From Streptomyces sp. Je 1-369 (GTDB lineage Bacteria; Actinomycetota; Actinomycetes; Streptomycetales; Streptomycetaceae), in NCBI RefSeq assembly GCF_026810505.1, contig NZ_CP101750.1, positions 5,327,501 through 5,391,500 of the forward strand: a stretch of DNA of 64,000 nt, in the 5' to 3' direction. Both the position numbers and the translations under genes were made by a program. The notes under the pieces were generated by a model that was given only the letters and a program-made list of their open reading frames with translations, ran no database searches and was not told the origin of the DNA. Below, piece after piece: positions 1 to 64,000 of this stretch. Every line of letters starts with the position of its first letter. Within the stretch, counting starts at the first letter, position 1.

Positions 1-774
1 GTCGGTGCCGAACCACAGGACGGCCTCCTTCACGTCGCCGCCGTCCGAGATCCACTCGGCCCCCGCCTCGGCGGGGATCGCCTCGTGCGGGATGCCGGGG
101 GCGATCTTCAGCGCGGCGAGCGGGGCCGCGAGGGCCGCTCCGACCGCCCAGGACAGGGGCGGGGAGTAGGCCTCGGGGTCGAAGATCCGCCCGCGGCCGC
201 CCCGGCGCGCCGGGTCCACGAAGACGGCGTCGTACGCGGACGTGTCCACGTCGGTGACGTCCGCCTCGCGCACCTCGATGAGGTCGGCGAGCCCGAGCGC
301 CTCGGCGTTGGCGCGGGCGACCGCGCAGGTCAGCGGGTCACGGTCGACGGCGAGCACGGAGATCCCGGCGCGCGCGAGGGCGATGGCGTCGCCGCCGATG
401 CCGCAGCACAGGTCGGCGAGCGAACGTACGCCCAAGGCCTTGAAGCTCTCCGCGCGGTGCGCGGCGACGGACGCGCGCGTGGACTGCTCGACGCCGTTCG
501 GCGTGAAGAACATGCGGGCCGCGTCCTCGGCGCCGAACTTCGCCGCGGCCCGGGTGCGCAGCCGCGCCTGGGCGAGCGCCGCGGAGACCAGGGGCGCCGG
601 GTGGGTGCGGCGCAGCCGGGTGGCGGCGGCGAGTTCCTCGGCCGGTGCGACGTCCCGCACCTCGTCGAGCAGGGCCCGGCCCTCGTCGGTACGGAGGGCG
701 GCGAAGGCGGCGAGGGGGTCGCCGAGGTCGGTCTCGTGGGCGCTCGGCGTGTTCGGGTCGTTCACCCGCCCCAT
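1..774 (-). CDS. Class I SAM-dependent methyltransferase, THUMP-like (5' part only)
   Basis: The reading frame starts at an ATG at 774 and is open to the left edge, so about 258 N-terminal residues are present and the C-terminus is missing. A Rossmann methyltransferase core is visible: DLCCGIGGDAIALA is the glycine-rich SAM-binding motif I, followed by an acidic AVDRD segment (motif II) and VFVDPARRGGRGR (motif IV). The DPARR signature and helical N-terminus fit the THUMP-like-domain methyltransferases of actinobacteria. The substrate is probably RNA or a small molecule; this is family-level inference. It is divergent from the NodB lipoprotein gene with about 80 bases between starts. Confidence 0.8.
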   Translation of the reverse strand, partial: MGRVNDPNTPSAHETDLGDPLAAFAALRTDEGRALLDEVRDVAPAEELAAATRLRRTHPAPLVSAALAQARLRTRAAAKFGAEDAARMFFTPNGVEQSTRASVAAHRAESFKALGVRSLADLCCGIGGDAIALARAGISVLAVDRDPLTCAVARANAEALGLADLIEVREADVTDVDTSAYDAVFVDPARRGGRGRIFDPEAYSPPLSWAVGAALAAPLAALKIAPGIPHEAIPAEAGAEWISDGGDVKEAVLWFGTD

Positions 775-856
775 TGTGGGCCAGTCGGTGGATGGTGCGC
801 GTCCGGCGGCGGTGTCGGGCCGTCGGGACGGCCTTGAGCTGCGAGGATCCGGCGCC

Positions 857-1783
857 ATGCAACTAGTACGACAAAAGGAAGAATGCGCCAGAAGGCGGAA
901 GAACCAGACGCGCGCCCTGGTGGCCGTCCTCTCCGTCGCGGCGATCGCCTCCGGCTGCGCCTCCGGAGACGACTCCGACGGCGTGAAACCCGCCCACGGC
1001 CAGCAGCCGCTCAACGCCCCGCCCGCCCGCGCCCTCGACTCCTACGCCCAGAAACTCGCCACGGCCCAGGTCGCCCGCACCCTGGCCGCCAAGCGCTGGG
1101 GCCTGGCCAAGCCCCCGCTCGCCGCGCCCCCGCCGCCCGCCGCCAAGCCCCGGATCACCACCCGCAAGGGGTTCGAGGTCAAGGGCCAGGAGAGCCTGCC
1201 GCCGGTCTTCACGACGATCCCCACCAAGGAGAAGGTCGTCTTCCTGACCATCGACGACGGCGCCGAGAAGGACCCGGCGCTGCTGAAGATGATGAGCGAA
1301 CTGAAGCTCCCGTACACCGCGTTCCTCAGCGACTACCTGGTCAGCGAGGACTACACCTACTTCAAGAAGATGCAGGACCGCGGCGTCACCCTGAACAACC
1401 ACACGCTCAACCACCGCTACCTGCCCGGACTCTCGTACGAGGGGCAGCGCCGCGAGATCTGCGGCATGCAGGACGTCATCAAGAAGCACTACGGCAAGCG
1501 CCCCGAGCTCTTCCGCCCGCCCTACGGCAACTACAACCGCGACACGCTGCGCGCCGCCAAGTCCTGCGGCGTCAAGGCGGTGCCCCTGTGGGCGTCGGAG
1601 GCCTTCGCCGACCACATGGAGTGGCGCGAGTGGGACCGCGACCTGCACCCCGGCGACATCATCCTCACGCACTTCCGGGGGCGCGAGGACTGGAAGGGCA
1701 CCATGCCCGACATGATCCGCAAGGTCATGAAGACGGTCACCGACAAGGGGTACGCGGTCGCCAGACTTGAGGACTACCTGTGA
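857..1783 (+). CDS. Polysaccharide deacetylase (NodB-type) lipoprotein
   Basis: A 308-residue exported lipoprotein. The N-terminus has a basic stretch, a hydrophobic core and a lipobox IASGC with the lipidated cysteine at about residue 34. A Pro/Ala-rich spacer precedes a NodB homology domain from about residue 125. The metal and catalytic motifs are TIDDG (131-135), HTLNH and RPPYG, so it should remove N- or O-acetyl groups from cell-wall polysaccharide at the membrane surface. TIDDG in place of the usual TFDDG is a conservative change. The ATG at 857 was chosen because GAGG lies about 10 bases upstream and the signal peptide follows at once; the open frame extends further upstream without a plausible signal. 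Its stop overlaps the next start (GTGA). Confidence 0.85.
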   Translation: MQLVRQKEECARRRKNQTRALVAVLSVAAIASGCASGDDSDGVKPAHGQQPLNAPPARALDSYAQKLATAQVARTLAAKRWGLAKPPLAAPPPPAAKPRITTRKGFEVKGQESLPPVFTTIPTKEKVVFLTIDDGAEKDPALLKMMSELKLPYTAFLSDYLVSEDYTYFKKMQDRGVTLNNHTLNHRYLPGLSYEGQRREICGMQDVIKKHYGKRPELFRPPYGNYNRDTLRAAKSCGVKAVPLWASEAFADHMEWREWDRDLHPGDIILTHFRGREDWKGTMPDMIRKVMKTVTDKGYAVARLEDYL

Positions 1784-2079
1784 CCCCGCGGGCGCGAGCG
1801 CGCCGCCGCCTCCTCGCCGGGGCCCTGCTGTGCGGAGTGCTCGCGCCCGCGCCGCTCACGGGGTGCGCGGAATCGGTCGACCCGATCGAGAGGCTCGGCA
1901 GGAAGGCGGCGCAGAAAGTGCCGCGCACACCGGGCAACGGCAGGGCGGGGGCGGTTGCCTGCGCCGGGGAGCGGGAAGTGAGCCCTCCTTGGCTCCGCTC
2001 TCTTCGGCCCGTGCGGAAGGAACTGGAACCACCCGCCGTGCGTTGCCCCGAAGGGGTGCTCCGCACCCCTTCCCCCTGA
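1780..2079 (+). CDS. Small putative lipoprotein, possibly a truncated deacetylase paralogue
   Basis: A 99-codon frame begins with GTG overlapping the stop of the deacetylase gene (GTGA), which implies translational coupling. It has a twin-arginine-rich start, a hydrophobic segment and a lipobox-like LTGC. It then has SVDPIERLGRKAAQKV, a stretch I associate with the leader region of Streptomyces NodB-type lipoproteins (from memory, not searched). No catalytic domain follows. The rest is low complexity, and a perfect 9-bp hairpin (2051-2071) sits inside the last codons, which is where a terminator would be expected. It is either a genuine small lipoprotein or the remnant of a second deacetylase gene. 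Confidence 0.45.
   Translation: MTPRARARRRLLAGALLCGVLAPAPLTGCAESVDPIERLGRKAAQKVPRTPGNGRAGAVACAGEREVSPPWLRSLRPVRKELEPPAVRCPEGVLRTPSP
2051..2071 (+). terminator. Hairpin before groES
   Basis: Inverted repeat AAGGGGTGC / GCACCCCTT with a 3-base loop, followed by TCCCCCTGA. It lies between the lipoprotein genes and the groES operator region and would insulate them. There is no U-tract, which is common in Streptomyces terminators. Confidence 0.55.
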
Positions 2080-2095
2080 AGTCCGACGCAGCGGA

Positions 2096-2122
2096 TTGGC
2101 ACTCCGCTTGACCGAGTGCTAA
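2096..2122 (+). promoter_or_regulatory. CIRCE operator 1 (HrcA site)
   Basis: TTGGCACTC-N9-GAGTGCTAA matches the consensus TTAGCACTC-N9-GAGTGCTAA with one mismatch. HrcA binds CIRCE to repress groE and hrcA-dnaJ genes outside heat shock. It overlaps the -35 element of the groES promoter. Confidence 0.93.
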
Positions 2123-2137
2123 TCCCCGTCCTAGTCT
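2108..2137 (+). promoter_or_regulatory. groES-groEL1 vegetative promoter
   Basis: TTGACC (2108-2113) and TAGTCT (2132-2137) are 18 bases apart and fit the HrdB-type consensus. The -35 lies within CIRCE 1 and the start point would fall in or beside CIRCE 2, so HrcA bound at both sites should block both polymerase binding and escape. Confidence 0.75.
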
Positions 2138-2142
2138 CGCTT

Positions 2143-2169
2143 CTGGCACTCACCACTGGAGAGTGCCAA
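2143..2169 (+). promoter_or_regulatory. CIRCE operator 2 (HrcA site)
   Basis: CTGGCACTC-N9-GAGTGCCAA is a second near-consensus CIRCE, 20 bases after the first. It lies in the likely transcript leader, about 100 bases before the groES start codon. Confidence 0.9.
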
Positions 2170-2267
2170 CAGCGACGGGCAGGTCCGGCACCCGCGACGA
2201 CGGATCCACCTGGTCGCCACACTCAGACTCTTAACCCCGTGAGATCTCCGAAGGGGGAGACCGGATC

Positions 2268-2576
2268 GTGACGACCGCAAGCTCCAAGGTTGCCATCAAG
2301 CCGCTCGAGGACCGCATTGTGGTCCAGCCGCTCGACGCCGAGCAGACCACGGCCTCCGGCCTGGTCATTCCGGACACCGCGAAGGAGAAGCCCCAGGAGG
2401 GTGCTGTCCTCGCCGTGGGCCCGGGCCGCTTCGAGAACGGCGAGCGCCTGCCGCTCGACGTCAAGGTCGGCGATGTCGTGCTGTACAGCAAGTACGGCGG
2501 CACCGAGGTGAAGTACAACGGCGACGAGTACCTCGTCCTCTCGGCTCGCGACGTCCTCGCGATCGTCGAGAAGTAG
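2268..2576 (+). CDS. groES: Co-chaperonin GroES
   Basis: A 102-residue Cpn10, the normal length. The opening [18 protein letters not shown], the mobile-loop region [18 protein letters not shown] and the closing [16 protein letters not shown] are typical. It forms the heptameric lid for the GroEL ring in the cytoplasm. The GTG start at 2268 lies just after GGGGGAGACC, a purine-rich ribosome site. It is the first gene of the heat-inducible groES-groEL1 operon under two CIRCE elements, with a hairpin and short repeats in the 185-base gap before groEL1. Confidence 0.97.
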
Positions 2577-2626
2577 TTTCACCGCTTCACCCGCTTCACC
2601 CGCTTCACCCGCATCACCTGCTTCAC
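2577..2626 (+). repeat. Short tandem CGCTTCACC repeat after groES
   Basis: Five to six imperfect copies of a 9-base CGCTTCACC unit directly follow the groES stop. They lie in the groES-groEL1 intercistronic RNA. No function is evident. Confidence 0.8.
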
Positions 2627-2642
2627 CGGCAGATTTGCTTTT

Positions 2643-2695
2643 GAGCTGCGCCCCTGGTCACCCCGCTGATTGCCGGGCGGCGAGGGGCGCAGTTC
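2643..2695 (+). terminator. Intercistronic hairpin between groES and groEL1
   Basis: GAGCTGCGCCCCT pairs with AGGGGCGCAGTTC: 13 pairs including one G-U, with a 27-base loop. The wobble pair favours selection at the RNA level on the + transcript. It could act as a partial terminator or processing site that sets the GroES:GroEL1 ratio. Confidence 0.5.
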
Positions 2696-2752
2696 GTTGC
2701 TGAACGTTCTGGGGGTTTCCCCCGGACCCCCCTGAGTTTTCGAGAGGGCTGA

Positions 2753-4390
<1,638 letters not shown>

Positions 4391-4399
4391 CCTGAGTTG

Positions 4400-4445
4400 C
4401 CCGAGGCCCGGCTCCCCGTACGGGGAGCCGGGCCTCGGGTCTTTT
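4400..4445 (+). terminator. groEL1 terminator
   Basis: A perfect 40-base palindrome (4400-4439) with its centre at GTAC, followed by TCTTTT. This is a strong intrinsic terminator closing the groES-groEL1 operon ahead of the oppositely oriented SDR gene. Confidence 0.92.
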
Positions 4446-4494
4446 GGGGCGCGTTTGCAGGGTTGCCTCCCGTTGCCGGGTGCGGGTCGCGGGG

Positions 4495-5268
4495 CTACTG
4501 CGGGCCGTACTTGCGGCCGGTACGGGACGTGACGCCGCCCAGCAGCGCGCGCGGCGTCACCTTCACCACGCCCATCAGCGCCTTGTAGCGCGGGTCGGGG
4601 ACCGACACCGTCTTGCCGCGGGCGAGGTCCGCCAGAGCCACCGTGACCAGCTTGTCCGCGTCGAGCCACATCCAGTTGGGGATGTTGGACGTGCCCATCC
4701 CGGCCCGCTCGTGGAACTCCGTCCGTACGAAACCGGGGCACAGCGCCATCAGCCGCACCCCGGACCCGGCCAGGTCCTTCGCCGCGCCCTGGGTGAACTG
4801 CACGACCCACGCCTTCGACGCGCCGTACGTCCCGCGCGGCACGAACGCCGCCACCGACGCGACGTTCACGACACCGCCCCGGCCGCGCTCCCGCATCGCC
4901 TCCGTCGCGGCGGACGTCAGCCGCAGCACCGCCTCGCAGTGCACCTTGAGCATGGTCAGTTCGTCGGCGAGCGAGACCTCCAGATAGCGGCCCTTGTTGC
5001 CGAACCCCGCGTTGTTGATCAGCAGGTCGACCGCGTCCCTGCGGTCGGCGAGCCGCTTCTCGACGGCCTCGATGCCGTCGTCCGTCGCCAGGTCCGCGGT
5101 CAGCACCTCCGCCTCGATGCCGTGCCGGTCGTGCAGCTCGGTCGCCTGTTCCCGCAGCCGCTTCGTGTCGCGGGCCACCAGCACGAGGTTGTGCCCGTCA
5201 CCCGCGAGGCGCCGCGCGAAGGCCGCGCCGATGCCGGCGGTCGATCCCGTAATCAGAGCCGTAGTCAT
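4495..5268 (-). CDS. Short-chain dehydrogenase/reductase
   Basis: A 257-residue classical SDR. The N-terminal TGSTAGIGAA is the TGxxxGIG dinucleotide-binding motif and the basic residue of LVARD suggests NADP(H). LINNAG is the NAG motif. The catalytic Ser lies in VNVASVAAF and the Tyr/Lys pair in YGASK. The substrate cannot be read from the sequence. It converges on groEL1 and lies 9 bases downstream of the MOSC gene on the same strand, so the two may be co-transcribed. Confidence 0.88.
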   Translation of the reverse strand: MTTALITGSTAGIGAAFARRLAGDGHNLVLVARDTKRLREQATELHDRHGIEAEVLTADLATDDGIEAVEKRLADRRDAVDLLINNAGFGNKGRYLEVSLADELTMLKVHCEAVLRLTSAATEAMRERGRGGVVNVASVAAFVPRGTYGASKAWVVQFTQGAAKDLAGSGVRLMALCPGFVRTEFHERAGMGTSNIPNWMWLDADKLVTVALADLARGKTVSVPDPRYKALMGVVKVTPRALLGGVTSRTGRKYGPQ

Positions 5269-5277
5269 GGCCCAAGG

Positions 5278-5967
5278 CTAGTGAGATCGCGAGACCGACG
5301 CGTCGCCCCGCCGCTCCACGTGCTTCCGCGCACGTTCCGCCGTCTCGGGATGCAGGGCTGCACCCGCCGCGAGCAGCCCGGGCAGCAGGTCCTTCTCCGT
5401 CGTGACGGCACGGAACTCCAGGGCGACGGTGACACCGTGCTCCGGCCGGTGCACGATCTCGATGGGGTCCCCGGCGCGGATCTCACCCGGTGCGACGACC
5501 CGCAGGTACGCACCCGGAGCCCCCTCCTCCGTGAACCGCTTGACCCAGCCCTTCTCGTCGAGATGGCCCTGGAACGTACGGCAGGGGATGCGCCCGCTCG
5601 TCACTTCGAGCACCAGATCGGCGCCGACCCGCCAGCGCTCGCCGATCCGCGCGCCGCTCACGTCGACGCCCGACGTCGTGAGGTTCTCGCCGAAGGAGCC
5701 GTCGGGCAGGGGGCGGCCGAGGGCGCCCTGCCACGCGTCGAGGTCCTCTCGGGCGTACGCGTACACCGCCTGGTCGTCGCCGCCGTGATGCCGCAGGTCG
5801 CAGATCTCGTCCCCGGCCAGACCGCTGCCGCCCACGCCTTTCGCGCCCGGCGCCGCCACCCGCACCGGACCCTCCACCGGCCGCTTGTCGATGCCGGTAC
5901 TGCCCGAGGGCGAGTTGGTGTACGCGACGTCCTTGCGGCGGCCCACGTTCACAGAAAGAAGCTCCAT
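5278..5967 (-). CDS. MOSC domain protein
   Basis: A 229-residue YiiM-like MOSC (molybdenum cofactor sulfurase C-terminal) protein. The N-terminal LLSVNVGRRK, the conserved DLRHHGGDDQAVYAY and FGENLTTSG motifs, and the cysteine in GRIPCRTFQ are family signatures. The family handles sulfur carried on that cysteine or detoxifies N-hydroxylated compounds with molybdenum cofactor; the specific role here is unknown. It is divergent from the LysR gene with 81 bases between starts, a common arrangement for a regulator and its target. Confidence 0.85.
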   Translation of the reverse strand: MELLSVNVGRRKDVAYTNSPSGSTGIDKRPVEGPVRVAAPGAKGVGGSGLAGDEICDLRHHGGDDQAVYAYAREDLDAWQGALGRPLPDGSFGENLTTSGVDVSGARIGERWRVGADLVLEVTSGRIPCRTFQGHLDEKGWVKRFTEEGAPGAYLRVVAPGEIRAGDPIEIVHRPEHGVTVALEFRAVTTEKDLLPGLLAAGAALHPETAERARKHVERRGDASVSRSH

Positions 5968-6048
5968 GGCAGGCAGGCTAGGCGAGCACCTCTAAAAGAG
6001 GCGACGCATTATTTCGCGATGGACCCAAGCGTCACTTATGCTCGAACC

Positions 6049-6945
6049 ATGATCGAGGCCCGTCACCTCCGTGTCCTGCGCGCCGTGGCCGCCACCGGCT
6101 CCTTCTCCGCCGCGGCCCGCGAGCTCGGCTGCACCCAGCCCGCCGTCAGCCAGCAGATGAAGGCGCTCGAATCCTCGACGGGCACGCCGCTGCTGATCCG
6201 CACCGGCCGAGAGATGCGTCTCACGCAGGCGGGCGAGGCCCTGGTCCGGCACGCCGCGGGCATCCTCGCCGGGCTCACCGCGGCCGAGGAGGAGGTCGCC
6301 GCCATCGCGGGCCTGCGCGCGGGCCGGGTCCGGCTCGTCTCCTTCCCCAGCGGCAGCTCCACCCTCGTCCCGTGCGCCCTCGCGGCGCTGCGCGCGGCCC
6401 ACCCGGGCACCCGCGTCTCCCTCGTCGAGGCCGAGCCGCCGCGCTCGGTGGAGATGCTGCGCGAGGGCGACTGCGACGTCGCGCTCGCCTTCCGGTACGA
6501 AGGGGCGACGGCAGCCGAGGAGTGGGGCGACCTCGTCGTGCGCCCGCTGCTCGCGGACCGGCTGGTCGGCCTCGTGCCCGAGGGGCACCGGCTCGCCGGA
6601 GCGGACTCGGTCACCATCGGCGAGTTCGCCGACGAGTCGTGGATCGCGGGGTGCCCCCGCTGCCGCAGGCAACTGGTGGAGGTCTGCGAGAGCGCGGGCT
6701 TCGTGCCGCGGATCGACTTCGCGACCGACGACTATCCGGCGGTGATCGGCCTGGTCGGCGCCGGACTGGGAGTGGCGGTGCTGCCCGAGCTCGCGATCGA
6801 GTCGGTACGCCCGATGGGCGCCCGCACCGTGACGGTGGAGCCCGCCGTGCGGCGGGAGATCGTGGCGCTCACGCTGCCGGACCTGGCGCAGGTACCGGCC
6901 GTCGCCGCCACGCTGGACCACCTCGCGCGGGCCGCCGCCCGCTGA
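6049..6945 (+). CDS. LysR-family transcriptional regulator
   Basis: A 298-residue LTTR. The N-terminal winged HTH (residues 3-60) contains LRVLRAVAATGSFSAAAREL and TQPAVSQQMKALE. A linker helix and a two-lobed substrate-binding domain follow. ATG 6049 gives the usual LysR N-terminus; the open frame extends far upstream but over the antisense MOSC gene. It is divergent from the MOSC-SDR pair and is the obvious candidate regulator of it. The effector is unknown. Confidence 0.9.
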   Translation: MIEARHLRVLRAVAATGSFSAAARELGCTQPAVSQQMKALESSTGTPLLIRTGREMRLTQAGEALVRHAAGILAGLTAAEEEVAAIAGLRAGRVRLVSFPSGSSTLVPCALAALRAAHPGTRVSLVEAEPPRSVEMLREGDCDVALAFRYEGATAAEEWGDLVVRPLLADRLVGLVPEGHRLAGADSVTIGEFADESWIAGCPRCRRQLVEVCESAGFVPRIDFATDDYPAVIGLVGAGLGVAVLPELAIESVRPMGARTVTVEPAVRREIVALTLPDLAQVPAVAATLDHLARAAAR

Positions 6946-6985
6946 TCCCCGACGCGGCGGGGTGGCGTTTCGAAGAAACGTTCCT

Positions 6986-7315
6986 TCAGCTGTGCGACAC
7001 GGCGCTGCCCGCCGATGCGGCCGCCGTGACGAGGCGATTGCGCGCGCGGCCCATGAGCTCCTCGCGCTCGTCCTCGGTCAGACCGCCCCACACGCCGTAC
7101 GGCTCGCGCACCGCGAGTGCGTGAGCGGCGCACTCCGCCCGCACCGGGCATCGCATGCAGACCTCCTTGGCGGAGTTCTCACGTGCGCTGCGCGCCGCTC
7201 CCCGCTCACCCTCCGGGTGGAAGAAGAGCGAGCTGTCGACCCCACGGCAGGCCGCGAGGAGCTGCCAGTCCCAGAGATCTGCGTTCGGTCCGGGAAGGCG
7301 GGAGAAATCTGCCAT
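6986..7315 (-). CDS. whiD: WhiD, WhiB-like [4Fe-4S] developmental regulator
   Basis: A 109-residue Wbl protein with four cluster ligands at C23, C53, C56 and C62 (C-x29-C-x2-C-x5-C), then the turn motif GVWGG at about 74-78 and a basic tail. The start MADFSRLPGPNADLWDW matches WhiD as I remember it from S. coelicolor, where it is adjacent to bldM. WhiD is needed for late sporulation: spore-wall thickening and septum placement. Wbl proteins act by binding region 4 of the principal sigma factor. ATG 7315 has AGGGG upstream; the longer frame to 7369 lacks support. It is divergent from bldM. Confidence 0.92.
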   Translation of the reverse strand: MADFSRLPGPNADLWDWQLLAACRGVDSSLFFHPEGERGAARSARENSAKEVCMRCPVRAECAAHALAVREPYGVWGGLTEDEREELMGRARNRLVTAAASAGSAVSHS

Positions 7316-7704
7316 TGCTGGTCCCCTTGGTGCCGTTCTGACGCGGTTATGGTGCCCACGACCGTACATCTACTGTCTAAGGAGATGAAAATATGACTCA
7401 TTGCGAATCTAGCCATAGACACCAGGAAAAGGGAAGAAAAGGCGCTAAATGGGGCATAGGTTGTGATGAAACCTTGAGGGTGTCCCGTGTGCTCTCCGCT
7501 GTATTGGCGCCCTCACGTAGAGTGCCGAAGGTGTCCGACCGCCCCGTAACTCTTTCGGGTGACCGTCGTTGAGAGGGCGAGGCGGTTGAAAGAACAAGCG
7601 CTCGGGCGGGTGTCCGAGAGCGTCAACCGCACAGGTGACGAATAAGTACCAGCCTGGAGGCTCAAGGTGACGCGCAGCAGCTGTGAGAGCCGCGGAGGAC
7701 AGTC
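7316..7704. other. whiD-bldM divergent control region
   Basis: 389 bases without a gene. The right half holds the sigma-BldN-type bldM promoter. The left third (7380-7480) is unusually AT-rich for this genome and probably carries whiD promoter elements and regulator sites, but I could not assign specific boxes. Confidence 0.6.
7545..7572 (+). promoter_or_regulatory. bldM promoter p1, sigma-BldN type
   Basis: CGTAAC (7545-7550), a 16-base spacer and CGTTGA (7567-7572) match the sigma-BldN consensus described for the S. coelicolor bldM p1 promoter. Transcription would start near 7580, giving a leader of about 125 bases before the bldM ATG at 7705. Confidence 0.85.
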
Positions 7705-8316
7705 ATGACATCGGTCCTCGTCTGCGACGACTCCCCGCTTGCCCGAGAGGCGCTCCGCCGCGCGGTCGCGACCGTGCCCGGCGTCGAGCGCGTGACCACG
7801 GCGGCCAACGGCGAGGAAGTCCTCCGCCGCTGGGGCGCCGACCGCTCGGACCTGATTCTGATGGACGTACGGATGCCCGGTCTCGGCGGCGTGGAGACCG
7901 TCCGCAGGCTGCTGTCCGCCGACCCCGGTGCGCGCATCATCATGCTCACCGTCGCCGAGGATCTGGACGGGGTCGCACTCGCGGTCGCGGCCGGCGCCCG
8001 CGGCTATCTGCACAAGGACGCCTCGCGTGCCGAACTGCGCGCGACCGTCACCCAGGCGCTCGCCGACCCGACGTGGCGGCTCGCCCCGCGGAGACTGCGC
8101 TCGGCGGAGATGGGCGCCGCCCCCACCCTCACCGCGCGTGAGATCCAAGTCCTCGAAGGCATGAGCCACGGCCGCTCGAACGCGGAGATCGGACGGGAGC
8201 TCTTCCTCTCCGAGGACACCGTGAAAACGCACGCCAGGCGGCTCTTCAAGAAGCTCGGCGCCTCGGACCGCGCACACGCCGTGGCACTCGGTTTCCGCTG
8301 GGGTCTGGTGCGCTGA
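7705..8316 (+). CDS. bldM: BldM, orphan atypical response regulator
   Basis: A 203-residue protein with a REC domain (1-120) and a LuxR/FixJ-type HTH (about 140-200, LTAREIQVLEGMSHGRSNAEIGRELFLSEDTVKTHARRLFKKLG). The acidic pocket D8/D9, receiver D54 in LMDVRMPG and a C-terminal-side lysine are present. In S. coelicolor BldM works without phosphorylation of D54. It binds DNA as a homodimer at early aerial-growth genes and as a BldM-WhiI heterodimer at late genes. No sensor kinase gene is adjacent. GGAGG precedes the ATG. Confidence 0.95.
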   Translation: MTSVLVCDDSPLAREALRRAVATVPGVERVTTAANGEEVLRRWGADRSDLILMDVRMPGLGGVETVRRLLSADPGARIIMLTVAEDLDGVALAVAAGARGYLHKDASRAELRATVTQALADPTWRLAPRRLRSAEMGAAPTLTAREIQVLEGMSHGRSNAEIGRELFLSEDTVKTHARRLFKKLGASDRAHAVALGFRWGLVR

Positions 8317-8471
8317 ATGTGCCGTCGCGGGGGCACGGCGACCCCCGCCCGCCATCCGGTGGGCGGGGCGACGTACGCCCGGCGACGCTTGTTTCGCCGC
8401 CGATGCCGCATCCTTGAGATGTGGAGTTCCTCGGGGACGAGTCGATCGAGCGGGAGGGGAGGGCGCAGGAG

Positions 8472-9137
8472 ATGAGTTCCGGCGCACCTGCTCATAACGC
8501 TTCAGTGCACAACTACGGACGCGGTGCCACGGATCAGTCGCCGCCAAGGCACCATGGACCGATGCGCGATGACAAGACGACGGTGATCGGTGCCCTCGTT
8601 CTACGCGCTGTGGAGGGCGACGAGCAGGCCACGCACGACCTCCTGGCCCACGTCCACCCCCTGGCGCTGCGCTACTGCCGTACCCGTCTGTCCCGGCTGC
8701 CCGGTGACGCACGGCACTTCGTGGAGGACCTGGCGCAGGAAGTCTGCGTCGCCGTCCTCCTCGCCCTGCCGCGCTACAAGGACACGGGGCGTCCCTTCGA
8801 GGCGTTCGTCTTCGCGATCGCGGCGCACAAGGTGGCCGACCTGCAGCGCGCGGCGATGCGGCACCCCGGATCGACCGCCGTGCCCTCGGACGAGATGCCC
8901 GAGCGGCCCGACGACTCGCTGGGCCCCGAGGAGCGCGCGCTGCTCAGCAGCGACGCCGAGTGGGCCAAGAAGCTCCTCGCCAACCTCCCGGACAACCAGC
9001 GCGAGCTGCTGCTGCTGCGGATCGCCGTCGGGCTCACGGCCGAGGAGACCGGGCAGATGCTCGGAATGTCGCCGGGGGCGGTGCGGGTCGCACAGCACCG
9101 GGCGCTGAGCAGGCTGCGGGCGCTCGCGGAGCAGTGA
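8472..9137 (+). CDS. shbA: ECF-like RNA polymerase sigma factor, probably ShbA
   Basis: 221 residues from the ATG at 8472, which has GGAGGG about 8 bases upstream. An inner ATG at 8562 would give 191 residues and removes a poorly structured N-terminus. Region 2 (ALRYCRTRL to [16 protein letters not shown], with [17 protein letters not shown]) and region 4 ([45 protein letters not shown]) are both clear. The position between bldM and guaB is that of ShbA, the sigma factor that drives transcription of the principal sigma gene hrdB in Streptomyces, and parallels mycobacterial sigD next to guaB2. The name rests on synteny; the sigma factor family is certain. No anti-sigma gene is adjacent. Confidence 0.8.
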
Positions 9138-9231
9138 CCCCGGATTTCCACGGGCACGGGTCGTACGTGTGAACGTACAAAGCTTGCCGATGATCTTGAT
9201 CGTGGAATGAGACACCCTCGGAGCCCGTTAG

Positions 9232-10791
<1,560 letters not shown>

Positions 10792-10816
10792 TCTTCCGGC
10801 GCCACGCGCGCTTGGG

Positions 10817-10850
10817 AGGGGCGGTCCCGGTTCATCGGGACCGCCCCTTC
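10817..10850 (+). terminator. guaB terminator
   Basis: AGGGGCGGTCCCG / CGGGACCGCCCCT, a 13-bp perfect stem with a 6-base loop, followed by TCC. It lies 25 bases after the guaB stop and about 55 bases before guaB3. Confidence 0.85.
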
Positions 10851-10903
10851 CGTGTGCGTCGGGGATACTGGACAGGCAGACCAAGAGGGAAAGGCCCCAC
10901 AAC

Positions 10904-12028
10904 GTGACTGAGATCGAGATCGGGCGCGGCAAGCGCGGCCGCCGCGCGTACGCCTTCGACGACATCGCCGTCGTACCGAGCCGGCGCACCCGCGACCCGA
11001 AGGAGGTCTCGATCGCGTGGCAGATCGACGCCTACCGCTTCGAGCTGCCCTTCCTGGCCGCTCCGATGGACTCCGTGGTCTCACCGCAGACCGCCATCCG
11101 CATCGGTGAGCTCGGCGGCCTCGGCGTCCTGAACCTCGAAGGCCTCTGGACGCGGTACGAGGACCCGCAGCCCCTCCTCGACGAGATCGCCGAGCTGGAC
11201 GCGGAGACCGCGACCCGGCGCCTCCAGGAGATCTACGCGGCCCCCATCAAGGCCGACCTCATCGGGCAGCGCATCAAGGAGGTGCGCGACGCCGGTGTGG
11301 TCACCGCCGCCGCGCTCTCCCCGCAGCGCACCGCCGAGTTCTCCAAGGCCGTCGTGGACGCCGGCGTGGACATCTTCGTGATCCGCGGCACCACCGTCTC
11401 CGCCGAGCACGTCTCCGGCGCCGCCGAGCCGCTGAACCTGAAGCAGTTCATCTACGAGCTGGACGTCCCGGTCATCGTCGGCGGCTGCGCCACGTACACG
11501 GCCGCGCTGCACCTGATGCGCACCGGCGCCGCGGGTGTCCTGGTCGGCTTCGGTGGCGGCGCCGCGCACACCACGCGCAACGTCCTCGGCATCCAGGTGC
11601 CGATGGCCACCGCGGTCGCCGACGTCGCGGCGGCCCGCCGTGACTACATGGACGAGTCCGGCGGTCGCTACGTCCACGTCATCGCCGACGGCGGCGTGGG
11701 CTGGTCCGGCGACCTGCCCAAGGCCATCGCGTGCGGCGCCGACTCCGTGATGATGGGCTCCCCGCTGGCCCGCGCCACGGACGCGCCCGGCAAGGGCCAC
11801 CACTGGGGCATGGAGGCCGTCCACGAGGACGTGCCGCGCGGCAAGAAGGTCGACCTGGGCACGGTCGGCACCACGGAGGAGATCCTCGCCGGTCCTTCGC
11901 ACATCCCGGACGGCTCGATGAACTTCTTCGGAGCGCTGCGTCGCGCCATGGCGACCACGGGCTACAGCGAGCTCAAGGAGTTCCAGCGCGTCGAGGTGAC
12001 GGTCGCGGACTCGCAGCACGCGCGCTGA
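10904..12028 (+). CDS. guaB3: GuaB3 family IMP dehydrogenase-related protein
   Basis: A 374-residue IMPDH-like barrel without CBS domains, GTG start. The barrel segments (AAPMDSVVSPQTAIRIGELGG, MATAVADVAAARRDYMDE, CGADSVMMGSPLA) match the actinobacterial guaB3 family, which sits next to guaB2 in mycobacteria too. At the position of the catalytic Cys loop (GSICTT in GuaB) the sequence reads GGAAHTTRN with H222, so it should not work as an ordinary IMPDH. Its true activity is unknown; a regulatory or altered redox role is inference. Confidence 0.9.
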   Translation: MTEIEIGRGKRGRRAYAFDDIAVVPSRRTRDPKEVSIAWQIDAYRFELPFLAAPMDSVVSPQTAIRIGELGGLGVLNLEGLWTRYEDPQPLLDEIAELDAETATRRLQEIYAAPIKADLIGQRIKEVRDAGVVTAAALSPQRTAEFSKAVVDAGVDIFVIRGTTVSAEHVSGAAEPLNLKQFIYELDVPVIVGGCATYTAALHLMRTGAAGVLVGFGGGAAHTTRNVLGIQVPMATAVADVAAARRDYMDESGGRYVHVIADGGVGWSGDLPKAIACGADSVMMGSPLARATDAPGKGHHWGMEAVHEDVPRGKKVDLGTVGTTEEILAGPSHIPDGSMNFFGALRRAMATTGYSELKEFQRVEVTVADSQHAR

Positions 12029-12051
12029 CGCGTCGATCGCACGGTTCGCAG

Positions 12052-12083
12052 AAAGGCCCCGGTACTTCGTACCGGGGCCTTTT
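12052..12083 (+). terminator. guaB3 terminator
   Basis: AAAGGCCCCGGTAC / GTACCGGGGCCTTT with a TTC loop, ending in TTTT. This 14-bp stem should terminate guaB3 and, read in reverse (AAAAGG side), may also serve the convergent dehydrogenase gene. Confidence 0.92.
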
Positions 12084-12121
12084 CGTCGTTGTTCGTCGTT
12101 TGTCCGTCGTTGTTCGTCGTT
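12082..12121. repeat. TTCGTCGTTG tandem repeat
   Basis: About four imperfect copies of a 10-11-base (T)TCGTCGTTG unit run from the guaB3 terminator into the stop codon (TAA) of the convergent dehydrogenase gene. It is unusually T-rich for this genome. Confidence 0.8.
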
Positions 12122-13373
12122 ACAGGCGGTGTGCCGCGCCTGCCGGGGTCGCGCCCCTGGTGTCCAGGAGCAGCTGGGCCTTCACGGCGAGGCCTTGCAG
12201 GTCGTACGTGCGGTGGTGCTGGAGCAGGATCGTCAGGTCGGCGTCGGCGGCGGCCTCGTAGAGGGTGTCCGCGCGGGGGACGGGGCGGCCGAGCACGCTC
12301 CAGTTGGGCACGTACGGGTCGTGGTAGCTGACGGCGGCGCCGAGCTCCATGAGGCGGGTCGCCACCTCCTGGGCGGGGGCGCCCTGCTGGTCGGCGAGGT
12401 CGGGCTTGTAGGTGACGCCGAGGAGCAGGACGCGGGCGCCGCGGACGGACTTGCCGTGCTCGTTGAGCAGGGTCGCCGAGCGCTGGATCACGTACTGCGG
12501 CATGCGGTCGTTGACCTGCTGGGCCAGCTCGACCATGCGCAGGGGGCGGGCGCCCCGGGAGGGGTTCGGGACGTCGAGGGGGACGCCGTGGCCGCCGACG
12601 CCGGGTCCGGGACGGAACGCCTGGAAGCCGAAGGGCTTGGTCTCGGCGCAGCGGATGACGTCCCACAGGTCGATGCCGAGGTCGTGGCAGAGCACCGCCA
12701 TCTCGTTGACCAGGGCCATGTTCACGTGCCGGTAGTTGGTCTCCAGGAGGTGCACGGTCTCCGCCTCGCGGGGGCCGCGGGCGCGGACGACCTTGTCGGT
12801 GAGGCGGCCGTAGAAGGTGGCGGCGGACTCGGTGCAGGCCGGGGTGAGGCCGCCGATGACCTTGGGGGTGCCCGCGTAGCCGTGGGAACGGTTGCCGGGG
12901 TCGAGGCGGCCGGGGGAGTACGCGAGGTGGAAGTCGCGCCCGGCCCGCAGGCCCGAGCCCGATTCGAGAATCGGACGGAGGAATTCCTCGGTGGTCCCCG
13001 GGTACGCGGGGGATTCGAGGATCACGGTGGTGTGCGGACGCAGGCGGGCGGCGAGCGCCCGGGCCGCTTCGGCCACCTGGCTGAGGTCGAGCGAGCGATC
13101 CGCCGCCGGCGGAGTGGGGGCGCAGATGACAGCGGTGCGGACCCGGCCGAGCTCGGCCGGGTTGACGGTCGGCCGGAAGCCCCCCGAGAGCATCCGGCGG
13201 ACGTCGGCGGCGGTGAGAATGCCCTCGGCGCCGTCGCAGGGCAGTCGGCCGCCGGCCAGGTCCGCGGCACGGACGGGGTCGTAGCCGATGGTGTCGATGC
13301 CGCGTGCGACGGCGGCCTGGGCGAGGGGCAGGCCGAGGTGGCCGAGACCGATGACGGCGAGATCTGCGGGCAT
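12120..13373 (-). CDS. UDP-glucose/GDP-mannose dehydrogenase family protein, catalytic Cys absent
   Basis: 417 residues from ATG 13373 (GGGAGG lies about 13 bases upstream). Three domains are recognisable: the NAD-binding VIGLGHLGLPLA at the N-terminus, a central helical region (HLLETNYRHVNMALVNEMAVLC), and a C-terminal Rossmann fold (VLLLGVTYKPDLAD). It resembles WecC-type UDP-ManNAc dehydrogenases. The catalytic motif that normally reads GPGVGGHC reads GPGVGGHG, so the nucleophilic cysteine is G263 and the following residues also deviate. The usual two-step oxidation to a uronic acid should be lost. It may be a one-step dehydrogenase, an epimerase-like protein or non-catalytic. It is divergent from glpD. 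Confidence 0.82.
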   Translation of the reverse strand: MPADLAVIGLGHLGLPLAQAAVARGIDTIGYDPVRAADLAGGRLPCDGAEGILTAADVRRMLSGGFRPTVNPAELGRVRTAVICAPTPPAADRSLDLSQVAEAARALAARLRPHTTVILESPAYPGTTEEFLRPILESGSGLRAGRDFHLAYSPGRLDPGNRSHGYAGTPKVIGGLTPACTESAATFYGRLTDKVVRARGPREAETVHLLETNYRHVNMALVNEMAVLCHDLGIDLWDVIRCAETKPFGFQAFRPGPGVGGHGVPLDVPNPSRGARPLRMVELAQQVNDRMPQYVIQRSATLLNEHGKSVRGARVLLLGVTYKPDLADQQGAPAQEVATRLMELGAAVSYHDPYVPNWSVLGRPVPRADTLYEAAADADLTILLQHHRTYDLQGLAVKAQLLLDTRGATPAGAAHRL

Positions 13374-13600
13374 GGCGGTGGGCCGTCCTCCCAATAGCCG
13401 GAGTGGGACGAGCGCGCAAGCCCTGTGGACAAGGCGGACCAGCGCAATGTCAGACTAGGAGTAAATATGACCGATTTGCGGTATTGCACCGCGCGGGACT
13501 CCGGAGTGTTGTCCACAGGCTGGGGCCGAGTTCAGCGGGCGACGGAGAAATCTGGGCATGATGTGAGTCCGACCACACCCGATCACAGCGGGAGGCAGCG

Positions 13601-15310
13601 GTGAGGACAGCGACACTGGGGCCGGCGGAGCGCGCCGAGTCACTGGCGGGAATGGCCGAACGGGAGCTGGACATCCTGGTCGTGGGCGCGGGAGTGGTCG
13701 GCGCGGGCACGGCACTCGACGCGGTGACACGCGGCCTGTCCACCGGCCTCGTCGAGGCCCGCGACTGGGCCTCCGGTACGTCGAGCCGGTCGAGCAAGCT
13801 GATCCACGGCGGCCTGCGCTATCTGGAGATGCTCGACTTCGCCCTCGTGCGGGAGGCGCTGAAGGAGCGCGGCCTGCTCCTGGAGCGCCTCGCCCCGCAC
13901 CTGGTGAAACCGGTCCCGTTCCTCTACCCCTTGCAGCACAAGGGCTGGGAGAGGTTGTACGCGGGATCGGGCGTCGCGCTCTACGACGCGATGTCGATGT
14001 CCCGCGGACACGGCAGAGGTCTGCCCATGCACCGCCATCTGACCCGCCGCCACGCCCTGCGCGTCGCCCCGTGCCTGAAGAAGGACGCACTGGTCGGCGC
14101 GATGCAGTACTACGACGCCCAGATGGACGACGCGCGCTACGTGGCGACGTTGGTCCGCACCGCTTCGGCGTACGGCGCGAAGGTCGCCAACCGCGCCAAG
14201 GTCACCGGCTTCCTGCGCGAGGGCGAGCGTGTCGTCGGCGCCCGGGTGCAGGACGTCGAGGGCGGCGGGGAGTACGAGATCCGGGCCAAGCAGGTCGTGA
14301 ACGCGACCGGCGTGTGGACGGACGACACCCAGGCGATGGTCGGCGAGCGCGGCCAGTTCCACGTCAGGGCGTCCAAGGGCATCCACCTGGTCGTGCCCAA
14401 GGACCGCATCAACGCGACGACCGGACTGATCCTGCGCACCGAGAAGAGCGTCCTCTTCGTCATCCCGTGGGGACGCCACTGGATCGTCGGCACCACCGAC
14501 ACGGACTGGGACCTCGACAAGGCCCACCCGGCCGCTTCCAGCGCCGACATCGACTATCTCCTGGAGCATGTGAACTCGGTGCTCGCCAGGCCCCTCTCCC
14601 GGGACGACGTGCAAGGGGTGTACGCGGGCCTGCGGCCGCTCCTCGCCGGTGAGTCGGACGCCACGAGCAAGCTCTCCCGCGAGCACACGGTCGCGCACCC
14701 GGCCCCGGGCCTTGTCGTCGTCGCGGGCGGCAAGTACACGACGTACCGAGTGATGGCCAAGGACGCCGTCGACGAGGCGGTGCACGCCCTGGACCAGCGT
14801 GTCGCCGACTGCGTCACGGAGGACATCCCCCTCGTCGGCGCCGAGGGGTACAAGGCGCTGTGGAACGCCCGGGCGAGGATCGCCGCCCGGACGGGCCTTC
14901 ATGTGGTGCGCGTCGAGCACCTGTTGAACCGGTACGGCTCGATGGCCGAAGAGGTCCTCGAACTCATCACCGCGGACCCGGCCCTCGGCGCCCCCTTGCA
15001 GGCGGCCGACGACTACCTGCGGGCCGAGGTGGTCTACGCGGCCTCGCACGAGGGCGCACGCCACCTGGACGACGTGCTGACCCGGCGGACCCGCATCTCC
15101 ATCGAGACGTTCGACCGGGGCACGCGCAGCGCCCGGGAGTGCGCGGAGCTGATGGCGCCGGTCCTCGGCTGGGACAAGGACCAGACCGAGCGGGAGGTGC
15201 AGCACTACGAAAAGCGGGTCGAGGCCGAGCGGGAGTCGCAGCGGCAGCCGGACGACCTGACGGCGGACGCGGCACGTCTCGGCGCACCCGACATCGTGCC
15301 GCTCAACTGA
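13601..15310 (+). CDS. glpD: Glycerol-3-phosphate dehydrogenase (FAD)
   Basis: A 569-residue GlpD that oxidises sn-glycerol-3-phosphate to dihydroxyacetone phosphate and passes electrons to quinone at the membrane. The FAD-binding DILVVGAGVVGAGTALDAVTRG motif lies near residue 25; SSRSSKLIHGGLRYLE and the WIVGTTDTDWD region are diagnostic. The C-terminal helical cap is complete. The GTG start at 13601 has GGGAGG upstream; M18 is an alternative. No glpF or glpK lies beside it. Confidence 0.94.
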   Translation: MRTATLGPAERAESLAGMAERELDILVVGAGVVGAGTALDAVTRGLSTGLVEARDWASGTSSRSSKLIHGGLRYLEMLDFALVREALKERGLLLERLAPHLVKPVPFLYPLQHKGWERLYAGSGVALYDAMSMSRGHGRGLPMHRHLTRRHALRVAPCLKKDALVGAMQYYDAQMDDARYVATLVRTASAYGAKVANRAKVTGFLREGERVVGARVQDVEGGGEYEIRAKQVVNATGVWTDDTQAMVGERGQFHVRASKGIHLVVPKDRINATTGLILRTEKSVLFVIPWGRHWIVGTTDTDWDLDKAHPAASSADIDYLLEHVNSVLARPLSRDDVQGVYAGLRPLLAGESDATSKLSREHTVAHPAPGLVVVAGGKYTTYRVMAKDAVDEAVHALDQRVADCVTEDIPLVGAEGYKALWNARARIAARTGLHVVRVEHLLNRYGSMAEEVLELITADPALGAPLQAADDYLRAEVVYAASHEGARHLDDVLTRRTRISIETFDRGTRSARECAELMAPVLGWDKDQTEREVQHYEKRVEAERESQRQPDDLTADAARLGAPDIVPLN

Positions 15311-15328
15311 GGACTCGACGAACGGGCG

Positions 15329-16495
15329 CTAGGGGGCGCGGGGACAGAACTCGGCTGAGAGGACGGCCGATTCCAGGGCCGGGTCGGCCAGCTTGTCCGT
15401 GTTGACCCGGAAGGTGACGACCCGTCGGCCGTCGCGGGTGGCCGCGGTGCGGACGTAGCTGCCGGTGATGCGGCCGTTGTGGCCCCAGACGGTGGTGCCG
15501 CAGGGAAGCGTCCGCGGATAGAGGCCCATGCCGTAGTGGCCGTGTGCGGTGCGGGTGTTGAGCATCTCGCGCAGCAGCGGCGCGGGCAGGAGCCGGCCGG
15601 CGAGCAGAGCGGCGTAGAAGCGGTTCAGGTCGGCGAGGGTGGAGATCAGCTCACCCGCCGCACCGGCCACGCGCGGGTCGAGCGCGGTGACGTCCCGGCC
15701 GCCGCTCGTGAAGGCACGGCCGTGCGGGGAGGGGAGCGTGGTGCGGGCGCCGGGGAACGAGGTGCCGGTGAGACGGAGGGGGTGGAGGATGCGGCGTTCG
15801 GCTTCGGTGGCGTACGCGTTGCCGGTGACCCGTTCGATGACCATGCCGAGGACGACGTAGTTCGTGTTGGAGTACGTCCAGCGGCTCTTGAGGGGCGCCC
15901 GGTGGGCGAGGGCGGTGCGGACGGCCAGGGCGGGAGTGAGGGGGGCGGTGCCTTTGGTGACGGCGGTGAAGTCGGCGAGACCGCTGGTGTGGGTGAGCAG
16001 GGCACGCAGGGTGATGGTGCGGCCGTCGACGCCCGGTCCGCGGACGAGTCCGGGCAGATGGTGCGCGACCGGGTCGGACAGGGACAGACGGTGTTCGGCG
16101 GCGAGTTGGAGGACGACCGTCGCGATGAATGTCTTGGTGATGCTGCCCACCCTGAAGTGGTCGGCGCGGGACAGGGATGGGCCGGTTCGGGCGAAGTGTA
16201 GAGAGGGGTGCGGGCCGGGGGCGGAGATGTTCGGCCGCGCGGGGCGTGACGGCGGGGACTGTTGTGCGGAGCGTTGCACGGAGACGGGAGATGCCTGGTG
16301 GCGTAGGGTGCGTGCACCCGGGGGCGGTTCGGGCTGAGTACGACTCAGGAGTGCCGCGGCCGGGGCCTTGCCCCGGGTGGTGAGCAGCGGAAGAGTGGCG
16401 TCCGTGGCCGGTGCCGCGGGTTGCGGGTGGCCTGCCGTCAGGCCGATGAGCGCCGCCGCCAGCAGGATGGCCGGTATCGAGCGCGGTGTCGGCAA
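15329..16495 (-). CDS. Secreted serine hydrolase (class C beta-lactamase / R61-type carboxypeptidase family)
   Basis: A 388-residue exported protein with a signal peptide at 1-35. The R61-like active-site motifs are present: SITK (Ser nucleophile with Lys), YSNTN (the YxN motif) and HNG in place of KTG/HTG. It is probably a D-Ala-D-Ala carboxypeptidase or esterase acting outside the membrane. Residues about 40-110, between the signal and SxxK, are Pro/Arg/Ser-rich and do not resemble the first beta-strands of the family, so this part may have suffered compensating frameshifts or be a linker. It is convergent with glpD, with an 18-base gap. Confidence 0.8.
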   Translation of the reverse strand: MPTPRSIPAILLAAALIGLTAGHPQPAAPATDATLPLLTTRGKAPAAALLSRTQPEPPPGARTLRHQASPVSVQRSAQQSPPSRPARPNISAPGPHPSLHFARTGPSLSRADHFRVGSITKTFIATVVLQLAAEHRLSLSDPVAHHLPGLVRGPGVDGRTITLRALLTHTSGLADFTAVTKGTAPLTPALAVRTALAHRAPLKSRWTYSNTNYVVLGMVIERVTGNAYATEAERRILHPLRLTGTSFPGARTTLPSPHGRAFTSGGRDVTALDPRVAGAAGELISTLADLNRFYAALLAGRLLPAPLLREMLNTRTAHGHYGMGLYPRTLPCGTTVWGHNGRITGSYVRTAATRDGRRVVTFRVNTDKLADPALESAVLSAEFCPRAP

Positions 16496-16643
16496 GGCGG
16501 GTCCCTCCTCGTGCGCGGTCCATCATGGGGCACGGGATGGGGGCCGGTGGACCCTGGGCGCCGACCGGTCCCCGGGTAAGGGACAATGAAGGCTCTGTCA
16601 GGGCGGGTTGCTCGGGTAGCAGCGGTAGCAGCAGAGGGGACGC

Positions 16644-18728
16644 ATGTCGGACGCGGAGCAGACGGGTGACGCCCGTCGGGACAAGAGCGAACGTCTCCTC
16701 GCCGGCCGGTACCGGCTGGGAGAGGTGCTCGGCCGCGGAGGCATGGGCACCGTCTGGCGAGCCAAGGACGAAACCCTTGGACGTACGGTCGCGGTGAAGG
16801 AGCTGCGGTTCCCCTCGAGCATCGACGAGGAGGAGAAGCGGCGGCTCATCACGCGCACCTTGCGTGAGGCCAAGGCGATCGCGCGGATTCGGAACACCAG
16901 CGCCGTGACGGTCTACGACGTGGTCGACGAGGACGACCGGCCGTGGATCGTGATGGAACTCGTCGAGGGCAAGTCGCTCGCCGAGGCGATCCGCGAGGAC
17001 GGAACCCTCACGCCGCGGCGCGCGGCCGAGGTCGGGCTCGCCGTGCTCGACGTGCTGCGCTCCGCCCACCGCGAGGGCATCCTGCACCGCGACGTGAAGC
17101 CGTCGAACGTGCTGATCGCCGAGGACGGCCGGGTCGTCCTCACGGACTTCGGCATCGCGCAGGTCGAGGGCGACCCGTCGATCACGTCGACCGGCATGCT
17201 CGTGGGCGCTCCGTCGTACATCTCGCCGGAGCGCGCCCGTGGGCACAAGCCGGGTCCCGCGGCCGACCTGTGGTCGCTGGGCGGCCTGCTGTACGCGGCC
17301 GTGGAGGGCGTGCCCCCGTACGACAAGGGGTCGGCCATCGCGACCCTCACCGCGGTGATGACCGAGGACGTCGAACAGCCCGTCAACGCCGGACCGTTGG
17401 AGAAGGTCATCTACGGCCTGCTCGCCAAGGACCCGGAGCAGCGGCTCGACGACGCCGGGGCGCGCGCACTCCTCATGGACGTCATCCACGCCCCGGAGAC
17501 CAAGCCGGAGCCCGAACCGGTCGAGGCGACCAAAGTGGTGCCGCTGCCTCCGGCCCCGCCCAAGCTGCCGAGGACGCCGAAGGCGTCGCGGGTGCCGAGG
17601 CCGAGCAGGCTGACGAAGGCGTCGAAGGGCGGTGCGGGTGCCGCTGCCGGTGCGGCCGGTGTTGCTGGTGCGGCCGGTGCGGCTCACGGGTCGGTCGGGG
17701 CGTCCGCTCCCGCCGGGAGTGCCGGGAGTGCCGGGACGGCGACGACGTACGGGACAGCGCGTCCCGAGGGGCGCAAGGCCGGGGAGACGGCCGACCGGCT
17801 GAAGGGCGCTCTGCAGTCCGTGCGCAAGGCGGCCGCGTCCGCCACCGCGAAGAGCACTACGAAGAGCACTACGAAGAGCACCACGAAGGGCACTGCGAAC
17901 GGAGCCGCGGCCAACGGGTCCGCTGGTGTGCCGCCGCGGGCGCCCGCGAAGGCGTCGCTCACCGATGTGGTGCCGCGCCGGACGCTGGTCATAGTGACCA
18001 TGGTGGTCGTGCTCGCCGTGCTCGGCACGGTGCTCGCCCTCGCCCTCGGCGACGACAACGCGGACAGCAAGGACAACAAGGGCGGCGACAAGGCCGCGTC
18101 CGCCGGGGCGACAGGCGGCGGCAACCCGGGCAAGGACGAGGAGACGGACAAGGACTCCGGCAAGGGGGCCGACCAGGGCACCGGTGCCGGTACCGGCGAC
18201 GACGGCAAGGACCCGGGCAAGGACGGGAGTGCCGACCCGGACAAGGGCGAGGGCGACGACCCGGGCAAGGACGACGACGCCAAGAAGCCGGAGGACGGCG
18301 CCGAGTCGACGTACAAGCACTCCCAGGGCTTCAAGATCGGGCTTCCGAAGGGCTGGAAGTTCCAGTCCACGGGCCGGGCGGGCGCGCGGTTCACCGGCCC
18401 CGACGGGCAGAAGCTGCTGCTCGGCTGGACGACGACGCCCAAGAGCAATCCGGTCGGCGACTGGAAGAACCAGGAGAAGTACATGGTCCGGTCGCAGTAC
18501 GACCGGATCCGTATAGAGAAGGTCGGCTTCCGCGGCTGGAACACGGCCGACTGGGAGTTCACCTACGTGGACGGCGGGACCAAGTACCGGTCGATAGACC
18601 GCGGCTTCGTCGTCAACGGGGGCCTCGGCTACGGAATGATGTACACGGCCAAGGCGGACGACTGGGGCAGCGAGAAGCGTCGCGCCACGTGGCGGACCTT
18701 CACGAAGACCTTCGAGCCGAAGTCCTGA
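16644..18728 (+). CDS. Membrane Ser/Thr protein kinase 1 of the five-gene cluster
   Basis: 694 residues. The N-terminal Hanks-type kinase domain (about 20-290) has all key elements: glycine loop GRGGMG, VAVKE lysine, HRDVKPSN catalytic loop, DFG and SPE. A long Ala/Gly/Lys-rich cytoplasmic linker follows (with KSTT repeated three times), then one membrane helix (TLVIVTMVVVLAVLGTVLALAL) and an acidic DK-rich spacer. The extracellular C-terminal domain begins GFKIGLPKGWKF. That end domain is shared in outline with the neighbouring kinases and is not a PASTA domain. It is likely a sensor for an envelope signal. Confidence 0.93.
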   Translation: MSDAEQTGDARRDKSERLLAGRYRLGEVLGRGGMGTVWRAKDETLGRTVAVKELRFPSSIDEEEKRRLITRTLREAKAIARIRNTSAVTVYDVVDEDDRPWIVMELVEGKSLAEAIREDGTLTPRRAAEVGLAVLDVLRSAHREGILHRDVKPSNVLIAEDGRVVLTDFGIAQVEGDPSITSTGMLVGAPSYISPERARGHKPGPAADLWSLGGLLYAAVEGVPPYDKGSAIATLTAVMTEDVEQPVNAGPLEKVIYGLLAKDPEQRLDDAGARALLMDVIHAPETKPEPEPVEATKVVPLPPAPPKLPRTPKASRVPRPSRLTKASKGGAGAAAGAAGVAGAAGAAHGSVGASAPAGSAGSAGTATTYGTARPEGRKAGETADRLKGALQSVRKAAASATAKSTTKSTTKSTTKGTANGAAANGSAGVPPRAPAKASLTDVVPRRTLVIVTMVVVLAVLGTVLALALGDDNADSKDNKGGDKAASAGATGGGNPGKDEETDKDSGKGADQGTGAGTGDDGKDPGKDGSADPDKGEGDDPGKDDDAKKPEDGAESTYKHSQGFKIGLPKGWKFQSTGRAGARFTGPDGQKLLLGWTTTPKSNPVGDWKNQEKYMVRSQYDRIRIEKVGFRGWNTADWEFTYVDGGTKYRSIDRGFVVNGGLGYGMMYTAKADDWGSEKRRATWRTFTKTFEPKS

Positions 18729-18856
18729 GCCGGGATCTCGTATCCCCTCAATACGGTTCACCTACGGCACGTATCGTGAGTGCTTGCGGACCGTAAGCAG
18801 CCGCAACGCGCCGCAAGACGAACGGATTTGACCACCGGGCGGACGGGGAAGGCATC

Positions 18857-21358
18857 GTGGACGACTACGCGGGACGGGTGCTCGCCGACCGCTACCGCCT
18901 GCCACTGCCCCCCTCCGACGTGTACGAGTTCGCCGAGTCGCGCGCCTTCGACACGTACAGCGGGCAGGAAGTCCTCGTCCGTCAGGTGCCGCTGCCCGAG
19001 ATCGTCGAGGCGGAGGTCCTCGACGAGGGCGACGAGGGCTACGCGGATGACCTGCCCGAAGGGTTCCTGCCGCGGGCGGGCGCGGGCGGCCCCGGGGTGC
19101 GGCGGTCCGGAACCGGGAGGTCCGGGACCAGGACGACGCGCAGGCCCACGGAACCGGCGGTGCGGCGCGCCATCGAGGCGGCGCAGACCGCCGCCCAGAT
19201 ACCCGACCACCCGCGGCTCGACCAGGTCTTCGACGTGTTCGCGGAGGACGGCTCGCTGTGGATAGTCAGCGAGTTGGTCGCCGCACGGCCGCTGGCGGCG
19301 CTCCTCGCGGACCGGCCGCTGAGTCCGTACCGCGCGGCCGAGGTCGCGGCGGACGTCCTCGCGGCGCTGCGGGTGCTGCACGCGTACGGCTGGGTGCACC
19401 GGAACATCACCACGCGGACCGTCCTGATCTGCGACGACGGCCGCGTGATGCTGACGGGCCTCGCGGCGGGCGCGGCCGAGGAGGCACTCTGCGGGTACGA
19501 TCCGCGGCCCGTCGAGGCGGGAGAGGCGACGGGCTCGGCGGGGTCGGTCGGCAATGTCGCGGAGTACGGCACGGGGCACGGGGGCGACGCGGACGGGGCC
19601 GGGGATGTGGCGCTCGACCCCGCACCGGAGGCCGCGGCGGCCGCCGAGGGCGAATCCGGCGGGCGGATATCGGATCCCTACGGAGTAGCGGACAAGAAGC
19701 CGTGGCACGGGGCGGAGCCGCGGGGCGAGGTTCCGGCGGCACGCGGCGGGTGGCATGACGGTGACGCGGCGGCAGGCGGCGGGCGGGACGACGGTGACGC
19801 GGCGGCACGCGGCGGGCGGGACGACGGTGACGCGGCGGCACGCGGCCGGTGGGACGACGGTGACGCGGCGGCACGCGGCCGGTGGGACGACGGCGACGGT
19901 GAAGCCGCCCCCTCGCGCGGCCCCGCCACCGCCCTCGCCGCCGAACGCGCCCGGCTCGCCCGCATGGTGGTGGTCGGAGCCGTCACCGAGCGGTGGGCTC
20001 CCGAGCAGGCCGGCCCCGTGCACGAGAACTGGCAGCTAGCCGCGCCCATCGCCCCCGCCACGGACCTGTGGGCTCTCGGCGCGCTGCTCTACCGCGCCGT
20101 GCAGGGACACGCGCCGTACCCGGAGGACACCACCGCCGAATTAGTGGAGCTCGTGTGCTCCGAGCCGCCCGCCTTCGCCGAGGAGTGCGGACCGTTGCGG
20201 CCCGTCGTCGAGTCGCTGCTCCGTCAGGACCCGACCGAGCGGCTCGACTTCGAGGAGCTCAGCGGCTGGCTGCGTTCCCTGGTGCGGTCCGCGCCGGAGC
20301 CGGAGGCCGGGGCGCACGTCGTGCCGGTGCCGCCGTACGACGCGGGCCGGCTGCCGGTCGTACGCCGTCGGGGCGAGGTCGTACGCAGGCGGCGGGGCGG
20401 CGCGGTCGCCGGAAGGAACGCCGGGAAGAGCGCAGGGAAGGACACCGGAAGGAACCCCTCGAAGAACGTGGAGGGGCACGGACGGCACAAGCGCGACCGG
20501 GGAAGAGGCGGCAAGGCGCAGGTCAGGCCGGGACACGAGATACCCGACGTCTCCCCCCTCCAGGGCCACAGCGGCCCTCGCCCGCCCCGCGAGGCGCACC
20601 CGCGCGGCCCCGCCCGTCCCCGTTCGCTGGGCCGGCTGCTGCTGATCGCCATCCTGCTCGGGCTCGCCGCGGCGATCGCGTACGCCATGGTCTTCATGCC
20701 CAAGTCCGACGACCGCTCAGGCGACCGGGCGGGGACCGCGGGCGAGGTCAGTTCGCTCCCGGAGCCGAGCGACAGCAAGGCCGAAGAGGACAGGAACAAG
20801 GACGAAGAGAAGGACGAAGATAAGGACAGGAACAAGGGCAGCGAGAAGGGGGAGCCGGGCAGGAGCCCGAGTTCGCAGAAGCCGCAGACCTCCGGCCCCG
20901 ACGTGCCGCAGGGATTCGTCGTCCGCAAGGACCCCGAAGGTTTCCACGTCGCCGTGGCGGGCGGTTGGGACCGGCAGCCCAAGAACGGCAGGGGACAGGT
21001 CCGTTACACCCACGGCGGCTTCGAACTGCTGCTGGTGCCGGGCCGCGACACCACGGACAGCTACGGCGACGACCCCATGAAGTACCAGCGCGAGCACGAG
21101 CGTGAGCTGCAGCCCTTCCGTGACTCCTCCTGGGCGACGTCCAGTGGCATGCGCCGCATAGACGTCGGTGGACGGGCCATGGCGGAGGGTCAGTTCACCT
21201 GGCAGGACGACGCGGGCCGCGAGGTCTTCGTACGCAATCTCGCGATGGTCGTCGGCGGCAGGTTCCACGTGGTCCAGGTGCGGGGACCGGAGGCCGAACG
21301 GGACGAGGTGACGCGGCTCTACGAGCAGGCGTCGGCCACCTATCGGGTCACCGACTGA
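18857..21358 (+). CDS. Membrane pseudokinase 2 of the cluster, contains a TTA codon
   Basis: 833 residues with a recognisable but inactive kinase fold. There is no glycine loop (RYRLPLPPSDVYEF). The ATP lysine is R42 (VLVR), the catalytic HRD is HRN (N183) and DFG is GLA (201-203). A large insertion with five 11-residue repeats lies in the activation segment. The C-lobe (ATDLWALGALLYRAV) is intact. A basic linker, a membrane helix (LLLIAILLGLAAAIAYAMVFM) and a C-terminal domain starting GFHVAVAGGW follow. It contains a TTA leucine codon at 20141-20143, so expression should depend on the bldA tRNA. It is probably an allosteric partner of the neighbouring active kinases. Confidence 0.9.
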   Translation: MDDYAGRVLADRYRLPLPPSDVYEFAESRAFDTYSGQEVLVRQVPLPEIVEAEVLDEGDEGYADDLPEGFLPRAGAGGPGVRRSGTGRSGTRTTRRPTEPAVRRAIEAAQTAAQIPDHPRLDQVFDVFAEDGSLWIVSELVAARPLAALLADRPLSPYRAAEVAADVLAALRVLHAYGWVHRNITTRTVLICDDGRVMLTGLAAGAAEEALCGYDPRPVEAGEATGSAGSVGNVAEYGTGHGGDADGAGDVALDPAPEAAAAAEGESGGRISDPYGVADKKPWHGAEPRGEVPAARGGWHDGDAAAGGGRDDGDAAARGGRDDGDAAARGRWDDGDAAARGRWDDGDGEAAPSRGPATALAAERARLARMVVVGAVTERWAPEQAGPVHENWQLAAPIAPATDLWALGALLYRAVQGHAPYPEDTTAELVELVCSEPPAFAEECGPLRPVVESLLRQDPTERLDFEELSGWLRSLVRSAPEPEAGAHVVPVPPYDAGRLPVVRRRGEVVRRRRGGAVAGRNAGKSAGKDTGRNPSKNVEGHGRHKRDRGRGGKAQVRPGHEIPDVSPLQGHSGPRPPREAHPRGPARPRSLGRLLLIAILLGLAAAIAYAMVFMPKSDDRSGDRAGTAGEVSSLPEPSDSKAEEDRNKDEEKDEDKDRNKGSEKGEPGRSPSSQKPQTSGPDVPQGFVVRKDPEGFHVAVAGGWDRQPKNGRGQVRYTHGGFELLLVPGRDTTDSYGDDPMKYQREHERELQPFRDSSWATSSGMRRIDVGGRAMAEGQFTWQDDAGREVFVRNLAMVVGGRFHVVQVRGPEAERDEVTRLYEQASATYRVTD
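19740..19903 (+). repeat. 33-bp minisatellite coding an 11-residue repeat
   Basis: Five tandem units of 33 bases encode ARGGRDDGDAA-like peptides inside the pseudokinase activation segment. Units are nearly identical at the DNA level, which points to recent expansion or slippage. Frame is preserved because the unit is divisible by three. Confidence 0.92.
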
Positions 21359-21481
21359 GCCGAATCCGGCCATCGGGACATGCACGGCATGCGTCACAGT
21401 GCGGTCTCCTAGGCCCCCCTGCGGTTCCCTGCACGGCTCCCGCTCCTTAACCTGGGCCTGTCAAGACCATTGTGGGGAAAC

Positions 21482-23233
21482 GTGAATCAGATGCAGGGCC
21501 TGGTCCTCGCGGGCCGCTACCGACTCGTTGAGTCCATCGGCCGCGGTGGCATGGGACGGGTGTGGCGCGCACAGGACGAGGTGCTGCACCGTGCCGTCGC
21601 CGTCAAGGAACTGACGGCGGTGCAGTACGTGCAGGAGGCCGACCGCGCGGTCCTCTTCACGCGTACCCAGACGGAGGCGCGCGCCGCCGCTCGCATCAAC
21701 CACCCCGCCGTCGTCACCGTCCACGACGTCCTCGAGTACGACGACCGCCCCTGGATCGTGATGGAGCTCGTCGAGGGCCGTTCGCTGGCGGACGCGGTCA
21801 AGGACGACGGCCGTGTCGAACCCGTCGAGGCCGCCCGCATCGGACTGTGGACCCTGAAGGCGCTGCGCGCCGCGCACGCCGCCGGGGTGCTGCACCGCGA
21901 CGTGAAACCCGGCAACGTCCTGCTCTCCGACGACCGGCGGATCCTGCTCACAGACTTCGGGATCGCCGCGATCGAGGGGGACTCCACGGTCACGCGGACC
22001 GGGGAAGTCGTCGGCTCCGTGGACTATTTGGCGCCCGAGCGCGTGAGCGGCGCCAACCCCGGGCCCGCCTCCGACCTGTGGGCACTCGGAGCGACGCTGT
22101 ACACGGCGGTCGAGGGGAACTCGCCGTTCCGCCGGACATCGCCGCTCGGCACGATGCAGGCCGTGGTGACCGAGGAGCCCGAGCCGCCGCAGCACGCGGG
22201 GCTCCTCGCCCCCATCATCGAGGCGCTCCTGCGGAAGGACCCGGCGACCCGGCCGACCGCGGCGGAGGCCGAGTCGATGCTGGCCGAGGCGGCGGAGGGG
22301 CGTCGGCCGAGCACGACGCGGACGCATGCGCCGACCCACGGGAACACGACGCAGGGCTCCGGCGCACAGCAGGGCCCGACCACCTCGTACGGCAGGACGC
22401 CCGCGTACGACCAGACGTCCGCCCAGTACGACCAGGGCACCCCGTACAACCAGACGCCCGCCCCGTACGACCAGAGCACCCCGCACAACCAGGCGGGTCC
22501 GTACAACCAGGCCGCCCCGTACAACCACGCCACCCCGTACAACCACGCCACCCCGTACGGCCGCGGCTCCAACACGGCGGTTCAGGGGGGCCACGACACC
22601 TACGCCCACACACCGGCACCCGCCCCGACCAGGCGGCGCCGTCGCGTGCTCGCCGTCGCCGCCCTCGTGGTCGCGGCCGCCCTGCTCGGCGGCGCCGGTG
22701 TCTTCGGCTTCCTGCGCCTCACCGGTGACAGTGGCGGTCAGGAGCAGAGTACGAGTCAGGACGACGGGAAGTCCCCGCGCGGCATCCCCGCCGACTGGAA
22801 GCGCGTGTACGACCCCGACGGCTTCAGCCTCATGCTGCCCAAGGGCTGGGAGCGCCGGGCGAACGGCACGCAGGTGGACTACACGCCGGACGACGGCCGG
22901 AGCTTCCTGCGGATCGGCGTCGACAAGTCCCCGCAGGCCGAGTCGCCGTACGCGCATCAGCTGCAGCTGGAGAAGGGCCTGCTGAACTACAAGGACTACA
23001 AGCGGCTGCACCTGGACTCGAACACGTTCCGGGGCCAGCACGGAGCGCTCTGGGAATTCAGCTGGACGTCCGGGACGAACGACAGGACCAGAGGGCCGCG
23101 CCGGGCCATCGAGCAGACCTACGTGAGCAAAGACGGCGTCGAGTACGCCATCTATCTCTCGGCCCCCGCCGAGGGCTGGGACAAGACCCGACAGCAGTTC
23201 GACTCGATGCTCCGGGGCTGGCGGGAGGGCTGA
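21482..23233 (+). CDS. Membrane Ser/Thr protein kinase 3
   Basis: 583 residues from GTG 21482 (GGGG upstream; ATG 21491 is also possible). A complete active kinase domain (about 10-275) has GRGGMG, VAVKE, HRDVKPGN, DFG and APE. The linker carries an array of Tyr-Asn/Asp-Gln/His-x-x-Pro repeats. A membrane helix (VLAVAALVVAAALLGGAGVFGF) and an extracellular domain beginning GFSLMLPKGWERR follow. It is the third gene of five on the same strand with 124 bases before it. The Tyr-rich linker could be a phosphorylation or scaffolding segment; that is inference. Confidence 0.93.
   Translation: MNQMQGLVLAGRYRLVESIGRGGMGRVWRAQDEVLHRAVAVKELTAVQYVQEADRAVLFTRTQTEARAAARINHPAVVTVHDVLEYDDRPWIVMELVEGRSLADAVKDDGRVEPVEAARIGLWTLKALRAAHAAGVLHRDVKPGNVLLSDDRRILLTDFGIAAIEGDSTVTRTGEVVGSVDYLAPERVSGANPGPASDLWALGATLYTAVEGNSPFRRTSPLGTMQAVVTEEPEPPQHAGLLAPIIEALLRKDPATRPTAAEAESMLAEAAEGRRPSTTRTHAPTHGNTTQGSGAQQGPTTSYGRTPAYDQTSAQYDQGTPYNQTPAPYDQSTPHNQAGPYNQAAPYNHATPYNHATPYGRGSNTAVQGGHDTYAHTPAPAPTRRRRRVLAVAALVVAAALLGGAGVFGFLRLTGDSGGQEQSTSQDDGKSPRGIPADWKRVYDPDGFSLMLPKGWERRANGTQVDYTPDDGRSFLRIGVDKSPQAESPYAHQLQLEKGLLNYKDYKRLHLDSNTFRGQHGALWEFSWTSGTNDRTRGPRRAIEQTYVSKDGVEYAIYLSAPAEGWDKTRQQFDSMLRGWREG
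22396..22563 (+). repeat. Tyr-Asn-rich heptapeptide-like repeat in kinase 3
   Basis: About nine copies of an 18-24-base CCGTACAACCAxGCC unit encode YNQATP / YDQSTP peptides between the kinase domain and the membrane helix. Copies near 22498-22560 are almost identical. Confidence 0.88.
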
Positions 23234-23347
23234 TACGGGCCTGGAGCGCCCCGTCGTACGGGCGGGGCGCGCGGGGGTGACGGCCGGAACCAGCCGCCGC
23301 ACGGCGAGACCCATTCCGTTCGCACACGTGTGGGGCATGATGGCCGC

Positions 23348-25009
23348 ATGGGGAGCCTGGGAGACCACGCCGACGCGGCAGGTGGAGGCAACGCCCGGGT
23401 GATCGCGGGCCGTTACCGCCTGGAGGCGCCGCTCGGCCGGGGCGGCATGGGGGTCGTGTGGCGCGCCACCGATCTGCTGCTCGGCCGCCGGGTCGCCGTC
23501 AAGGAACTCGCGCGCGACGAGACCCTCTCCGACGCCGAGGCGGAGCAGCGGCGCGAGCGGACCCTGCGCGAGGCGCGGGCCGTGGCGCAGCTGCGGCATC
23601 CGCACGTCATCGTCGTCCACGACGTCGTGGTGCAGGACGAGCAGCCGTACATCGTCATGGAGTTGATCGAGGGCGGTTCGCTGGCCGGGCGCATCGCGCG
23701 GGGCGGGCCGCTGGACGCGCACGCCGTGGCGCGGATGGGCATCGACCTGCTGGGCGCCCTGAGCACCGCGCACGAGGCGGGCATCCTGCACCGTGACCTC
23801 AAGCCCGCCAACGTACTCCTGGAGCGGTCGACCGACCGTGTCGTGCTCACCGACTTCGGCATCGCGCAGCTCTCGGGCGCGACGACGCTCACGGAGGTCG
23901 GGTCGTTCGTGGGCTCGCCCGAGTACACCGCGCCGGAGCGGATGGCGGGGGAGCGGACGGGGCCCGAGTCCGACCTGTGGTCGCTCGGCGCGCTGCTGGT
24001 CACCGCGCTCGCCGGTGAGTCGCCGTTCCGCCGTGACTCCATCGGCGGTGTCCTGCACGCGGTCGTCTTCGACGAGATCCGGCCATCCGCGGCCGTCGAC
24101 CCGCTGCTGCCCGTGGTGCTCGGACTCCTCGACCGCGATCCGCAGCGGCGGATGGACGCGGCGGAGGCGGAGGGGCTGTTGCGGGTGTACGTCGAGACGG
24201 GGCGGATGCCCGCGGTGGCGCGGGAGAGACCGGGGGCCGGGCTGCCGGGGCTTCCCGGGTGGCCCGGACTCCCGGGGCTTCCGGGGTGGCCGGGCCGGGG
24301 CACCTCCACGCCGGCCGAGCGGGAGCTGCTCGCCGCGCAGGCCGCCGCGGGGCTCGTGAAGCCGGAGAAGCACGGCAGAACCTTCATGATCGCCGCCGCG
24401 CTGGTCGCGGCCCTCGCGGGCGCGGGTGTCTCCGCCGCGCTGCTGCTGAGCAGGGACGACGGTGGCGGGGGCACGCCGGGCCCCTCGCCCTCCGCCACGG
24501 CGACGCGGAGCTCGCCGACGCCGACGGTGACCGTGACGACCCCCACGGCGCGGCCGTCCTCACCGCAGGCGCCCCAGGGATACCGCATCGCGAAGGACCC
24601 CAGGGGCTTCGCGCTCGCCGTCCCCGAGGGCTTCCGGCGCCAGGCGGACGGGTCCCGCGTCTACTACGCGTCGCCCGACGGGACGTACCGCATCGGCATC
24701 AAGGAAGCGGCGGCCGACGGGGGCGGCCCGTTCGGCGCGCAGCGCCGCGCCGCCGCGAACGGCCCGCGGGACAACCCCGGTTACCGCGACGGCAGGGTCT
24801 CGGAGACCACGCGCAACGGCAGGCCGGCCGCGCTGCTCGAGTTCACCTGGGACGGGCTCCGCAACGAGGAGGGCGGTCGGCGCACGCTCGACCTGTGCTG
24901 GGAGGAGGGCGGCCGGAGGTTCGACGTGTGGGTGTCGGCGCCGGTCGGCGAGGCGGCGCAGGCACGGCGGTACTTCGACGCGGCGGTCGATACGTTCGTA
25001 CGCAGGTGA
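23348..25009 (+). CDS. Membrane Ser/Thr protein kinase 4
   Basis: 553 residues from ATG 23348; a GTG at 23330 would add six residues and neither has a strong ribosome site. The active kinase domain (about 20-290) has GRGGMG, VAVKE, HRDLKPAN, DFG and APE. The linker has a GLPGWP-type repeat (24238-24297). A membrane helix (FMIAAALVAALAGAGVSAALLL), a Thr/Pro spacer and an extracellular domain starting GFALAVPEGFRRQ follow. It is a paralogue of its neighbours. Confidence 0.92.
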   Translation: MGSLGDHADAAGGGNARVIAGRYRLEAPLGRGGMGVVWRATDLLLGRRVAVKELARDETLSDAEAEQRRERTLREARAVAQLRHPHVIVVHDVVVQDEQPYIVMELIEGGSLAGRIARGGPLDAHAVARMGIDLLGALSTAHEAGILHRDLKPANVLLERSTDRVVLTDFGIAQLSGATTLTEVGSFVGSPEYTAPERMAGERTGPESDLWSLGALLVTALAGESPFRRDSIGGVLHAVVFDEIRPSAAVDPLLPVVLGLLDRDPQRRMDAAEAEGLLRVYVETGRMPAVARERPGAGLPGLPGWPGLPGLPGWPGRGTSTPAERELLAAQAAAGLVKPEKHGRTFMIAAALVAALAGAGVSAALLLSRDDGGGGTPGPSPSATATRSSPTPTVTVTTPTARPSSPQAPQGYRIAKDPRGFALAVPEGFRRQADGSRVYYASPDGTYRIGIKEAAADGGGPFGAQRRAAANGPRDNPGYRDGRVSETTRNGRPAALLEFTWDGLRNEEGGRRTLDLCWEEGGRRFDVWVSAPVGEAAQARRYFDAAVDTFVRR

Positions 25010-25121
25010 GCCCGGCCGTGGCCGTTCACGCGGGCTGGTCACGCCCTGATGCGTGCATCACCACGGTCACAATGCGGGGCCCGGCTGGAACCCGAGGTGC
25101 CCCGCACGGTAGTCATGAGCC

Positions 25122-26819
25122 ATGAGTAATGACGGGGGAGCCTCCTACGGGCCGTACAAACCCACCAGCTTCGGCCTGCGGCCACCACAACAACAGCCGG
25201 GCGTACCCGGACAGTCCGCCCAGGGCGGTGCCGCTCACCCCGACAACCCGTACGCGCAGCCGTACGCCCCGCCCACCCAGGTCGTGCCGAACCAGGCGCC
25301 CGCGCCCGCCGGGGAACCCGAGCCCGGCACGGGTCGGCTGATCGCGCACCGCTACCGGCTGCTCGCCAAGCTCGGCCACGGCGGCATGGGCACCGTGTGG
25401 CGCGCCAAGGACGAGACGGTGGACCGCGAGGTCGCCGTGAAGGAGCCCCGCCTCCCCGACCACCTGCCGGAGCGCGAGCGGGCCAACGCCTTCGAGCGGA
25501 TGCGCCGTGAGGCCCGCGCCGCCGCCCGCCTGGACCACCCGGCCGTGGTCAACGTCCATGACGTGGCGGTCGAGGACGGCCAGCCGTGGATCGTGATGGA
25601 GCTCGTCCAGGGACGTTCCCTCGGTGCCGCGCTCCAGGAGGGCACGCTGGGCGCACGCGAGGCCGCGCGGATCGGTCTCGACGTCCTGAACGCCCTGGAC
25701 GCCGCGCACCAGGCGGGCATCCTGCACCGCGACGTGAAGCCCGACAACGTGCTGCTCGGCCGGCACGACCGCGTCGTCCTCACCGACTTCGGCATCGCCC
25801 GGATCGAGGGCGAGACCAACCTGACGGACACCGGCGGTTTCGTCGGGTCGCCGGAGTTCATCGCCCCGGAGCGGGTACTCGGCCAGCGGCCGGGACCGGC
25901 GTCCGACCTCTGGTCGCTCGGCGTCGTCCTGTACGCGACGACCGAGGGCGTCTCCCCCTTCCGCCGCAACAACATCCCCGCGACGCTCCAGTCCGTCCTG
26001 AACGCGACGCCCGCCGCGCCCGCGTCCGCATCGGGCCCGCTGGCCGAGGCGATCAACCGCCTGCTGGCCAAGGACCCCGCCCAGCGCCCGGACGCCGCGC
26101 AGGTCCGCGCCCTCCTGGAGGCGGCGGCGAAGCCTCCGCAGCCGGTGCCGACGCAGCACGTCACCGTCGCGGGCGGCGGCGACCAGGGGCGCGGCAAGGG
26201 GATATTCCTGAGCCGCAAGGCGCTCGCCGTCGTCGCCGGAGTGGTCGTCGCGGCGGTGGCCGCGGGCGTGCTCGTGGCACTGGATCCTTTCGAGGGCTCG
26301 GACGCGGAGGGCTGGGAGAAGCACGAGGCGAAGGCGGTCTCCGCCACCGTCTCCGTCCCGAAGGGGTACGTGGAGGCCAAGCCGGAGGCCACCGACACGG
26401 ACAAGTCCTGGATCCGGTACACCGACCCCAGCGGCGCCGTCTTCGTCACCCTCGACCTCGCCGAGAAGAAGGACACCTCGCTGGAGATCGCGGGGACCGC
26501 GGCGGCCCAGGCGTACGCCGACGCGGAGAAGTTCGAGGAGAGCGGCGAGTCGTCGATCAGCGACATGTCCAGCGATCCCGCTCCCGCCGCCACGACCAAG
26601 GAGACGAAGCACAAGGACAGGGGCGCCGCCGAGAACACGGTCACGTACACCGACTCGGACACCGAGCTGCCGCACGAGGCGAGGATCCTGTACTACCGGA
26701 CCAAGTCCGGGGACATGTACCGGCTGTGGATCGACTATCCCGGCAAGGGCGACTTCACCGAGCGGGGCCGCGAGGTCGCCGAGACCGCCATCGCGGACCT
26801 GGAGCTCCACAAACTCTGA
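25122..26819 (+). CDS. Membrane Ser/Thr protein kinase 5
   Basis: 565 residues. Unlike its neighbours it has a Pro/Gln-rich N-terminal extension of about 70 residues before the kinase domain (about 75-335). The glycine loop is GHGGMG, with VAVKE, HRDVKPDN, DFG and APE, so it should be active. The linker is short, the membrane helix is LAVVAGVVVAAVAAGVLVAL, and the outer domain starts with SATVSVPKGYVEAK, a diverged form of the domain in kinases 1-4. It is the last gene of the cluster; about 150 bases separate it from the aldehyde dehydrogenase gene. Confidence 0.92.
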   Translation: MSNDGGASYGPYKPTSFGLRPPQQQPGVPGQSAQGGAAHPDNPYAQPYAPPTQVVPNQAPAPAGEPEPGTGRLIAHRYRLLAKLGHGGMGTVWRAKDETVDREVAVKEPRLPDHLPERERANAFERMRREARAAARLDHPAVVNVHDVAVEDGQPWIVMELVQGRSLGAALQEGTLGAREAARIGLDVLNALDAAHQAGILHRDVKPDNVLLGRHDRVVLTDFGIARIEGETNLTDTGGFVGSPEFIAPERVLGQRPGPASDLWSLGVVLYATTEGVSPFRRNNIPATLQSVLNATPAAPASASGPLAEAINRLLAKDPAQRPDAAQVRALLEAAAKPPQPVPTQHVTVAGGGDQGRGKGIFLSRKALAVVAGVVVAAVAAGVLVALDPFEGSDAEGWEKHEAKAVSATVSVPKGYVEAKPEATDTDKSWIRYTDPSGAVFVTLDLAEKKDTSLEIAGTAAAQAYADAEKFEESGESSISDMSSDPAPAATTKETKHKDRGAAENTVTYTDSDTELPHEARILYYRTKSGDMYRLWIDYPGKGDFTERGREVAETAIADLELHKL

Positions 26820-26967
26820 GAAGTCGCTCGGCGCGGCGGTATCGCGCAGCGGTAACGGCCTGATCAGCGGCTTTGTCGCCAGCAATCACTGGCGTCGTGT
26901 GCGGAGGCCGTGAACCCCCGTTACCGATGGGTACCCAAAAGCCTGGCGTAGGCCTACTCTCACGTGC

Positions 26968-28584
26968 ATGACGGACTCGCAGGCCACCGCAGCGCCCCTC
27001 GGAACGAACCCGACCGCCCCGGCCCCCGACGGCGCCCGCACCGCCGCCGACGTGGTCACGCCCGAGCTGATCGCGCAGCTCACCCGTGACGTCATCGGGT
27101 CGGGACGGACGGCCAACCACTCGCCGCTCACCGGCGAGAAGCTGGCCGACCTGCCCGAGTCCACCCCCGAGGACGTCACCACGGCCTTCCAGCGGGCCCG
27201 CACCGCCCAGATCGCCTGGGCCAGGACGCCCGCCAAGGAGCGCGCCGCCGTCCTGCTGCGCTTCCACGACCTGGTGCTGCAGCGCCAGGCCGAGGTCCTC
27301 GACCTGATCCAGCTGGAGACCGGCAAGTCCCGGCTGCACGCGCACGAGGAGGTCCAGGCCGTCGTCGTGGCCGCCCGGCACTACGGCCGCAAGGCCCCCT
27401 CCTATCTGGCGTCGAAGCGGCACACCGGCGTCGTCCCCGTCCTCACCAAGGTCACCGAGAACCGTCAGCCGCGCGGCGTCGTCGGGCAGATAGCCCCCTG
27501 GAACTACCCGCTCGAACTCTCCGTCGGCGACGCGCTGCCGGCCCTCGTCGCGGGCAACGCCCTGGTCATGAAGCCCGACACGGAGACCTGCCTGACCGCG
27601 CTCTGGGCCCGCGACCTGATCATCGAGGCGGGTCTGCCCGCGGAGGTCTTCCAGGTCGTCCTCGGCGAAGGCCCGGTCGTCGGCCCCGAGATCGTCAAGC
27701 ACGCCGACTACGTCTCCTTCACCGGCTCCACCCGCACCGGCCGCGAGGTCGCGCAGGGCGCCGCCGCCCGACTGGTCGGCGTGTCGCTCGAACTCGGCGG
27801 CAAGAACGCCATGCTCGTGCTGCACGACGCCGACGTCGACAAGGCCGCGTCGGGCGCGGTGCGCGCCTGCTTCTCCTCCGCGGGACAGCTCTGCATCTCC
27901 ATCGAGCGGCTCTACGTCCACGAGTCGATCGCGGACGAGTTCGTGGCGCGCTTCGCGGAGCGCACGAAGGCGATGCGGCTCGGCAAGTCCCTCGCGTACG
28001 GCGCCGACATGGGCTCCCTCGTCGGCGAACGGCAGCTGGAGACCGTGACCCGGCATGTCGAGGAGGCCGTCGCCAAGGGCGCCACGCTCGTCGCGGGCGG
28101 CGTCGCGCGCCCCGACATCGGCCCCTACTTCTACGAGCCGACCATCCTCGACGGCGTCGAGACACCGATGGCGGTCTGCAACGAGGAGACCTTCGGCCCC
28201 GTCGTCTCCATCTACCGCTTCACGGACGAGAACGAGGCGGTCGAGCTCGCCAACGCCACGCCGTACGGCCTGAACTCCTCGGTCTGGACGAAGGACGGCA
28301 GCCGCGGCCGCAAGGTCGCCGCCCGGCTGCGCACCGGCACGGTCAACGTCAACGAGGGCTTCGCGCCCGCCTACGGCAGCGTGCAGTCCCCGATGGGCGG
28401 CATGAAGGACTCCGGCCTCGGCCGGCGGCACGGCTCCGAGGGAATCCTCAAGTACACCGAGGCGCAGACCGTCGCTACCCAGCGGGTCATGCCGCTGGCG
28501 CCGTCGTTCGGCCTGGACGACGAGAAGTACGCGGCGTTCATGAGCACCAGCCTGAAGGTCATGAAGGCGCTTCGCCTGCGTTAG
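26968..28584 (+). CDS. Succinate-semialdehyde dehydrogenase (NADP+)-like aldehyde dehydrogenase
   Basis: 538 residues of the ALDH superfamily. The cofactor-binding GQIAPWNYPLE and FTGSTRTGREVA, the general base Glu in LELGGKNAM and the catalytic cysteine in SSAGQLCISIERL are all in place. Overall it resembles the GabD2-type succinic semialdehyde dehydrogenases of actinobacteria, which feed GABA-derived carbon into the TCA cycle. The exact substrate is family inference. It lies 42 bases upstream of the GMC oxidoreductase gene, so the two are probably one transcription unit. Confidence 0.88.
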   Translation: MTDSQATAAPLGTNPTAPAPDGARTAADVVTPELIAQLTRDVIGSGRTANHSPLTGEKLADLPESTPEDVTTAFQRARTAQIAWARTPAKERAAVLLRFHDLVLQRQAEVLDLIQLETGKSRLHAHEEVQAVVVAARHYGRKAPSYLASKRHTGVVPVLTKVTENRQPRGVVGQIAPWNYPLELSVGDALPALVAGNALVMKPDTETCLTALWARDLIIEAGLPAEVFQVVLGEGPVVGPEIVKHADYVSFTGSTRTGREVAQGAAARLVGVSLELGGKNAMLVLHDADVDKAASGAVRACFSSAGQLCISIERLYVHESIADEFVARFAERTKAMRLGKSLAYGADMGSLVGERQLETVTRHVEEAVAKGATLVAGGVARPDIGPYFYEPTILDGVETPMAVCNEETFGPVVSIYRFTDENEAVELANATPYGLNSSVWTKDGSRGRKVAARLRTGTVNVNEGFAPAYGSVQSPMGGMKDSGLGRRHGSEGILKYTEAQTVATQRVMPLAPSFGLDDEKYAAFMSTSLKVMKALRLR

Positions 28585-28626
28585 AGCCTGTGTCGGAAAT
28601 GCGCTAGTTCTCAACGAGGAGAGTCA

Positions 28627-30447
28627 ATGTCACAGGAGAGCTCTGCCCAAAACCCGAGCAGCGCCCAGGAGTACGACTACGACTACGACGTCATCGTCAT
28701 AGGCAGCGGCTTCGGCGGGGCCGTGTCCGCGCTGCGTCTGACGGAGAAGGGCTACCGCGTCGGCGTACTGGAGGCGGGCCGCCGCTTCACGCGTGCGACG
28801 CTGCCCAAGAACTCCTGGGACCTGAAGAACTACTTGTGGGCGCCGACGCTCGGCCTGTTCGGCATCCAGCGCATCCACCTGCTCGGCAACGTGATGGTGC
28901 TCGCGGGCGCAGGGGTCGGCGGCGGCTCGCTGAACTACGCCAACACCCTCTACGTACCCCCCGAGCCGTTCTTCAAGGACGCGCAGTGGAAGGACATCAC
29001 TGACTGGCAGGACGAGCTGCGCCCCTACTACGAGCAGGCCAAACGCATGCTCGGGGTGCGGCTCAACCCGACGATGACACCGTCGGACGTCCATCTGAAG
29101 GCCACCGCCCAGGCGCTGGGGGTCGGCGACAGCTTCCACATGGCACCCGTCGGCGTCTTCTTCGGCGACGAGAAGGACGCGGATGGCTCTTCAACGTGCA
29201 AGCCCGGCGCGGAAGTTCCCGACCCCTACTTCGGCGGCGCGGGCCCGTCCCGCAGGGCCTGCACCGAGTGCGGCGAGTGCATGACCGGCTGCCGCCACGG
29301 CGCGAAGAACACCCTGAACGAGAACTACCTGTACCTGGCGGAGAAGGCCGGCGCGGTCGTCCACCCCATGACGTCGGTCGTCGCCGTCACCGAGGACTCC
29401 CGGGGCGGCTTCGCCGTCGCGACCCTGCCGACCGACAAGAAGCGCAAGGGCAAGGGGCGTACGTTCACGGCCCGCAAGGTCGTCGTGGCCGCCGGTACGT
29501 ACGGTACGCAGACGCTCCTGCACCGCATGAAGGACACCGGCCTGCTGCCCCACATCTCCGCCCGGCTCGGCAGCCTCACCCGCACCAACTCCGAGGCGCT
29601 CGTGGGCGCTCAGACCACCGACCGCCGCTACCGCAAGAAGCACGGAGCGGAGAAGGCCGACTTCACCAAGGGCGTCGCGATCACCTCGTCGATCCACCCC
29701 AACGACACCACCCACATCGAACCCGTCCGCTACGGCAAGAAGTCCAACGCCATGGGCAGCCTCACGGTGCTCCAGGTCCCGTACAGCGTGCGGGGCGGCA
29801 AGGCGCGCGTCGCGGGCTGGTTCGGCAACGTGGCACGCCACCCGTGGCTGATGGTCCGCTCACTCTCCAACCGGCACTGGTCGGAGCGGACCATCATCGG
29901 TCTGGTCATGCAGTCGCTCGACAACTCCCTGACCACGCACCGCAAGGAGAAGGGCGTCGGAAAGGGACTGCTCACCGCCCGGCAGGGCCACGGAGCGCCC
30001 AACCCCGACCAGATCCCCGAGGCCACCCGTGCGGCGTCGCTCCTCTCCGAGGAGATCAACGGCTTCCCCGGATCGAACGTCGGCGAGCTCATGGGCACCC
30101 CGCTGACCGCGCACTTCCTCGGCGGCTGCCCGATCGGCAACTCCGCGCGGACGGGCGTCATCGACCCGTACCACCGGCTCTACGGCCACCCCGGCATCTC
30201 GGTCGTCGACGGCGCCGCGGTCTCCGCGAACCTGGGCGTGAACCCGTCCCTGACGATCACCGCGCAGGCCGAGCGCGCCATGTCTTTCTGGCCCAACAAG
30301 GGCGGGGAGGACCCGCGTCCGGCGCAGGGCGCGCGGTACGTGCGGCTCGCGGCCGTCGAACCGAAGACCCCGGCGGTTCCGGCGGACGCGTTCGGCGCGC
30401 TGAAGCTGCCGTTCTTGGGGATGCCGACGGTGCCCGTGAAGAAGTAA
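28627..30447 (+). CDS. GMC-type FAD oxidoreductase (cholesterol-oxidase-like)
   Basis: 606 residues. N-terminal YDVIVIGSGFGGAVSALRLTEKG is the FAD motif; the C-terminal NLGVNPSLTITAQAERAM carries the conserved active-site region of the GMC fold. A cysteine cluster ECMTGCRHGAKNTL in the middle is typical of the ChoD-like group rather than secreted cholesterol oxidases, and there is no signal peptide. Position downstream of guaB/guaB3 parallels mycobacterial choD. The substrate is probably a steroid or other alcohol, unproven. AGGAGAG lies before ATG 28627. Confidence 0.88.
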   Translation: MSQESSAQNPSSAQEYDYDYDVIVIGSGFGGAVSALRLTEKGYRVGVLEAGRRFTRATLPKNSWDLKNYLWAPTLGLFGIQRIHLLGNVMVLAGAGVGGGSLNYANTLYVPPEPFFKDAQWKDITDWQDELRPYYEQAKRMLGVRLNPTMTPSDVHLKATAQALGVGDSFHMAPVGVFFGDEKDADGSSTCKPGAEVPDPYFGGAGPSRRACTECGECMTGCRHGAKNTLNENYLYLAEKAGAVVHPMTSVVAVTEDSRGGFAVATLPTDKKRKGKGRTFTARKVVVAAGTYGTQTLLHRMKDTGLLPHISARLGSLTRTNSEALVGAQTTDRRYRKKHGAEKADFTKGVAITSSIHPNDTTHIEPVRYGKKSNAMGSLTVLQVPYSVRGGKARVAGWFGNVARHPWLMVRSLSNRHWSERTIIGLVMQSLDNSLTTHRKEKGVGKGLLTARQGHGAPNPDQIPEATRAASLLSEEINGFPGSNVGELMGTPLTAHFLGGCPIGNSARTGVIDPYHRLYGHPGISVVDGAAVSANLGVNPSLTITAQAERAMSFWPNKGGEDPRPAQGARYVRLAAVEPKTPAVPADAFGALKLPFLGMPTVPVKK

Positions 30448-30485
30448 GCCCCCCCCGGGACACTCGTCCGCTCCCGGACACACGT

Positions 30486-30519
30486 AAGGACCTGCGCCCC
30501 CCTCCGAGCGCAGGTCCTT
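30486..30519 (+). terminator. Terminator after the GMC oxidoreductase gene
   Basis: AAGGACCTGCGC / GCGCAGGTCCTT, a 12-bp perfect stem, located between convergent genes and probably bidirectional. Confidence 0.88.
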
Positions 30520-30572
30520 CCGCGTGATCAGGTGGCCGTTGTGGCCGAAGTCGCCGAGGCGGCTCGGGCGGC

Positions 30573-31619
30573 TCAGGCGGTGCCGTCGGCCTTCCGGCGG
30601 CGTACGGCGAACACGACGCCCGCACCGGCGAGCACGGCGATACCGCCGATGACACCGACGGTCGGCAGCATCGAGCTGGAACCGGTCTCGGCGAGGCTGC
30701 CGGTGGCCGGGGCCGGGGCCGGAGTCGGGGCCTCGGAGGCGCTGCCCTGCGGCTCGGGCACGGTCTGCGCCGTCTTGGACGTGGACGGCTTCGGCGTGGG
30801 CTCGGCCGACTCGTCGTCGCCGCCCGCCTTCACGACGGTGATCGGCTGGTACTTCTCCGACGTGTGCGTGCAGTCAAGTTCGGGGTCGACGTAGGAGCCG
30901 AGGCCCTCCACGTATCCCTTGCCGACCGGAGCCTTGGCGTCGATCCTGGCCCGCAGCTTCACGACGGCCTTGTCCTCGGCGTCGAGCTCCACGGTGTCGT
31001 AGGCCAGGCCGTCGCCCAGCGGGCTGTCGACCGTGGTCCACTCGTCCTCGACCGCGTCAAAGTACTGCACGTCGGTGAAGTACCGCAGCGCGTCCTTACT
31101 GTCCTTCTTGGCGCCGAGGTTGTTCACGAACGTGGTCCACGCCACCTCGCCGAGCGGCTCGTCGGTGGGGTTGTCCGCGGTGAGCTTGAACCGGTGCCAG
31201 CCGCTGCCCGCGACGATCTTCTCGGGCAGTCCGACGAAGTCCACTTCCAGGACGGAGTCGGGGTCCGTGCTGCCGTTGTCCGACTCGCACGTCGGCGGCG
31301 CCTTCTCGTCGTCCTCGTCCGGGACCTCCGGGACCTCGGGAGTCCTGGGGGCCTTCGGGTCCTCGACCTCGGCCGTGTGCTTCCCGGCCGGGGGATCCGA
31401 GGGCGGGGTCGGCTTGCCGGGCGTCTTGGCCGGTTCGGGCGTCTTCGCGGGCGGCGTCACGGACGGGGTCGGCGTGGCGGACTCCGTCGGGACGCCCGCG
31501 GCCGGGGCGGGCGGAGTGGACGTGTCCTCGGTCGCGGAAGCGGCCGGGGCCGACAGCAGCGCGATCGGGGCTATGACAGCCGTAGCGGCCGCGGCAGCCA
31601 TGGCACGACGAAGCTTCAT
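30573..31619 (-). CDS. LAXTG-anchored cell-surface protein
   Basis: 348 residues. It has a signal peptide (1-30), a Pro/Thr/Glu-rich stalk to about residue 110, a compact beta-rich domain (about 115-265, with three cysteines) and a second Pro/Ser/Thr stalk. It ends with a sortase signal: LAETG, a hydrophobic helix (TVGVIGGIAVLAGAGVVFAV) and RRRK. LAXTG is the recognition motif of class E sortases in Streptomyces, so the protein should be covalently attached to peptidoglycan. No sortase gene is nearby. ATG 31619 has GAGG upstream. Confidence 0.88.
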   Translation of the reverse strand: MKLRRAMAAAAATAVIAPIALLSAPAASATEDTSTPPAPAAGVPTESATPTPSVTPPAKTPEPAKTPGKPTPPSDPPAGKHTAEVEDPKAPRTPEVPEVPDEDDEKAPPTCESDNGSTDPDSVLEVDFVGLPEKIVAGSGWHRFKLTADNPTDEPLGEVAWTTFVNNLGAKKDSKDALRYFTDVQYFDAVEDEWTTVDSPLGDGLAYDTVELDAEDKAVVKLRARIDAKAPVGKGYVEGLGSYVDPELDCTHTSEKYQPITVVKAGGDDESAEPTPKPSTSKTAQTVPEPQGSASEAPTPAPAPATGSLAETGSSSMLPTVGVIGGIAVLAGAGVVFAVRRRKADGTA

Positions 31620-31659
31620 GAAGACCTCAGGAAGTCGGAGACGCGGGGTGACGCTTGGA

Positions 31660-31701
31660 ACTGACTCTCAGTACTGACTAATCAGCACTGACTATCAGTA
31701 C
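31660..31701 (-). repeat. 13-base tandem repeat in LAXTG gene leader
   Basis: Three copies of ACTGACTnTCAGT-like units, each itself nearly palindromic (CTGA / TCAG), 40-80 bases upstream of the LAXTG start codon. The position and dyads suggest an operator array. Confidence 0.7.
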
Positions 31702-31835
31702 GGACTCTTGTTACTGCATGCATGACCTGTGACCCCTGTGAATGGTTGTCCCCGGTTTCACAGAATTCTTATGTGGCGTGCCTCACAGTCCGGGGGTGGG
31801 GCAGCTCGTGCTAGAACTTCCCCCGCTCGCCAGGC

Positions 31836-31900
31836 ACCTGACAGGGCATCTGACAGGGCTTCTGGCAGGACATGACATCTGGCAGGACATCTGGCAGGAC
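31836..31900 (+). repeat. 12-15-base CTGGCAGGACAT tandem repeat
   Basis: Five imperfect copies of C(A/T)TCTG(A/G)CAGG(G/A)C lie upstream of the small membrane protein gene, ending about 27 bases before its GTG. Confidence 0.75.
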
Positions 31901-31926
31901 TTCCGGGGAGAAGGGGAGGGGACGGC

Positions 31927-32301
31927 GTGGCCATACCCGACGAGGTGTGGGAGAGATTCGAGAACGACAGCGAGCGGGAGATCCGCTCGTCGGCGCCGAA
32001 GGAGCCGTCCGCGCGGGCGCGCATGGTGGCGGAGCGGCTGCGGCGCCTGGACGAGGAGGCCGCGCGCCGACGGGTCGAGGAAGCGGGCCGGTTCCGCCGC
32101 AGGCGCGCGAAGCGCGAGGCCGAGTCCGAGCGGTGGCGCCCGGACGACTGGCGGTCGATGCCGACGGGGGGCCCGGCGCGGGGCCGCGGCGGCAGGTCCG
32201 AGCGCAGCCGCCGCATGTGGAGCGTGGTGATCGTCATCGGCGGCATGGCCCTCGCGATCGTCCTGCTCAGCCCGTTCCGCTTCTGGCTGCTGGGCTGGTG
32301 A
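31927..32301 (+). CDS. Small membrane protein, unknown function
   Basis: 124 residues from GTG 31927 with GGGGAGGGGA upstream. The first 95 residues are highly charged (Arg/Glu-rich, probably helical or coiled coil); a single hydrophobic helix (VVIVIGGMALAIVLLSPFRFWLLGW) ends the protein. It is probably tail-anchored in the membrane with a basic cytoplasmic head. I do not recognise a family. Confidence 0.75.
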   Translation: MAIPDEVWERFENDSEREIRSSAPKEPSARARMVAERLRRLDEEAARRRVEEAGRFRRRRAKREAESERWRPDDWRSMPTGGPARGRGGRSERSRRMWSVVIVIGGMALAIVLLSPFRFWLLGW

Positions 32302-32401
32302 AACAGCGGGAAAAGTGCTGGTGAGTCGGTGTGGAACCAGATTTGATCCTTCTCCGTCGTAAGTGGTGTTGAGAAGTGGTGGATCGGCGGGGGAACAGAA
32401 C

Positions 32402-33163
32402 GTGAAGTCAGCTGTGGCGCGGGTCGTGGCGGCCGTATCGGTCGTGGTCGCACTCGGAGCGAGTGCGGCCTGCGGCAGTGGTGACGGTGGCGGTGACGCA
32501 GAGAAGGACGCGAAGCCGCGCGCGAGTGCGGGCCCCTCGAAGCTGGAGAAGGCGGCCCTGACCGCGGGGGACGTGAAGGGCTACGAGGTCGAGAAGCCGG
32601 ACGAGTCCGGTTCCTCCTCCGCTGCCGCGCCGCCGCCCGCGGGGAAGCCGTCTCCGACGGAGTGCGGCCCGCTCGCGGCGATGCTCGATGTCCGCACTTC
32701 GGGCAAGGCCCGTGACCATGTCCGCCGCATCCTTACCGCCACCGGCGGCGGGGACTTCACGACGACCCGCGTCGGCCTCTCCTCCTACGCCGAGTCGGAC
32801 GCCAAGAAGACGATGGCGGACCTGCGCGCGTCGGCGCGATCGAAGAAGTGCTCGACGTTCCGGGTCGGGGAGGAGCGTTACATCGGCGTACGTGCGCTGC
32901 CCTCGCCGAACAAGGGCGACGAGGCCGTCTCGTACAAGATCGCCCATCGCAAGGGCGAGTACGTGCTGCGGGAGAGTGTCACGGTCGTGCGCAGCGGCGC
33001 GACGCTCGCCGTCTTCGACGCGTCGAACCTGTACGACCCCGAAGGCGTCCAGCGCGACAAGGACGCGGAGAAGGACGGCACCGGCGGCATCGGGACGCCC
33101 ACGGCGGACCAGGACCCGAAGGTGGCCCCCGGCATCGTCACCGCGCAGCTCGGCAAGCTCTAG
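32402..33163 (+). CDS. Putative lipoprotein A of a tandem pair
   Basis: 253 residues from GTG 32402. The signal peptide ends in a lipobox SAAC with lipidated C24. A disordered Gly/Asp/Lys segment precedes a domain (about 55-250) with LEKAALTAGDVKGYEVEKP, a CGPLAAMLD cysteine and a RYIGVRALPSPNKGDEAVSYK motif. It is clearly paralogous to the next gene. The overall pattern (YxxxK, threshold-like domain) is common in Streptomyces lipoproteins of unknown function. Confidence 0.82.
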   Translation: MKSAVARVVAAVSVVVALGASAACGSGDGGGDAEKDAKPRASAGPSKLEKAALTAGDVKGYEVEKPDESGSSSAAAPPPAGKPSPTECGPLAAMLDVRTSGKARDHVRRILTATGGGDFTTTRVGLSSYAESDAKKTMADLRASARSKKCSTFRVGEERYIGVRALPSPNKGDEAVSYKIAHRKGEYVLRESVTVVRSGATLAVFDASNLYDPEGVQRDKDAEKDGTGGIGTPTADQDPKVAPGIVTAQLGKL

Positions 33164-33335
33164 CGGAACCCTCTCGACTCGGTTCACGCATTCACAAATT
33201 CACACGCGCCGCGTACAACCTTTTCGCCGGTTTCTGATCGTTACGAAAAACGCTGGTGAGCGGCGTGTGATTGCCGCTTTCATGTCGCCTCGGCACGGGC
33301 CGTCGCCCGTGCCGTGACACGTGAAGGTAGGAAAC

Positions 33336-34070
33336 GTGAAGTCATCTGTGTCTCGGGCCGTCGTGGCCGCGTCCGTCACGGTCGCGCTGGGCCTGACCGC
33401 AGCGTGCGGCAGCGACAACGGCAGCGACAGCAGCGGCTCCGGCGCCGGCTCCGACGGCAAGAAGTCGTCCGGGCAGCCGGCGCAGCAGAAGCCGGCCGAG
33501 AAGAAGTCGGCCGCGCTGTCCGCCGCCGACCTGGAGAAGGCGGTGCTCGCCAAGGGCGACCTCAAGGGCTACAAGGTCGAGAAGATGTCCGCGGCGGACA
33601 TGCCCTCGCAGACCGTGCCCGCCGACCCGGCCGCCTGCCAGCCGTTCGCCGACATGTTCATGTTCGCGACCCAGCCGACGGCGAAGGCCCGTGTCGGCCG
33701 CACCATGACCGGCCCCGACGAAATGGACGCCACGGTCATCTCGCTCGCCCTGCTGGCGCACGAGCAGACCGACGCGGAGAAGGTCATGGACGACCTGCGG
33801 ACGGCCACGAAGAAGTGCACCGCCTACGAGCACGCCGACTCGAAGTACCGGGACGTCGCCGCCCTGCCCGCGCCGAAGGCGGGCGACGACGCCGTCTCGT
33901 ACAAGGTCGTCGGCCTCATCGAGGGCCAGAAGACGCCGATGAGCTTCACCGTCGTACGCAGCGGTTCGACGCTCGCGGCCTTCTACTCGATCAACCTGCT
34001 CAAGCCGAAGAAGTTCGGCGTCCCGGCGGAGATCGTCGAGGCGCAGGTGAAGAAGGTGCGGGAGGCGTAG
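33336..34070 (+). CDS. Putative lipoprotein B of a tandem pair
   Basis: 244 residues from GTG 33336 (AGGTAGGAAAC upstream). Lipobox TAAC with C24, then a Ser/Gly/Lys spacer and a domain aligned with lipoprotein A: LEKAVLAKGDLKGYKVEKM, a conserved Cys in PAACQPFADMF, KYRDVAALPAPKAGDDAVSYKV. The start context GTGAAGTC is the same in both. A tandem duplication with divergence. A terminator follows. Confidence 0.85.
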   Translation: MKSSVSRAVVAASVTVALGLTAACGSDNGSDSSGSGAGSDGKKSSGQPAQQKPAEKKSAALSAADLEKAVLAKGDLKGYKVEKMSAADMPSQTVPADPAACQPFADMFMFATQPTAKARVGRTMTGPDEMDATVISLALLAHEQTDAEKVMDDLRTATKKCTAYEHADSKYRDVAALPAPKAGDDAVSYKVVGLIEGQKTPMSFTVVRSGSTLAAFYSINLLKPKKFGVPAEIVEAQVKKVREA

Positions 34071-34096
34071 TCGGCTCCGGTCGCCGAACAGAGCGA

Positions 34097-34128
34097 AGGG
34101 CCCCGCGGGACGGAATCCGCGGGGCCCT
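34097..34128 (+). terminator. Terminator after lipoprotein B
   Basis: AGGGCCCCGCGG / CCGCGGGGCCCT, a 12-bp stem with an 8-base loop, 26 bases after the stop codon. Confidence 0.88.
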
Positions 34129-34742
34129 CGGCTGTCGGCAACGACGTCAGGGCCGCGTCGATGCCTCGGGACGGCGCAGGGGGGAGTGCGCCGCTCAGGT
34201 CGAGGCGCCGGTGGCCGACCCGGCGCACGAGGGGCGCTCGCGTGGTATCGACCATTGGCAATGGAATTGTGGACGGCGGGACTCGCTGCCCGTCCTTCTA
34301 CGCATCGTGCTGGATGGGTTGTTCGCTGCGCAACCGTTTGGACCACATCTGAGGGGGGAAGGGCCGGGGATTCGGCCCGGGATCCGGGACGGAGGCCGGC
34401 CGGCTCCGGGCGTCCCCGAAGCCGACCGTTCTCTTGGGTGACCGGGCTGCTGTCCCCTGCCGTCCGGTCACGTCACTGGAGCGAGGTCCCACGGCGCAAG
34501 GAGCGATCCCTGCGCCTCATCGCTCCAGCGGAGCCACGCGTGGTTCTTGCGGGCCCGCACCTGGCTGACACGGACATTGAGACCAACGAAGCCCCTCCGT
34601 GCCCGGTCACGCGCCGTACGGGTGAGAGCGGATCCGAACTCAGATCCGCAGCCGCCGGACCGGATCGGACGGGGTCGTGAGGCGCGTCCGACGGACGGAG
34701 CCGTCAGACACGGCAGTGAGACACGGCTGTCAGACGCAGCTG
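34129..34742. other. Gene-free region
   Basis: About 610 bases with no ORF I can support. Frames up to 164 codons exist but show no start signal, codon pattern or family resemblance. It contains an inverted repeat GCGGATC / GATCCGC (34628-34649) and ends in a 13-base tandem repeat. Confidence 0.5.
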
Positions 34743-34752
34743 TCAGACACGG
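34701..34752. repeat. 13-base tandem repeat at chorismate mutase 3' end
   Basis: Four units resembling CTGTCAGACACGG. The last unit overlaps the stop codon of the chorismate mutase gene (TGA at 34743-34745 on the minus strand), so the array forms its 3' untranslated region. Confidence 0.85.
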
Positions 34753-35036
34753 CCCCGGCACAGCTCCAGGAGCGTCATCGCGAGCGCCGTGCCGGGCTTG
34801 CCGAGCGCGTCCCTGTAGTGGCCGAGGACCTCCATCTCGCGGGAGAGGTTCACGCGACGGCCGCCGGAGGTGATGCGTGCCTCTTGGATGACGGCCGAAA
34901 CGGCCATGCGTTCCTGTACGAGGCCGATGATCCGGTCGTCGAGCGCGTCGATCCGCTCGCGTGCGTTCTCGATCACACCGGCGGCCTCCGGAGTGCGGGC
35001 GCCGGTCTTGTCCGCGGTGGCGGTCGTCATCGTCAT
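34743..35036 (-). CDS. Chorismate mutase (AroQ type)
   Basis: 97 residues, the usual size of monofunctional AroQ helical chorismate mutases, which convert chorismate to prephenate for Phe and Tyr. The first helix (IENARERIDALDDRIIGLVQERMAVSAVIQEAR) carries the R...D...R pattern; NLSREMEVLGHYRDALG carries the active-site Arg and Glu region. ATG 35036 has AAGGAG 7 bases upstream; a second ATG at 35030 is possible. The open frame upstream to 35309 is leader sequence. Confidence 0.88.
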   Translation of the reverse strand: MTMTTATADKTGARTPEAAGVIENARERIDALDDRIIGLVQERMAVSAVIQEARITSGGRRVNLSREMEVLGHYRDALGKPGTALAMTLLELCRGRV

Positions 35037-35093
35037 CTGGGGTCTCCTTGTCGGAAGAGGTGCCCCGGAGCGGCAGGACCCGCGTACGACAGA

Positions 35094-35122
35094 GCGCCCC
35101 GGGCCTTGTCGGCCCGGGGCGC
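35094..35122 (-). promoter_or_regulatory. Leader hairpin upstream of chorismate mutase
   Basis: GCGCCCCGGGCC / GGCCCGGGGCGC, a 12-bp perfect stem with a 5-base loop, 58 bases before the start codon in the minus-strand leader. A short in-frame leader ORF beginning with ATG at about 35187 runs through it. It is an attenuator candidate, though no U-tract follows and no aromatic codons are clustered in the leader. Confidence 0.5.
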
Positions 35123-35361
35123 CCGGTAAGTCGCTTGTCGTTGGGATCAAGCAGCTCGACCATGGCAGCCGGCAGGCCGGGTGCCATAGGTAAAGAGGAA
35201 GCTGAGGTGCTTGGTCACGGGGCCAGTATGCCCCCACGCGCGCGTGCCGGGTCAATCGGGCCCGCCGCACGGCTCGGATGCTGAGACGGCCACCGATCCG
35301 CGAGGACACCCGCCGGAACCGGGGTCGGGTGAGGGCGTGCGCCTGCCGGAACCCGGGATGG

Positions 35362-35445
35362 GTGAGGATGCCCGTCGGGTACGACGAACGTGAGGATGCC
35401 CGTCGGGTACGACGAACGTGAGGATGCCCGTCGGATACGACGAAG
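35362..35445 (+). repeat. 28-bp tandem repeat upstream of guaA
   Basis: Three contiguous 28-base units (35362, 35390, 35418) beginning GTGAGGATGCCCGTCGG and ending TACGACGAA; the first two are identical, the third has one or two changes. It ends about 20 bases upstream of the guaA -10-like element. Confidence 0.95.
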
Positions 35446-35463
35446 GGGTCGCGCCGGGCCCGT

Positions 35464-35469
35464 TAGAAT
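35464..35469 (+). promoter_or_regulatory. Candidate guaA -10 element
   Basis: TAGAAT matches the HrdB -10 consensus and lies about 80 bases before the guaA GTG. No convincing -35 is seen at the right distance, so an activator or a different sigma factor may be needed. Confidence 0.35.
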
Positions 35470-35547
35470 TGACAAACACAGACCCCCTGCTCACGCACGA
35501 GCCTCTGCTCACGCACCGCTCAAGCTCAACGCCGGAAGGCCGCCGCC

Positions 35548-37134
35548 GTGCCATCAGCGCCCCCCGCTGCCGCCGTTCCCGACACCGTTCTGGTCGTCGA
35601 CTTCGGAGCGCAGTACGCCCAGCTCATCGCCCGTCGCGTCCGTGAGGCCCGCGTCTACAGCGAGATCGTGCCGAGCACGATGCCCGTCTCCGAGATGCTC
35701 GCGAAGAAGCCCGCGGCCATAATCCTCTCCGGCGGCCCCTCGTCGGTGTACGCGGAGCACGCGCCCACCGTCGACCGCCAGCTCTTCGAGGCCGGCGTCC
35801 CAGTCTTCGGCATGTGCTACGGCTTCCAGCTGATGGCCACGACCCTCGGCGGCACGGTCGACAACACCGGCGCCCGTGAGTACGGCCGCACCCCGCTGGC
35901 CGTCTCCAAGGCCGGTTCCACGCTCTTCGAGGGCACCCCGACCGAGCAGTCCGTGTGGATGTCGCACGGCGACGCGTGCAGCGCGGCCCCCGAGGGCTTC
36001 ACCGTCACGGCGTCCACGGACGTTGTGCCGGTCGCGGCCTTCGAGGACGACGAGAAGAAGCTGTACGGCGTGCAGTACCACCCCGAGGTGATGCACTCCA
36101 CGCACGGCCAGCAGGTCCTCGAGCACTTCCTCTACCGCGGCGCCGGCCTCAAGCCGGACTGGACGACCGGCAACGTCATCGACGAGCAGGTCGCCGCGAT
36201 CCGTGAGCAGGTCGGCACCAAGCGCGCGATCTGCGGTCTGTCCGGCGGCGTGGACTCCGCGGTCGCCGCCGCCCTCGTACAGAAGGCCATCGGCTCGCAG
36301 CTGACCTGCGTGTACGTCGACCACGGCCTGATGCGCAAGGACGAGACCGAGCAGGTCGAGAAGGACTTCGTCGCCGCGACCGGCGTACAGCTGAAGGTCG
36401 TCGACGCACAGGAGCGCTTCCTCGACGCGCTCGCCGGGGTCTCCGACCCCGAGGAGAAGCGGAAGATCATCGGGCGCGAGTTCATCCGTGTCTTCGAGCA
36501 GGCCCAGACGGAGATCATCGCCGAGGCCCCCGGCGACCAGCCGGTGGAGTTCCTGGTCCAGGGCACCCTCTACCCCGACGTGGTCGAGTCCGGCGGCGGC
36601 GCCGGCACCGCGAACATCAAGTCGCACCACAACGTGGGCGGGCTCCCCGAGGACCTCGAGTTCCAGCTCATCGAGCCGCTGCGCAAGCTGTTCAAGGACG
36701 AGGTCCGCATGGTCGGCGCCGAGCTCGGCCTGCCGGACGAGATCGTCCAGCGCCAGCCGTTCCCCGGCCCCGGCCTCGGCATCCGCATCGTCGGCGAGGT
36801 CACCAAGGACCGCCTCGACCTGCTGCGCGAGGCCGACGCCATCGCCCGCGAGGAGCTGACGGCGGCCGGTCTCGACCGGGAGATCTGGCAGTGCCCCGTC
36901 GTGCTGCTCGCGGACGTCCGCAGCGTCGGCGTGCAGGGCGACGGGCGCACCTACGGCCACCCGATCGTCCTGCGCCCCGTCTCGTCCGAGGACGCCATGA
37001 CGGCCGACTGGACCCGCATGCCGTACGACGTCCTCGCGAAGATCTCGACGCGCATCACGAACGAGGTCGCCGACGTGAACCGCGTCGTGCTCGACGTGAC
37101 GTCGAAGCCGCCGGGGACCATCGAGTGGGAGTGA
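35548..37134 (+). CDS. guaA: GMP synthase (glutamine-hydrolysing)
   Basis: 528 residues; it aminates XMP to GMP using glutamine and ATP. The N-terminal class I amidotransferase domain (1-200) has the nucleophile cysteine in [10 protein letters not shown] and the His/Glu of QYHPEV. The ATP pyrophosphatase domain has the PP-loop [10 protein letters not shown], followed by the C-terminal dimerisation domain ending [12 protein letters not shown] 35548 fits the known N-terminus. With guaB it completes GMP synthesis from IMP within one window. Confidence 0.97.
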
Positions 37135-37165
37135 CCCCCGCGGTCGCCCACCCCGAGGCTTGCTG

Positions 37166-37219
37166 AGCGCCGGTGCCGCCCCTTCGTCTTCGCCACGGAG
37201 GAGCGGCACCGGCGCTTTC
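37166..37219 (+). terminator. guaA terminator
   Basis: AGCGCCGGTGCCGC / GCGGCACCGGCGCT, a 14-bp stem with a 23-base loop, followed by TTTC. Confidence 0.85.
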
Positions 37220-37281
37220 ACACGCGCCAAACTCACGCTCTCCGCACTCTCCGCCCTCTCCGCCCTCTCGGTTTCCGCTGA

Positions 37282-37317
37282 TCGCTCAGCTCGCTCAGCT
37301 CGCTCAGCTCGCTCAGC
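37282..37317. repeat. TCGCTCAGC 9-base tandem repeat
   Basis: Four perfect copies of TCGCTCAGC abut the stop codon of the PPOX-family gene on the other strand. Confidence 0.92.
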
Positions 37318-37319
37318 TC

Positions 37320-37799
37320 TCACGTTCGCCGCGTGACGCGCACCCCCGCGCCTGGCCTCCACAACTGCACCGCCAGATACTTCTCGTCCTCGACGAAGGT
37401 CCGCACGACCTCCGTCAGCTCGGTGCGGAAGAGGTGGAAGGCGTCCGGGTCCGGCGGATTCACCGTGTCCGTGTACCGCGCGACGGTCGCCGGGTCCCGC
37501 ACCTCGACCGCCCGCCCCGCGATACGGACGTCGCCACCCGCCATCTCCGTACCCGCCCCAGGGTTCGCCTGCAGCGCGAAGCGCGGATCGCGGCGCAGGT
37601 CGAGTGCCTTGAGGGAGTTCGGCATCATGCCGAGCCACAACTCCCCGTTCAGGAACCGGACTTCGAGCCCGGTGGTGCGCGGCGCCCCGTCCTTCCGGAG
37701 CGTCGCGAGGACGTGATGCGTGAACGCGCCGAACCGCTTCTCGACGGTCGCGGCGAGATCCGGCTCTGCGGTGGCGAAGGCTTCCCAGTTGCACGTCAT
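37320..37799 (-). CDS. Pyridoxamine 5'-phosphate oxidase-family protein
   Basis: 159 residues with the split-barrel flavin-binding fold: HHVLATLRKDGAPRTTGLEVRFLNGELWLGMM, then SLKALDLRRDPRFALQ, which contacts the flavin phosphate. Small PPOX proteins of this kind in actinobacteria use FMN or F420; which cannot be told here. It converges on guaA. Confidence 0.82.
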   Translation of the reverse strand: MTCNWEAFATAEPDLAATVEKRFGAFTHHVLATLRKDGAPRTTGLEVRFLNGELWLGMMPNSLKALDLRRDPRFALQANPGAGTEMAGGDVRIAGRAVEVRDPATVARYTDTVNPPDPDAFHLFRTELTEVVRTFVEDEKYLAVQLWRPGAGVRVTRRT

Positions 37800-37953
37800 A
37801 CGTCGAGTCTGCCGCCGATACCCGACACCTCCTGTCGCCTTTCACCGCCCCGCCGAACGTGCCGCACCTCGCACCCTTGATCGCGTCGCACCCCTGTCCT
37901 CCTGTGCTTCCCGCCGGTAACTTCCGCCCCGTACAGCCACGGATGGAGGACAC

Positions 37954-38739
37954 ATGCAGGCGCCCACACCGATACCCGTCGAGCGGTTGCAGTTCGCGAT
38001 GCCGCCCGTCCACACCTCCGTGGCGGACGAACGACGGCACCGCAAGGAGCGGCTCGCCGGCGCGCTGCGCATCTTCGGGAGGCTCGGGTACGAGGACGGG
38101 GTCTCCGGCCACATCACCGCACGCGACCCGGAGCACACCGACTGCTTCTGGGTGAATCCCTTCGGGATGCCGTTCAAGCACATCACCGTGGGCGACCTCG
38201 TCCTCGCCAACGCGGACGGGCAGGTGGTCGAGGGCCGCCACCACGCCAACCAGGCCGCGTTCACCGTCCACGCGCAGGCCCACCTGGCACGGCCCGACGT
38301 GGTCGCCGTCGCACACTGCCACTCGCTGCACGGCCGCGCGCTCTCCACGCTCGGCGAACTCCTGGACCCGATCACCCAGGAGGCCTGCGCCTTCTACGAG
38401 ACCCACGCGCTGTACGACGGCTACACCGGCGTCGTTGTCGACGCCGAGGAAGGCCGACGCATCGCCACCGCGCTCGGCGACCACAAGGCCGTCATCCTGC
38501 GCAACCACGGCCTGCTCACGGTCGGGGACTCCGTCGACGCCGCCGCCTGGTGGTTCATCTCCATGGAACGCTCCTGCCAGGTCCAGCTGAGCGCGCGGGC
38601 GGCCGGGCGGCCCGTGCTGATCGGCCACAAGCAGGCGGTGCAGACCCGCGAGCAGCTCGGCAGCGACCTGGTCGCGTGGATCAACTACCAGTCCCTGTGG
38701 CAGGACATCAGCCGCAGCGAACCGGATCTGCTGGCCTGA
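37954..38739 (+). CDS. Class II aldolase/adducin family protein
   Basis: 261 residues. Metal-binding histidines are present in AHCHSLHG and RNHGLLTVG, with the acidic FYETHALYDGYTG in between, as in fuculose-1-phosphate-type aldolases. No dedicated sugar-phosphate pathway genes are adjacent, so the substrate is open; the family also includes adducin-like non-enzymes. ATG 37954 has GGAGG upstream. Confidence 0.87.
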   Translation: MQAPTPIPVERLQFAMPPVHTSVADERRHRKERLAGALRIFGRLGYEDGVSGHITARDPEHTDCFWVNPFGMPFKHITVGDLVLANADGQVVEGRHHANQAAFTVHAQAHLARPDVVAVAHCHSLHGRALSTLGELLDPITQEACAFYETHALYDGYTGVVVDAEEGRRIATALGDHKAVILRNHGLLTVGDSVDAAAWWFISMERSCQVQLSARAAGRPVLIGHKQAVQTREQLGSDLVAWINYQSLWQDISRSEPDLLA

Positions 38740-38869
38740 CCTCGACGTCAACGCCGAACCGCGACTTTCACCCCCGCTGACCTGACCCCGGGCATTCGTT
38801 CGCCCTTCAGTACGGCACAATTCCCCTTCTCTGCAGGGAAGTTCGCGGGAAGCCTTGAAGGCTTCGAGG

Positions 38870-40156
38870 GTGGGGAAGGCGGCGTACGCGGTGGCGGTGC
38901 AGGAGGCGGGGCAGGGCGTGCACGGGGGCGGCTGCACGTGCGGCGGCTGCCCGCACGGGGCGCGTGAAGGACACCGGCGTGCCGTGGCCGCGTTCCTCGC
39001 CCAACGCGACGAATTCGCGGCGGGGGAGGGGCTGCCCGCGGCCGTCGCGCACTCGGCGATGGCCTCGCGGCAGTGGGTGTCGGACGAGCTGACCCAGTCC
39101 GCGCGCGCCGTCGCTGATCGCGGCAGGGCTGAGGGCGAGGCCTGGCTGCGACGGCTGTGGACCCGCACACTCGGCGTCATCTGGGGCTCCTTCGCCGTGC
39201 TCCTCCTCGTCCAGGCACTCACCGCGATCGGCGCGGGCTGGTCGGACGCGCGCACAGCCGGTCTCCTCGCGGCCTTCGTCATGGGCGGACTGCTGACCGG
39301 CGCCGCATACGCGCACCGGGCGCGCGGCGGAGTCCTCGCGCCAGTGATCGGCGAGGACAACCGGCTCTCCACCTCCCGCGCCGTCGCCGCCTGCTGGGTG
39401 CTCCTCGTCGTCTTCGCCGTACTCGTCCTCGCGGGCGAACTCGCCGCGGCCTCGAGCCACGCACAGCGCGACGAACTGATCGACGGGCTCCAACTCACCC
39501 GCGCCGCAGGAACGGTGACCGTCCTCGCCGTGGTGTGCGCCGTCGCCGTCCTGGTACGCAGGGTCGTCGGCCTGCGCGTGCTGGGCCAGCGCCTGCAGAA
39601 GGTCCGCGCGGACCGGCCTCGGGCCTCCGACCCGCTCACCGACGACGCGGGCCGCGGCAGCTTCGCCGACGCGCAGTACGTCCTGATCAGCGCCGTCGCC
39701 GTGCTCTTCGCCGCCGTGCGCCTGGCGCGCCGCCCCGAGCAGCTGCCCGACCTGCCGTGGGGTCTCGCCCTGCTCGTACTGGTCTCCGCCGCGACGTACC
39801 TTGCGGGGAAGTACGCCGAAGGCGGCCGCCCCGTCATCCTCTCCGTCGTCCGCGCGCGGGAGGCCGGCGACCTCGACGCCCCCATCCGCACGGGCGACGA
39901 CATCGAGATCCGCGGCGCGGGCTTCGTCCCACCCGGCGCCGGGGACGCCGACCGGCTCGCCCGCACGGTCGTCCGCATCGGCGCCGTACACGTCCACGTA
40001 CCGCTCGTCCCCGTGCCGGGCGGCTTCACCAACCCGACTGACGCGGTGCTTACCGTCCCCGTCCCCGTCGACGTGGAACCCGGCCGCGTCGAGGTCCAAG
40101 TCGTCACGGCCGCGGGCGTCGAAACGAACCGCGTCACAATCGACGTAACAGACTGA
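38870..40156 (+). CDS. Multi-pass membrane protein with N-terminal CxCGGC motif and C-terminal IPT/Ig-like domain
   Basis: 428 residues from GTG 38870 with GAAGG upstream; a TTG at 38855 is an alternative. A Gly/Cys cluster GGGCTCGGCPHG lies near residue 20 (possible metal site), followed by an amphipathic region. About five hydrophobic segments cover residues 95-320, and a C-terminal domain (about 330-428, IEIRGAGFVPPG to VEVQVVTAAGVETNRVTIDVTD) looks like an IPT/TIG Ig fold. I do not recognise a named family. Confidence 0.75.
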   Translation: MGKAAYAVAVQEAGQGVHGGGCTCGGCPHGAREGHRRAVAAFLAQRDEFAAGEGLPAAVAHSAMASRQWVSDELTQSARAVADRGRAEGEAWLRRLWTRTLGVIWGSFAVLLLVQALTAIGAGWSDARTAGLLAAFVMGGLLTGAAYAHRARGGVLAPVIGEDNRLSTSRAVAACWVLLVVFAVLVLAGELAAASSHAQRDELIDGLQLTRAAGTVTVLAVVCAVAVLVRRVVGLRVLGQRLQKVRADRPRASDPLTDDAGRGSFADAQYVLISAVAVLFAAVRLARRPEQLPDLPWGLALLVLVSAATYLAGKYAEGGRPVILSVVRAREAGDLDAPIRTGDDIEIRGAGFVPPGAGDADRLARTVVRIGAVHVHVPLVPVPGGFTNPTDAVLTVPVPVDVEPGRVEVQVVTAAGVETNRVTIDVTD

Positions 40157-40386
40157 CCCTCAGCGTCCTCAGCGTCCTCAGCACCCACAGCACCTCTCCC
40201 CCTCCCGGAATCTCCGGCCCGGAACCTCCGCCCCCGGAACCGCTCCTTCCTGTACCGCCTTCCCCTCGCACCGCCTCCCCTGCCTTGTCCGAGCCGTCGT
40301 GGAATCCCCTTGCACGCCACTGAGCAGCGGCCCCTCTTCGTACGTATCGTCAAGTGACGGGACCACCCGAGAGGCGGCGGAGTGTC

Positions 40387-40956
40387 ATGGCGCACGGCAT
40401 GCGTACGGACAGCCACACCGGCCACATCGGCCGCACCAGGCGCGACGGCTGGCGGGAGCCCGCCACCCGCTACGCCCTCCTCCCCCTGCGGATCTTCCTG
40501 GGCATCACCTTCATCTACGCGGGCCTGGACAAGCTCACCGACAGCACCTTCATGCAGGCGAGTGGCGCGGGCTCGATCGGCGCACAGATGGAGGGCGTCC
40601 GCGACATCTCCGCGATCCCCGCTCTCGTCGACCTCTCCCTCAAGAGCCCCGTCGGCTTCGGCTATGCCATCGCCCTGGGAGAACTCGCCGTCGGCATCGG
40701 CACCCTTATCGGGCTGTTCGCCCGGGTCGCCGCACTCGGTGGCGCGCTCATCTCGCTCAGCCTCTGGCTGACCGTCAGCTGGCACGAGGAGCCCTACTAC
40801 TACGGCAACGACCTGGCCTACCTGATGGCCTGGCTGCCGCTGATCCTCGCCGGAGCCTCGGTCTTCTCCCTCGACGCCCTGCGCGCCGCCCGCCGACGGG
40901 CGCCCCGGGGTCCGGTCGGCCCTGCTAGGACAGACCTTGGTCCCGCGGCTCCTTGA
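40387..40956 (+). CDS. DoxX/DoxD-family membrane protein
   Basis: 189 residues with four hydrophobic helices. PLRIFLGITFIYAGLDKLTD is the family's first-helix signature, and GELAVGIGTLIGLFARVAALGG the central pair. It may take part in quinone-linked thiol or thiosulfate redox chemistry by family analogy. ATG 40387 is preceded by GGAG; the frame is open further upstream. Its 3' end overlaps the 3' end of the convergent small membrane protein gene by about 30 bases. Confidence 0.82.
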   Translation: MAHGMRTDSHTGHIGRTRRDGWREPATRYALLPLRIFLGITFIYAGLDKLTDSTFMQASGAGSIGAQMEGVRDISAIPALVDLSLKSPVGFGYAIALGELAVGIGTLIGLFARVAALGGALISLSLWLTVSWHEEPYYYGNDLAYLMAWLPLILAGASVFSLDALRAARRRAPRGPVGPARTDLGPAAP

Positions 40957-41176
40957 CGCCTCCGGCACCACCGCCCGACCGTGCCGCGCCCCTCGGACGT
41001 ATCCCATGGATCGCCGCCGCCACGCCCGCCAGGAACAGGCCGGCCATCATGAGCGGCATCGCGACGAACCACGGCGTGTCCCAGGCACCGCCCGCGTCGC
41101 CCGCGTACACGACCGCGACCGTCAGCAGGCAGAGCCCTGCCACCAGCTTGCCTGGGTGGAATTCATGACGTAGCAC
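40925..41176 (-). CDS. Small membrane protein, PspC-linked
   Basis: 83 residues from GTG 41176, overlapping the stop of the PspC gene by 14 bases, so translationally coupled to it. Two hydrophobic helices (KLVAGLCLLTVAVVYAGDAG and WFVAMPLMMAGLFLAGVAAAIHGI) form a hairpin; the tail is Gly-rich. No named family is recognised; its coupling suggests it belongs to the envelope-stress unit. Confidence 0.75.
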   Translation of the reverse strand: MLRHEFHPGKLVAGLCLLTVAVVYAGDAGGAWDTPWFVAMPLMMAGLFLAGVAAAIHGIRPRGAARSGGGAGGVKEPRDQGLS

Positions 41177-42575
41177 GGGTCACCTTCGCTTGTCCGACGC
41201 CGACTTCGAGGCGCAGATCGATCGTGCCGCCACCGTCGCCGCCCGAGGGCGGCCGCAGCGTCACCGTCTTCTCCCGGCCCGGAGCGATGTCCAGGTCCTT
41301 GTCCTTGTCGCTCGGCAACGTGATGTCGCCGACGCCGACCTCCACGTCGAGCCGCACGGTGGCGTCCTTCGGCAGGATCACGTCGATGCTGCCCGCGCCG
41401 ACCTCGGCACTCGTCTGCAACGTCTTTCCCTTGCCGACGTCGACCTTGCGCAGATCGAGCGTGCCGGTGCCGAGCCCCACCTCGTACTGAGGTCGGACGT
41501 CCGCCACCGTGGTCGGTATCCAGTCCGTGTGCGCGTAGTGCGTCGTGATGTTCTTCGGCAGGGCCGCCGAGGCCGCGAGGAGGCCGGCCGTCAGCACCGC
41601 CAGCACGATCGACCCCGCTCCGGTGCGCCCGAGGAAGGCGCTCACCGCGATGCCGAGACCGAACACTCCGAGCGCACACGCGAGGCCCACCTGCAAAGTC
41701 GTGCCGAGCGGATGGTCCTCCCAGGTCAGCCCGGTCCCGAGGCCGCCCGCGAGCAGGGCGGACAGGAACACCCAGCCGCCGATCCAGCGCGGCCCGCGGG
41801 GCACGGGTGCGGGTGCGGGCGGCGGTACTTTGGCCTCGCGGAGCACGCCCGCACGGTGGCCCGCCACCCGATACTCGAGGGTGAGACCCTCGGGTTTGAG
41901 GCCCGCGGGACCCCAGAAGTAGCCCGAGATTCCGTCGTACGTCCCGTCCTTGATTATCGGGTCGCGCCACCACGAAGGGCCCCCGGCGACGGGCGGCGCC
42001 TTCGCCTCGGGCGGTGCGTCCGCCGCGGCCTGCGCCGCCACCGGGTCGGGGCCGAGATTGTCGCGCTGCTGCGACCAATACCCGGCGCCCGCGAGGAGCA
42101 GGGCGAGGACGGCGGCGAAGGTGAGCGCACCGCCGTTGTTCAGCAGAGTCAGAAAGACGCCGCAGCCGACGAGTGCGAAGAGCACGGCGGTCAGCGCCTG
42201 GCCGTCGACCCGGCCGGAGAGGAGCCTGCGCGCCTCGTTCTCCTCCTCGTCCTCGTACGGCACGAAGAGCCACGCGAAGCCGTAGAACACCAGGCCGAGG
42301 CCGCTGGTGATCGCGAGCACGGCCAGGCCGATGCGGAAGATCACCGGGTCCATGTCGCAGTGCCGGCCAAGGCCGGCGCACACACCGCCGAGCTTCTTCT
42401 GCCGACGGTCGCGGCGGAACGTGCGCTCCTCCGCGGGCGGGCCCGGATCAGGAGCGTCCGCGGGCAGGCCCGGGTCAGGAGCGCCCGCGGGACCGCCCGG
42501 GACGCCATACGCGTCGCGCAAGGCGTCGTGGATGGCGGCCTCGGTCTCCGTCTCGGCGGGCTGCTGATCTGTCAT
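41163..42575 (-). CDS. PspC-domain membrane protein
   Basis: 470 residues. After a Pro-rich N-terminus, the PspC domain (about 52-110, RDRRQKKLGGVCAGLGRHCDMDPVIFRI) is followed by further membrane helices. A C-terminal beta-repeat domain (about 350-470, GLGTGTLDLRKVDVGKGK, VGAGSIDVILPKDATVRLDVEVGVGDITLP) resembles the LiaF/adhesin-like DUF fold. Such proteins act with LiaRS-like systems that sense cell-envelope stress. It is divergent from the PspC-type sensor kinase gene with 169 bases between starts. Confidence 0.88.
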   Translation of the reverse strand: MTDQQPAETETEAAIHDALRDAYGVPGGPAGAPDPGLPADAPDPGPPAEERTFRRDRRQKKLGGVCAGLGRHCDMDPVIFRIGLAVLAITSGLGLVFYGFAWLFVPYEDEEENEARRLLSGRVDGQALTAVLFALVGCGVFLTLLNNGGALTFAAVLALLLAGAGYWSQQRDNLGPDPVAAQAAADAPPEAKAPPVAGGPSWWRDPIIKDGTYDGISGYFWGPAGLKPEGLTLEYRVAGHRAGVLREAKVPPPAPAPVPRGPRWIGGWVFLSALLAGGLGTGLTWEDHPLGTTLQVGLACALGVFGLGIAVSAFLGRTGAGSIVLAVLTAGLLAASAALPKNITTHYAHTDWIPTTVADVRPQYEVGLGTGTLDLRKVDVGKGKTLQTSAEVGAGSIDVILPKDATVRLDVEVGVGDITLPSDKDKDLDIAPGREKTVTLRPPSGGDGGGTIDLRLEVGVGQAKVTRATS

Positions 42576-42744
42576 GTGTCCATGGTGACCGCCGCAGGGC
42601 CGCCGCGGCAGTCGGGACGACCCTGGACGAACCCTGATATCGCCCCTGAGACAGCGCGGGCCGCACCCCTGACAGGGCCGGGGCAGGGGAACGGATCAGG
42701 GAAGTCTCGGGGGTCGACCCTGATGCTCCGACCCGCGCCCGCGT

Positions 42745-44049
42745 GTGAATATCGAGAACATGCCGGAAGCCGCTGCACCGCCCATCGACGATGTCCGACC
42801 GCTGCGCAAGCTATATCGCAGCGGTGACGGGCGTTGGCTCGGTGGGGTGGCGCGCGGTCTGGCCGGACATCTCGGGCTGCCCGTGATCTGGGTCCGGCTG
42901 ATCTTCGTCGGCCTGTTCACGGCGGACGGTCTCGGCGCTCTGCTCTACGCGGCGTTCTGGTTCTTCGTCCCGCTGGGCGTGGGCGGAGTGGACGCCGAGC
43001 GGCCGCCCTCGGCCGTCACGGCCGAGACGGCGCCGGACGGCCGCCGAAGACTCGTCGCCCGCAAGCCCGACAAGGGCCAGCTCGTCGCGCTCCTCGCGAT
43101 GGTCGTCGTCGCCATGGTCTTCGTCAGCAACGTGGACCTGGACGGCTCGACGAAGGCGTACGTCGTCCCGACCCTGCTCGTCGCCGCCGGCGTCGCCCTC
43201 GTCTGGCGGCAGGCCGACAACGCCCGCAGGGCTCGCTGGATGGCCGTCGGCCGTCGCAGGCGCACCCTGACCATCGCCCGCTCGGCGGCCGGCGTGCTCC
43301 TGGTCGGCGCCGGGGTGTCCGGCATATTCGTGCTGCAGGGCTCCGCCGCACACCTGGGCGCCGTACTGCAGGCCTCGCTCGCCGTGCTGGTCGGCGTCGC
43401 GCTGCTCGCCGGGCCCTATCTCGTCCGCATGATGCAGGACCTCTCCGAGGAGCGGCTGATGCGCATCCGCGCCCAGGAGAGAGCCGAGGTCGCCGCCCAT
43501 GTGCACGACTCCGTGCTGCACACCCTGACCCTGATCCAGCGCAACGCGGAGAGCGCGAGCGAGGTGCGTCGTCTCGCCCGCGCCCAGGAGCGCGACCTGC
43601 GCGCCTGGCTCTACAAACCCGAGGGAACCGGCAAGGACGAGGACGAGGAACCCGACACCCTCGCCGAGGCGGTCCGCCGCAGCGCCGCGGAGGTCGAGGA
43701 CAAACACGGCGTCCCCATCGAGGTTGTCGTCGTCGGCGACTGTCCGCTCGACGAGCGGCTGACCGCACAGATGCAGGCCGCGAGGGAAGCGATGGTGAAC
43801 GCCGCCAAGTACGGTGGCGAGGGCGGCGCGGTGCAGGTCTTCGCCGAAGTCGAGGGGGAGACGGTGTTCGTGTCGGTACGGGACCGCGGTCCCGGGTTCG
43901 ATCTGGACTCCGTGCCGGACGATCGCATGGGCGTACGAGAATCGATCATCGGCCGTATGCAGCGCAACGGTGGCACGGCGCGCCTTCGCGTGGTGCCCGG
44001 CGGCGGCACGGAAGTCGAGCTGGAGATGGAGAGGACGGCGACGACATGA
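42745..44049 (+). CDS. PspC-domain sensor histidine kinase
   Basis: 434 residues. N-terminal PspC domain (about 18-80, WLGGVARGLAGHLGLPVIWVRLIFVG), several membrane helices to about 235, then a NarL/LiaS-type kinase core: the H box AAHVHDSVLHTLTLIQ with the phospho-accepting His, the N box REAMVNAAKYG and DRGPGFD as the G box. GTG 42745 is the assigned start; ATG 42760 is possible. Its stop overlaps the regulator start (ATGA). It forms one sensory unit with the divergent PspC protein. Confidence 0.92.
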   Translation: MNIENMPEAAAPPIDDVRPLRKLYRSGDGRWLGGVARGLAGHLGLPVIWVRLIFVGLFTADGLGALLYAAFWFFVPLGVGGVDAERPPSAVTAETAPDGRRRLVARKPDKGQLVALLAMVVVAMVFVSNVDLDGSTKAYVVPTLLVAAGVALVWRQADNARRARWMAVGRRRRTLTIARSAAGVLLVGAGVSGIFVLQGSAAHLGAVLQASLAVLVGVALLAGPYLVRMMQDLSEERLMRIRAQERAEVAAHVHDSVLHTLTLIQRNAESASEVRRLARAQERDLRAWLYKPEGTGKDEDEEPDTLAEAVRRSAAEVEDKHGVPIEVVVVGDCPLDERLTAQMQAAREAMVNAAKYGGEGGAVQVFAEVEGETVFVSVRDRGPGFDLDSVPDDRMGVRESIIGRMQRNGGTARLRVVPGGGTEVELEMERTATT

Positions 44050-44777
44050 GGGACGCGACCGGGGCGAGCGGGCCCACGGAGCCGACCGGGACGGATGAGG
44101 GCGGCGGTGCGGACGGGCGTCGTGTACGAGTCGTCCTCGTCGACGATCACCGGATGTTCCGCACTGGAGTGCAGGCGGAGATCGGACGCACCGACGTCAC
44201 CGGCGTCGAAGTCGTCGGAGAGGCGGCCGACGTCGACCAGGCGGTCACGGTCATCACGGCCACGCGCCCCGAGGTCGTCCTCCTCGACGTACACCTGCCG
44301 GGTGGCGGAGGCGTGGAAGTACTGCGCCGGTGCGCGCCGTTGATGGCTGACGCGGAGAGCCCGGTGCGGTTCCTCGCGCTGTCGGTGTCCGACGCGGCGG
44401 AGGACGTCATCGGTGTCATCCGCGGCGGCGCCCGTGGCTATGTCACCAAGACCATCACCGGCACCGACCTGGTGGACTCCGTCTTCCGTGTGCAGGACGG
44501 CGACGCGGTGTTCTCGCCGCGCCTCGCCGGATTCGTCCTGGACGCGTTCGCCTCGACGGACGCGCCGCCGGTCGACGAGGACCTGGACCGCCTCACCCAG
44601 CGCGAGCGGGAGGTCCTGCGACTCATCGCGCGTGGTTATGCGTACAAGGAGATCGCCAAGCAGCTCTTCATCTCCGTGAAGACGGTCGAGTCGCATGTTT
44701 CGGCGGTGCTGAGGAAGTTGCAGCTGTCCAACCGCCATGAGCTGACGCGGTGGGCGACGGCTCGGCGGCTGGTCTGA
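44046..44777 (+). CDS. NarL/LuxR-family response regulator
   Basis: 243 residues from ATG 44046. After a short Gly/Thr leader, the REC domain (about 28-155) shows VVLVDDHRMFRTG and the phospho-acceptor Asp in VVLLDVHLPGGGG. The C-terminal LuxR HTH is LTQREREVLRLIARGYAYKEIAKQLFISVKTVESHVSAVLRKL. It is translationally coupled to the sensor kinase. It likely controls the divergent PspC unit and itself. Confidence 0.94.
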   Translation: MRDATGASGPTEPTGTDEGGGADGRRVRVVLVDDHRMFRTGVQAEIGRTDVTGVEVVGEAADVDQAVTVITATRPEVVLLDVHLPGGGGVEVLRRCAPLMADAESPVRFLALSVSDAAEDVIGVIRGGARGYVTKTITGTDLVDSVFRVQDGDAVFSPRLAGFVLDAFASTDAPPVDEDLDRLTQREREVLRLIARGYAYKEIAKQLFISVKTVESHVSAVLRKLQLSNRHELTRWATARRLV

Positions 44778-44784
44778 GCGGGGG

Positions 44785-45426
44785 CTAGCTGTGTGCGGTG
44801 GCGGGGGCCGGTAGCGCTGGGCCGAGTTTGCGCAGGGCCCAGCGGTAGTGGCTGACCGCCTTCGCGGCGCCGAGGAGGCCGGTCAGCCAGATGAGCAGGC
44901 CGGCGCCCATGCCGAGGACGACGTCGGAGTAGGTCTCGTGGCCCGGTTCGGCGTACGCGGCCGCGGAGAAGGAGGTCCAGAGCCCGAGCGTGCACACGGC
45001 GAGGGACGACAGGAGCCAGACGAGGCTGAGGCCGGGGGAGCGCAGCCGGGCGTCGGACGTCGGGTGGCTGTCCAAGGAGAGCCAGGCGTCGGCGAGTTGC
45101 CGTAGGCGTCGGTCGTGGCGGATGCCGAGGACGACACCGATGGTCGCGGGGACCAGCGCCGCGAGGCCGAGGATTATGAGGACCGGGCCCAGCAGGAAGG
45201 CGCTGGGATCCTTGTCGTCGATGTACCGGATCGGCTGGATCAGCAGCGCCCAGCCGATGACGCCGCCGAGTCCGCACAGCCACAAGAGCAGAAGCCGGCT
45301 CACTCCGAGGTGCCGCTTGTGCAGCTCTTGCAGGGCCATGCCGCGGTCGGTGAGCAGCGTCTGCCGGTCCGGCCAGGTGCGCAGGTACACGGGTGGCGGG
45401 GGTGGAGGCAGCGTACGGCTAGGCAT
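44785..45426 (-). CDS. Four-helix membrane protein, unknown function
   Basis: 213 residues with a Pro-rich cytoplasmic N-terminus and four hydrophobic segments (about 43-66, 80-103, 135-157, 168-187). No motif points to a function. It is convergent with the response regulator gene with only 7 bases between the stop codons. Confidence 0.75.
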   Translation of the reverse strand: MPSRTLPPPPPPVYLRTWPDRQTLLTDRGMALQELHKRHLGVSRLLLLWLCGLGGVIGWALLIQPIRYIDDKDPSAFLLGPVLIILGLAALVPATIGVVLGIRHDRRLRQLADAWLSLDSHPTSDARLRSPGLSLVWLLSSLAVCTLGLWTSFSAAAYAEPGHETYSDVVLGMGAGLLIWLTGLLGAAKAVSHYRWALRKLGPALPAPATAHS

Positions 45427-45457
45427 GCGCGTGACAATACTGGCGGGGCAGGGCGGT

Positions 45458-46504
45458 TCAGGACACGCGGGTGGCTCCGGCGAACGGCATCTGGTCGATG
45501 GGGGCGAGCCGGACGGGGGCGCTCGGGTTCGGGGCGTGGATCATCTGGCCGTTGCCGACGTAGAGCCCGACGTGGCTGATGCCGGAGTAGAAGAACACCA
45601 GGTCGCCGGGGCGCAGTTCGGAGCGGGGGACGCGTTGGCCGGCGGCGATCTGGGCGTAGGTGGTGCGGGGCAGCGCGACGCCCGCCGAGCGGTAGGCGGC
45701 CTGGGTGAGGCCTGAGCAGTCGAAGGCGTCGGGGCCGGTGGCGCCCCAGACGTAGGGGCTGCCGAGGGCCTTGTACGCGTAGGAGACGGCGGACGCGGCG
45801 CGGGCGTCCGGCGCCTTCGAGGCCCCCAGGGTCGCGTCGCGGGCAGTGGAGCGGCTGGCGCGGTCGCCCGGGGGGTCGGTGAGGTCGGCGCGCTGTTCGG
45901 CGGTGAGGCGCGACAGGAGGCGCTTCGCCTCGCCGAGCTTTCCGGTGATCGTCCTCTTGTGCTCGCGCAGTTCCGCCTGGCGGGTGCGGAGGGCATCCAG
46001 GCGGTCATCGGCCCGGTCGCGCAGCCGGTCGAGTTCCCGAACCTGATCCCGTACTTCGCCGACGGCCACGGCCTGACGGCTGCCGGCTCGGTCGGCACGG
46101 GACGCGCGATCCAGGAACTGGTCGGGGTCGGAGGAGAGCGCGAGTTGCATGGAGGGGTCGATGCCACCTGCGCGGTACTGGGCGGCGGCGTACGAACCCA
46201 GGCTGTTGCGGGCGGCGTTGAGCTTCTCCGTCTTGCGGGCGGCTTCGTCGCGCAGGCCGCCGAGCTTCCTTTCGGCCTTTTCCGCCTTCTCCTTGGCGCC
46301 GTTGTACTTCTCGGTGGCGGTCTCCGCCTCGCGGTAGAGCGAGTCGACCTTGGACTTCACCTCGGCGGGGCTGAGCCGGGGATCCGCGTGTCCCGTGCCG
46401 TCGAAGGCGGTGGCCGATGCGGCTCCCGCGAGGGCGAGGGTGGCGGCGGTGCGGACCGTGCTGCCGCTGAGCGAGCGCTGTCGGGGCTTGCGGTGCGCTG
46501 GCAC
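45458..46504 (-). CDS. NlpC/P60 peptidoglycan endopeptidase (without riboswitch)
   Basis: 348 residues from GTG 46504 with AAGGAG 9 bases upstream. Signal peptide, then a long coiled coil (about 45-215, SPAEVKSKVDSLYREAETATEKYNGAKEK...) and a C-terminal NlpC/P60 domain (about 238-348) with catalytic Cys in FDCSGLTQAAY, His in GISHVGLYVG and the third residue in MIHAPNP. It cleaves peptide stems in cell-wall peptidoglycan outside the membrane. Paralogue of the gene at 47337. Confidence 0.92.
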   Translation of the reverse strand: MPAHRKPRQRSLSGSTVRTAATLALAGAASATAFDGTGHADPRLSPAEVKSKVDSLYREAETATEKYNGAKEKAEKAERKLGGLRDEAARKTEKLNAARNSLGSYAAAQYRAGGIDPSMQLALSSDPDQFLDRASRADRAGSRQAVAVGEVRDQVRELDRLRDRADDRLDALRTRQAELREHKRTITGKLGEAKRLLSRLTAEQRADLTDPPGDRASRSTARDATLGASKAPDARAASAVSYAYKALGSPYVWGATGPDAFDCSGLTQAAYRSAGVALPRTTYAQIAAGQRVPRSELRPGDLVFFYSGISHVGLYVGNGQMIHAPNPSAPVRLAPIDQMPFAGATRVS

Positions 46505-46850
46505 GAAGAGGGGCTCCTTACGTGTCCGGCGGCGGCCCGCACAGGGGGAGCGGACCGCCGCCGGGTTTCTCGGCGGTGGTGGCCGACGGCCGTCCCGGGT
46601 CGGACGGCGGTGGGGAGCCGGTCACCTGGTGGAGGACGCTAAACCTGGCCGTCACGGGTTGGTGATGGATTGTGCGCAACTGGCAGAAGTGGGCGGAACA
46701 GCATGCAGCCGTGACCGTGTGCTCGGCGGGGCGGCGGCCGTTTCGTGCGCGGGCGTGACCGATGGCTGGATTTTTACGTGCCTGCACGCGAGGCGGTGGT
46801 ATGGGGGCGCCTGCCGGGTGGGGCTGAGGGCCCGGCTAGGCTCCGGCCTC
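46505..46850. other. Divergent intergenic region
   Basis: 346 bases between the NlpC gene and a small membrane protein gene. It holds the leader hairpin of the NlpC gene; I looked for and did not find the c-di-AMP riboswitch hallmarks seen in front of the paralogue. Confidence 0.5.
46528..46562 (-). promoter_or_regulatory. Leader hairpin of the NlpC/P60 gene
   Basis: On the minus-strand RNA GGCGGCGGTCCGC pairs with GCGGGCCGCCGCC over 13 positions including one U-G wobble. It lies 24 bases before the start codon and immediately before the ribosome site. It may control translation or termination. Confidence 0.5.
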
Positions 46851-47204
46851 ATGGACCTACTCATCCATCTCTTCGTCGGCCTGCACATCATCGGCATCGC
46901 CTCGCTCCTGGGCGGTTTCCTGACCCAGATGAAGCAGATGGGCCAGGGCACCGCCCGCTTCAGCCCCTCGATGCTGCACGGCGCGCTGACCATGCTCGTC
47001 ACCGGTGTGGTCCTGGTGGGCCTCAACCAGGCGGACGACCACACGGTCAACAACGTCAAGATCGGCATCAAGCTTGCCCTGCTGATCGTGATCCTCGCGC
47101 TGGTCTACGTGAAGCGCGACGAGGAGAAGGTCGACAAGGGCATGTTCGGCGCGGTCGGCCTGCTGACCACGGCGAACATCTTCATCGCGGTGCTCTGGAC
47201 CTGA
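46851..47204 (+). CDS. Small four-helix membrane protein, unknown function
   Basis: 117 residues from ATG 46851. About four hydrophobic helices fill the protein: LIHLFVGLHIIGIASLLGGFL, MLHGALTMLVTGVVLVGLNQ, GIKLALLIVILALVYVK and GLLTTANIFIAVLWT. It looks like an integral membrane protein typical of actinobacteria, with no assigned activity. A long terminator follows. Confidence 0.82.
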   Translation: MDLLIHLFVGLHIIGIASLLGGFLTQMKQMGQGTARFSPSMLHGALTMLVTGVVLVGLNQADDHTVNNVKIGIKLALLIVILALVYVKRDEEKVDKGMFGAVGLLTTANIFIAVLWT

Positions 47205-47262
47205 GCCGGGCCTGAGCCGGGCCTGAGCTGGTCCTGAGCCGGACATGAGTTGGTCCTGAGTT
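47205..47262. repeat. Short CCTGAGCCGG repeat
   Basis: Five imperfect copies of a 10-15-base CCTGAGCCGGxC / CCTGAGTTGGT unit follow the small membrane protein gene. Confidence 0.75.
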
Positions 47263-47270
47263 TCCCGTCT

Positions 47271-47321
47271 CTACGCGCGCGTGGCCCGCATCCTTCCCGG
47301 ATGCGGGCCACGCGCGCGTAG
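47271..47321. terminator. Bidirectional terminator
   Basis: A 23-bp perfect stem beginning CTACGCGCGCGTGG with a 5-base TTCCC loop, placed between convergent genes. Confidence 0.92.
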
Positions 47322-47336
47322 AGGGGCGTTACGTCG

Positions 47337-48569
47337 TCAGGCGGGGCGGACCACGCTGTGGATCGGCATGTAGTAGATCGACTCGACGCGGACGTTCGCA
47401 CCCGGCTTCGGGGCGTGGATCATCTTGCCGTTGCCGATGTAGATCCCTACGTGGCTGATGTCGTCGTAGAAGAACACCAGGTCACCCGGTTTGGCGTCGG
47501 CGGTCTTCACCGTCGTGCCGACCTTCACCTGGTCCCACGTGGTGCGCGGCAGGGAGATTCCCGCGGCCTTCCACGCGTCCTGTGTGAGCCCGGAGCAGTC
47601 GTAGGAGTCGGGGCCGGTGGCACCCCAGACGTACGGCTTGCCGATCTGGGCCTCCGCGAAGTCGATGACCTTCGCGGCCTTGGTGGCGTAGCTGCCGTCC
47701 GAGCTCCCGGAGCCCGAACCGGAACCAGAACCAGAACCGGAACCGGAACCAGAACCAGAACCGGACCCCGAGCCGGTGCCGGAGCCCGATCCGGAGTCCT
47801 GGCCCCCCTCACGCTCCTTCTCCCGCTGGGCCGCCTCCTCCGCCTTGCGCTCGCGCTCCGCCTCGGCGGCCTGCTCGCGGGCCAGCTTCTCGGCCTTCCG
47901 CTTGGCCTCCTGCTTCTTCTTCCGCTCGATCTCCGCCAGCCGCGCCTTCTCCTCGGCGGTCAACTTCGACAGGAGCTCGCGCGCGTCCCCCAGCTTCTTC
48001 TGGACGGTCTTCTTGCTCGTCCTGAGCTCGTCCCGCGAGTCGGTGAGCGTCTCCAGGCTCTTCGCGGCCTTCGTGCGCTGCTTCGTCGCAGACGCCTGCT
48101 CCGTCTCGTACGCGTCGACCGCCTTCTTCTGGCGCGAGGTCAGCCGGTCCGCCAAGTGGTTCTGGTCGAAGTAGCCCTGCGGGTCGTTGGCGAGCATCAT
48201 CGTGGCCGTCTCGGAGACGGCGCCGGTGCGGTACTGCGCCGCGGCGAACGAGCCGAGCTCCTGGCGGGCGTCGTTCAGCTTGTCCGTGCGTTTGGCCACG
48301 TCGTCGAGCAGCCCGTCGACCCTCTTGCGCTGCTTCTCGGTGCGCTCCTTGGCCGAGTTGTACTTCTGGGTCGCGACGCCCGCCTGCTGGTAGAGCTCGT
48401 CGACCTTCTTCTGCACCTCTTCGAGGCTGGGCCTGGACGGCGCCGAGGGCGCCGCCTGCGCGCTCTGCGACAGGAGGGCGACGGAGGTGAGGGCTGCCGT
48501 CGTGATGCCGAGGGCGGGGGCCGTACGAATGCCGGCCGTCCGGTTCCGCGGCTTGCGGTGCGACGCCAA
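47337..48569 (-). CDS. NlpC/P60 peptidoglycan endopeptidase with (GS)n linker, riboswitch-controlled
   Basis: 410 residues. The start is TTG 48569, supported by GGAAGGAG 8 bases upstream and the conserved opening MASHRKPRNR. Signal peptide to about 39; a long charged coiled coil (about 45-250, ending in KK and EE-rich stretches); a Gly-Ser alternating linker of about 30 residues; then the NlpC/P60 domain (about 290-410) with DCSGLTQDAW, ISHVGIYIGN and MIHAPKP. RipA-like architecture. Expression should be lowered by c-di-AMP through the ydaO-type riboswitch in its leader. Confidence 0.94.
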   Translation of the reverse strand: MASHRKPRNRTAGIRTAPALGITTAALTSVALLSQSAQAAPSAPSRPSLEEVQKKVDELYQQAGVATQKYNSAKERTEKQRKRVDGLLDDVAKRTDKLNDARQELGSFAAAQYRTGAVSETATMMLANDPQGYFDQNHLADRLTSRQKKAVDAYETEQASATKQRTKAAKSLETLTDSRDELRTSKKTVQKKLGDARELLSKLTAEEKARLAEIERKKKQEAKRKAEKLAREQAAEAERERKAEEAAQREKEREGGQDSGSGSGTGSGSGSGSGSGSGSGSGSGSGSGSSDGSYATKAAKVIDFAEAQIGKPYVWGATGPDSYDCSGLTQDAWKAAGISLPRTTWDQVKVGTTVKTADAKPGDLVFFYDDISHVGIYIGNGKMIHAPKPGANVRVESIYYMPIHSVVRPA

Positions 48570-48590
48570 GGAGGCGACTCCTTCCGTAGA

Positions 48591-48725
48591 CCGCCTACCG
48601 GGTTAGCTGTCGGGTTCGGGCGGATGGTTCGGAAGGCTGCCCTACGGTCCCGTACTTCGTACGGGACCGATTCACCCCAAGTTTTCGGTGGGTCCCCGGC
48701 TCCGAACACGTCGGACTCGGCGGAG
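48591..48725 (-). ncRNA. c-di-AMP riboswitch (ydaO-yuaA type)
   Basis: In the minus-strand leader, 22 bases before the TTG start, the aptamer hallmarks appear in order: the P1 5' strand CCTCCGCCGAGTCCGAC, GGGGACCCACC, TTGGGGTGAATC, a variable hairpin (GGTCCCGTAC / GTACGGGACC), GTAGGGCAGCC, and the most conserved GACAGCTAACCCGGTAGGCGG, whose GGCGG pairs with the opening CCGCC. This class controls cell-wall hydrolases in Streptomyces and switches expression off when c-di-AMP is bound. Boundaries are good to about 10 bases. Confidence 0.9.
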
Positions 48726-48778
48726 GCCGCCCGTTCCCGGCGGGGTTCGCCGGTGGGGGGACGAGTGGCCCGCCGGGC

Positions 48779-48808
48779 ACGCTAGCCAACTCGTGTGGTC
48801 CCTGTGAA
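48779..48808 (-). promoter_or_regulatory. Promoter of the riboswitch-NlpC unit
   Basis: On the minus strand TTCACA (48808-48803), 18 bases, then TAGCGT (48784-48779). Transcription would start near 48772, about 45 bases before the aptamer. Confidence 0.5.
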
Positions 48809-48975
48809 GGTTGATGTTCGATATGCCCGATACATTTTCGTTACTTTACGAGGGTGAGTGCGGGACGCGAGCTGCTGTGGCGGAGTGTGATCGTCCGCGG
48901 GCAGGGCGTGACGCGAGGCGGTGTGACCGGAACCCGCAGCGGGTTGTCAGTGGGGCCGCCTAGACTCGGGAGGCG

Positions 48976-51534
48976 ATGAGCAGCCTCTTTGATGACAGCT
49001 TCCTGGCGGACCTGCAGCCCTCGCGGGCCGCGGACGAAGCGCCCCCGCCGCCGCCCGAGGACAGCGCTCCGGAGCCCATTCCGGACGACCTGTTCGACGG
49101 GAAGTTCGACGTGCCCATGACCCGGGACTCGCACTACCGCGACGGCGCCCCGCGCCCGGTCATCGACCCGGCGACGCTTCTCGACGGGCTGAACGAGAAC
49201 CAGCGCGCGGCCGTCGTGCACGCGGGGTCCCCGCTGCTCATCGTCGCCGGTGCCGGATCCGGCAAGACCCGCGTGCTGACCCACCGCATCGCGCACCTGC
49301 TCGCCGAGCGCGGCGTGCACCCCGGCCAGATCCTCGCGATCACCTTCACGAACAAGGCCGCGGGCGAGATGAAGGAGCGCGTCGAGCAGCTCGTGGGCCC
49401 CCGGGCGAACGCGATGTGGGTGTCGACCTTCCACAGTGCCTGCGTCCGCATCCTCCGCCGGGAGTACAAGAAGCTGGGCTTCACGTCCTCCTTCTCGATC
49501 TACGACGCCGCCGACTCCAAGCGCCTCATGGCCCTGGTCTGCCGCGATCTGGACCTCGACCCGAAGAAGTTCCCCCCGAAGTCGTTCAGCGCCAAGATCT
49601 CGAACCTCAAGAACGAGCTGATCGACGAGGAGGACTTCGCAGGTCAGGCCGCCGACGGCTTCGAGAAGACCCTCGCCCAGGCCTACGCCATGTACCAGTC
49701 ACGCCTCCGCGAGGCGAACGCGCTGGACTTCGACGACCTGATCATGACGACGGTCCACCTGCTGCGCGCCTTCCCGGACGTCGCCGAGCACTACAGGCGC
49801 CGCTTCCGGCACGTCATGGTCGACGAGTACCAGGACACGAACCACGCGCAGTACGCGCTGGTGCGCGAGCTGGTCGGACCCTCCGGAGGCGAGGGGGACG
49901 ACCCCGCCGAGCTGTGCGTGGTGGGCGACGCCGACCAGTCCATCTACGCCTTCCGTGGCGCCACGATCCGCAACATCCTCCAGTTCGAGGAGGACTACAC
50001 GGACGCGACGACGATCCTCCTGGAGCAGAACTACCGCTCCACCCAGACGATCCTGACCGCCGCCAACGCGGTCATCGAGCGGAACGAGAGCCGCCGCCCC
50101 AAGAACCTGTGGACCAACCAGGGCGCGGGCGCACGCATCACCGGGTACGTCGCCGACACCGAGCACGACGAGGCGCAGTTCGTCGCCGACGAGATCGACC
50201 GCCTCACCGACGCGGGCGACGCGAAGGCCGGCGACGTCGCGATCTTCTACCGGACGAACGCCCAGTCCCGTGTCTTCGAAGAGATCTTCATCCGCGTCGG
50301 CCTGCCCTACAAGGTGGTCGGCGGCGTCCGCTTCTACGAGCGCAAGGAGGTCCGCGATGTGCTGGCCTACCTGCGCGTTCTCGCCAACCCCGAGGACGCG
50401 GTCCCGCTGCGCCGCATCCTCAACGTACCGAAGAGGGGCATCGGCGACCGCGCCGAAGCCATGATCGACGCGCTCTCGCAGCGCGAGAAGATCTCCTTCC
50501 CGCAGGCGCTGCGCCGCGTCGACGAGGCGTACGGAATGGCGGCCCGCTCCACCAACGCCGTCAAGCGGTTCAACACGCTGATGGAGGAGCTGCGGACCGT
50601 CGTCGAGTCGGGCGCGGGCCCGGCCGTCGTCCTGGAGGCCGTGCTCGAACGGACCGGCTATCTGGCCGAGCTGCAGGCCTCGACCGACCCGCAGGACGAG
50701 ACCCGCATCGAGAACCTCCAGGAGCTCGCCGCCGTGGCGCTGGAGTTCGAGCAGGACAACAACCAGGCTGCGGGCACCGACCAGGCTGCGGGCGCCGACC
50801 AGACTGCGGGCAACGCGCAGGGCGGGGCCGCGGACCAGGGCCAGGCCGAAGGTGAAGCCGGTGAAGGCGCCGCCCCGGCCGGTACGCTCTCGGACTTCCT
50901 GGAGCGCGTCGCCCTGGTCGCCGACTCCGACCAGATCCCCGACGAGGAGGACGACGGCTCCGGAGTCATCACCCTCATGACCCTGCACACCGCCAAGGGC
51001 CTCGAATTCCCCGTGGTGTTCCTGACCGGTATGGAGGACGGCGTCTTCCCGCACATGCGCTCCCTCGGGCAGGTCAAGGAGCTGGAGGAGGAGCGTCGCC
51101 TCGCGTACGTGGGCATCACCCGCGCGCGGGAGCGGCTCTACCTGACACGGTCGGCCATGCGCAGCGCCTGGGGCACACCGTCGTACAACCCGCCGTCGCG
51201 CTTCCTCGAGGAGATCCCGGACGCGCACCTGGACTGGAAGCGGACCGGCTCGGTCGGCGCACCGGCCACGTCCGGACCCGCCGCTGGAATCGCCTCGTCG
51301 TTGTCCTCGTCCCGCTCGCGATCCGGCGGCGCCCAGGGCTTCGCCACGCGCCGCGCGTCGGAGAAGCCGGTCGTGTCGCTGGCCGTCGGGGACCGTGTCA
51401 CGCACGACCAGTTCGGCCTTGGGACCGTGGTCGGCGTGAAGGGGACGGGCGCGAACGCCGAGGCGACGGTGGACTTCGGCGAGCCCAAGCCGAAGCGCCT
51501 CCTGCTGCGGTACGCACCGGTGGAGAAGTTGTAA
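48976..51534 (+). CDS. pcrA: UvrD/PcrA-type DNA helicase
   Basis: 852 residues. The superfamily 1A helicase core runs from about residue 70. The Walker A is VAGAGSGKT, with TFTNKAA (Ia), VDEYQDTN (II), GDADQSIYAFRGA (III), QNYRS (IV), LMTLHTAKGLEFPVVF (V) and YVGITRARERLY (VI). It unwinds DNA 3' to 5' in nucleotide excision repair and in clearing replication conflicts. A Glu/Pro-rich N-terminal 65 residues and an Ala/Gly/Gln-repeat insertion (about 595-635) in the 2B region are lineage features. The C-terminal GDRVTHDQFGLGTVV is a UvrD Tudor-like domain. Confidence 0.96.
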   Translation: MSSLFDDSFLADLQPSRAADEAPPPPPEDSAPEPIPDDLFDGKFDVPMTRDSHYRDGAPRPVIDPATLLDGLNENQRAAVVHAGSPLLIVAGAGSGKTRVLTHRIAHLLAERGVHPGQILAITFTNKAAGEMKERVEQLVGPRANAMWVSTFHSACVRILRREYKKLGFTSSFSIYDAADSKRLMALVCRDLDLDPKKFPPKSFSAKISNLKNELIDEEDFAGQAADGFEKTLAQAYAMYQSRLREANALDFDDLIMTTVHLLRAFPDVAEHYRRRFRHVMVDEYQDTNHAQYALVRELVGPSGGEGDDPAELCVVGDADQSIYAFRGATIRNILQFEEDYTDATTILLEQNYRSTQTILTAANAVIERNESRRPKNLWTNQGAGARITGYVADTEHDEAQFVADEIDRLTDAGDAKAGDVAIFYRTNAQSRVFEEIFIRVGLPYKVVGGVRFYERKEVRDVLAYLRVLANPEDAVPLRRILNVPKRGIGDRAEAMIDALSQREKISFPQALRRVDEAYGMAARSTNAVKRFNTLMEELRTVVESGAGPAVVLEAVLERTGYLAELQASTDPQDETRIENLQELAAVALEFEQDNNQAAGTDQAAGADQTAGNAQGGAADQGQAEGEAGEGAAPAGTLSDFLERVALVADSDQIPDEEDDGSGVITLMTLHTAKGLEFPVVFLTGMEDGVFPHMRSLGQVKELEEERRLAYVGITRARERLYLTRSAMRSAWGTPSYNPPSRFLEEIPDAHLDWKRTGSVGAPATSGPAAGIASSLSSSRSRSGGAQGFATRRASEKPVVSLAVGDRVTHDQFGLGTVVGVKGTGANAEATVDFGEPKPKRLLLRYAPVEKL

Positions 51535-51560
51535 CGCGGGGGCCGGCGGCCGGAGTTACG

Positions 51561-53027
51561 TTACGTCGGGTCGAGGCCGTGGCTGCGGAGCCACGGCAGC
51601 GGGTCGATCGCCGAGCCGCCGGCGGGGCGCACCTCGAAGTGCAGGTGCGGTCCGGTGGAGTTGCCGGAGTTCCCGGAGAAGGCGATGGCCTCGCCCGCCT
51701 TCACGGGACCGCTGGAGATCTTGTGCGTGGAGAGGTGGCAGTACCACGTCTCCGTGCCGTCCTTCGCGGTGACGATCGCCATGTTTCCGTAGGCGCTGTT
51801 CCACTTGGTCGACACGGTGCCGTCGGTCGCGGCGAGGACCTCGGTGCCGTAGGACACCGGGAAGTCGATTCCGGAGTGCGCCGACATCCAGTTGACGCCC
51901 GCCTGACCGAACTGCGCGCTGAGACCGTGCTGCTTCACCGGCAGGGCGAACTTGGGGCGCAGCCGCTCCTTGCGCGCGGCTTCCGCCACCGCCTTCTTCT
52001 CGGCGGCCACCTTCTCCGCCTTGAGGTCGATGCGCTCCTGCGTGCGGCTGGCGCGGTCCGCGAAGTCGCCCGCGTCCGCGGAGAGGTTCGCCAGCTGCGT
52101 GTCCAGCTTGTTGTTGGCGGCAGAGGGCTGCACGGACGTGGCGTCCGGAGCCGACGCGGTCGTCGTCGTGTCCTTCGCCTCGTCCCCGCCGAAGTTCCCC
52201 ACGGAGGCGGCCGCCACTCCGGCGACCCCCATCACGCAGGCCGAGGGCACGGCGACGGTGAAGAGCGCTGAGCGCTTGGCGGGGGTGCGGCGACGGGTCC
52301 TGGAGCGGCCGCCCCCTGCGGGCCCGCCGCTCCTCCCGCGGGAGGAGCGGGGCGCGGCACTGGGGGAGTCGGTCGATTCGGTGTCCGCGGGCTCGTACGC
52401 GGCATCGGCGTCGGTTTCGTACGGCGTGTCCGTGTCGTTCGGGACGGGGGCGCCGAGCAAGTCGGGTGTGTCGTGCGCCTGGTGTGACTCTTGGGCTTCG
52501 CCGGGTGAGTTCCACGCCGTCGCGTCGTACGCACCGGTGTCGAAGGTCTGCGTGTCCCACTGACCGGTCTGCGGGCCGTCCTGCGGCGCCTGGTGCCAGG
52601 CGGCGGTGTCCCACTGGCCCGTGGAGTCCGGACCCTGCTGCGCGGGGATGTCGGCGACCTGCTGATATCCGCCGGTCGACCACATCGAGGCGGTGTCGTA
52701 GCTGCCGCCGTCGTACGTGGCGGCGTAGTACTGCTCCGCGTACGCGTCGTAAGTGACCGTCTGCTGAGGGCCTGTTGTGGTCGCCCACTGGCCCGTGTCG
52801 TGTCCGTTGCCCGGCATGTCGCCGAAGAGAGGGTCGGTCGCGAACGTTCCGGTGTCGAAAGTGCCGGTGTCGAAGCTGCCGGTGTCGAAACTGCCGGTCG
52901 CATAGGCGTCGTGGCCGTAGCCGTTGTGCTGGGCACTCTGTTCGTCGTACGTCGCGTAGTGCGCGTAGTCGGCGCCGGGTGCCGAGGACGGGGACATTGA
53001 GCTCCCCGACGGGTGACGGTCGTTCAC
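51561..53027 (-). CDS. M23-family peptidase with repeat-rich N-terminus
   Basis: 488 residues from GTG 53027 (AAAGAGAAG upstream; TTG 53030 adjacent). Residues 1-240 are low-complexity Tyr/Asp/Thr/Gln-rich, including SFDTG / TFDTG repeats. A basic segment and membrane helix (about 255-285) follow, then a coiled coil and the LytM/M23 domain (about 365-489). The zinc ligands lie in HSGIDF and HLHFEV. It should be an inner-membrane-anchored endopeptidase facing the wall, or an activator of one; the long N-terminus would be cytoplasmic. Convergent with pcrA with a 26-base gap. Confidence 0.9.
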   Translation of the reverse strand: MNDRHPSGSSMSPSSAPGADYAHYATYDEQSAQHNGYGHDAYATGSFDTGSFDTGTFDTGTFATDPLFGDMPGNGHDTGQWATTTGPQQTVTYDAYAEQYYAATYDGGSYDTASMWSTGGYQQVADIPAQQGPDSTGQWDTAAWHQAPQDGPQTGQWDTQTFDTGAYDATAWNSPGEAQESHQAHDTPDLLGAPVPNDTDTPYETDADAAYEPADTESTDSPSAAPRSSRGRSGGPAGGGRSRTRRRTPAKRSALFTVAVPSACVMGVAGVAAASVGNFGGDEAKDTTTTASAPDATSVQPSAANNKLDTQLANLSADAGDFADRASRTQERIDLKAEKVAAEKKAVAEAARKERLRPKFALPVKQHGLSAQFGQAGVNWMSAHSGIDFPVSYGTEVLAATDGTVSTKWNSAYGNMAIVTAKDGTETWYCHLSTHKISSGPVKAGEAIAFSGNSGNSTGPHLHFEVRPAGGSAIDPLPWLRSHGLDPT

Positions 53028-53210
53028 CAACTTCTCTTTCGCCTCGGCAGCAGGGGCAGAGCAGTGCGGCGACTGTACCCGGCGGTATACGGGCGCGACA
53101 ATCTTCCCCTGGTTTCGTGCTCGCAGGAAACGGGCATTCGGCCGCCTTTCGGCGGTCTGCGGGCACAGCCTTGGCTTTGCGTTCGAGATTCGTTCGATAG
53201 TTGGGGCTGG

Positions 53211-54173
53211 TCAGGCGACCGTCAGTCCGCCCGGTGCGCTCTTGGCGTCGGCCCCCGGGTTCGCCAGGTCGAGGGCCTGCCGTATGCCGTTCGCGACTGC
53301 GGGGTGCACCGGCAGCGCGAGGTGCCCGATGCCGGTGACGCGTACGTTCTGCGCGGTCAGGTCGGGATGGTCGACGCAGGCCGTCTCCAGCGGGTCCATG
53401 ATCTGGTCCAGGTCGCTCCAGAAACTCACGAACTGCGTGCGGCAGCCCGGCGCCGGTTCCTTGAGCTCCTCGATCACGTCGGAGCCCGGACGCATCTGCC
53501 GGACGATCGGGTGTGCGTTGGCGAGCGGCACCACGCGGGTGCCCGAGTGTGGCGTGCCGAGCGTGACCAGGGTGCGGATGCGGGCGTCGCCGCCGAGCCG
53601 CTGCGCGTAGTAGCGGGCGATCAACCCGCCGAGGCTGTGACCGACGACGTCGATCCGGGCGTGTCCCGTGCGCTCGCAGAGCTCCTCGATGTGGCGGCCG
53701 AGCAGCTCGGCGGCACCTTTGATGTCGCAGGTCAGCGGGGAGTAGTTGAGGGACTCCACGCGGCGGCCGCCGTGCTGGGCCAGGGTGCGGCGGAGCAGTA
53801 CGAACACGGAACGGTTGTCGATGAAGCCGTGCAGCAGGAGGACCGGAGGCCTGCCGTCCGGGGGGAGGCGGGGGGCGCCCGGGGGTGGCTGGACGGGGGT
53901 CGCCCTGCGTTCCTGGGCGATACCGGAGGGATACAGGAGGAGGTGGCCCGCGAGGATCGCCAACTCCAGGGCCGTCGCCTTCAAGAGAGCCAGGGAGAGC
54001 CCGGCCATCTTGGACGGGAGCGCGGGGAGCGGGATAAGGCCCGGCAGCGCGGGGAGGGATGAGAGCGAGGGAAAAGGTGGGAGTGAAGGGAGTAAGGGGA
54101 GTGGGGCGAGGCCGAGGATTCTCGGCAGCAGTGAGCCGAGCGGGCGAAAGGGGCGGGCCCCGGTGAGCGGCAT
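53211..54173 (-). CDS. Alpha/beta-hydrolase, lipase class 2-like
   Basis: 320 residues. The nucleophile elbow GHSLGG, the oxyanion-hole segment LLHGFIDNRS and the catalytic-His region GIGHLALPVHP fit secreted triacylglycerol lipases. ATG 54173 has GGGAGG 6 bases upstream. The first 55 residues are a Pro/Leu repeat that is odd for a signal peptide, while MAGLSLALLKATALELAILAG from residue 56 looks like a normal membrane or signal segment, so an inner start at 54008 is possible. Confidence 0.85.
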   Translation of the reverse strand: MPLTGARPFRPLGSLLPRILGLAPLPLLPSLPPFPSLSSLPALPGLIPLPALPSKMAGLSLALLKATALELAILAGHLLLYPSGIAQERRATPVQPPPGAPRLPPDGRPPVLLLHGFIDNRSVFVLLRRTLAQHGGRRVESLNYSPLTCDIKGAAELLGRHIEELCERTGHARIDVVGHSLGGLIARYYAQRLGGDARIRTLVTLGTPHSGTRVVPLANAHPIVRQMRPGSDVIEELKEPAPGCRTQFVSFWSDLDQIMDPLETACVDHPDLTAQNVRVTGIGHLALPVHPAVANGIRQALDLANPGADAKSAPGGLTVA

Positions 54174-54597
54174 CGTCGACCTCCCGATTGGCGCACGGAA
54201 GGACGCCTCTGTCCCCCGTGTGCCCTAGGGGGAGTCGTGGCCGAGGAGACGGCAGGTGCGATGGCGATCCCGGCCACCGTTCCGTGGTGGCCCCGTGCCC
54301 CCGTTGCATCGCCGAAGTGCGGATATCACCACGCCGTGCGGCTGCCGGCGTGGTGGCCCGGCGTCTCGTTGCGGCTCCCCTCGCGCCTGATCCGGATGTG
54401 GAGCGTGAGCCCCTCGGTCGTGGACGGCGCGCAGCGAACGTGTCCCACGTGTGATTTCCCCCTCGCTCTCCACCGTGAAACTGCCGCTTGCGCGATGCTG
54501 GGGATAACGTTCGTTCACTTCCCCGGCCGGTGCGGTGCGGGGTATCTGTGCCGGGACAGACTGTTGTCGGTACGGATATCGGTACATGGAGGCAGTG

Positions 54598-55011
54598 ATG
54601 GGTGTGGCAGCCGGGCCGATCCGCGTGGTCGTCGCGAAGCCGGGGCTCGACGGGCACGATCGCGGGGCCAAGGTGATCGCGCGGGCGTTGCGTGACGCCG
54701 GTATGGAGGTCATCTACACCGGGCTGCACCAGACGCCCGAGCAGGTGGTGGACACCGCGATCCAGGAGGACGCCGACGCGATCGGTCTCTCCATCCTGTC
54801 GGGGGCGCACAACACGCTGTTCGCGCGCGTGCTGGAGCTTCTGAAGGAGCGGGACGCGGAAGACATCAAGGTGTTCGGCGGCGGCATCATCCCCGAGGCG
54901 GACATCGCGCCACTCAAGGAGAAGGGTGTCGCGGAGATCTTCACGCCCGGGGCCACCACCACGTCGATCGTGGAGTGGGTCCGGGGGAACGTGCGGCAGG
55001 CCGCCGTCTGA
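54598..55011 (+). CDS. icmB: Isobutyryl-CoA mutase small subunit (B12-binding)
   Basis: 137 residues, essentially only a cobalamin-binding domain: [11 protein letters not shown] with the axial ligand His at residue 20, SILSGAHN, and FGGGIIP near the end. Size and sequence match IcmB, which pairs with a large IcmA subunit encoded elsewhere to interconvert isobutyryl-CoA and n-butyryl-CoA. That links valine breakdown to polyketide building blocks. ATG 54598 has GGAGG upstream; ATG 54586 is an alternative. Confidence 0.93.
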
Positions 55012-55045
55012 CCCTTCCGGTGGAAGAGCGGTGAGCTGGGAGTAC

Positions 55046-55080
55046 GGGTCGCGGGGCGGTGGGTGTCGCCCCCGCGACCC
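55046..55080. terminator. Bidirectional terminator between icmB and the DUF5691 gene
   Basis: GGGTCGCGGGG / CCCCGCGACCC, an 11-bp stem with a 13-base loop between convergent genes. Confidence 0.75.
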
Positions 55081-55147
55081 GCAGGTACGTGCGTGCCTGC
55101 GGGTACATGCGTGCCTGTGGGTCCGTGCGTACCTGCGAGTACCCGCG
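55081..55147. repeat. GTGCGTGCCTGCGGGTAC tandem repeat
   Basis: Three to four imperfect copies of an 18-base GTRCGTGCCTGYGGGT unit fill the gap between the terminator and the DUF5691 gene stop. Confidence 0.82.
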
Positions 55148-55155
55148 TCCTCGTG

Positions 55156-56919
55156 TCATGGCGGCGGGAGTTCGTCGCGGATGGCCGCGCGCAGGCGCAG
55201 CGTGGTCACGAGGCGTTGGAACGCCTCCGACCAGTAGCCGCCCGCACCGGGAGACGCGTTCTCCGGTTCGTCGGGTATCGCGGTGAGCGCCTCCAGACGG
55301 ACCGCCTCCGACGGGTCGAGGCAGCGTTCCGCAAGGCCCATCACTCCGCTGAAACTCCAGGGGTAACTTCCCGCGTCACGAGCGATGTTCAGGGAGTCCA
55401 CCACCGCGCGGCCCAGCGGTTCGGCCCAGGGGACGGCGCAGACACCGAGCAGTTGGAACGCCTCCGACAGGCCGTGCGCCGCGATGAAACCGGCCACCCA
55501 GTCGGCCCGTTCGGCGGCGGGCAGCGAGGCCAGGAGCTTGGCCCGCTCGGCGAGCGACACGGCGCCGGGGCCCGCGGCGTCGGGCGAGGCGGGGGTGCCG
55601 AGCAGCGCCCGGGACCAGGCGACGTCCCGCTGGCGCACCGCCGCGCGGCACCAGGCGGCGTGCAGCTCGCTCCGCCAGTCGTCGGCCACCGGGAGCGCCA
55701 CGATCTCCGTCGGCGTGCGGTTGCCGAGCCGGGGCTGCCAGGTGGCGAGCGGGGCCGCTTCCACCAGCTGACCCAGCCACCAGGAGCGTTCACCGCGGCC
55801 GGTGGGGGGCTTCGGGGTGACGCCGTCCCGTTCCATGCCCGCGTCGCACTCGTGCGGTGCCTCCACCGTGAGGGTCGGTGTGTCGGAGGTGTGGTCGACG
55901 GCCACGCAGGACGCCGCGCGGGTCGACATCCTGCCTGCCAGCGCGGATTCGGGCAGGGCGGACAGCAGCTCCGCCGCGGTGGCACGGACGTTGCGGCTGC
56001 GGTCGGTGAGTGCCCGCTCCAGGAACGGCTCGTCCGCGGGGGACAGGCCGGTGCGCAGGGAGTCGAGGAACATCAGGCGGTCCTCCGCCCGCTCCGTCGA
56101 CCACGTGGACACGAGCAGGTCCAGGGCCGTTCCGGCGTGGTGTGCCCGCAGCGTGGTGAGGAGGGCGACGCGCTCGGCGAAGAGGCCCTCCTCCCAGAGG
56201 CGTTGCACCTGCGGGGCGTCGTCGGCGGACGGGAGGGATACGCCGCCTCCCGGGGTGGCCCGGAGTGCGAACTTCCAGTCCGGGTTCAGACGGGCCAGCC
56301 AGAGCGCTCTGGGGCCCGCGAAGGTGAGGGCCTGGGGGCGCAGGTCCGTGCGGCCGCGTGCCGCGTTCAGGAGCGCGGGCAGCAGCTCCGGCGGGGCGCC
56401 ATACCCCCGCACGTTGGCCAGGGCCAGCCACTGGGGCAGGAGCTCCATCAGGTCGGGGGCCGCGCCCCTGCGGCCGCCGCCGCCCGTACCGGGCTGATCG
56501 GTGAGCAGCGTCGCGAGCCTGCGCCGGGCCGCCGGGGGCACGGGTGGCCTGGGGTCGTCCGCCGCGGGCTCGGGCAGTGCGGCTGCCGGTGCGGCGCGCA
56601 GCCCCGCCCTGCGGCGCACCGTCTGCAGTGCCGCCGCGTCCAGGAGGGCGGTCGGCGCCTCCTTGCCGGGGGTGTGCGCGATGGCCGGCAACGCGCGGCG
56701 CTCGGTGCCCAGCAGGGCCGCCGTGACGAGGTCGTCCCAGGAGGGGGCGGTGGGGACGGTGGGGACGGTGGACGTGGAGGGAGTGGGGTTGGTGGGGATA
56801 GTGGGGTTAGTAGGGCTTGTGGGTCCGGTGGGTCCGGTGGGTTCAGTGGGGTGGGTGGGGTCGGTGGGGGTAGCGTTCGTGGCGGGCGGGGTGGGTTCCT
56901 GGTGTGCGTTCTTCAGCAC
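55156..56919 (-). CDS. DUF5691-like protein, partner of the SWIM protein
   Basis: 587 residues from GTG 56919, which overlaps the stop codon of the SWIM gene, so the two are translationally coupled. An N-terminal Pro-Thr tripeptide repeat (about 10-55, xPT units) precedes a predicted all-helical, HEAT-like body: WDDLVTAALLGTERRALP, SRNVRATAAELLSALPESALAGRM, RDVAWSRALLGTP. DUF5691 is named from memory of proteins in this context. It occurs with SWIM, MoxR and VWA genes across bacteria; its role is unknown. Confidence 0.8.
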   Translation of the reverse strand: MLKNAHQEPTPPATNATPTDPTHPTEPTGPTGPTSPTNPTIPTNPTPSTSTVPTVPTAPSWDDLVTAALLGTERRALPAIAHTPGKEAPTALLDAAALQTVRRRAGLRAAPAAALPEPAADDPRPPVPPAARRRLATLLTDQPGTGGGGRRGAAPDLMELLPQWLALANVRGYGAPPELLPALLNAARGRTDLRPQALTFAGPRALWLARLNPDWKFALRATPGGGVSLPSADDAPQVQRLWEEGLFAERVALLTTLRAHHAGTALDLLVSTWSTERAEDRLMFLDSLRTGLSPADEPFLERALTDRSRNVRATAAELLSALPESALAGRMSTRAASCVAVDHTSDTPTLTVEAPHECDAGMERDGVTPKPPTGRGERSWWLGQLVEAAPLATWQPRLGNRTPTEIVALPVADDWRSELHAAWCRAAVRQRDVAWSRALLGTPASPDAAGPGAVSLAERAKLLASLPAAERADWVAGFIAAHGLSEAFQLLGVCAVPWAEPLGRAVVDSLNIARDAGSYPWSFSGVMGLAERCLDPSEAVRLEALTAIPDEPENASPGAGGYWSEAFQRLVTTLRLRAAIRDELPPP

Positions 56920-58328
56920 AGCGACACCGTCTCTCCTGAGTCCTTCGGCCAGGCCGCCAGTGGGGTGAAGCCTCGGTGGCCGCACTCGCCGAACACCGTC
57001 AGCGGGGCGCCTCCGGAGAGGGCGATCAGACGCCACAGGCCCGGCCGGGATGTGGCGGAAGGGGCGAGGGGGAGGGCTGATTCGGTTGTGGCGTCCGCCA
57101 GTTGCCAGGAGCCCTGCAAGCCCTGCAAGCCCTGCAAGCCCTGCGTGTCCCGGGTGCCCCGAGCGTCCCGCACGTCCTGCGTGCGGGCCGGTATCACTTC
57201 GGCGAGCGTCACGGGCCAGGACTCCAGCCAGGGGTCGTCGCGGAGTGCCGCGCCGTAACGGGCAACGGCCTCTTCAGGACGTACGCCCGGTGGCCGCTGC
57301 GCGGTGGGCGTCGGCGCCGCGAACTGTTCGCCCAGCTCCACCCGCAGCTGCCCCGCCCCCGGATACCCCGTCACCTCGGCGTCGAGTGCGAGGCCCACTG
57401 GCAGGGCGAGCGCGGGTGCGCGGCCCGCCGCCCCGTACGAGAGAAGGAGCGCGGTGCGGCCGGACTCCGTGCCGTAGAGCCATATGCGGCGTGTGGTGAG
57501 TCTGCTGTCCGCCGTGTCGTACTGGGCGAGGACCACCCAGTGGTCCCGTACAGGTGGGCCCTCCGGCTGTGAGGGGAGGCCGACGCGGGAGCGGACCGTG
57601 GCCGCAAGGCCCTCCGGCAGCCGGTCGCGGTGGAGCCAGCCCTGGTCGAGGAGGTGGAGCAGTGCGCATTCCTCCAGGAGGCGCACGGGCCAGCCGGGGC
57701 CGGAGGACGGTATGGCCCCCAACTCTCGTACACGCGCGGCCAGTCCTGGGGCCTGTGCGTCGACCATGCGGGCCGCCGTTTCCTCCCACAGGCCGTACCC
57801 CATCTGCTCCGCCGATGCCGTGCCGCCGCAGAGCAGGTCGGACAGGCGCTGCTCCAGCTCCGTCGCCCCCGCGGTGATGCGCTCGGCCCGCTTCTCCGCT
57901 CTTCTGCGCGCCGCCTCGGGATCGGCCGAGGCGGCGGGCGCGGCGGCTGAACTCTGCTTGCTGTCCGCTCGTTTGCGGCGTGCCGCCAGCCACTCCGCGG
58001 CCCAGGCCGGCGGTTCGCCGCCCTCCGGCACGGTGCCGTCCGCCCCCGCCCACACCAGCAACAGCCCCAACGCGTGCTTGCACGGGAACTTACGGCTCGG
58101 ACAGCTGCACTTGTACGCCGGGCCCGCGCTGTCCGCGATGTCGACAATCGTCTGATACGGCTTGCTGCCACTGCCCTTGCACAGTCCCCACATCGCCCCC
58201 TCGCCCGAACTGCCCGCCTCTGACCATGGTCCTGCGACGCCGAGTTTGCTGCCCGCCTTGCGTGTCGAGGCATCAGGAGCCAGTGCCAGCACCTGATCCG
58301 CCGTCCAGCGCACCCCCTGCTGAGTCAT
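56913..58328 (-). CDS. SWIM zinc-finger protein (YehQ-like)
   Basis: 471 residues from ATG 58328 (MTQQGVRWTADQ); an upstream ATG at 58376 would add 16 residues. The SWIM finger is C74-x-C76-x6-C83-x-H85 in YKCSCPSRKFPCKHALGLLL, predicted to bind nucleic acid or protein. A helical region and a C-terminal domain with QGL repeats (57113-57145) follow. It is divergent from the MoxR gene with 153 bases between starts. In E. coli the SWIM gene yehQ accompanies yehL (MoxR), yehM and yehP (VWA). Confidence 0.88.
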   Translation of the reverse strand: MTQQGVRWTADQVLALAPDASTRKAGSKLGVAGPWSEAGSSGEGAMWGLCKGSGSKPYQTIVDIADSAGPAYKCSCPSRKFPCKHALGLLLVWAGADGTVPEGGEPPAWAAEWLAARRKRADSKQSSAAAPAASADPEAARRRAEKRAERITAGATELEQRLSDLLCGGTASAEQMGYGLWEETAARMVDAQAPGLAARVRELGAIPSSGPGWPVRLLEECALLHLLDQGWLHRDRLPEGLAATVRSRVGLPSQPEGPPVRDHWVVLAQYDTADSRLTTRRIWLYGTESGRTALLLSYGAAGRAPALALPVGLALDAEVTGYPGAGQLRVELGEQFAAPTPTAQRPPGVRPEEAVARYGAALRDDPWLESWPVTLAEVIPARTQDVRDARGTRDTQGLQGLQGLQGSWQLADATTESALPLAPSATSRPGLWRLIALSGGAPLTVFGECGHRGFTPLAAWPKDSGETVSLC

Positions 58329-58481
58329 GTCTCGAAGGTAGGTGCCACCACTGACAATCGGTTCGAGCTCGGGCATTCATGCAGGTCAAGGCCGTGCGGA
58401 GGGCGATTGTCAGTGGCGTGGTGCACGGTGGACACATCGCCGGGCCAGATGTGCCCGGACGAGCTGGAGGGGGATCGCGCC
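58329..58481. promoter_or_regulatory. Divergent promoter region of the MoxR/SWIM locus
   Basis: 153 bases separate the oppositely oriented SWIM and MoxR genes and must hold both promoters. No consensus box is clear enough to mark. Confidence 0.5.
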
Positions 58482-59636
58482 ATGACCGTTTCCGTCGACT
58501 CGACAACGTCCGCGACCGTGAATTCGGCGGTGCCCGCGTCCGGTTCCGCCGATGGTGCGGAAGCGCTCCGCCCGCATGCCGAGGACGCCTTCGCCGCCGA
58601 ACTCGCCGCGCTGGCCGCCCAGGACGACCGGCCGCGGCCGCAGCGGTGGAAGCTCTCGCCGTGGGCCGTCGCCACCTACCTGCTCGGCGGCACTCTGCCC
58701 GACGGCACGGTGATCACGCCGAAGTACGTGGGACCGCGCCGCATTGTCGAGGTCGCCGTCACCACCCTCGCCACCGACCGCGCCCTGCTGCTGCTCGGCG
58801 TGCCGGGCACCGCCAAGACCTGGGTGTCCGAGCACCTCGCGGCCGCGGTCAGCGGTGACTCGACCCTGCTCGTGCAGGGCACGGCGGGCACTCCCGAGGA
58901 AGCGATCCGGTACGGCTGGAACTACGCCCAGCTGCTCGCCCACGGCCCCAGCCGCGACGCCCTTGTGCCCAGCCCCGTCATGCGCGCGATGGCCGAGGGC
59001 ATGACGGCGCGCGTCGAGGAGCTGACCCGCATCCCAGCCGACGTGCAGGACACGCTGATCACGATCCTGTCGGAGAAGACACTGCCCATCCCGGAGCTGG
59101 GGCAGGAGGTGCAGGCCGTGCGTGGCTTCAGCCTCATCGCGACGGCCAACGACCGCGACCGCGGCGTCAACGACCTGTCGAGCGCGTTGCGCCGCCGCTT
59201 CAACACGGTCGTTCTGCCGCTGCCGGAGAGCGCCGAGGCCGAGGTCGACATCGTCTCGCGCCGCGTCGACCAGATCGGCCGCTCCCTCGACCTGCCCGCG
59301 GGCCCCGAGGGCATCGACGAGATACGCCGTGTCGTCACCGTCTTCCGTGAATTGCGCGATGGCGTCACGGCGGACGGGCGTACGAAGCTGAAGTCGCCCA
59401 GCGGCACGCTGTCCACGGCCGAGGCGATCTCCGTCGTCACCAGCGGCCTCGCGCTGGCAGCCCACTTCGGAGACGGCGTGCTGCGCTCCGGCGATGTGGC
59501 GGCCGGCATCCTCGGCGCTGTCGTCCGCGATCCAGCGGCGGACCGTGTGATCTGGCAGGAGTACCTGGAGACGGTCGTGCGCGAGCGCGACGGCTGGAAG
59601 GACTTCTACCGCGCGTGCCGAGAGGTGAGCGCATGA
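58482..59636 (+). CDS. MoxR-type AAA+ ATPase (YehL-like)
   Basis: 384 residues from ATG 58482 with GGAGGGGG upstream. AAA+ elements: Walker A GVPGTAKT (106-113), a Walker B/pre-sensor I region (ADVQDTLITILSEKTLPIPELG), sensor 1 LIATAND, and the arginine-finger region LRRRFNTVVLPLP. MoxR ATPases work with VWA-domain proteins as chaperones that insert cofactors or assemble complexes. The sequence and the context with DUF5682, VWA and SWIM place it in the YehL branch. It heads the + strand operon. Confidence 0.92.
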   Translation: MTVSVDSTTSATVNSAVPASGSADGAEALRPHAEDAFAAELAALAAQDDRPRPQRWKLSPWAVATYLLGGTLPDGTVITPKYVGPRRIVEVAVTTLATDRALLLLGVPGTAKTWVSEHLAAAVSGDSTLLVQGTAGTPEEAIRYGWNYAQLLAHGPSRDALVPSPVMRAMAEGMTARVEELTRIPADVQDTLITILSEKTLPIPELGQEVQAVRGFSLIATANDRDRGVNDLSSALRRRFNTVVLPLPESAEAEVDIVSRRVDQIGRSLDLPAGPEGIDEIRRVVTVFRELRDGVTADGRTKLKSPSGTLSTAEAISVVTSGLALAAHFGDGVLRSGDVAAGILGAVVRDPAADRVIWQEYLETVVRERDGWKDFYRACREVSA

Positions 59637-59637
59637 C

Positions 59638-62217
59638 GTGGGCGGCGGGAGTGACGGGGGCGAGGGGGGGGTGACGGGAGTGACGGGAGTGACCGGGGCG
59701 CGTGTGCGGGAGACGCTGTTGCTCGGAGTGCGGCACCACGGTCCTGGCTCGGCGCGTGCGGTGCGGGCCGCGCTCGACGCGGGGCGGCCGGAAGTCGTCC
59801 TCGTCGAGGGGCCGCCGGAGGCCGACGCGCTCGTGGATCTTGCCGCCGACGAGGGGATGCGGCCACCGGTCGCGCTGCTCGCGCATGTGGTGGACGAGCC
59901 GGGGCGCTCGGCGTTCTGGCCGCTCGCCGACTTCTCCCCGGAGTGGGTCGCGATCCAGTGGGCCCTTGGGCACGGGGTGCCTGTGCGGTTCATCGATCTC
60001 CCGGCAGCGCACTCACTAGCCGTCCGCACGGAGGACGAAGGAGAGGGAGAGGGACGGGGGCAGGGACAGGGGCAGGGAGAAGGAGGAGGAGAGGGCGCGG
60101 GTGGGGGTGACGGGGGAGACATGGGGGGCGTGCGGGTTGATCCACTCGGCGTGCTCACCGAGACCGCCGGGTACGACGACCCCGAGCGCTGGTGGGAGGA
60201 CGTCGTCGAGCACCGTGGGACGGCCGGCGACCCGTTCGCGCCGTTCGAGGCGGTGGCCGAGGCGATGGAAGCCCTGCGCGAGGCCTACGGAGACGGGGGG
60301 CACGCCCGCGACCTGGTGCGCGAGGCGCACATGCGGTTCCAGGTGAGGGCCGCGCAGAAGGAGTTCGGTCCTGAGCGGGTCGCCGTGGTCTGTGGAGCCT
60401 GGCATGTTCCCGCGCTGCGGCGGAAGACCACCGTGGCCGCGGACCGGGCCCTCCTCAAGGGGTTGCCCAAGGTGAAGGCCGAGATGACGTGGGTGCCGTG
60501 GACCCACCGCAGGCTCTCGCGCGCGAGTGGGTACGGCGCGGGAATCGTCTCCCCAGGTTGGTACGCCCATTTGTTCGGTGCGCCCGACCGGCCCGTCGAG
60601 CGCTGGATGACGAAGGTCGCCCGGCTGCTGCGCGACGAGGACAGGCTCGTGTCGTCCGCGCACGTCATCGAAGCGGTGCGGCTCGCCGAGACGCTGGCCG
60701 CGATGCGGGGGCGGCCGCTGGCCGGGCTCACCGAGACGGCCGATGCAGTGCGGGCGGTGATGTGCGAGGGCTCCGACGTACCGCTCGCGCTCGTGCACGA
60801 CAAGCTCGTCGTCGGGGACGTGCTGGGGGAGGTGCCCGATGCGGCGCCCGCGGTTCCGCTGCAGCGTGACCTCACGAAGCTGCAGCGCAGGCTTCGGCTG
60901 AAACCGGAGGCGTCGGAGCGGGAGTTGGAGCTCGACCTCCGTAAGGAGACGGACGCCGCGCGCAGCAGGCTGTTGCACCGGCTGCGGCTCCTCGGCGTGG
61001 GCTGGGGCGAGCCGACGGCGTCCCGGGGGAGCACGGGGACGTTTCGGGAGACCTGGCGGCTGCGGTGGGAGCCGGAGCTCGCCGTGCGGGTCGCCGAGGC
61101 GGGGGTGTGGGGGACGACGGTCCTGGGTGCGGCCACGGGCAAGGCGTCCTCCGACGCGGTCGACGCGGGGGCGCTGTCCGACGTCACCGTGCTCGCCGAG
61201 CGGTGCCTGCTGGCGGAGTTGCCGGACGCGTTGCCCGTGGTGATGCGGGTCCTTGTGGACCGGGCGGCGCTGGACACGGACGTCGGACACCTCGCGCAGG
61301 CCCTTCCCGCGCTGGTGCGGTCACTCCGGTACGGGGATGTCAGGGGGACCGGTACGGAGGCCCTCGGCGAGGTTGCCCTCGGGCTCGCCGAGCGGATCTT
61401 CGTCGGGTTGCCGCCCGCGTGCGCGGGGCTGGACGCGGACGCGGCTCTGGAGATGCGACGGCATGTCGATGCGGTGCATCAGGCGGTGGCACTGCTCGGG
61501 GAGTTCGGTGCGGGGTCCGGTACGGGTTTCGGTTCGTATTCCGGTACGGGGGGCGCGCAGGGGGTTCGCGCTCGGTGGCACTCCGTACTGCGGACGCTCG
61601 CCGAGCGGGAGTCCGTCGCCGGAGTCGTGCGGGGGCGGTGCGTGCGGCTGCTCCTGGACGGCGGGGAACTGGGGGACGAGGACGTCGCCCGCCTCATGGG
61701 GCTCGCGCTGTCCCGGGGCAGTGCGCCGGCCGAAGGGGCCGCCTGGATCGAGGGGTTCGTCGGGGGCGGATCCGGAGGCGGGATGCTGCTCGTGCACGAC
61801 GAGCGGCTGCTCGGGCTGGTCGACGACTGGCTGTGCGGGGTGTCGGACGCCGCCTTCATCGACGTACTGCCGTTGCTGCGACGCACGTTCTCGGCGTACG
61901 AGGCGGGGGTGCGGCGGACGTTGGGCGAGCTGGTGCGGCGGGGGCCGACGGGGCGGTCGGCCGGTGCTGTCGGGGGGGCCGGAGCCGGGCAGGGCGCGGG
62001 GATGCCCGGTTTCGGCGCCCGGCTCGACCCCACGCGCGCGGACGCCGTGGTGCCGATCGTCCACCTGCTCCTGGGCCTGCCGATGGACGCCGGGGTTGGG
62101 GCAGGGGCAGGGGCGGGGTCTGGGGCTGGGGTTGTGCTGCGGGCGGGTGCGGATGTGGGTGCGGAGGTGCGGGCGGTGGGGGCCGTCGGCGACGACTGCG
62201 TGGGGGTGGACGGGTGA
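59638..62217 (+). CDS. DUF5682-like protein (YehM-like)
   Basis: 859 residues from GTG 59638. The conserved body starts with VRETLLLGVRHHGPGSARAV and contains VEGPPEADALVDL, WVAIQWALGHGVPVRFIDLP, VCGAWHVPAL and AGIVSPGWYAHLFG, all typical of this uncharacterised family. The ATGA that overlaps the MoxR stop is out of frame, and a run of eight G (59664-59671) lies between it and the body. A Glu-Gly-Gln repeat (60027-60125) and a Gly/Ala-rich tail (after about 62090) are low-complexity insertions. Function unknown; it is always linked to MoxR and VWA partners. Confidence 0.85.
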   Translation: MGGGSDGGEGGVTGVTGVTGARVRETLLLGVRHHGPGSARAVRAALDAGRPEVVLVEGPPEADALVDLAADEGMRPPVALLAHVVDEPGRSAFWPLADFSPEWVAIQWALGHGVPVRFIDLPAAHSLAVRTEDEGEGEGRGQGQGQGEGGGEGAGGGDGGDMGGVRVDPLGVLTETAGYDDPERWWEDVVEHRGTAGDPFAPFEAVAEAMEALREAYGDGGHARDLVREAHMRFQVRAAQKEFGPERVAVVCGAWHVPALRRKTTVAADRALLKGLPKVKAEMTWVPWTHRRLSRASGYGAGIVSPGWYAHLFGAPDRPVERWMTKVARLLRDEDRLVSSAHVIEAVRLAETLAAMRGRPLAGLTETADAVRAVMCEGSDVPLALVHDKLVVGDVLGEVPDAAPAVPLQRDLTKLQRRLRLKPEASERELELDLRKETDAARSRLLHRLRLLGVGWGEPTASRGSTGTFRETWRLRWEPELAVRVAEAGVWGTTVLGAATGKASSDAVDAGALSDVTVLAERCLLAELPDALPVVMRVLVDRAALDTDVGHLAQALPALVRSLRYGDVRGTGTEALGEVALGLAERIFVGLPPACAGLDADAALEMRRHVDAVHQAVALLGEFGAGSGTGFGSYSGTGGAQGVRARWHSVLRTLAERESVAGVVRGRCVRLLLDGGELGDEDVARLMGLALSRGSAPAEGAAWIEGFVGGGSGGGMLLVHDERLLGLVDDWLCGVSDAAFIDVLPLLRRTFSAYEAGVRRTLGELVRRGPTGRSAGAVGGAGAGQGAGMPGFGARLDPTRADAVVPIVHLLLGLPMDAGVGAGAGAGSGAGVVLRAGADVGAEVRAVGAVGDDCVGVDG

Positions 62218-62267
62218 GTCAGGGGACTCGTGCGGCGGAGATATCGGCGGCGACCGTATGCGGGTGA

Positions 62268-62945
62268 GCGGGGTGAACACGGTGGTTGGAGGGCTTGGCG
62301 CGGCGTGGGCTGGTGGGGGCGACTACGTGGGGGCGGTGGGGTGAGCGGGGTGAACACGGTGACTGGACGGTTCGGCGTGGCGAGGGCTGGCGGTGGCGAC
62401 TGCATCGGGGTGGCGGGGTGGAAGCGGTGAACGGTGCGGCTGGGGGAGTTGGTGCGGCCGTAGGCGAGACCGAGGGGGGGGGCTTGGCGGGCCGGGGGCG
62501 GGGGGGCGAGGGGCCGGGGGGGGCGGGGGCGGCCGGGGGGCGGGGGGGCGGGGGGGGGGGTGGCGCGGCCGGGGGGTGGCGGGGCGAGGGCCGGGCCGGG
62601 GGAGGGCGTGGGGCGGCCGGGGGGGGCGGGGGGTCGGGGTAGCCGGGGGGGCGGGATCGAAGGCGAGGGCCAGACCGAGGTCGAGGGCGCGGGTGCGGCC
62701 GAGGGCGGCGGGCGAGCCGGGGTGGCCGGGGGAGTTGGCGTGGTTGGGGGCGTGGTCGAAGGCGGGAGAGTCGGAGTGGCTGGGGGAGTTGGCGTGGTTG
62801 AAGGGGGGGAGCCGGAGTGGGCGGGGGAGTTGGCGTGGTCGAGGGCGGGGGAGCCGCAGTGACTGAGGGAGTTGGCGTGGTCGGAGGCGGGGGACGCGGG
62901 GGAGTCGGGGTGGTTGGGGGCGAGGTCGGAGGCCGGGGTGGTGGT
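62268..62945 (+). repeat. G-rich, repeat-laden intergenic tract
   Basis: About 680 bases with extreme G bias on the + strand and very little A or T; long G runs (up to ten) cluster at 62470-62660. Two 75-base imperfect direct repeats start at 62268 and 62342 (GAGCGGGGTGAACACGGTG). A second repeat family built on GAGTTGGCGTGG recurs at 62732, 62786, 62827 and 62869, spaced 41-54 bases. All frames read only Gly/Arg/Ala/Val-rich peptides. G-quadruplex potential on the coding strand is very high. No gene is supported. Confidence 0.85.
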
Positions 62946-64000
62946 GTGACTCGGGGTGCGGATGGCGGTGGTGAGCGGGTTCGGCGGTGGCGGCTTGTTC
63001 TGGGCGGGGAAGGTGGGGATGGCACTGGGTGTGTGCTTGGGGGGCGGGATGCGGCGATGGATGACGCCCTCGGGGCGTTGTACGGGGGCGTGAGGGAGAA
63101 GGGGGGCGAGGGGCGGCGGGAGCGGTCGGCGGGGCTCGGGGCGTCCGCGCCGTCCGTGGCGCGGTGGCTCGGGGACATCCGTACGTACTTCCCCTCGTCC
63201 GTCGTGCAGGTCATGCAGCGGGACGCCATCGACCGGCTGGGGCTGTCCACGTTGCTTCTGGAGCCCGAGATGCTGGAGGCCGTCGACGCGGACGTGCACC
63301 TGGTGGGCACGCTGCTCTCCCTCAACAAGGCCATGCCCGAGACGACCAAAGAGACCGCGCGGGCTGTCGTGCGCAAGGTCGTCGAGGACCTGGAGAAGCG
63401 CCTCGCGACGCGGACCCGCTCCGCGCTCACCGGCGCGCTCGACCGCAGCGCCCGCATCAGCAGGCCGCGCCACCACGACATCGACTGGAACCGCACGATC
63501 GCGGCCAACCTCAAGAACTACCTGCCGGAGCACCGGACGATCGTCCCCGAGCGGCTCATCGGGTACGGGCGGGCGTCCCGGTCGGTGAAGAAGGAGGTCA
63601 TCCTCTGCATCGACCAGTCCGGGTCGATGGCCGCGTCCGTCGTCTACGCCTCGGTGTTCGGGGCCGTGCTCGGTTCCATGCGGTCGCTCGACACCCGGCT
63701 CGTCGTCTTCGACACGAACGTCGTCGACCTGACCGACCAGCTCGACGACCCCGTGGACGTGCTCTTCGGCACTCAGCTGGGCGGCGGCACCGATATAAAT
63801 CGCGCCCTCGCCTACTGCCAGTCGCAGATCACCCGGCCCGCCGACACGGTCGTCGTCCTCATCAGCGACCTCTACGAGGGAGGCATCCGCGACGAGATGC
63901 TGAAGCGGGTCGCGGCGATGAAGGCGTCCGGGGTGCAGTTCGTGACGCTGCTCGCGCTCTCCGACGAGGGGACACCCGCGTACGACCGTGAGCACGCGGC
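62946..64000 (+). CDS. VWA-domain protein (YehP-like), 3' end outside window
   Basis: A reading frame of about 351 codons runs off the right edge; it is interrupted upstream by TGA at 62799. GTG 62946 (MTRGADGGGERVRRWRLVLGG) is the best start because the family's RRWRLVLGG element follows at once. A helical domain precedes the von Willebrand A domain, whose MIDAS motif DQSGS has D223, S225 and S227; GGGTDINRAL supplies the Thr and LISDLYEGG the later Asp. It is the expected metal-dependent partner of the MoxR ATPase. Confidence 0.88.
   Translation, partial: MTRGADGGGERVRRWRLVLGGEGGDGTGCVLGGRDAAMDDALGALYGGVREKGGEGRRERSAGLGASAPSVARWLGDIRTYFPSSVVQVMQRDAIDRLGLSTLLLEPEMLEAVDADVHLVGTLLSLNKAMPETTKETARAVVRKVVEDLEKRLATRTRSALTGALDRSARISRPRHHDIDWNRTIAANLKNYLPEHRTIVPERLIGYGRASRSVKKEVILCIDQSGSMAASVVYASVFGAVLGSMRSLDTRLVVFDTNVVDLTDQLDDPVDVLFGTQLGGGTDINRALAYCQSQITRPADTVVVLISDLYEGGIRDEMLKRVAAMKASGVQFVTLLALSDEGTPAYDREHA

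What the first reader, a model, noticed from the sequence alone, without database searches (positions are those of the whole stretch)
55156..64000. MoxR / DUF5682 / VWA operon divergent from SWIM / DUF5691: an uncharacterised multi-protein machine
Seen: a MoxR AAA+ gene, a DUF5682-like gene and a VWA gene in a row, divergent from coupled SWIM-finger and DUF5691-like genes. Known: E. coli yehLMPQ has matching partners (YehL MoxR, YehM, YehP VWA, YehQ SWIM) with no settled function, and MoxR-VWA pairs act as chaperone or cofactor-insertion machines. Inference: the actinobacterial version adds a HEAT-like DUF5691 subunit, and the SWIM protein could supply nucleic-acid or client recognition. It could serve complex assembly or biological conflict.
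Basis: partly seen in the sequence, partly recalled or inferred. Interest (0 to 1): 0.75.

Follow-up and report, generated by a model that had tools for sequence, protein, structure and literature searches.

The report
DNA-damage-induced MoxR protein-remodelling machine
Five neighbouring bacterial genes of unknown function look like one conserved ATP-driven protein machine, and in Streptomyces they sit behind the same kind of DNA-damage promoter as recA and uvrB, which gives a long-unexplained gene family a testable role in coping with damaged DNA.

Summary
In detail: DUF5691 and SWIM genes diverge from MoxR, DUF5682 and VWA genes; the VWA gene runs past the window end. The linkage is not local: MoxR, DUF5682 and VWA lie together in 31 of 31 loci inspected, from five phyla. 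SWIM-DUF5691 and DUF5682-VWA are sometimes one open frame. New here: both divergent promoters carry the actinobacterial DNA-damage (RecA-NDp/PafBC) core. The SWIM side matches exactly in 76 of 81 loci; the MoxR side has the core in 80 of 81, always with one -10 mismatch. The exact element occurs 30 times in this genome, backward control 0; 15 of 26 downstream frames scanned are DNA-metabolism enzymes. A second, diverged Streptomyces cluster carries it too: 16 of 20 exact, 19 of 20 within one mismatch. Best reading: a YehL-type MoxR-VWA machine, probably with a hydrolase subunit, used on DNA-associated proteins after damage. Induction and substrate are untested.

The parts
55156..57036 (-). DUF5691 protein (weak HEAT-repeat match), probable scaffold/adaptor; its open frame overlaps the 3' end of the SWIM gene
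   Evidence: one open frame with SWIM in L102, L112, L124
56913..58328 (-). SWIM zinc-finger protein, probable start ATG 58328 (471 aa), probably leaderless
58335..58357 (-). RecA-NDp (PafBC) promoter TTGTCAGTG-N8-TACCTT for SWIM-DUF5691, exact match
   Evidence: (G000:C1:5385835-5385857)
58407..58429 (+). RecA-NDp-like promoter TTGTCAGTG-N8-CACGGT for MoxR-DUF5682-VWA, one mismatch (CANNNT for TANNNT)
58482..59636 (+). YehL-subfamily MoxR AAA+ ATPase (Walker A GVPGTAKT, Walker B-like VEE), probable start ATG 58482
59638..62217 (+). DUF5682 protein (YehM family); the real start may lie a little downstream of 59638
59728..60405 (+). N-terminal part of DUF5682 with invariant R32-H33, E57, S100-P-E102, D120, R228-E229, M232, G253, H256 (TIKI/TraB/Ere-like)
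62817..64000 (+). VWA_CoxE protein (YehP family) with MIDAS DxSxS; cut by the window end, gene ends at 64136; first residues of the open frame are probably not coding

Best explanation
The five genes encode one ATP-driven protein-remodelling machine of the YehL (MoxR-VWA) kind, which Streptomyces switches on as part of its LexA-independent DNA-damage response. Most likely mechanism: the SWIM and HEAT-like (DUF5691, or WGR/DUF4132 in the sister type) proteins bring the machine to damaged or stalled DNA-protein assemblies. The MoxR ring, coupled through the VWA MIDAS domain, pulls the client protein apart. DUF5682, whose N-terminus looks like a TIKI/TraB/Ere hydrolase, cleaves or modifies it. 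Shown: gene identities, conservation across phyla, joined frames, intact motifs, promoter elements and their conservation. Inferred: damage induction by PafBC, the hydrolase fold and activity, DNA-bound proteins as clients.
For: Unit: MoxR, DUF5682 and VWA together in 31 of 31 loci (L002, L003, L098-L126). DUF5691 is over its cut-off in 9 of 149 actinobacterial genomes, all among the 10 with DUF5682; the tenth has DUF4132. Joined frames: SWIM-DUF5691 in L102, L112, L124; DUF5682-VWA in L104, L106, L115. DNA damage: exact RecA-NDp on the SWIM side in 76 of 81 divergent loci, core on the MoxR side in 80 of 81. The exact motif occurs 30 times in the genome, control 0; of 26 downstream frames scanned, 15 are repair/replication/nucleotide enzymes including RecA, UvrA, UvrB, PcrA, RadA, Ung and XseA. 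The second Streptomyces cluster has it before its first gene in 16 of 20 exactly and 19 of 20 within one mismatch, control 0; further clusters L105, L106, L107 exact, L104 and L115 one mismatch. E. coli: a LexA-like box begins 27 nt before the WGR gene yehF, and PMC8533742 says MolR was described as a LexA-regulon member (one passage). S. coelicolor: sco4803-4805 rise on TopA depletion, and SCO4804 binds DNA non-specifically (PMC8120823). Hydrolase: R-H...E...SPE...D...RE..M...G..H invariant in 42 of 42; best profile alignments to YbaP/TraB and to the Ere family profile fall on the R...G..H segment; one single Ere-family protein (L148) and YbaP beat all 70 controls with one DUF5682 profile.
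Against: No RecA-NDp site within one mismatch in 9 non-Streptomyces actinobacterial loci, and no LexA or DdrO-type site at rhizobial, Deinococcus or Hymenobacter operons, so damage control is shown for Streptomycetaceae only. The E. coli site scores 13 of 20 consensus letters, and a second site in the same 27 kb scores the same. The plasmid copy L118 shows no such site (best 12), but has no yehF of its own. The MoxR-side -10 is CANNNT in all 80 loci with the core, TANNNT in none. A published motif search suggested that the M. smegmatis PafBC motif is not conserved in S. venezuelae (PMC9380542, passage). Eleven of the 26 scanned frames are not DNA enzymes or had no hit. Hydrolase: HHalign probabilities are below 4% against family profiles. 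With the larger DUF5682 alignment YbaP is matched or beaten by 2 of 70 controls, and most of 13 single Ere proteins do no better than controls. No relevant PDB match. RHxxP is missing in 2 of 111 DUF5682 hits (divergent L105; L097 with split frames). SCO4804 did not interact with TopA in the published assays.
Confidence: 0.55

Rival explanations
1. A dedicated assembly chaperone: MoxR and VWA mature or metallate one particular enzyme complex, DUF5682 is a helical scaffold without enzymatic activity, and the damage promoter only reflects a client needed during repair.
For: Characterised MoxR proteins are thought to act in maturation of specific complexes (PMC3893208, passages). DUF5682 profile matches to hydrolases are weak.
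Against: I saw no single client enzyme as a constant neighbour in the annotated tables read. The R/H, E, D, R/E, M, G/H positions invariant in 42 of 42 are more than a scaffold seems to need (inference).
Confidence: 0.2
2. A conflict or self-killing system: damage, for instance by phage, triggers the MoxR-VWA switch, which releases a toxic hydrolase.
For: Related MoxR-vWA ternary systems are proposed conflict systems (PMC7159879, passages). Several copies lie on plasmids, one beside a type I restriction-modification set. PHROG families of unknown function match DUF5682 (E 7.5e-32) and VWA (E 3.1e-68). An unverified 'phage' scaffold carries MoxR-DUF5682-VWA.
Against: No PADLOC match for 7 proteins. 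No relative in one viral-contig scan that rested on two short patterns. DUF5682 in 119 of 121 Streptomyces, beside sucC in 70 of 71 loci that could show it. Published overexpression of SCO4804 only slightly slowed growth.
Confidence: 0.14
3. A regulator of topoisomerase expression: SCO4804 (by inference the DUF5682 protein of S. coelicolor) activates topA and gyrB, as published.
For: Tn5 insertion lowered TopA to about half; induction raised topA and gyrB transcripts for a short time (PMC8120823, sections 7 and 8 read, passages of others).
Against: The authors found no specific binding to the topA promoter and call the effect indirect. TopA depletion may itself raise damage signals, which would explain induction through RecA-NDp (inference). 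DUF5682 proteins show no DNA-binding family match.
Confidence: 0.07

Closest known systems
E. coli yehF-yehI-yehL-yehM-yehP-yehQ cluster (YehL subfamily of MoxR)
   Same: MoxR, DUF5682, VWA_CoxE and SWIM proteins in a row; MoxR 38% identical over 356 aa
   Different: WGR/DUF4132 proteins instead of DUF5691; all genes on one strand; LexA-like box instead of RecA-NDp
RavA-ViaA (E. coli MoxR-VWA pair)
   Same: MoxR AAA+ plus VWA cofactor; the window VWA scores weakly on the ViaA model (E 1.5e-4, 21 of 500 bits)
   Different: RavA only 20% identical, E 0.11; no DUF5682, SWIM or DUF5691 among the neighbours shown
MoxR-vWA ternary conflict systems (Kaur et al. 2020, PMC7159879)
   Same: MoxR-vWA core with a further conserved partner (passages)
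   Different: No VMAP, inactive STAND, FtsH or beta-propeller partner over cut-off; bpMoxR 23.1 of 27 bits; the words YehL, SWIM, DUF5682, DUF4132, TraB and Tiki do not occur in that main text
TIKI/TraB/Ere hydrolase superfamily
   Same: His...Glu pair (24 residues apart here, 28 in Bcr135 from the residue numbers in the passage) and a late G-x-x-H, order kept
   Different: Attached to about 500 further residues; Pfam gives it a separate family; no significant profile match
RecA-NDp / PafBC regulon
   Same: tTGTCRgtg-8 nt-TannnT element (wording in PMC5656591) directly before SWIM
   Different: I saw no mention of these genes as regulon members in the passages read; binding by PafBC not tested

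Membership tests
YehL subfamily of MoxR | AAA+ core with Walker A | tested here: met
   G-x-x-G-x-x-K-[TS] in 109 of 109 MoxR hits
YehL subfamily of MoxR | closer to YehL than to other MoxR subfamilies | tested here: met
   E 4e-72 to YehL against 0.11 to RavA; own-genome AAA proteins E 8e-06 (L213), 0.001 (L211), 5 and 8 (L212, L210; the L210 row lacks a Walker A and may be misread); [V/F]EE in place of DE at Walker B. Tree forks mostly weak
YehL subfamily of MoxR | adjacent VWA gene with MIDAS | tested here: met
   31 of 31 loci; DxSxS in 105 of 105 VWA hits longer than 700 bases
YehL subfamily of MoxR | ATPase and remodelling activity | not testable with these tools
   needs protein
TIKI/TraB/Ere superfamily | catalytic His-Glu pair and late GxxH | tested here: met
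   H33, E57, G253, H256 in 42 of 42 (L105 and L118 left out beforehand); RE..M...G..H in 111 of 111
TIKI/TraB/Ere superfamily | second catalytic Glu | tested here: inconclusive
   E102 and E229 invariant but equivalence unknown
TIKI/TraB/Ere superfamily | significant profile similarity | tested here: inconclusive
   scores 22-24 against family profiles or YbaP, own-gene and reversed controls 13-19; TraB against Ere, a positive control, 20.9; 70 further controls up to 21.3
TIKI/TraB/Ere superfamily | parallel beta-sheet TIKI fold | not testable with these tools
RecA-NDp / PafBC regulon | TTGTCRGTG-N8-TANNNT at promoter distance | tested here: met
   SWIM side exact in 76 of 81 loci
RecA-NDp / PafBC regulon | same element at the MoxR operon | tested here: inconclusive
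   core in 80 of 81, but CANNNT in all 80
RecA-NDp / PafBC regulon | PafBC-dependent induction by DNA damage | not testable with these tools
   needs experiment
MoxR-vWA ternary conflict systems (VMAP, iSTAND, FtsH, beta-propeller) | one of the four named third components | tested here: not met
   Pfam scan of the five proteins: none over cut-off; only domains with Pfam models could be seen

The most novel reading that the evidence does not exclude
A bacterial machine that dismantles proteins stuck on damaged or over-wound DNA, in the way p97 with SPRTN/Wss1 does in eukaryotes (comparison recalled): a MoxR-VWA unfoldase coupled to a TIKI-type peptidase (DUF5682), guided by SWIM/HEAT or WGR/HEAT adaptors, under DNA-damage control that arose separately in Streptomyces, E. 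coli (LexA) and Deinococcus (DdrO).
Probability: 0.25. Interest if true: 0.95.

Novelty: new variant of a known kind. Interest (0 to 1): 0.76.

Why it matters
YehL is one of seven named MoxR subfamilies (PMC3893208, passage), and I found no function for it in the held library. Full-text searches for DUF5682 and DUF5691 found no paper. Those for the yeh gene names listed six and eight papers, none of which by title or abstract studies these genes; I opened one of them, PMC3893208, which is on RavA. Most subscription papers are not held. Tying the whole set to the actinobacterial DNA-damage promoter, in two diverged cluster types, turns an open annotation problem into a simple experiment (mitomycin C, pafBC deletion, epistasis with recA). 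It also gives a new reading of the published SCO4804 topA phenotype, and a possible enzymatic subunit with named residues to mutate.

Tried and rejected
A profile of DUF5682 against PDB sequences gave nothing relevant. Pfam at loose E-values gave only hints (TraB 0.18 in L115; DUF5694 0.026 in L125). DUF5694's kinship to TraB is recalled, not tested. A viral-contig scan found no relative (23 pattern matches, none confirmed), although two PHROG families match. One 'phage' record (L120) carries MoxR-DUF5682-VWA but is an unverified, unannotated faecal scaffold. The genome-contig scan kept only the best 80 of 574 confirmed stretches, all Streptomycetaceae by their titles, so other phyla rest on plasmid-collection records, L120 and one E. 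coli chromosome. ChaN and TraB family searches in Actinomycetota gave one member each. LexA, alphaproteobacterial LexA and DdrO boxes were sought; at operon heads only the E. coli site stood out; scattered matches elsewhere in the loci are listed there. My DUF5691 seed set included the fused Hymenobacter protein, so DUF5691 edges in L112 are blurred. The MoxR tree has mostly weak forks. The first control set for profile comparison was small; with 70 further controls the hydrolase signal weakened, and I lowered that claim. A note written says the second-cluster loci L104 and L115 lack the promoter element; one search shows one-mismatch sites there, and the report follows.
Full report
1. What is there. 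The window's right end holds five genes. DUF5691 (55156-57036) and SWIM (56913-58376) lie on the minus strand and their open frames overlap. MoxR (58407-59636), DUF5682 (59638-62217) and VWA (62817 onwards) lie on the plus strand. The VWA gene passes the window end and stops at 64136 in window numbering; sucC and sucD frames follow (gene names recalled from the translations). The window lies in an 8.82 Mb single-contig genome, and the nearest named DUF5682 proteins are Streptomyces. Likely starts are 58328 for SWIM and 58482 for MoxR.

2. Is it one system? I built profiles from seed proteins and scanned the fetched loci (recounted). In 31 of 31 loci (L002, L003, L098-L126) MoxR, DUF5682 and VWA lie together. 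Of these, L002 and L108-L110 are four Streptomyces core copies, and L118 is a plasmid copy of the E. coli set; in L114 the VWA hit is in three pieces. A SWIM profile hit is near in 23 of the 31; of the other 8, L103 and L120 reach contig ends, and L115 has a sub-threshold SWIM match. Phyla: Actinomycetota, Deinococcota (L111), Bacteroidota (L112), Pseudomonadota (L003, L113, L114, L116-L118, L121, L125, L126) and Fusobacteriota (L119); L120 is unassigned. In 149 actinobacterial genomes DUF5682 is in 10. DUF5691 is over its cut-off in 9, all of them among those 10; two further DUF5691 matches lie below the cut-off in genomes without DUF5682. The tenth DUF5682 genome (G120, L103) has DUF4132 instead. 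In Streptomyces DUF5682 is in 119 of 121 genomes, many with two or more matches. Among the 80 fetched Streptomycetaceae loci 66 show the window's exact order, and sucC lies to the right in 70 of 71 that have 3 kb there.

3. Two architectures. Type A is SWIM, DUF5691, MoxR, DUF5682, VWA: one strand in Deinococcus, Hymenobacter, Rhizobium, Methylosinus, Methylobacterium, Nonomuraea and Nocardia, divergent in Streptomyces. Type B has WGR/DUF4132 proteins in place of DUF5691: E. coli yehF-yehQ (WGR in YehF; DUF4132 in YehI), Iodobacter, Allorhizobium and Sinorhizobium plasmids (WGR also in L117 and L126), and L107 (WGR and DUF4132 in one protein). Counting Pfam, profile and tblastn hits together, 16 of 31 loci have DUF5691 only, 12 DUF4132 only, none both and 3 neither (L105, L119, L120). 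Uninterrupted frames join SWIM with DUF5691 in L102, L112 and L124, and DUF5682 with VWA in L104, L106 and L115 (L112 and L115 seen also by Pfam, though SWIM in L112 is below its cut-off). Such joins are direct hints of physical partnership.

4. Motifs. Walker A is present in 109 of 109 MoxR hits, VWA MIDAS DxSxS in 105 of 105 hits longer than 700 bases, and the SWIM C-x-C...C-x-H pattern in 95 of 101. MoxR carries EE at Walker B where an own-genome MoxR-type protein has DE (99 of 109 by pattern; 10 did not fit the pattern). The window MoxR is 72% identical to the Deinococcus one, 38% to YehL and 20% to RavA.

5. DUF5682. Pfam's match begins at residue 42 of the window protein and so misses the first conserved motif. 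In 11 diverse members, and then in 42 members, R32, H33, P36, A39, E57, S100, P101, E102, D120, R228, E229, M232, G253 and H256 do not vary. L105 and L118 were left out of the 42 beforehand: L105 is a divergent paralogue without the RHxxP motif, and L118 is a near copy of E. coli. By pattern, RHxxP is found in 109 of 111 hits and RE..M...G..H in 111 of 111. Order and spacing recall the TIKI/TraB/Ere hydrolases, whose His-Glu pair and 2His/2Glu catalytic residues are described in PMC6254334 (passages); the late G-x-x-H is read from the YbaP sequence, and Ere proteins have a His at the matching place. HHalign of the N-terminal profile against an Ere profile and YbaP scored 23.1 and 24.0, with own-gene and reversed controls at 13.0-19.1. 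With 42 sequences it scored 22.1 (Ere) and 23.7 (TraB), controls 15.9-17.2, and the positive control TraB against Ere 20.9. The best alignments fall on the R...G..H segment. With 70 single-sequence controls, YbaP (24.0) and one Ere-family protein, L148 (29.5), beat all of them (best 21.3) with the first profile, as did L140 and L143 narrowly, L143 on another segment. With the second profile YbaP (20.0) was matched or beaten by 2 controls, only L148 and L151 beat all, and most of the 13 single Ere proteins were no better than controls in either run. So the fold claim is a lead, about 0.65 in my estimate.

6. The promoters. An alignment of 67 of the 81 intergenic regions (those of at most 360 bases) shows an inverted pair CCACTGACAAT...ATTGTCAGTGG between SWIM and MoxR. 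Read outwards, the SWIM side is TTGTCAGTG-N8-TACCTT and the MoxR side TTGTCAGTG-N8-CACGGT in the window. The DNA-damage promoter of mycobacteria is given as tTGTCRgtg-8 nt-TannnT in PMC5656591 (passage). PafBC acts through it (PMC6789036, passages), and it precedes S. coelicolor recA and SCO6735, the latter UV-inducible (PMC5087735, passages). Over 81 divergent loci the SWIM side is exact in 76; the MoxR side has the core in 80, always with CANNNT. The exact pattern occurs 30 times in the genome, its backward reading 0 times. I took the longest frame behind each site by script (several run off the 1.5 kb held) and gave 26 of the 30 to family searches (not L161, L170, L178; L182 is our SWIM gene). 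Fifteen of 26 are DNA repair, replication or nucleotide enzymes: Ung, a RarA-like ATPase, a Hel308-like helicase, an AddB-like nuclease, UvrA, UvrB, a SCO1167-family helicase, dGTPase, DnaX, RadA, PcrA, XseA, ThyX, RecA and a DEAD helicase, some below curated cut-offs because the frame is cut or only distantly related. The other 11 are ribosomal S6, a sigma factor, two hydrolases, YjbR, a weak VWA match and five without a hit in the library used.

7. Independent test. Many Streptomyces carry a second, diverged cluster headed by a DUF4132 gene, with DUF5682 and VWA in one frame in the three copies I examined for it (L104, L106, L115). I fetched the upstream region of 20 of the 37 such rows that I count in the capped listing, chosen without regard to promoters. 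The element lies 37-92 nt before the start of the DUF4132 match, exact in 16 of 20 and with at most one mismatch in 19 of 20, with no control site in the 200 kb. Other clusters: L105, L106 and L107 exact, L104 and L115 one mismatch, ahead of the first gene (the DUF4132 match of L104 begins 37 nt after its site). In 9 non-Streptomyces actinobacterial loci there was none.

8. Other phyla. A LexA-like box (13 of 20 consensus letters, joint best in that 27 kb with an unrelated site) begins 27 nt before yehF. PMC8533742 (one passage) says MolR was described as a LexA-regulon member, and that in D. radiodurans a DUF4132 operon and a WGR gene rise strongly on DdrO depletion; whether these sit beside MoxR-DUF5682 I could not check. 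No LexA or DdrO box was found at the heads of the rhizobial, Methylosinus or D. taeanensis operons.

9. Published phenotype. PMC8120823 (sections 7 and 8 read; passages of others): a Tn5 insertion in sco4804 (815 aa) halves TopA protein, sco4804 and adjacent genes rise eightfold on TopA depletion, and purified SCO4804 binds DNA without specificity and does not interact with TopA. That SCO4804 is DUF5682 is my inference, from gene order and from the 814-residue S. coelicoflavus protein at the same place (L080); which SCO number belongs to which neighbour is recalled. The paper describes SCO4803 and SCO4805 as hypothetical proteins, and RecA-NDp is not named in the sections I read. I read the TopA-depletion induction as damage signalling through RecA-NDp, which is untested.

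10. Verdict. Ordinary parts: the YehL relationship and the MoxR-VWA pairing. New, as far as the held papers show (searches, of which I opened only the papers cited): phylum-wide architecture with interchangeable HEAT-like partners, the damage-promoter link in two Streptomyces cluster types, and the hydrolase-like signature. Estimates: one machine 0.95; damage-regulated in Streptomyces 0.85; TIKI-like subunit 0.65; acts on DNA-bound proteins 0.35.

Noticed in passing
window 48944-48966: Exact RecA-NDp element just before the pcrA/uvrD helicase gene (start 48976); a second damage-regulon candidate in the same window.
   Followed up: partly
whole genome G000 (L159-L188): 30 exact RecA-NDp sites in a Streptomyces genome, against a published remark that the M. 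smegmatis PafBC motif seemed not conserved in S. venezuelae (PMC9380542, passage).
   Followed up: partly
L160:1578-2633: An unlinked gene with a weak VWA_2 match (below cut-off) also sits behind an exact RecA-NDp site.
   Followed up: no
window 62262-62917: G-rich tandem repeats (periods 16 to 86) fill the enlarged gap between DUF5682 and VWA in this genome; in L039 and L050 the two genes almost touch.
   Followed up: no
L118 (NZ_CP103756.1, 104495-130771): An E. coli chromosomal-type stretch with yehI to mlrA lies on an IncF plasmid with IS26 copies and resistance genes around it.
   Followed up: no
L114:12220-13328: The VWA gene of the Methylosinus plasmid copy appears in three pieces and has no listed CDS; probably decayed. 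Left as it is.
   Followed up: no
L120 (MT835988.1): An unverified 'Bacteriophage sp.' faecal scaffold carries MoxR-DUF5682-VWA; possibly bacterial DNA. PHROG families of unknown function match DUF5682 and VWA.
   Followed up: partly
L105 (G023:C1:8305001-8325000): A further diverged cluster: an unassigned gene (648 aa from one possible start) with a C/H-rich SWIM-like stretch behind an exact RecA-NDp site, then VWA, MoxR and a very divergent DUF5682.
   Followed up: partly
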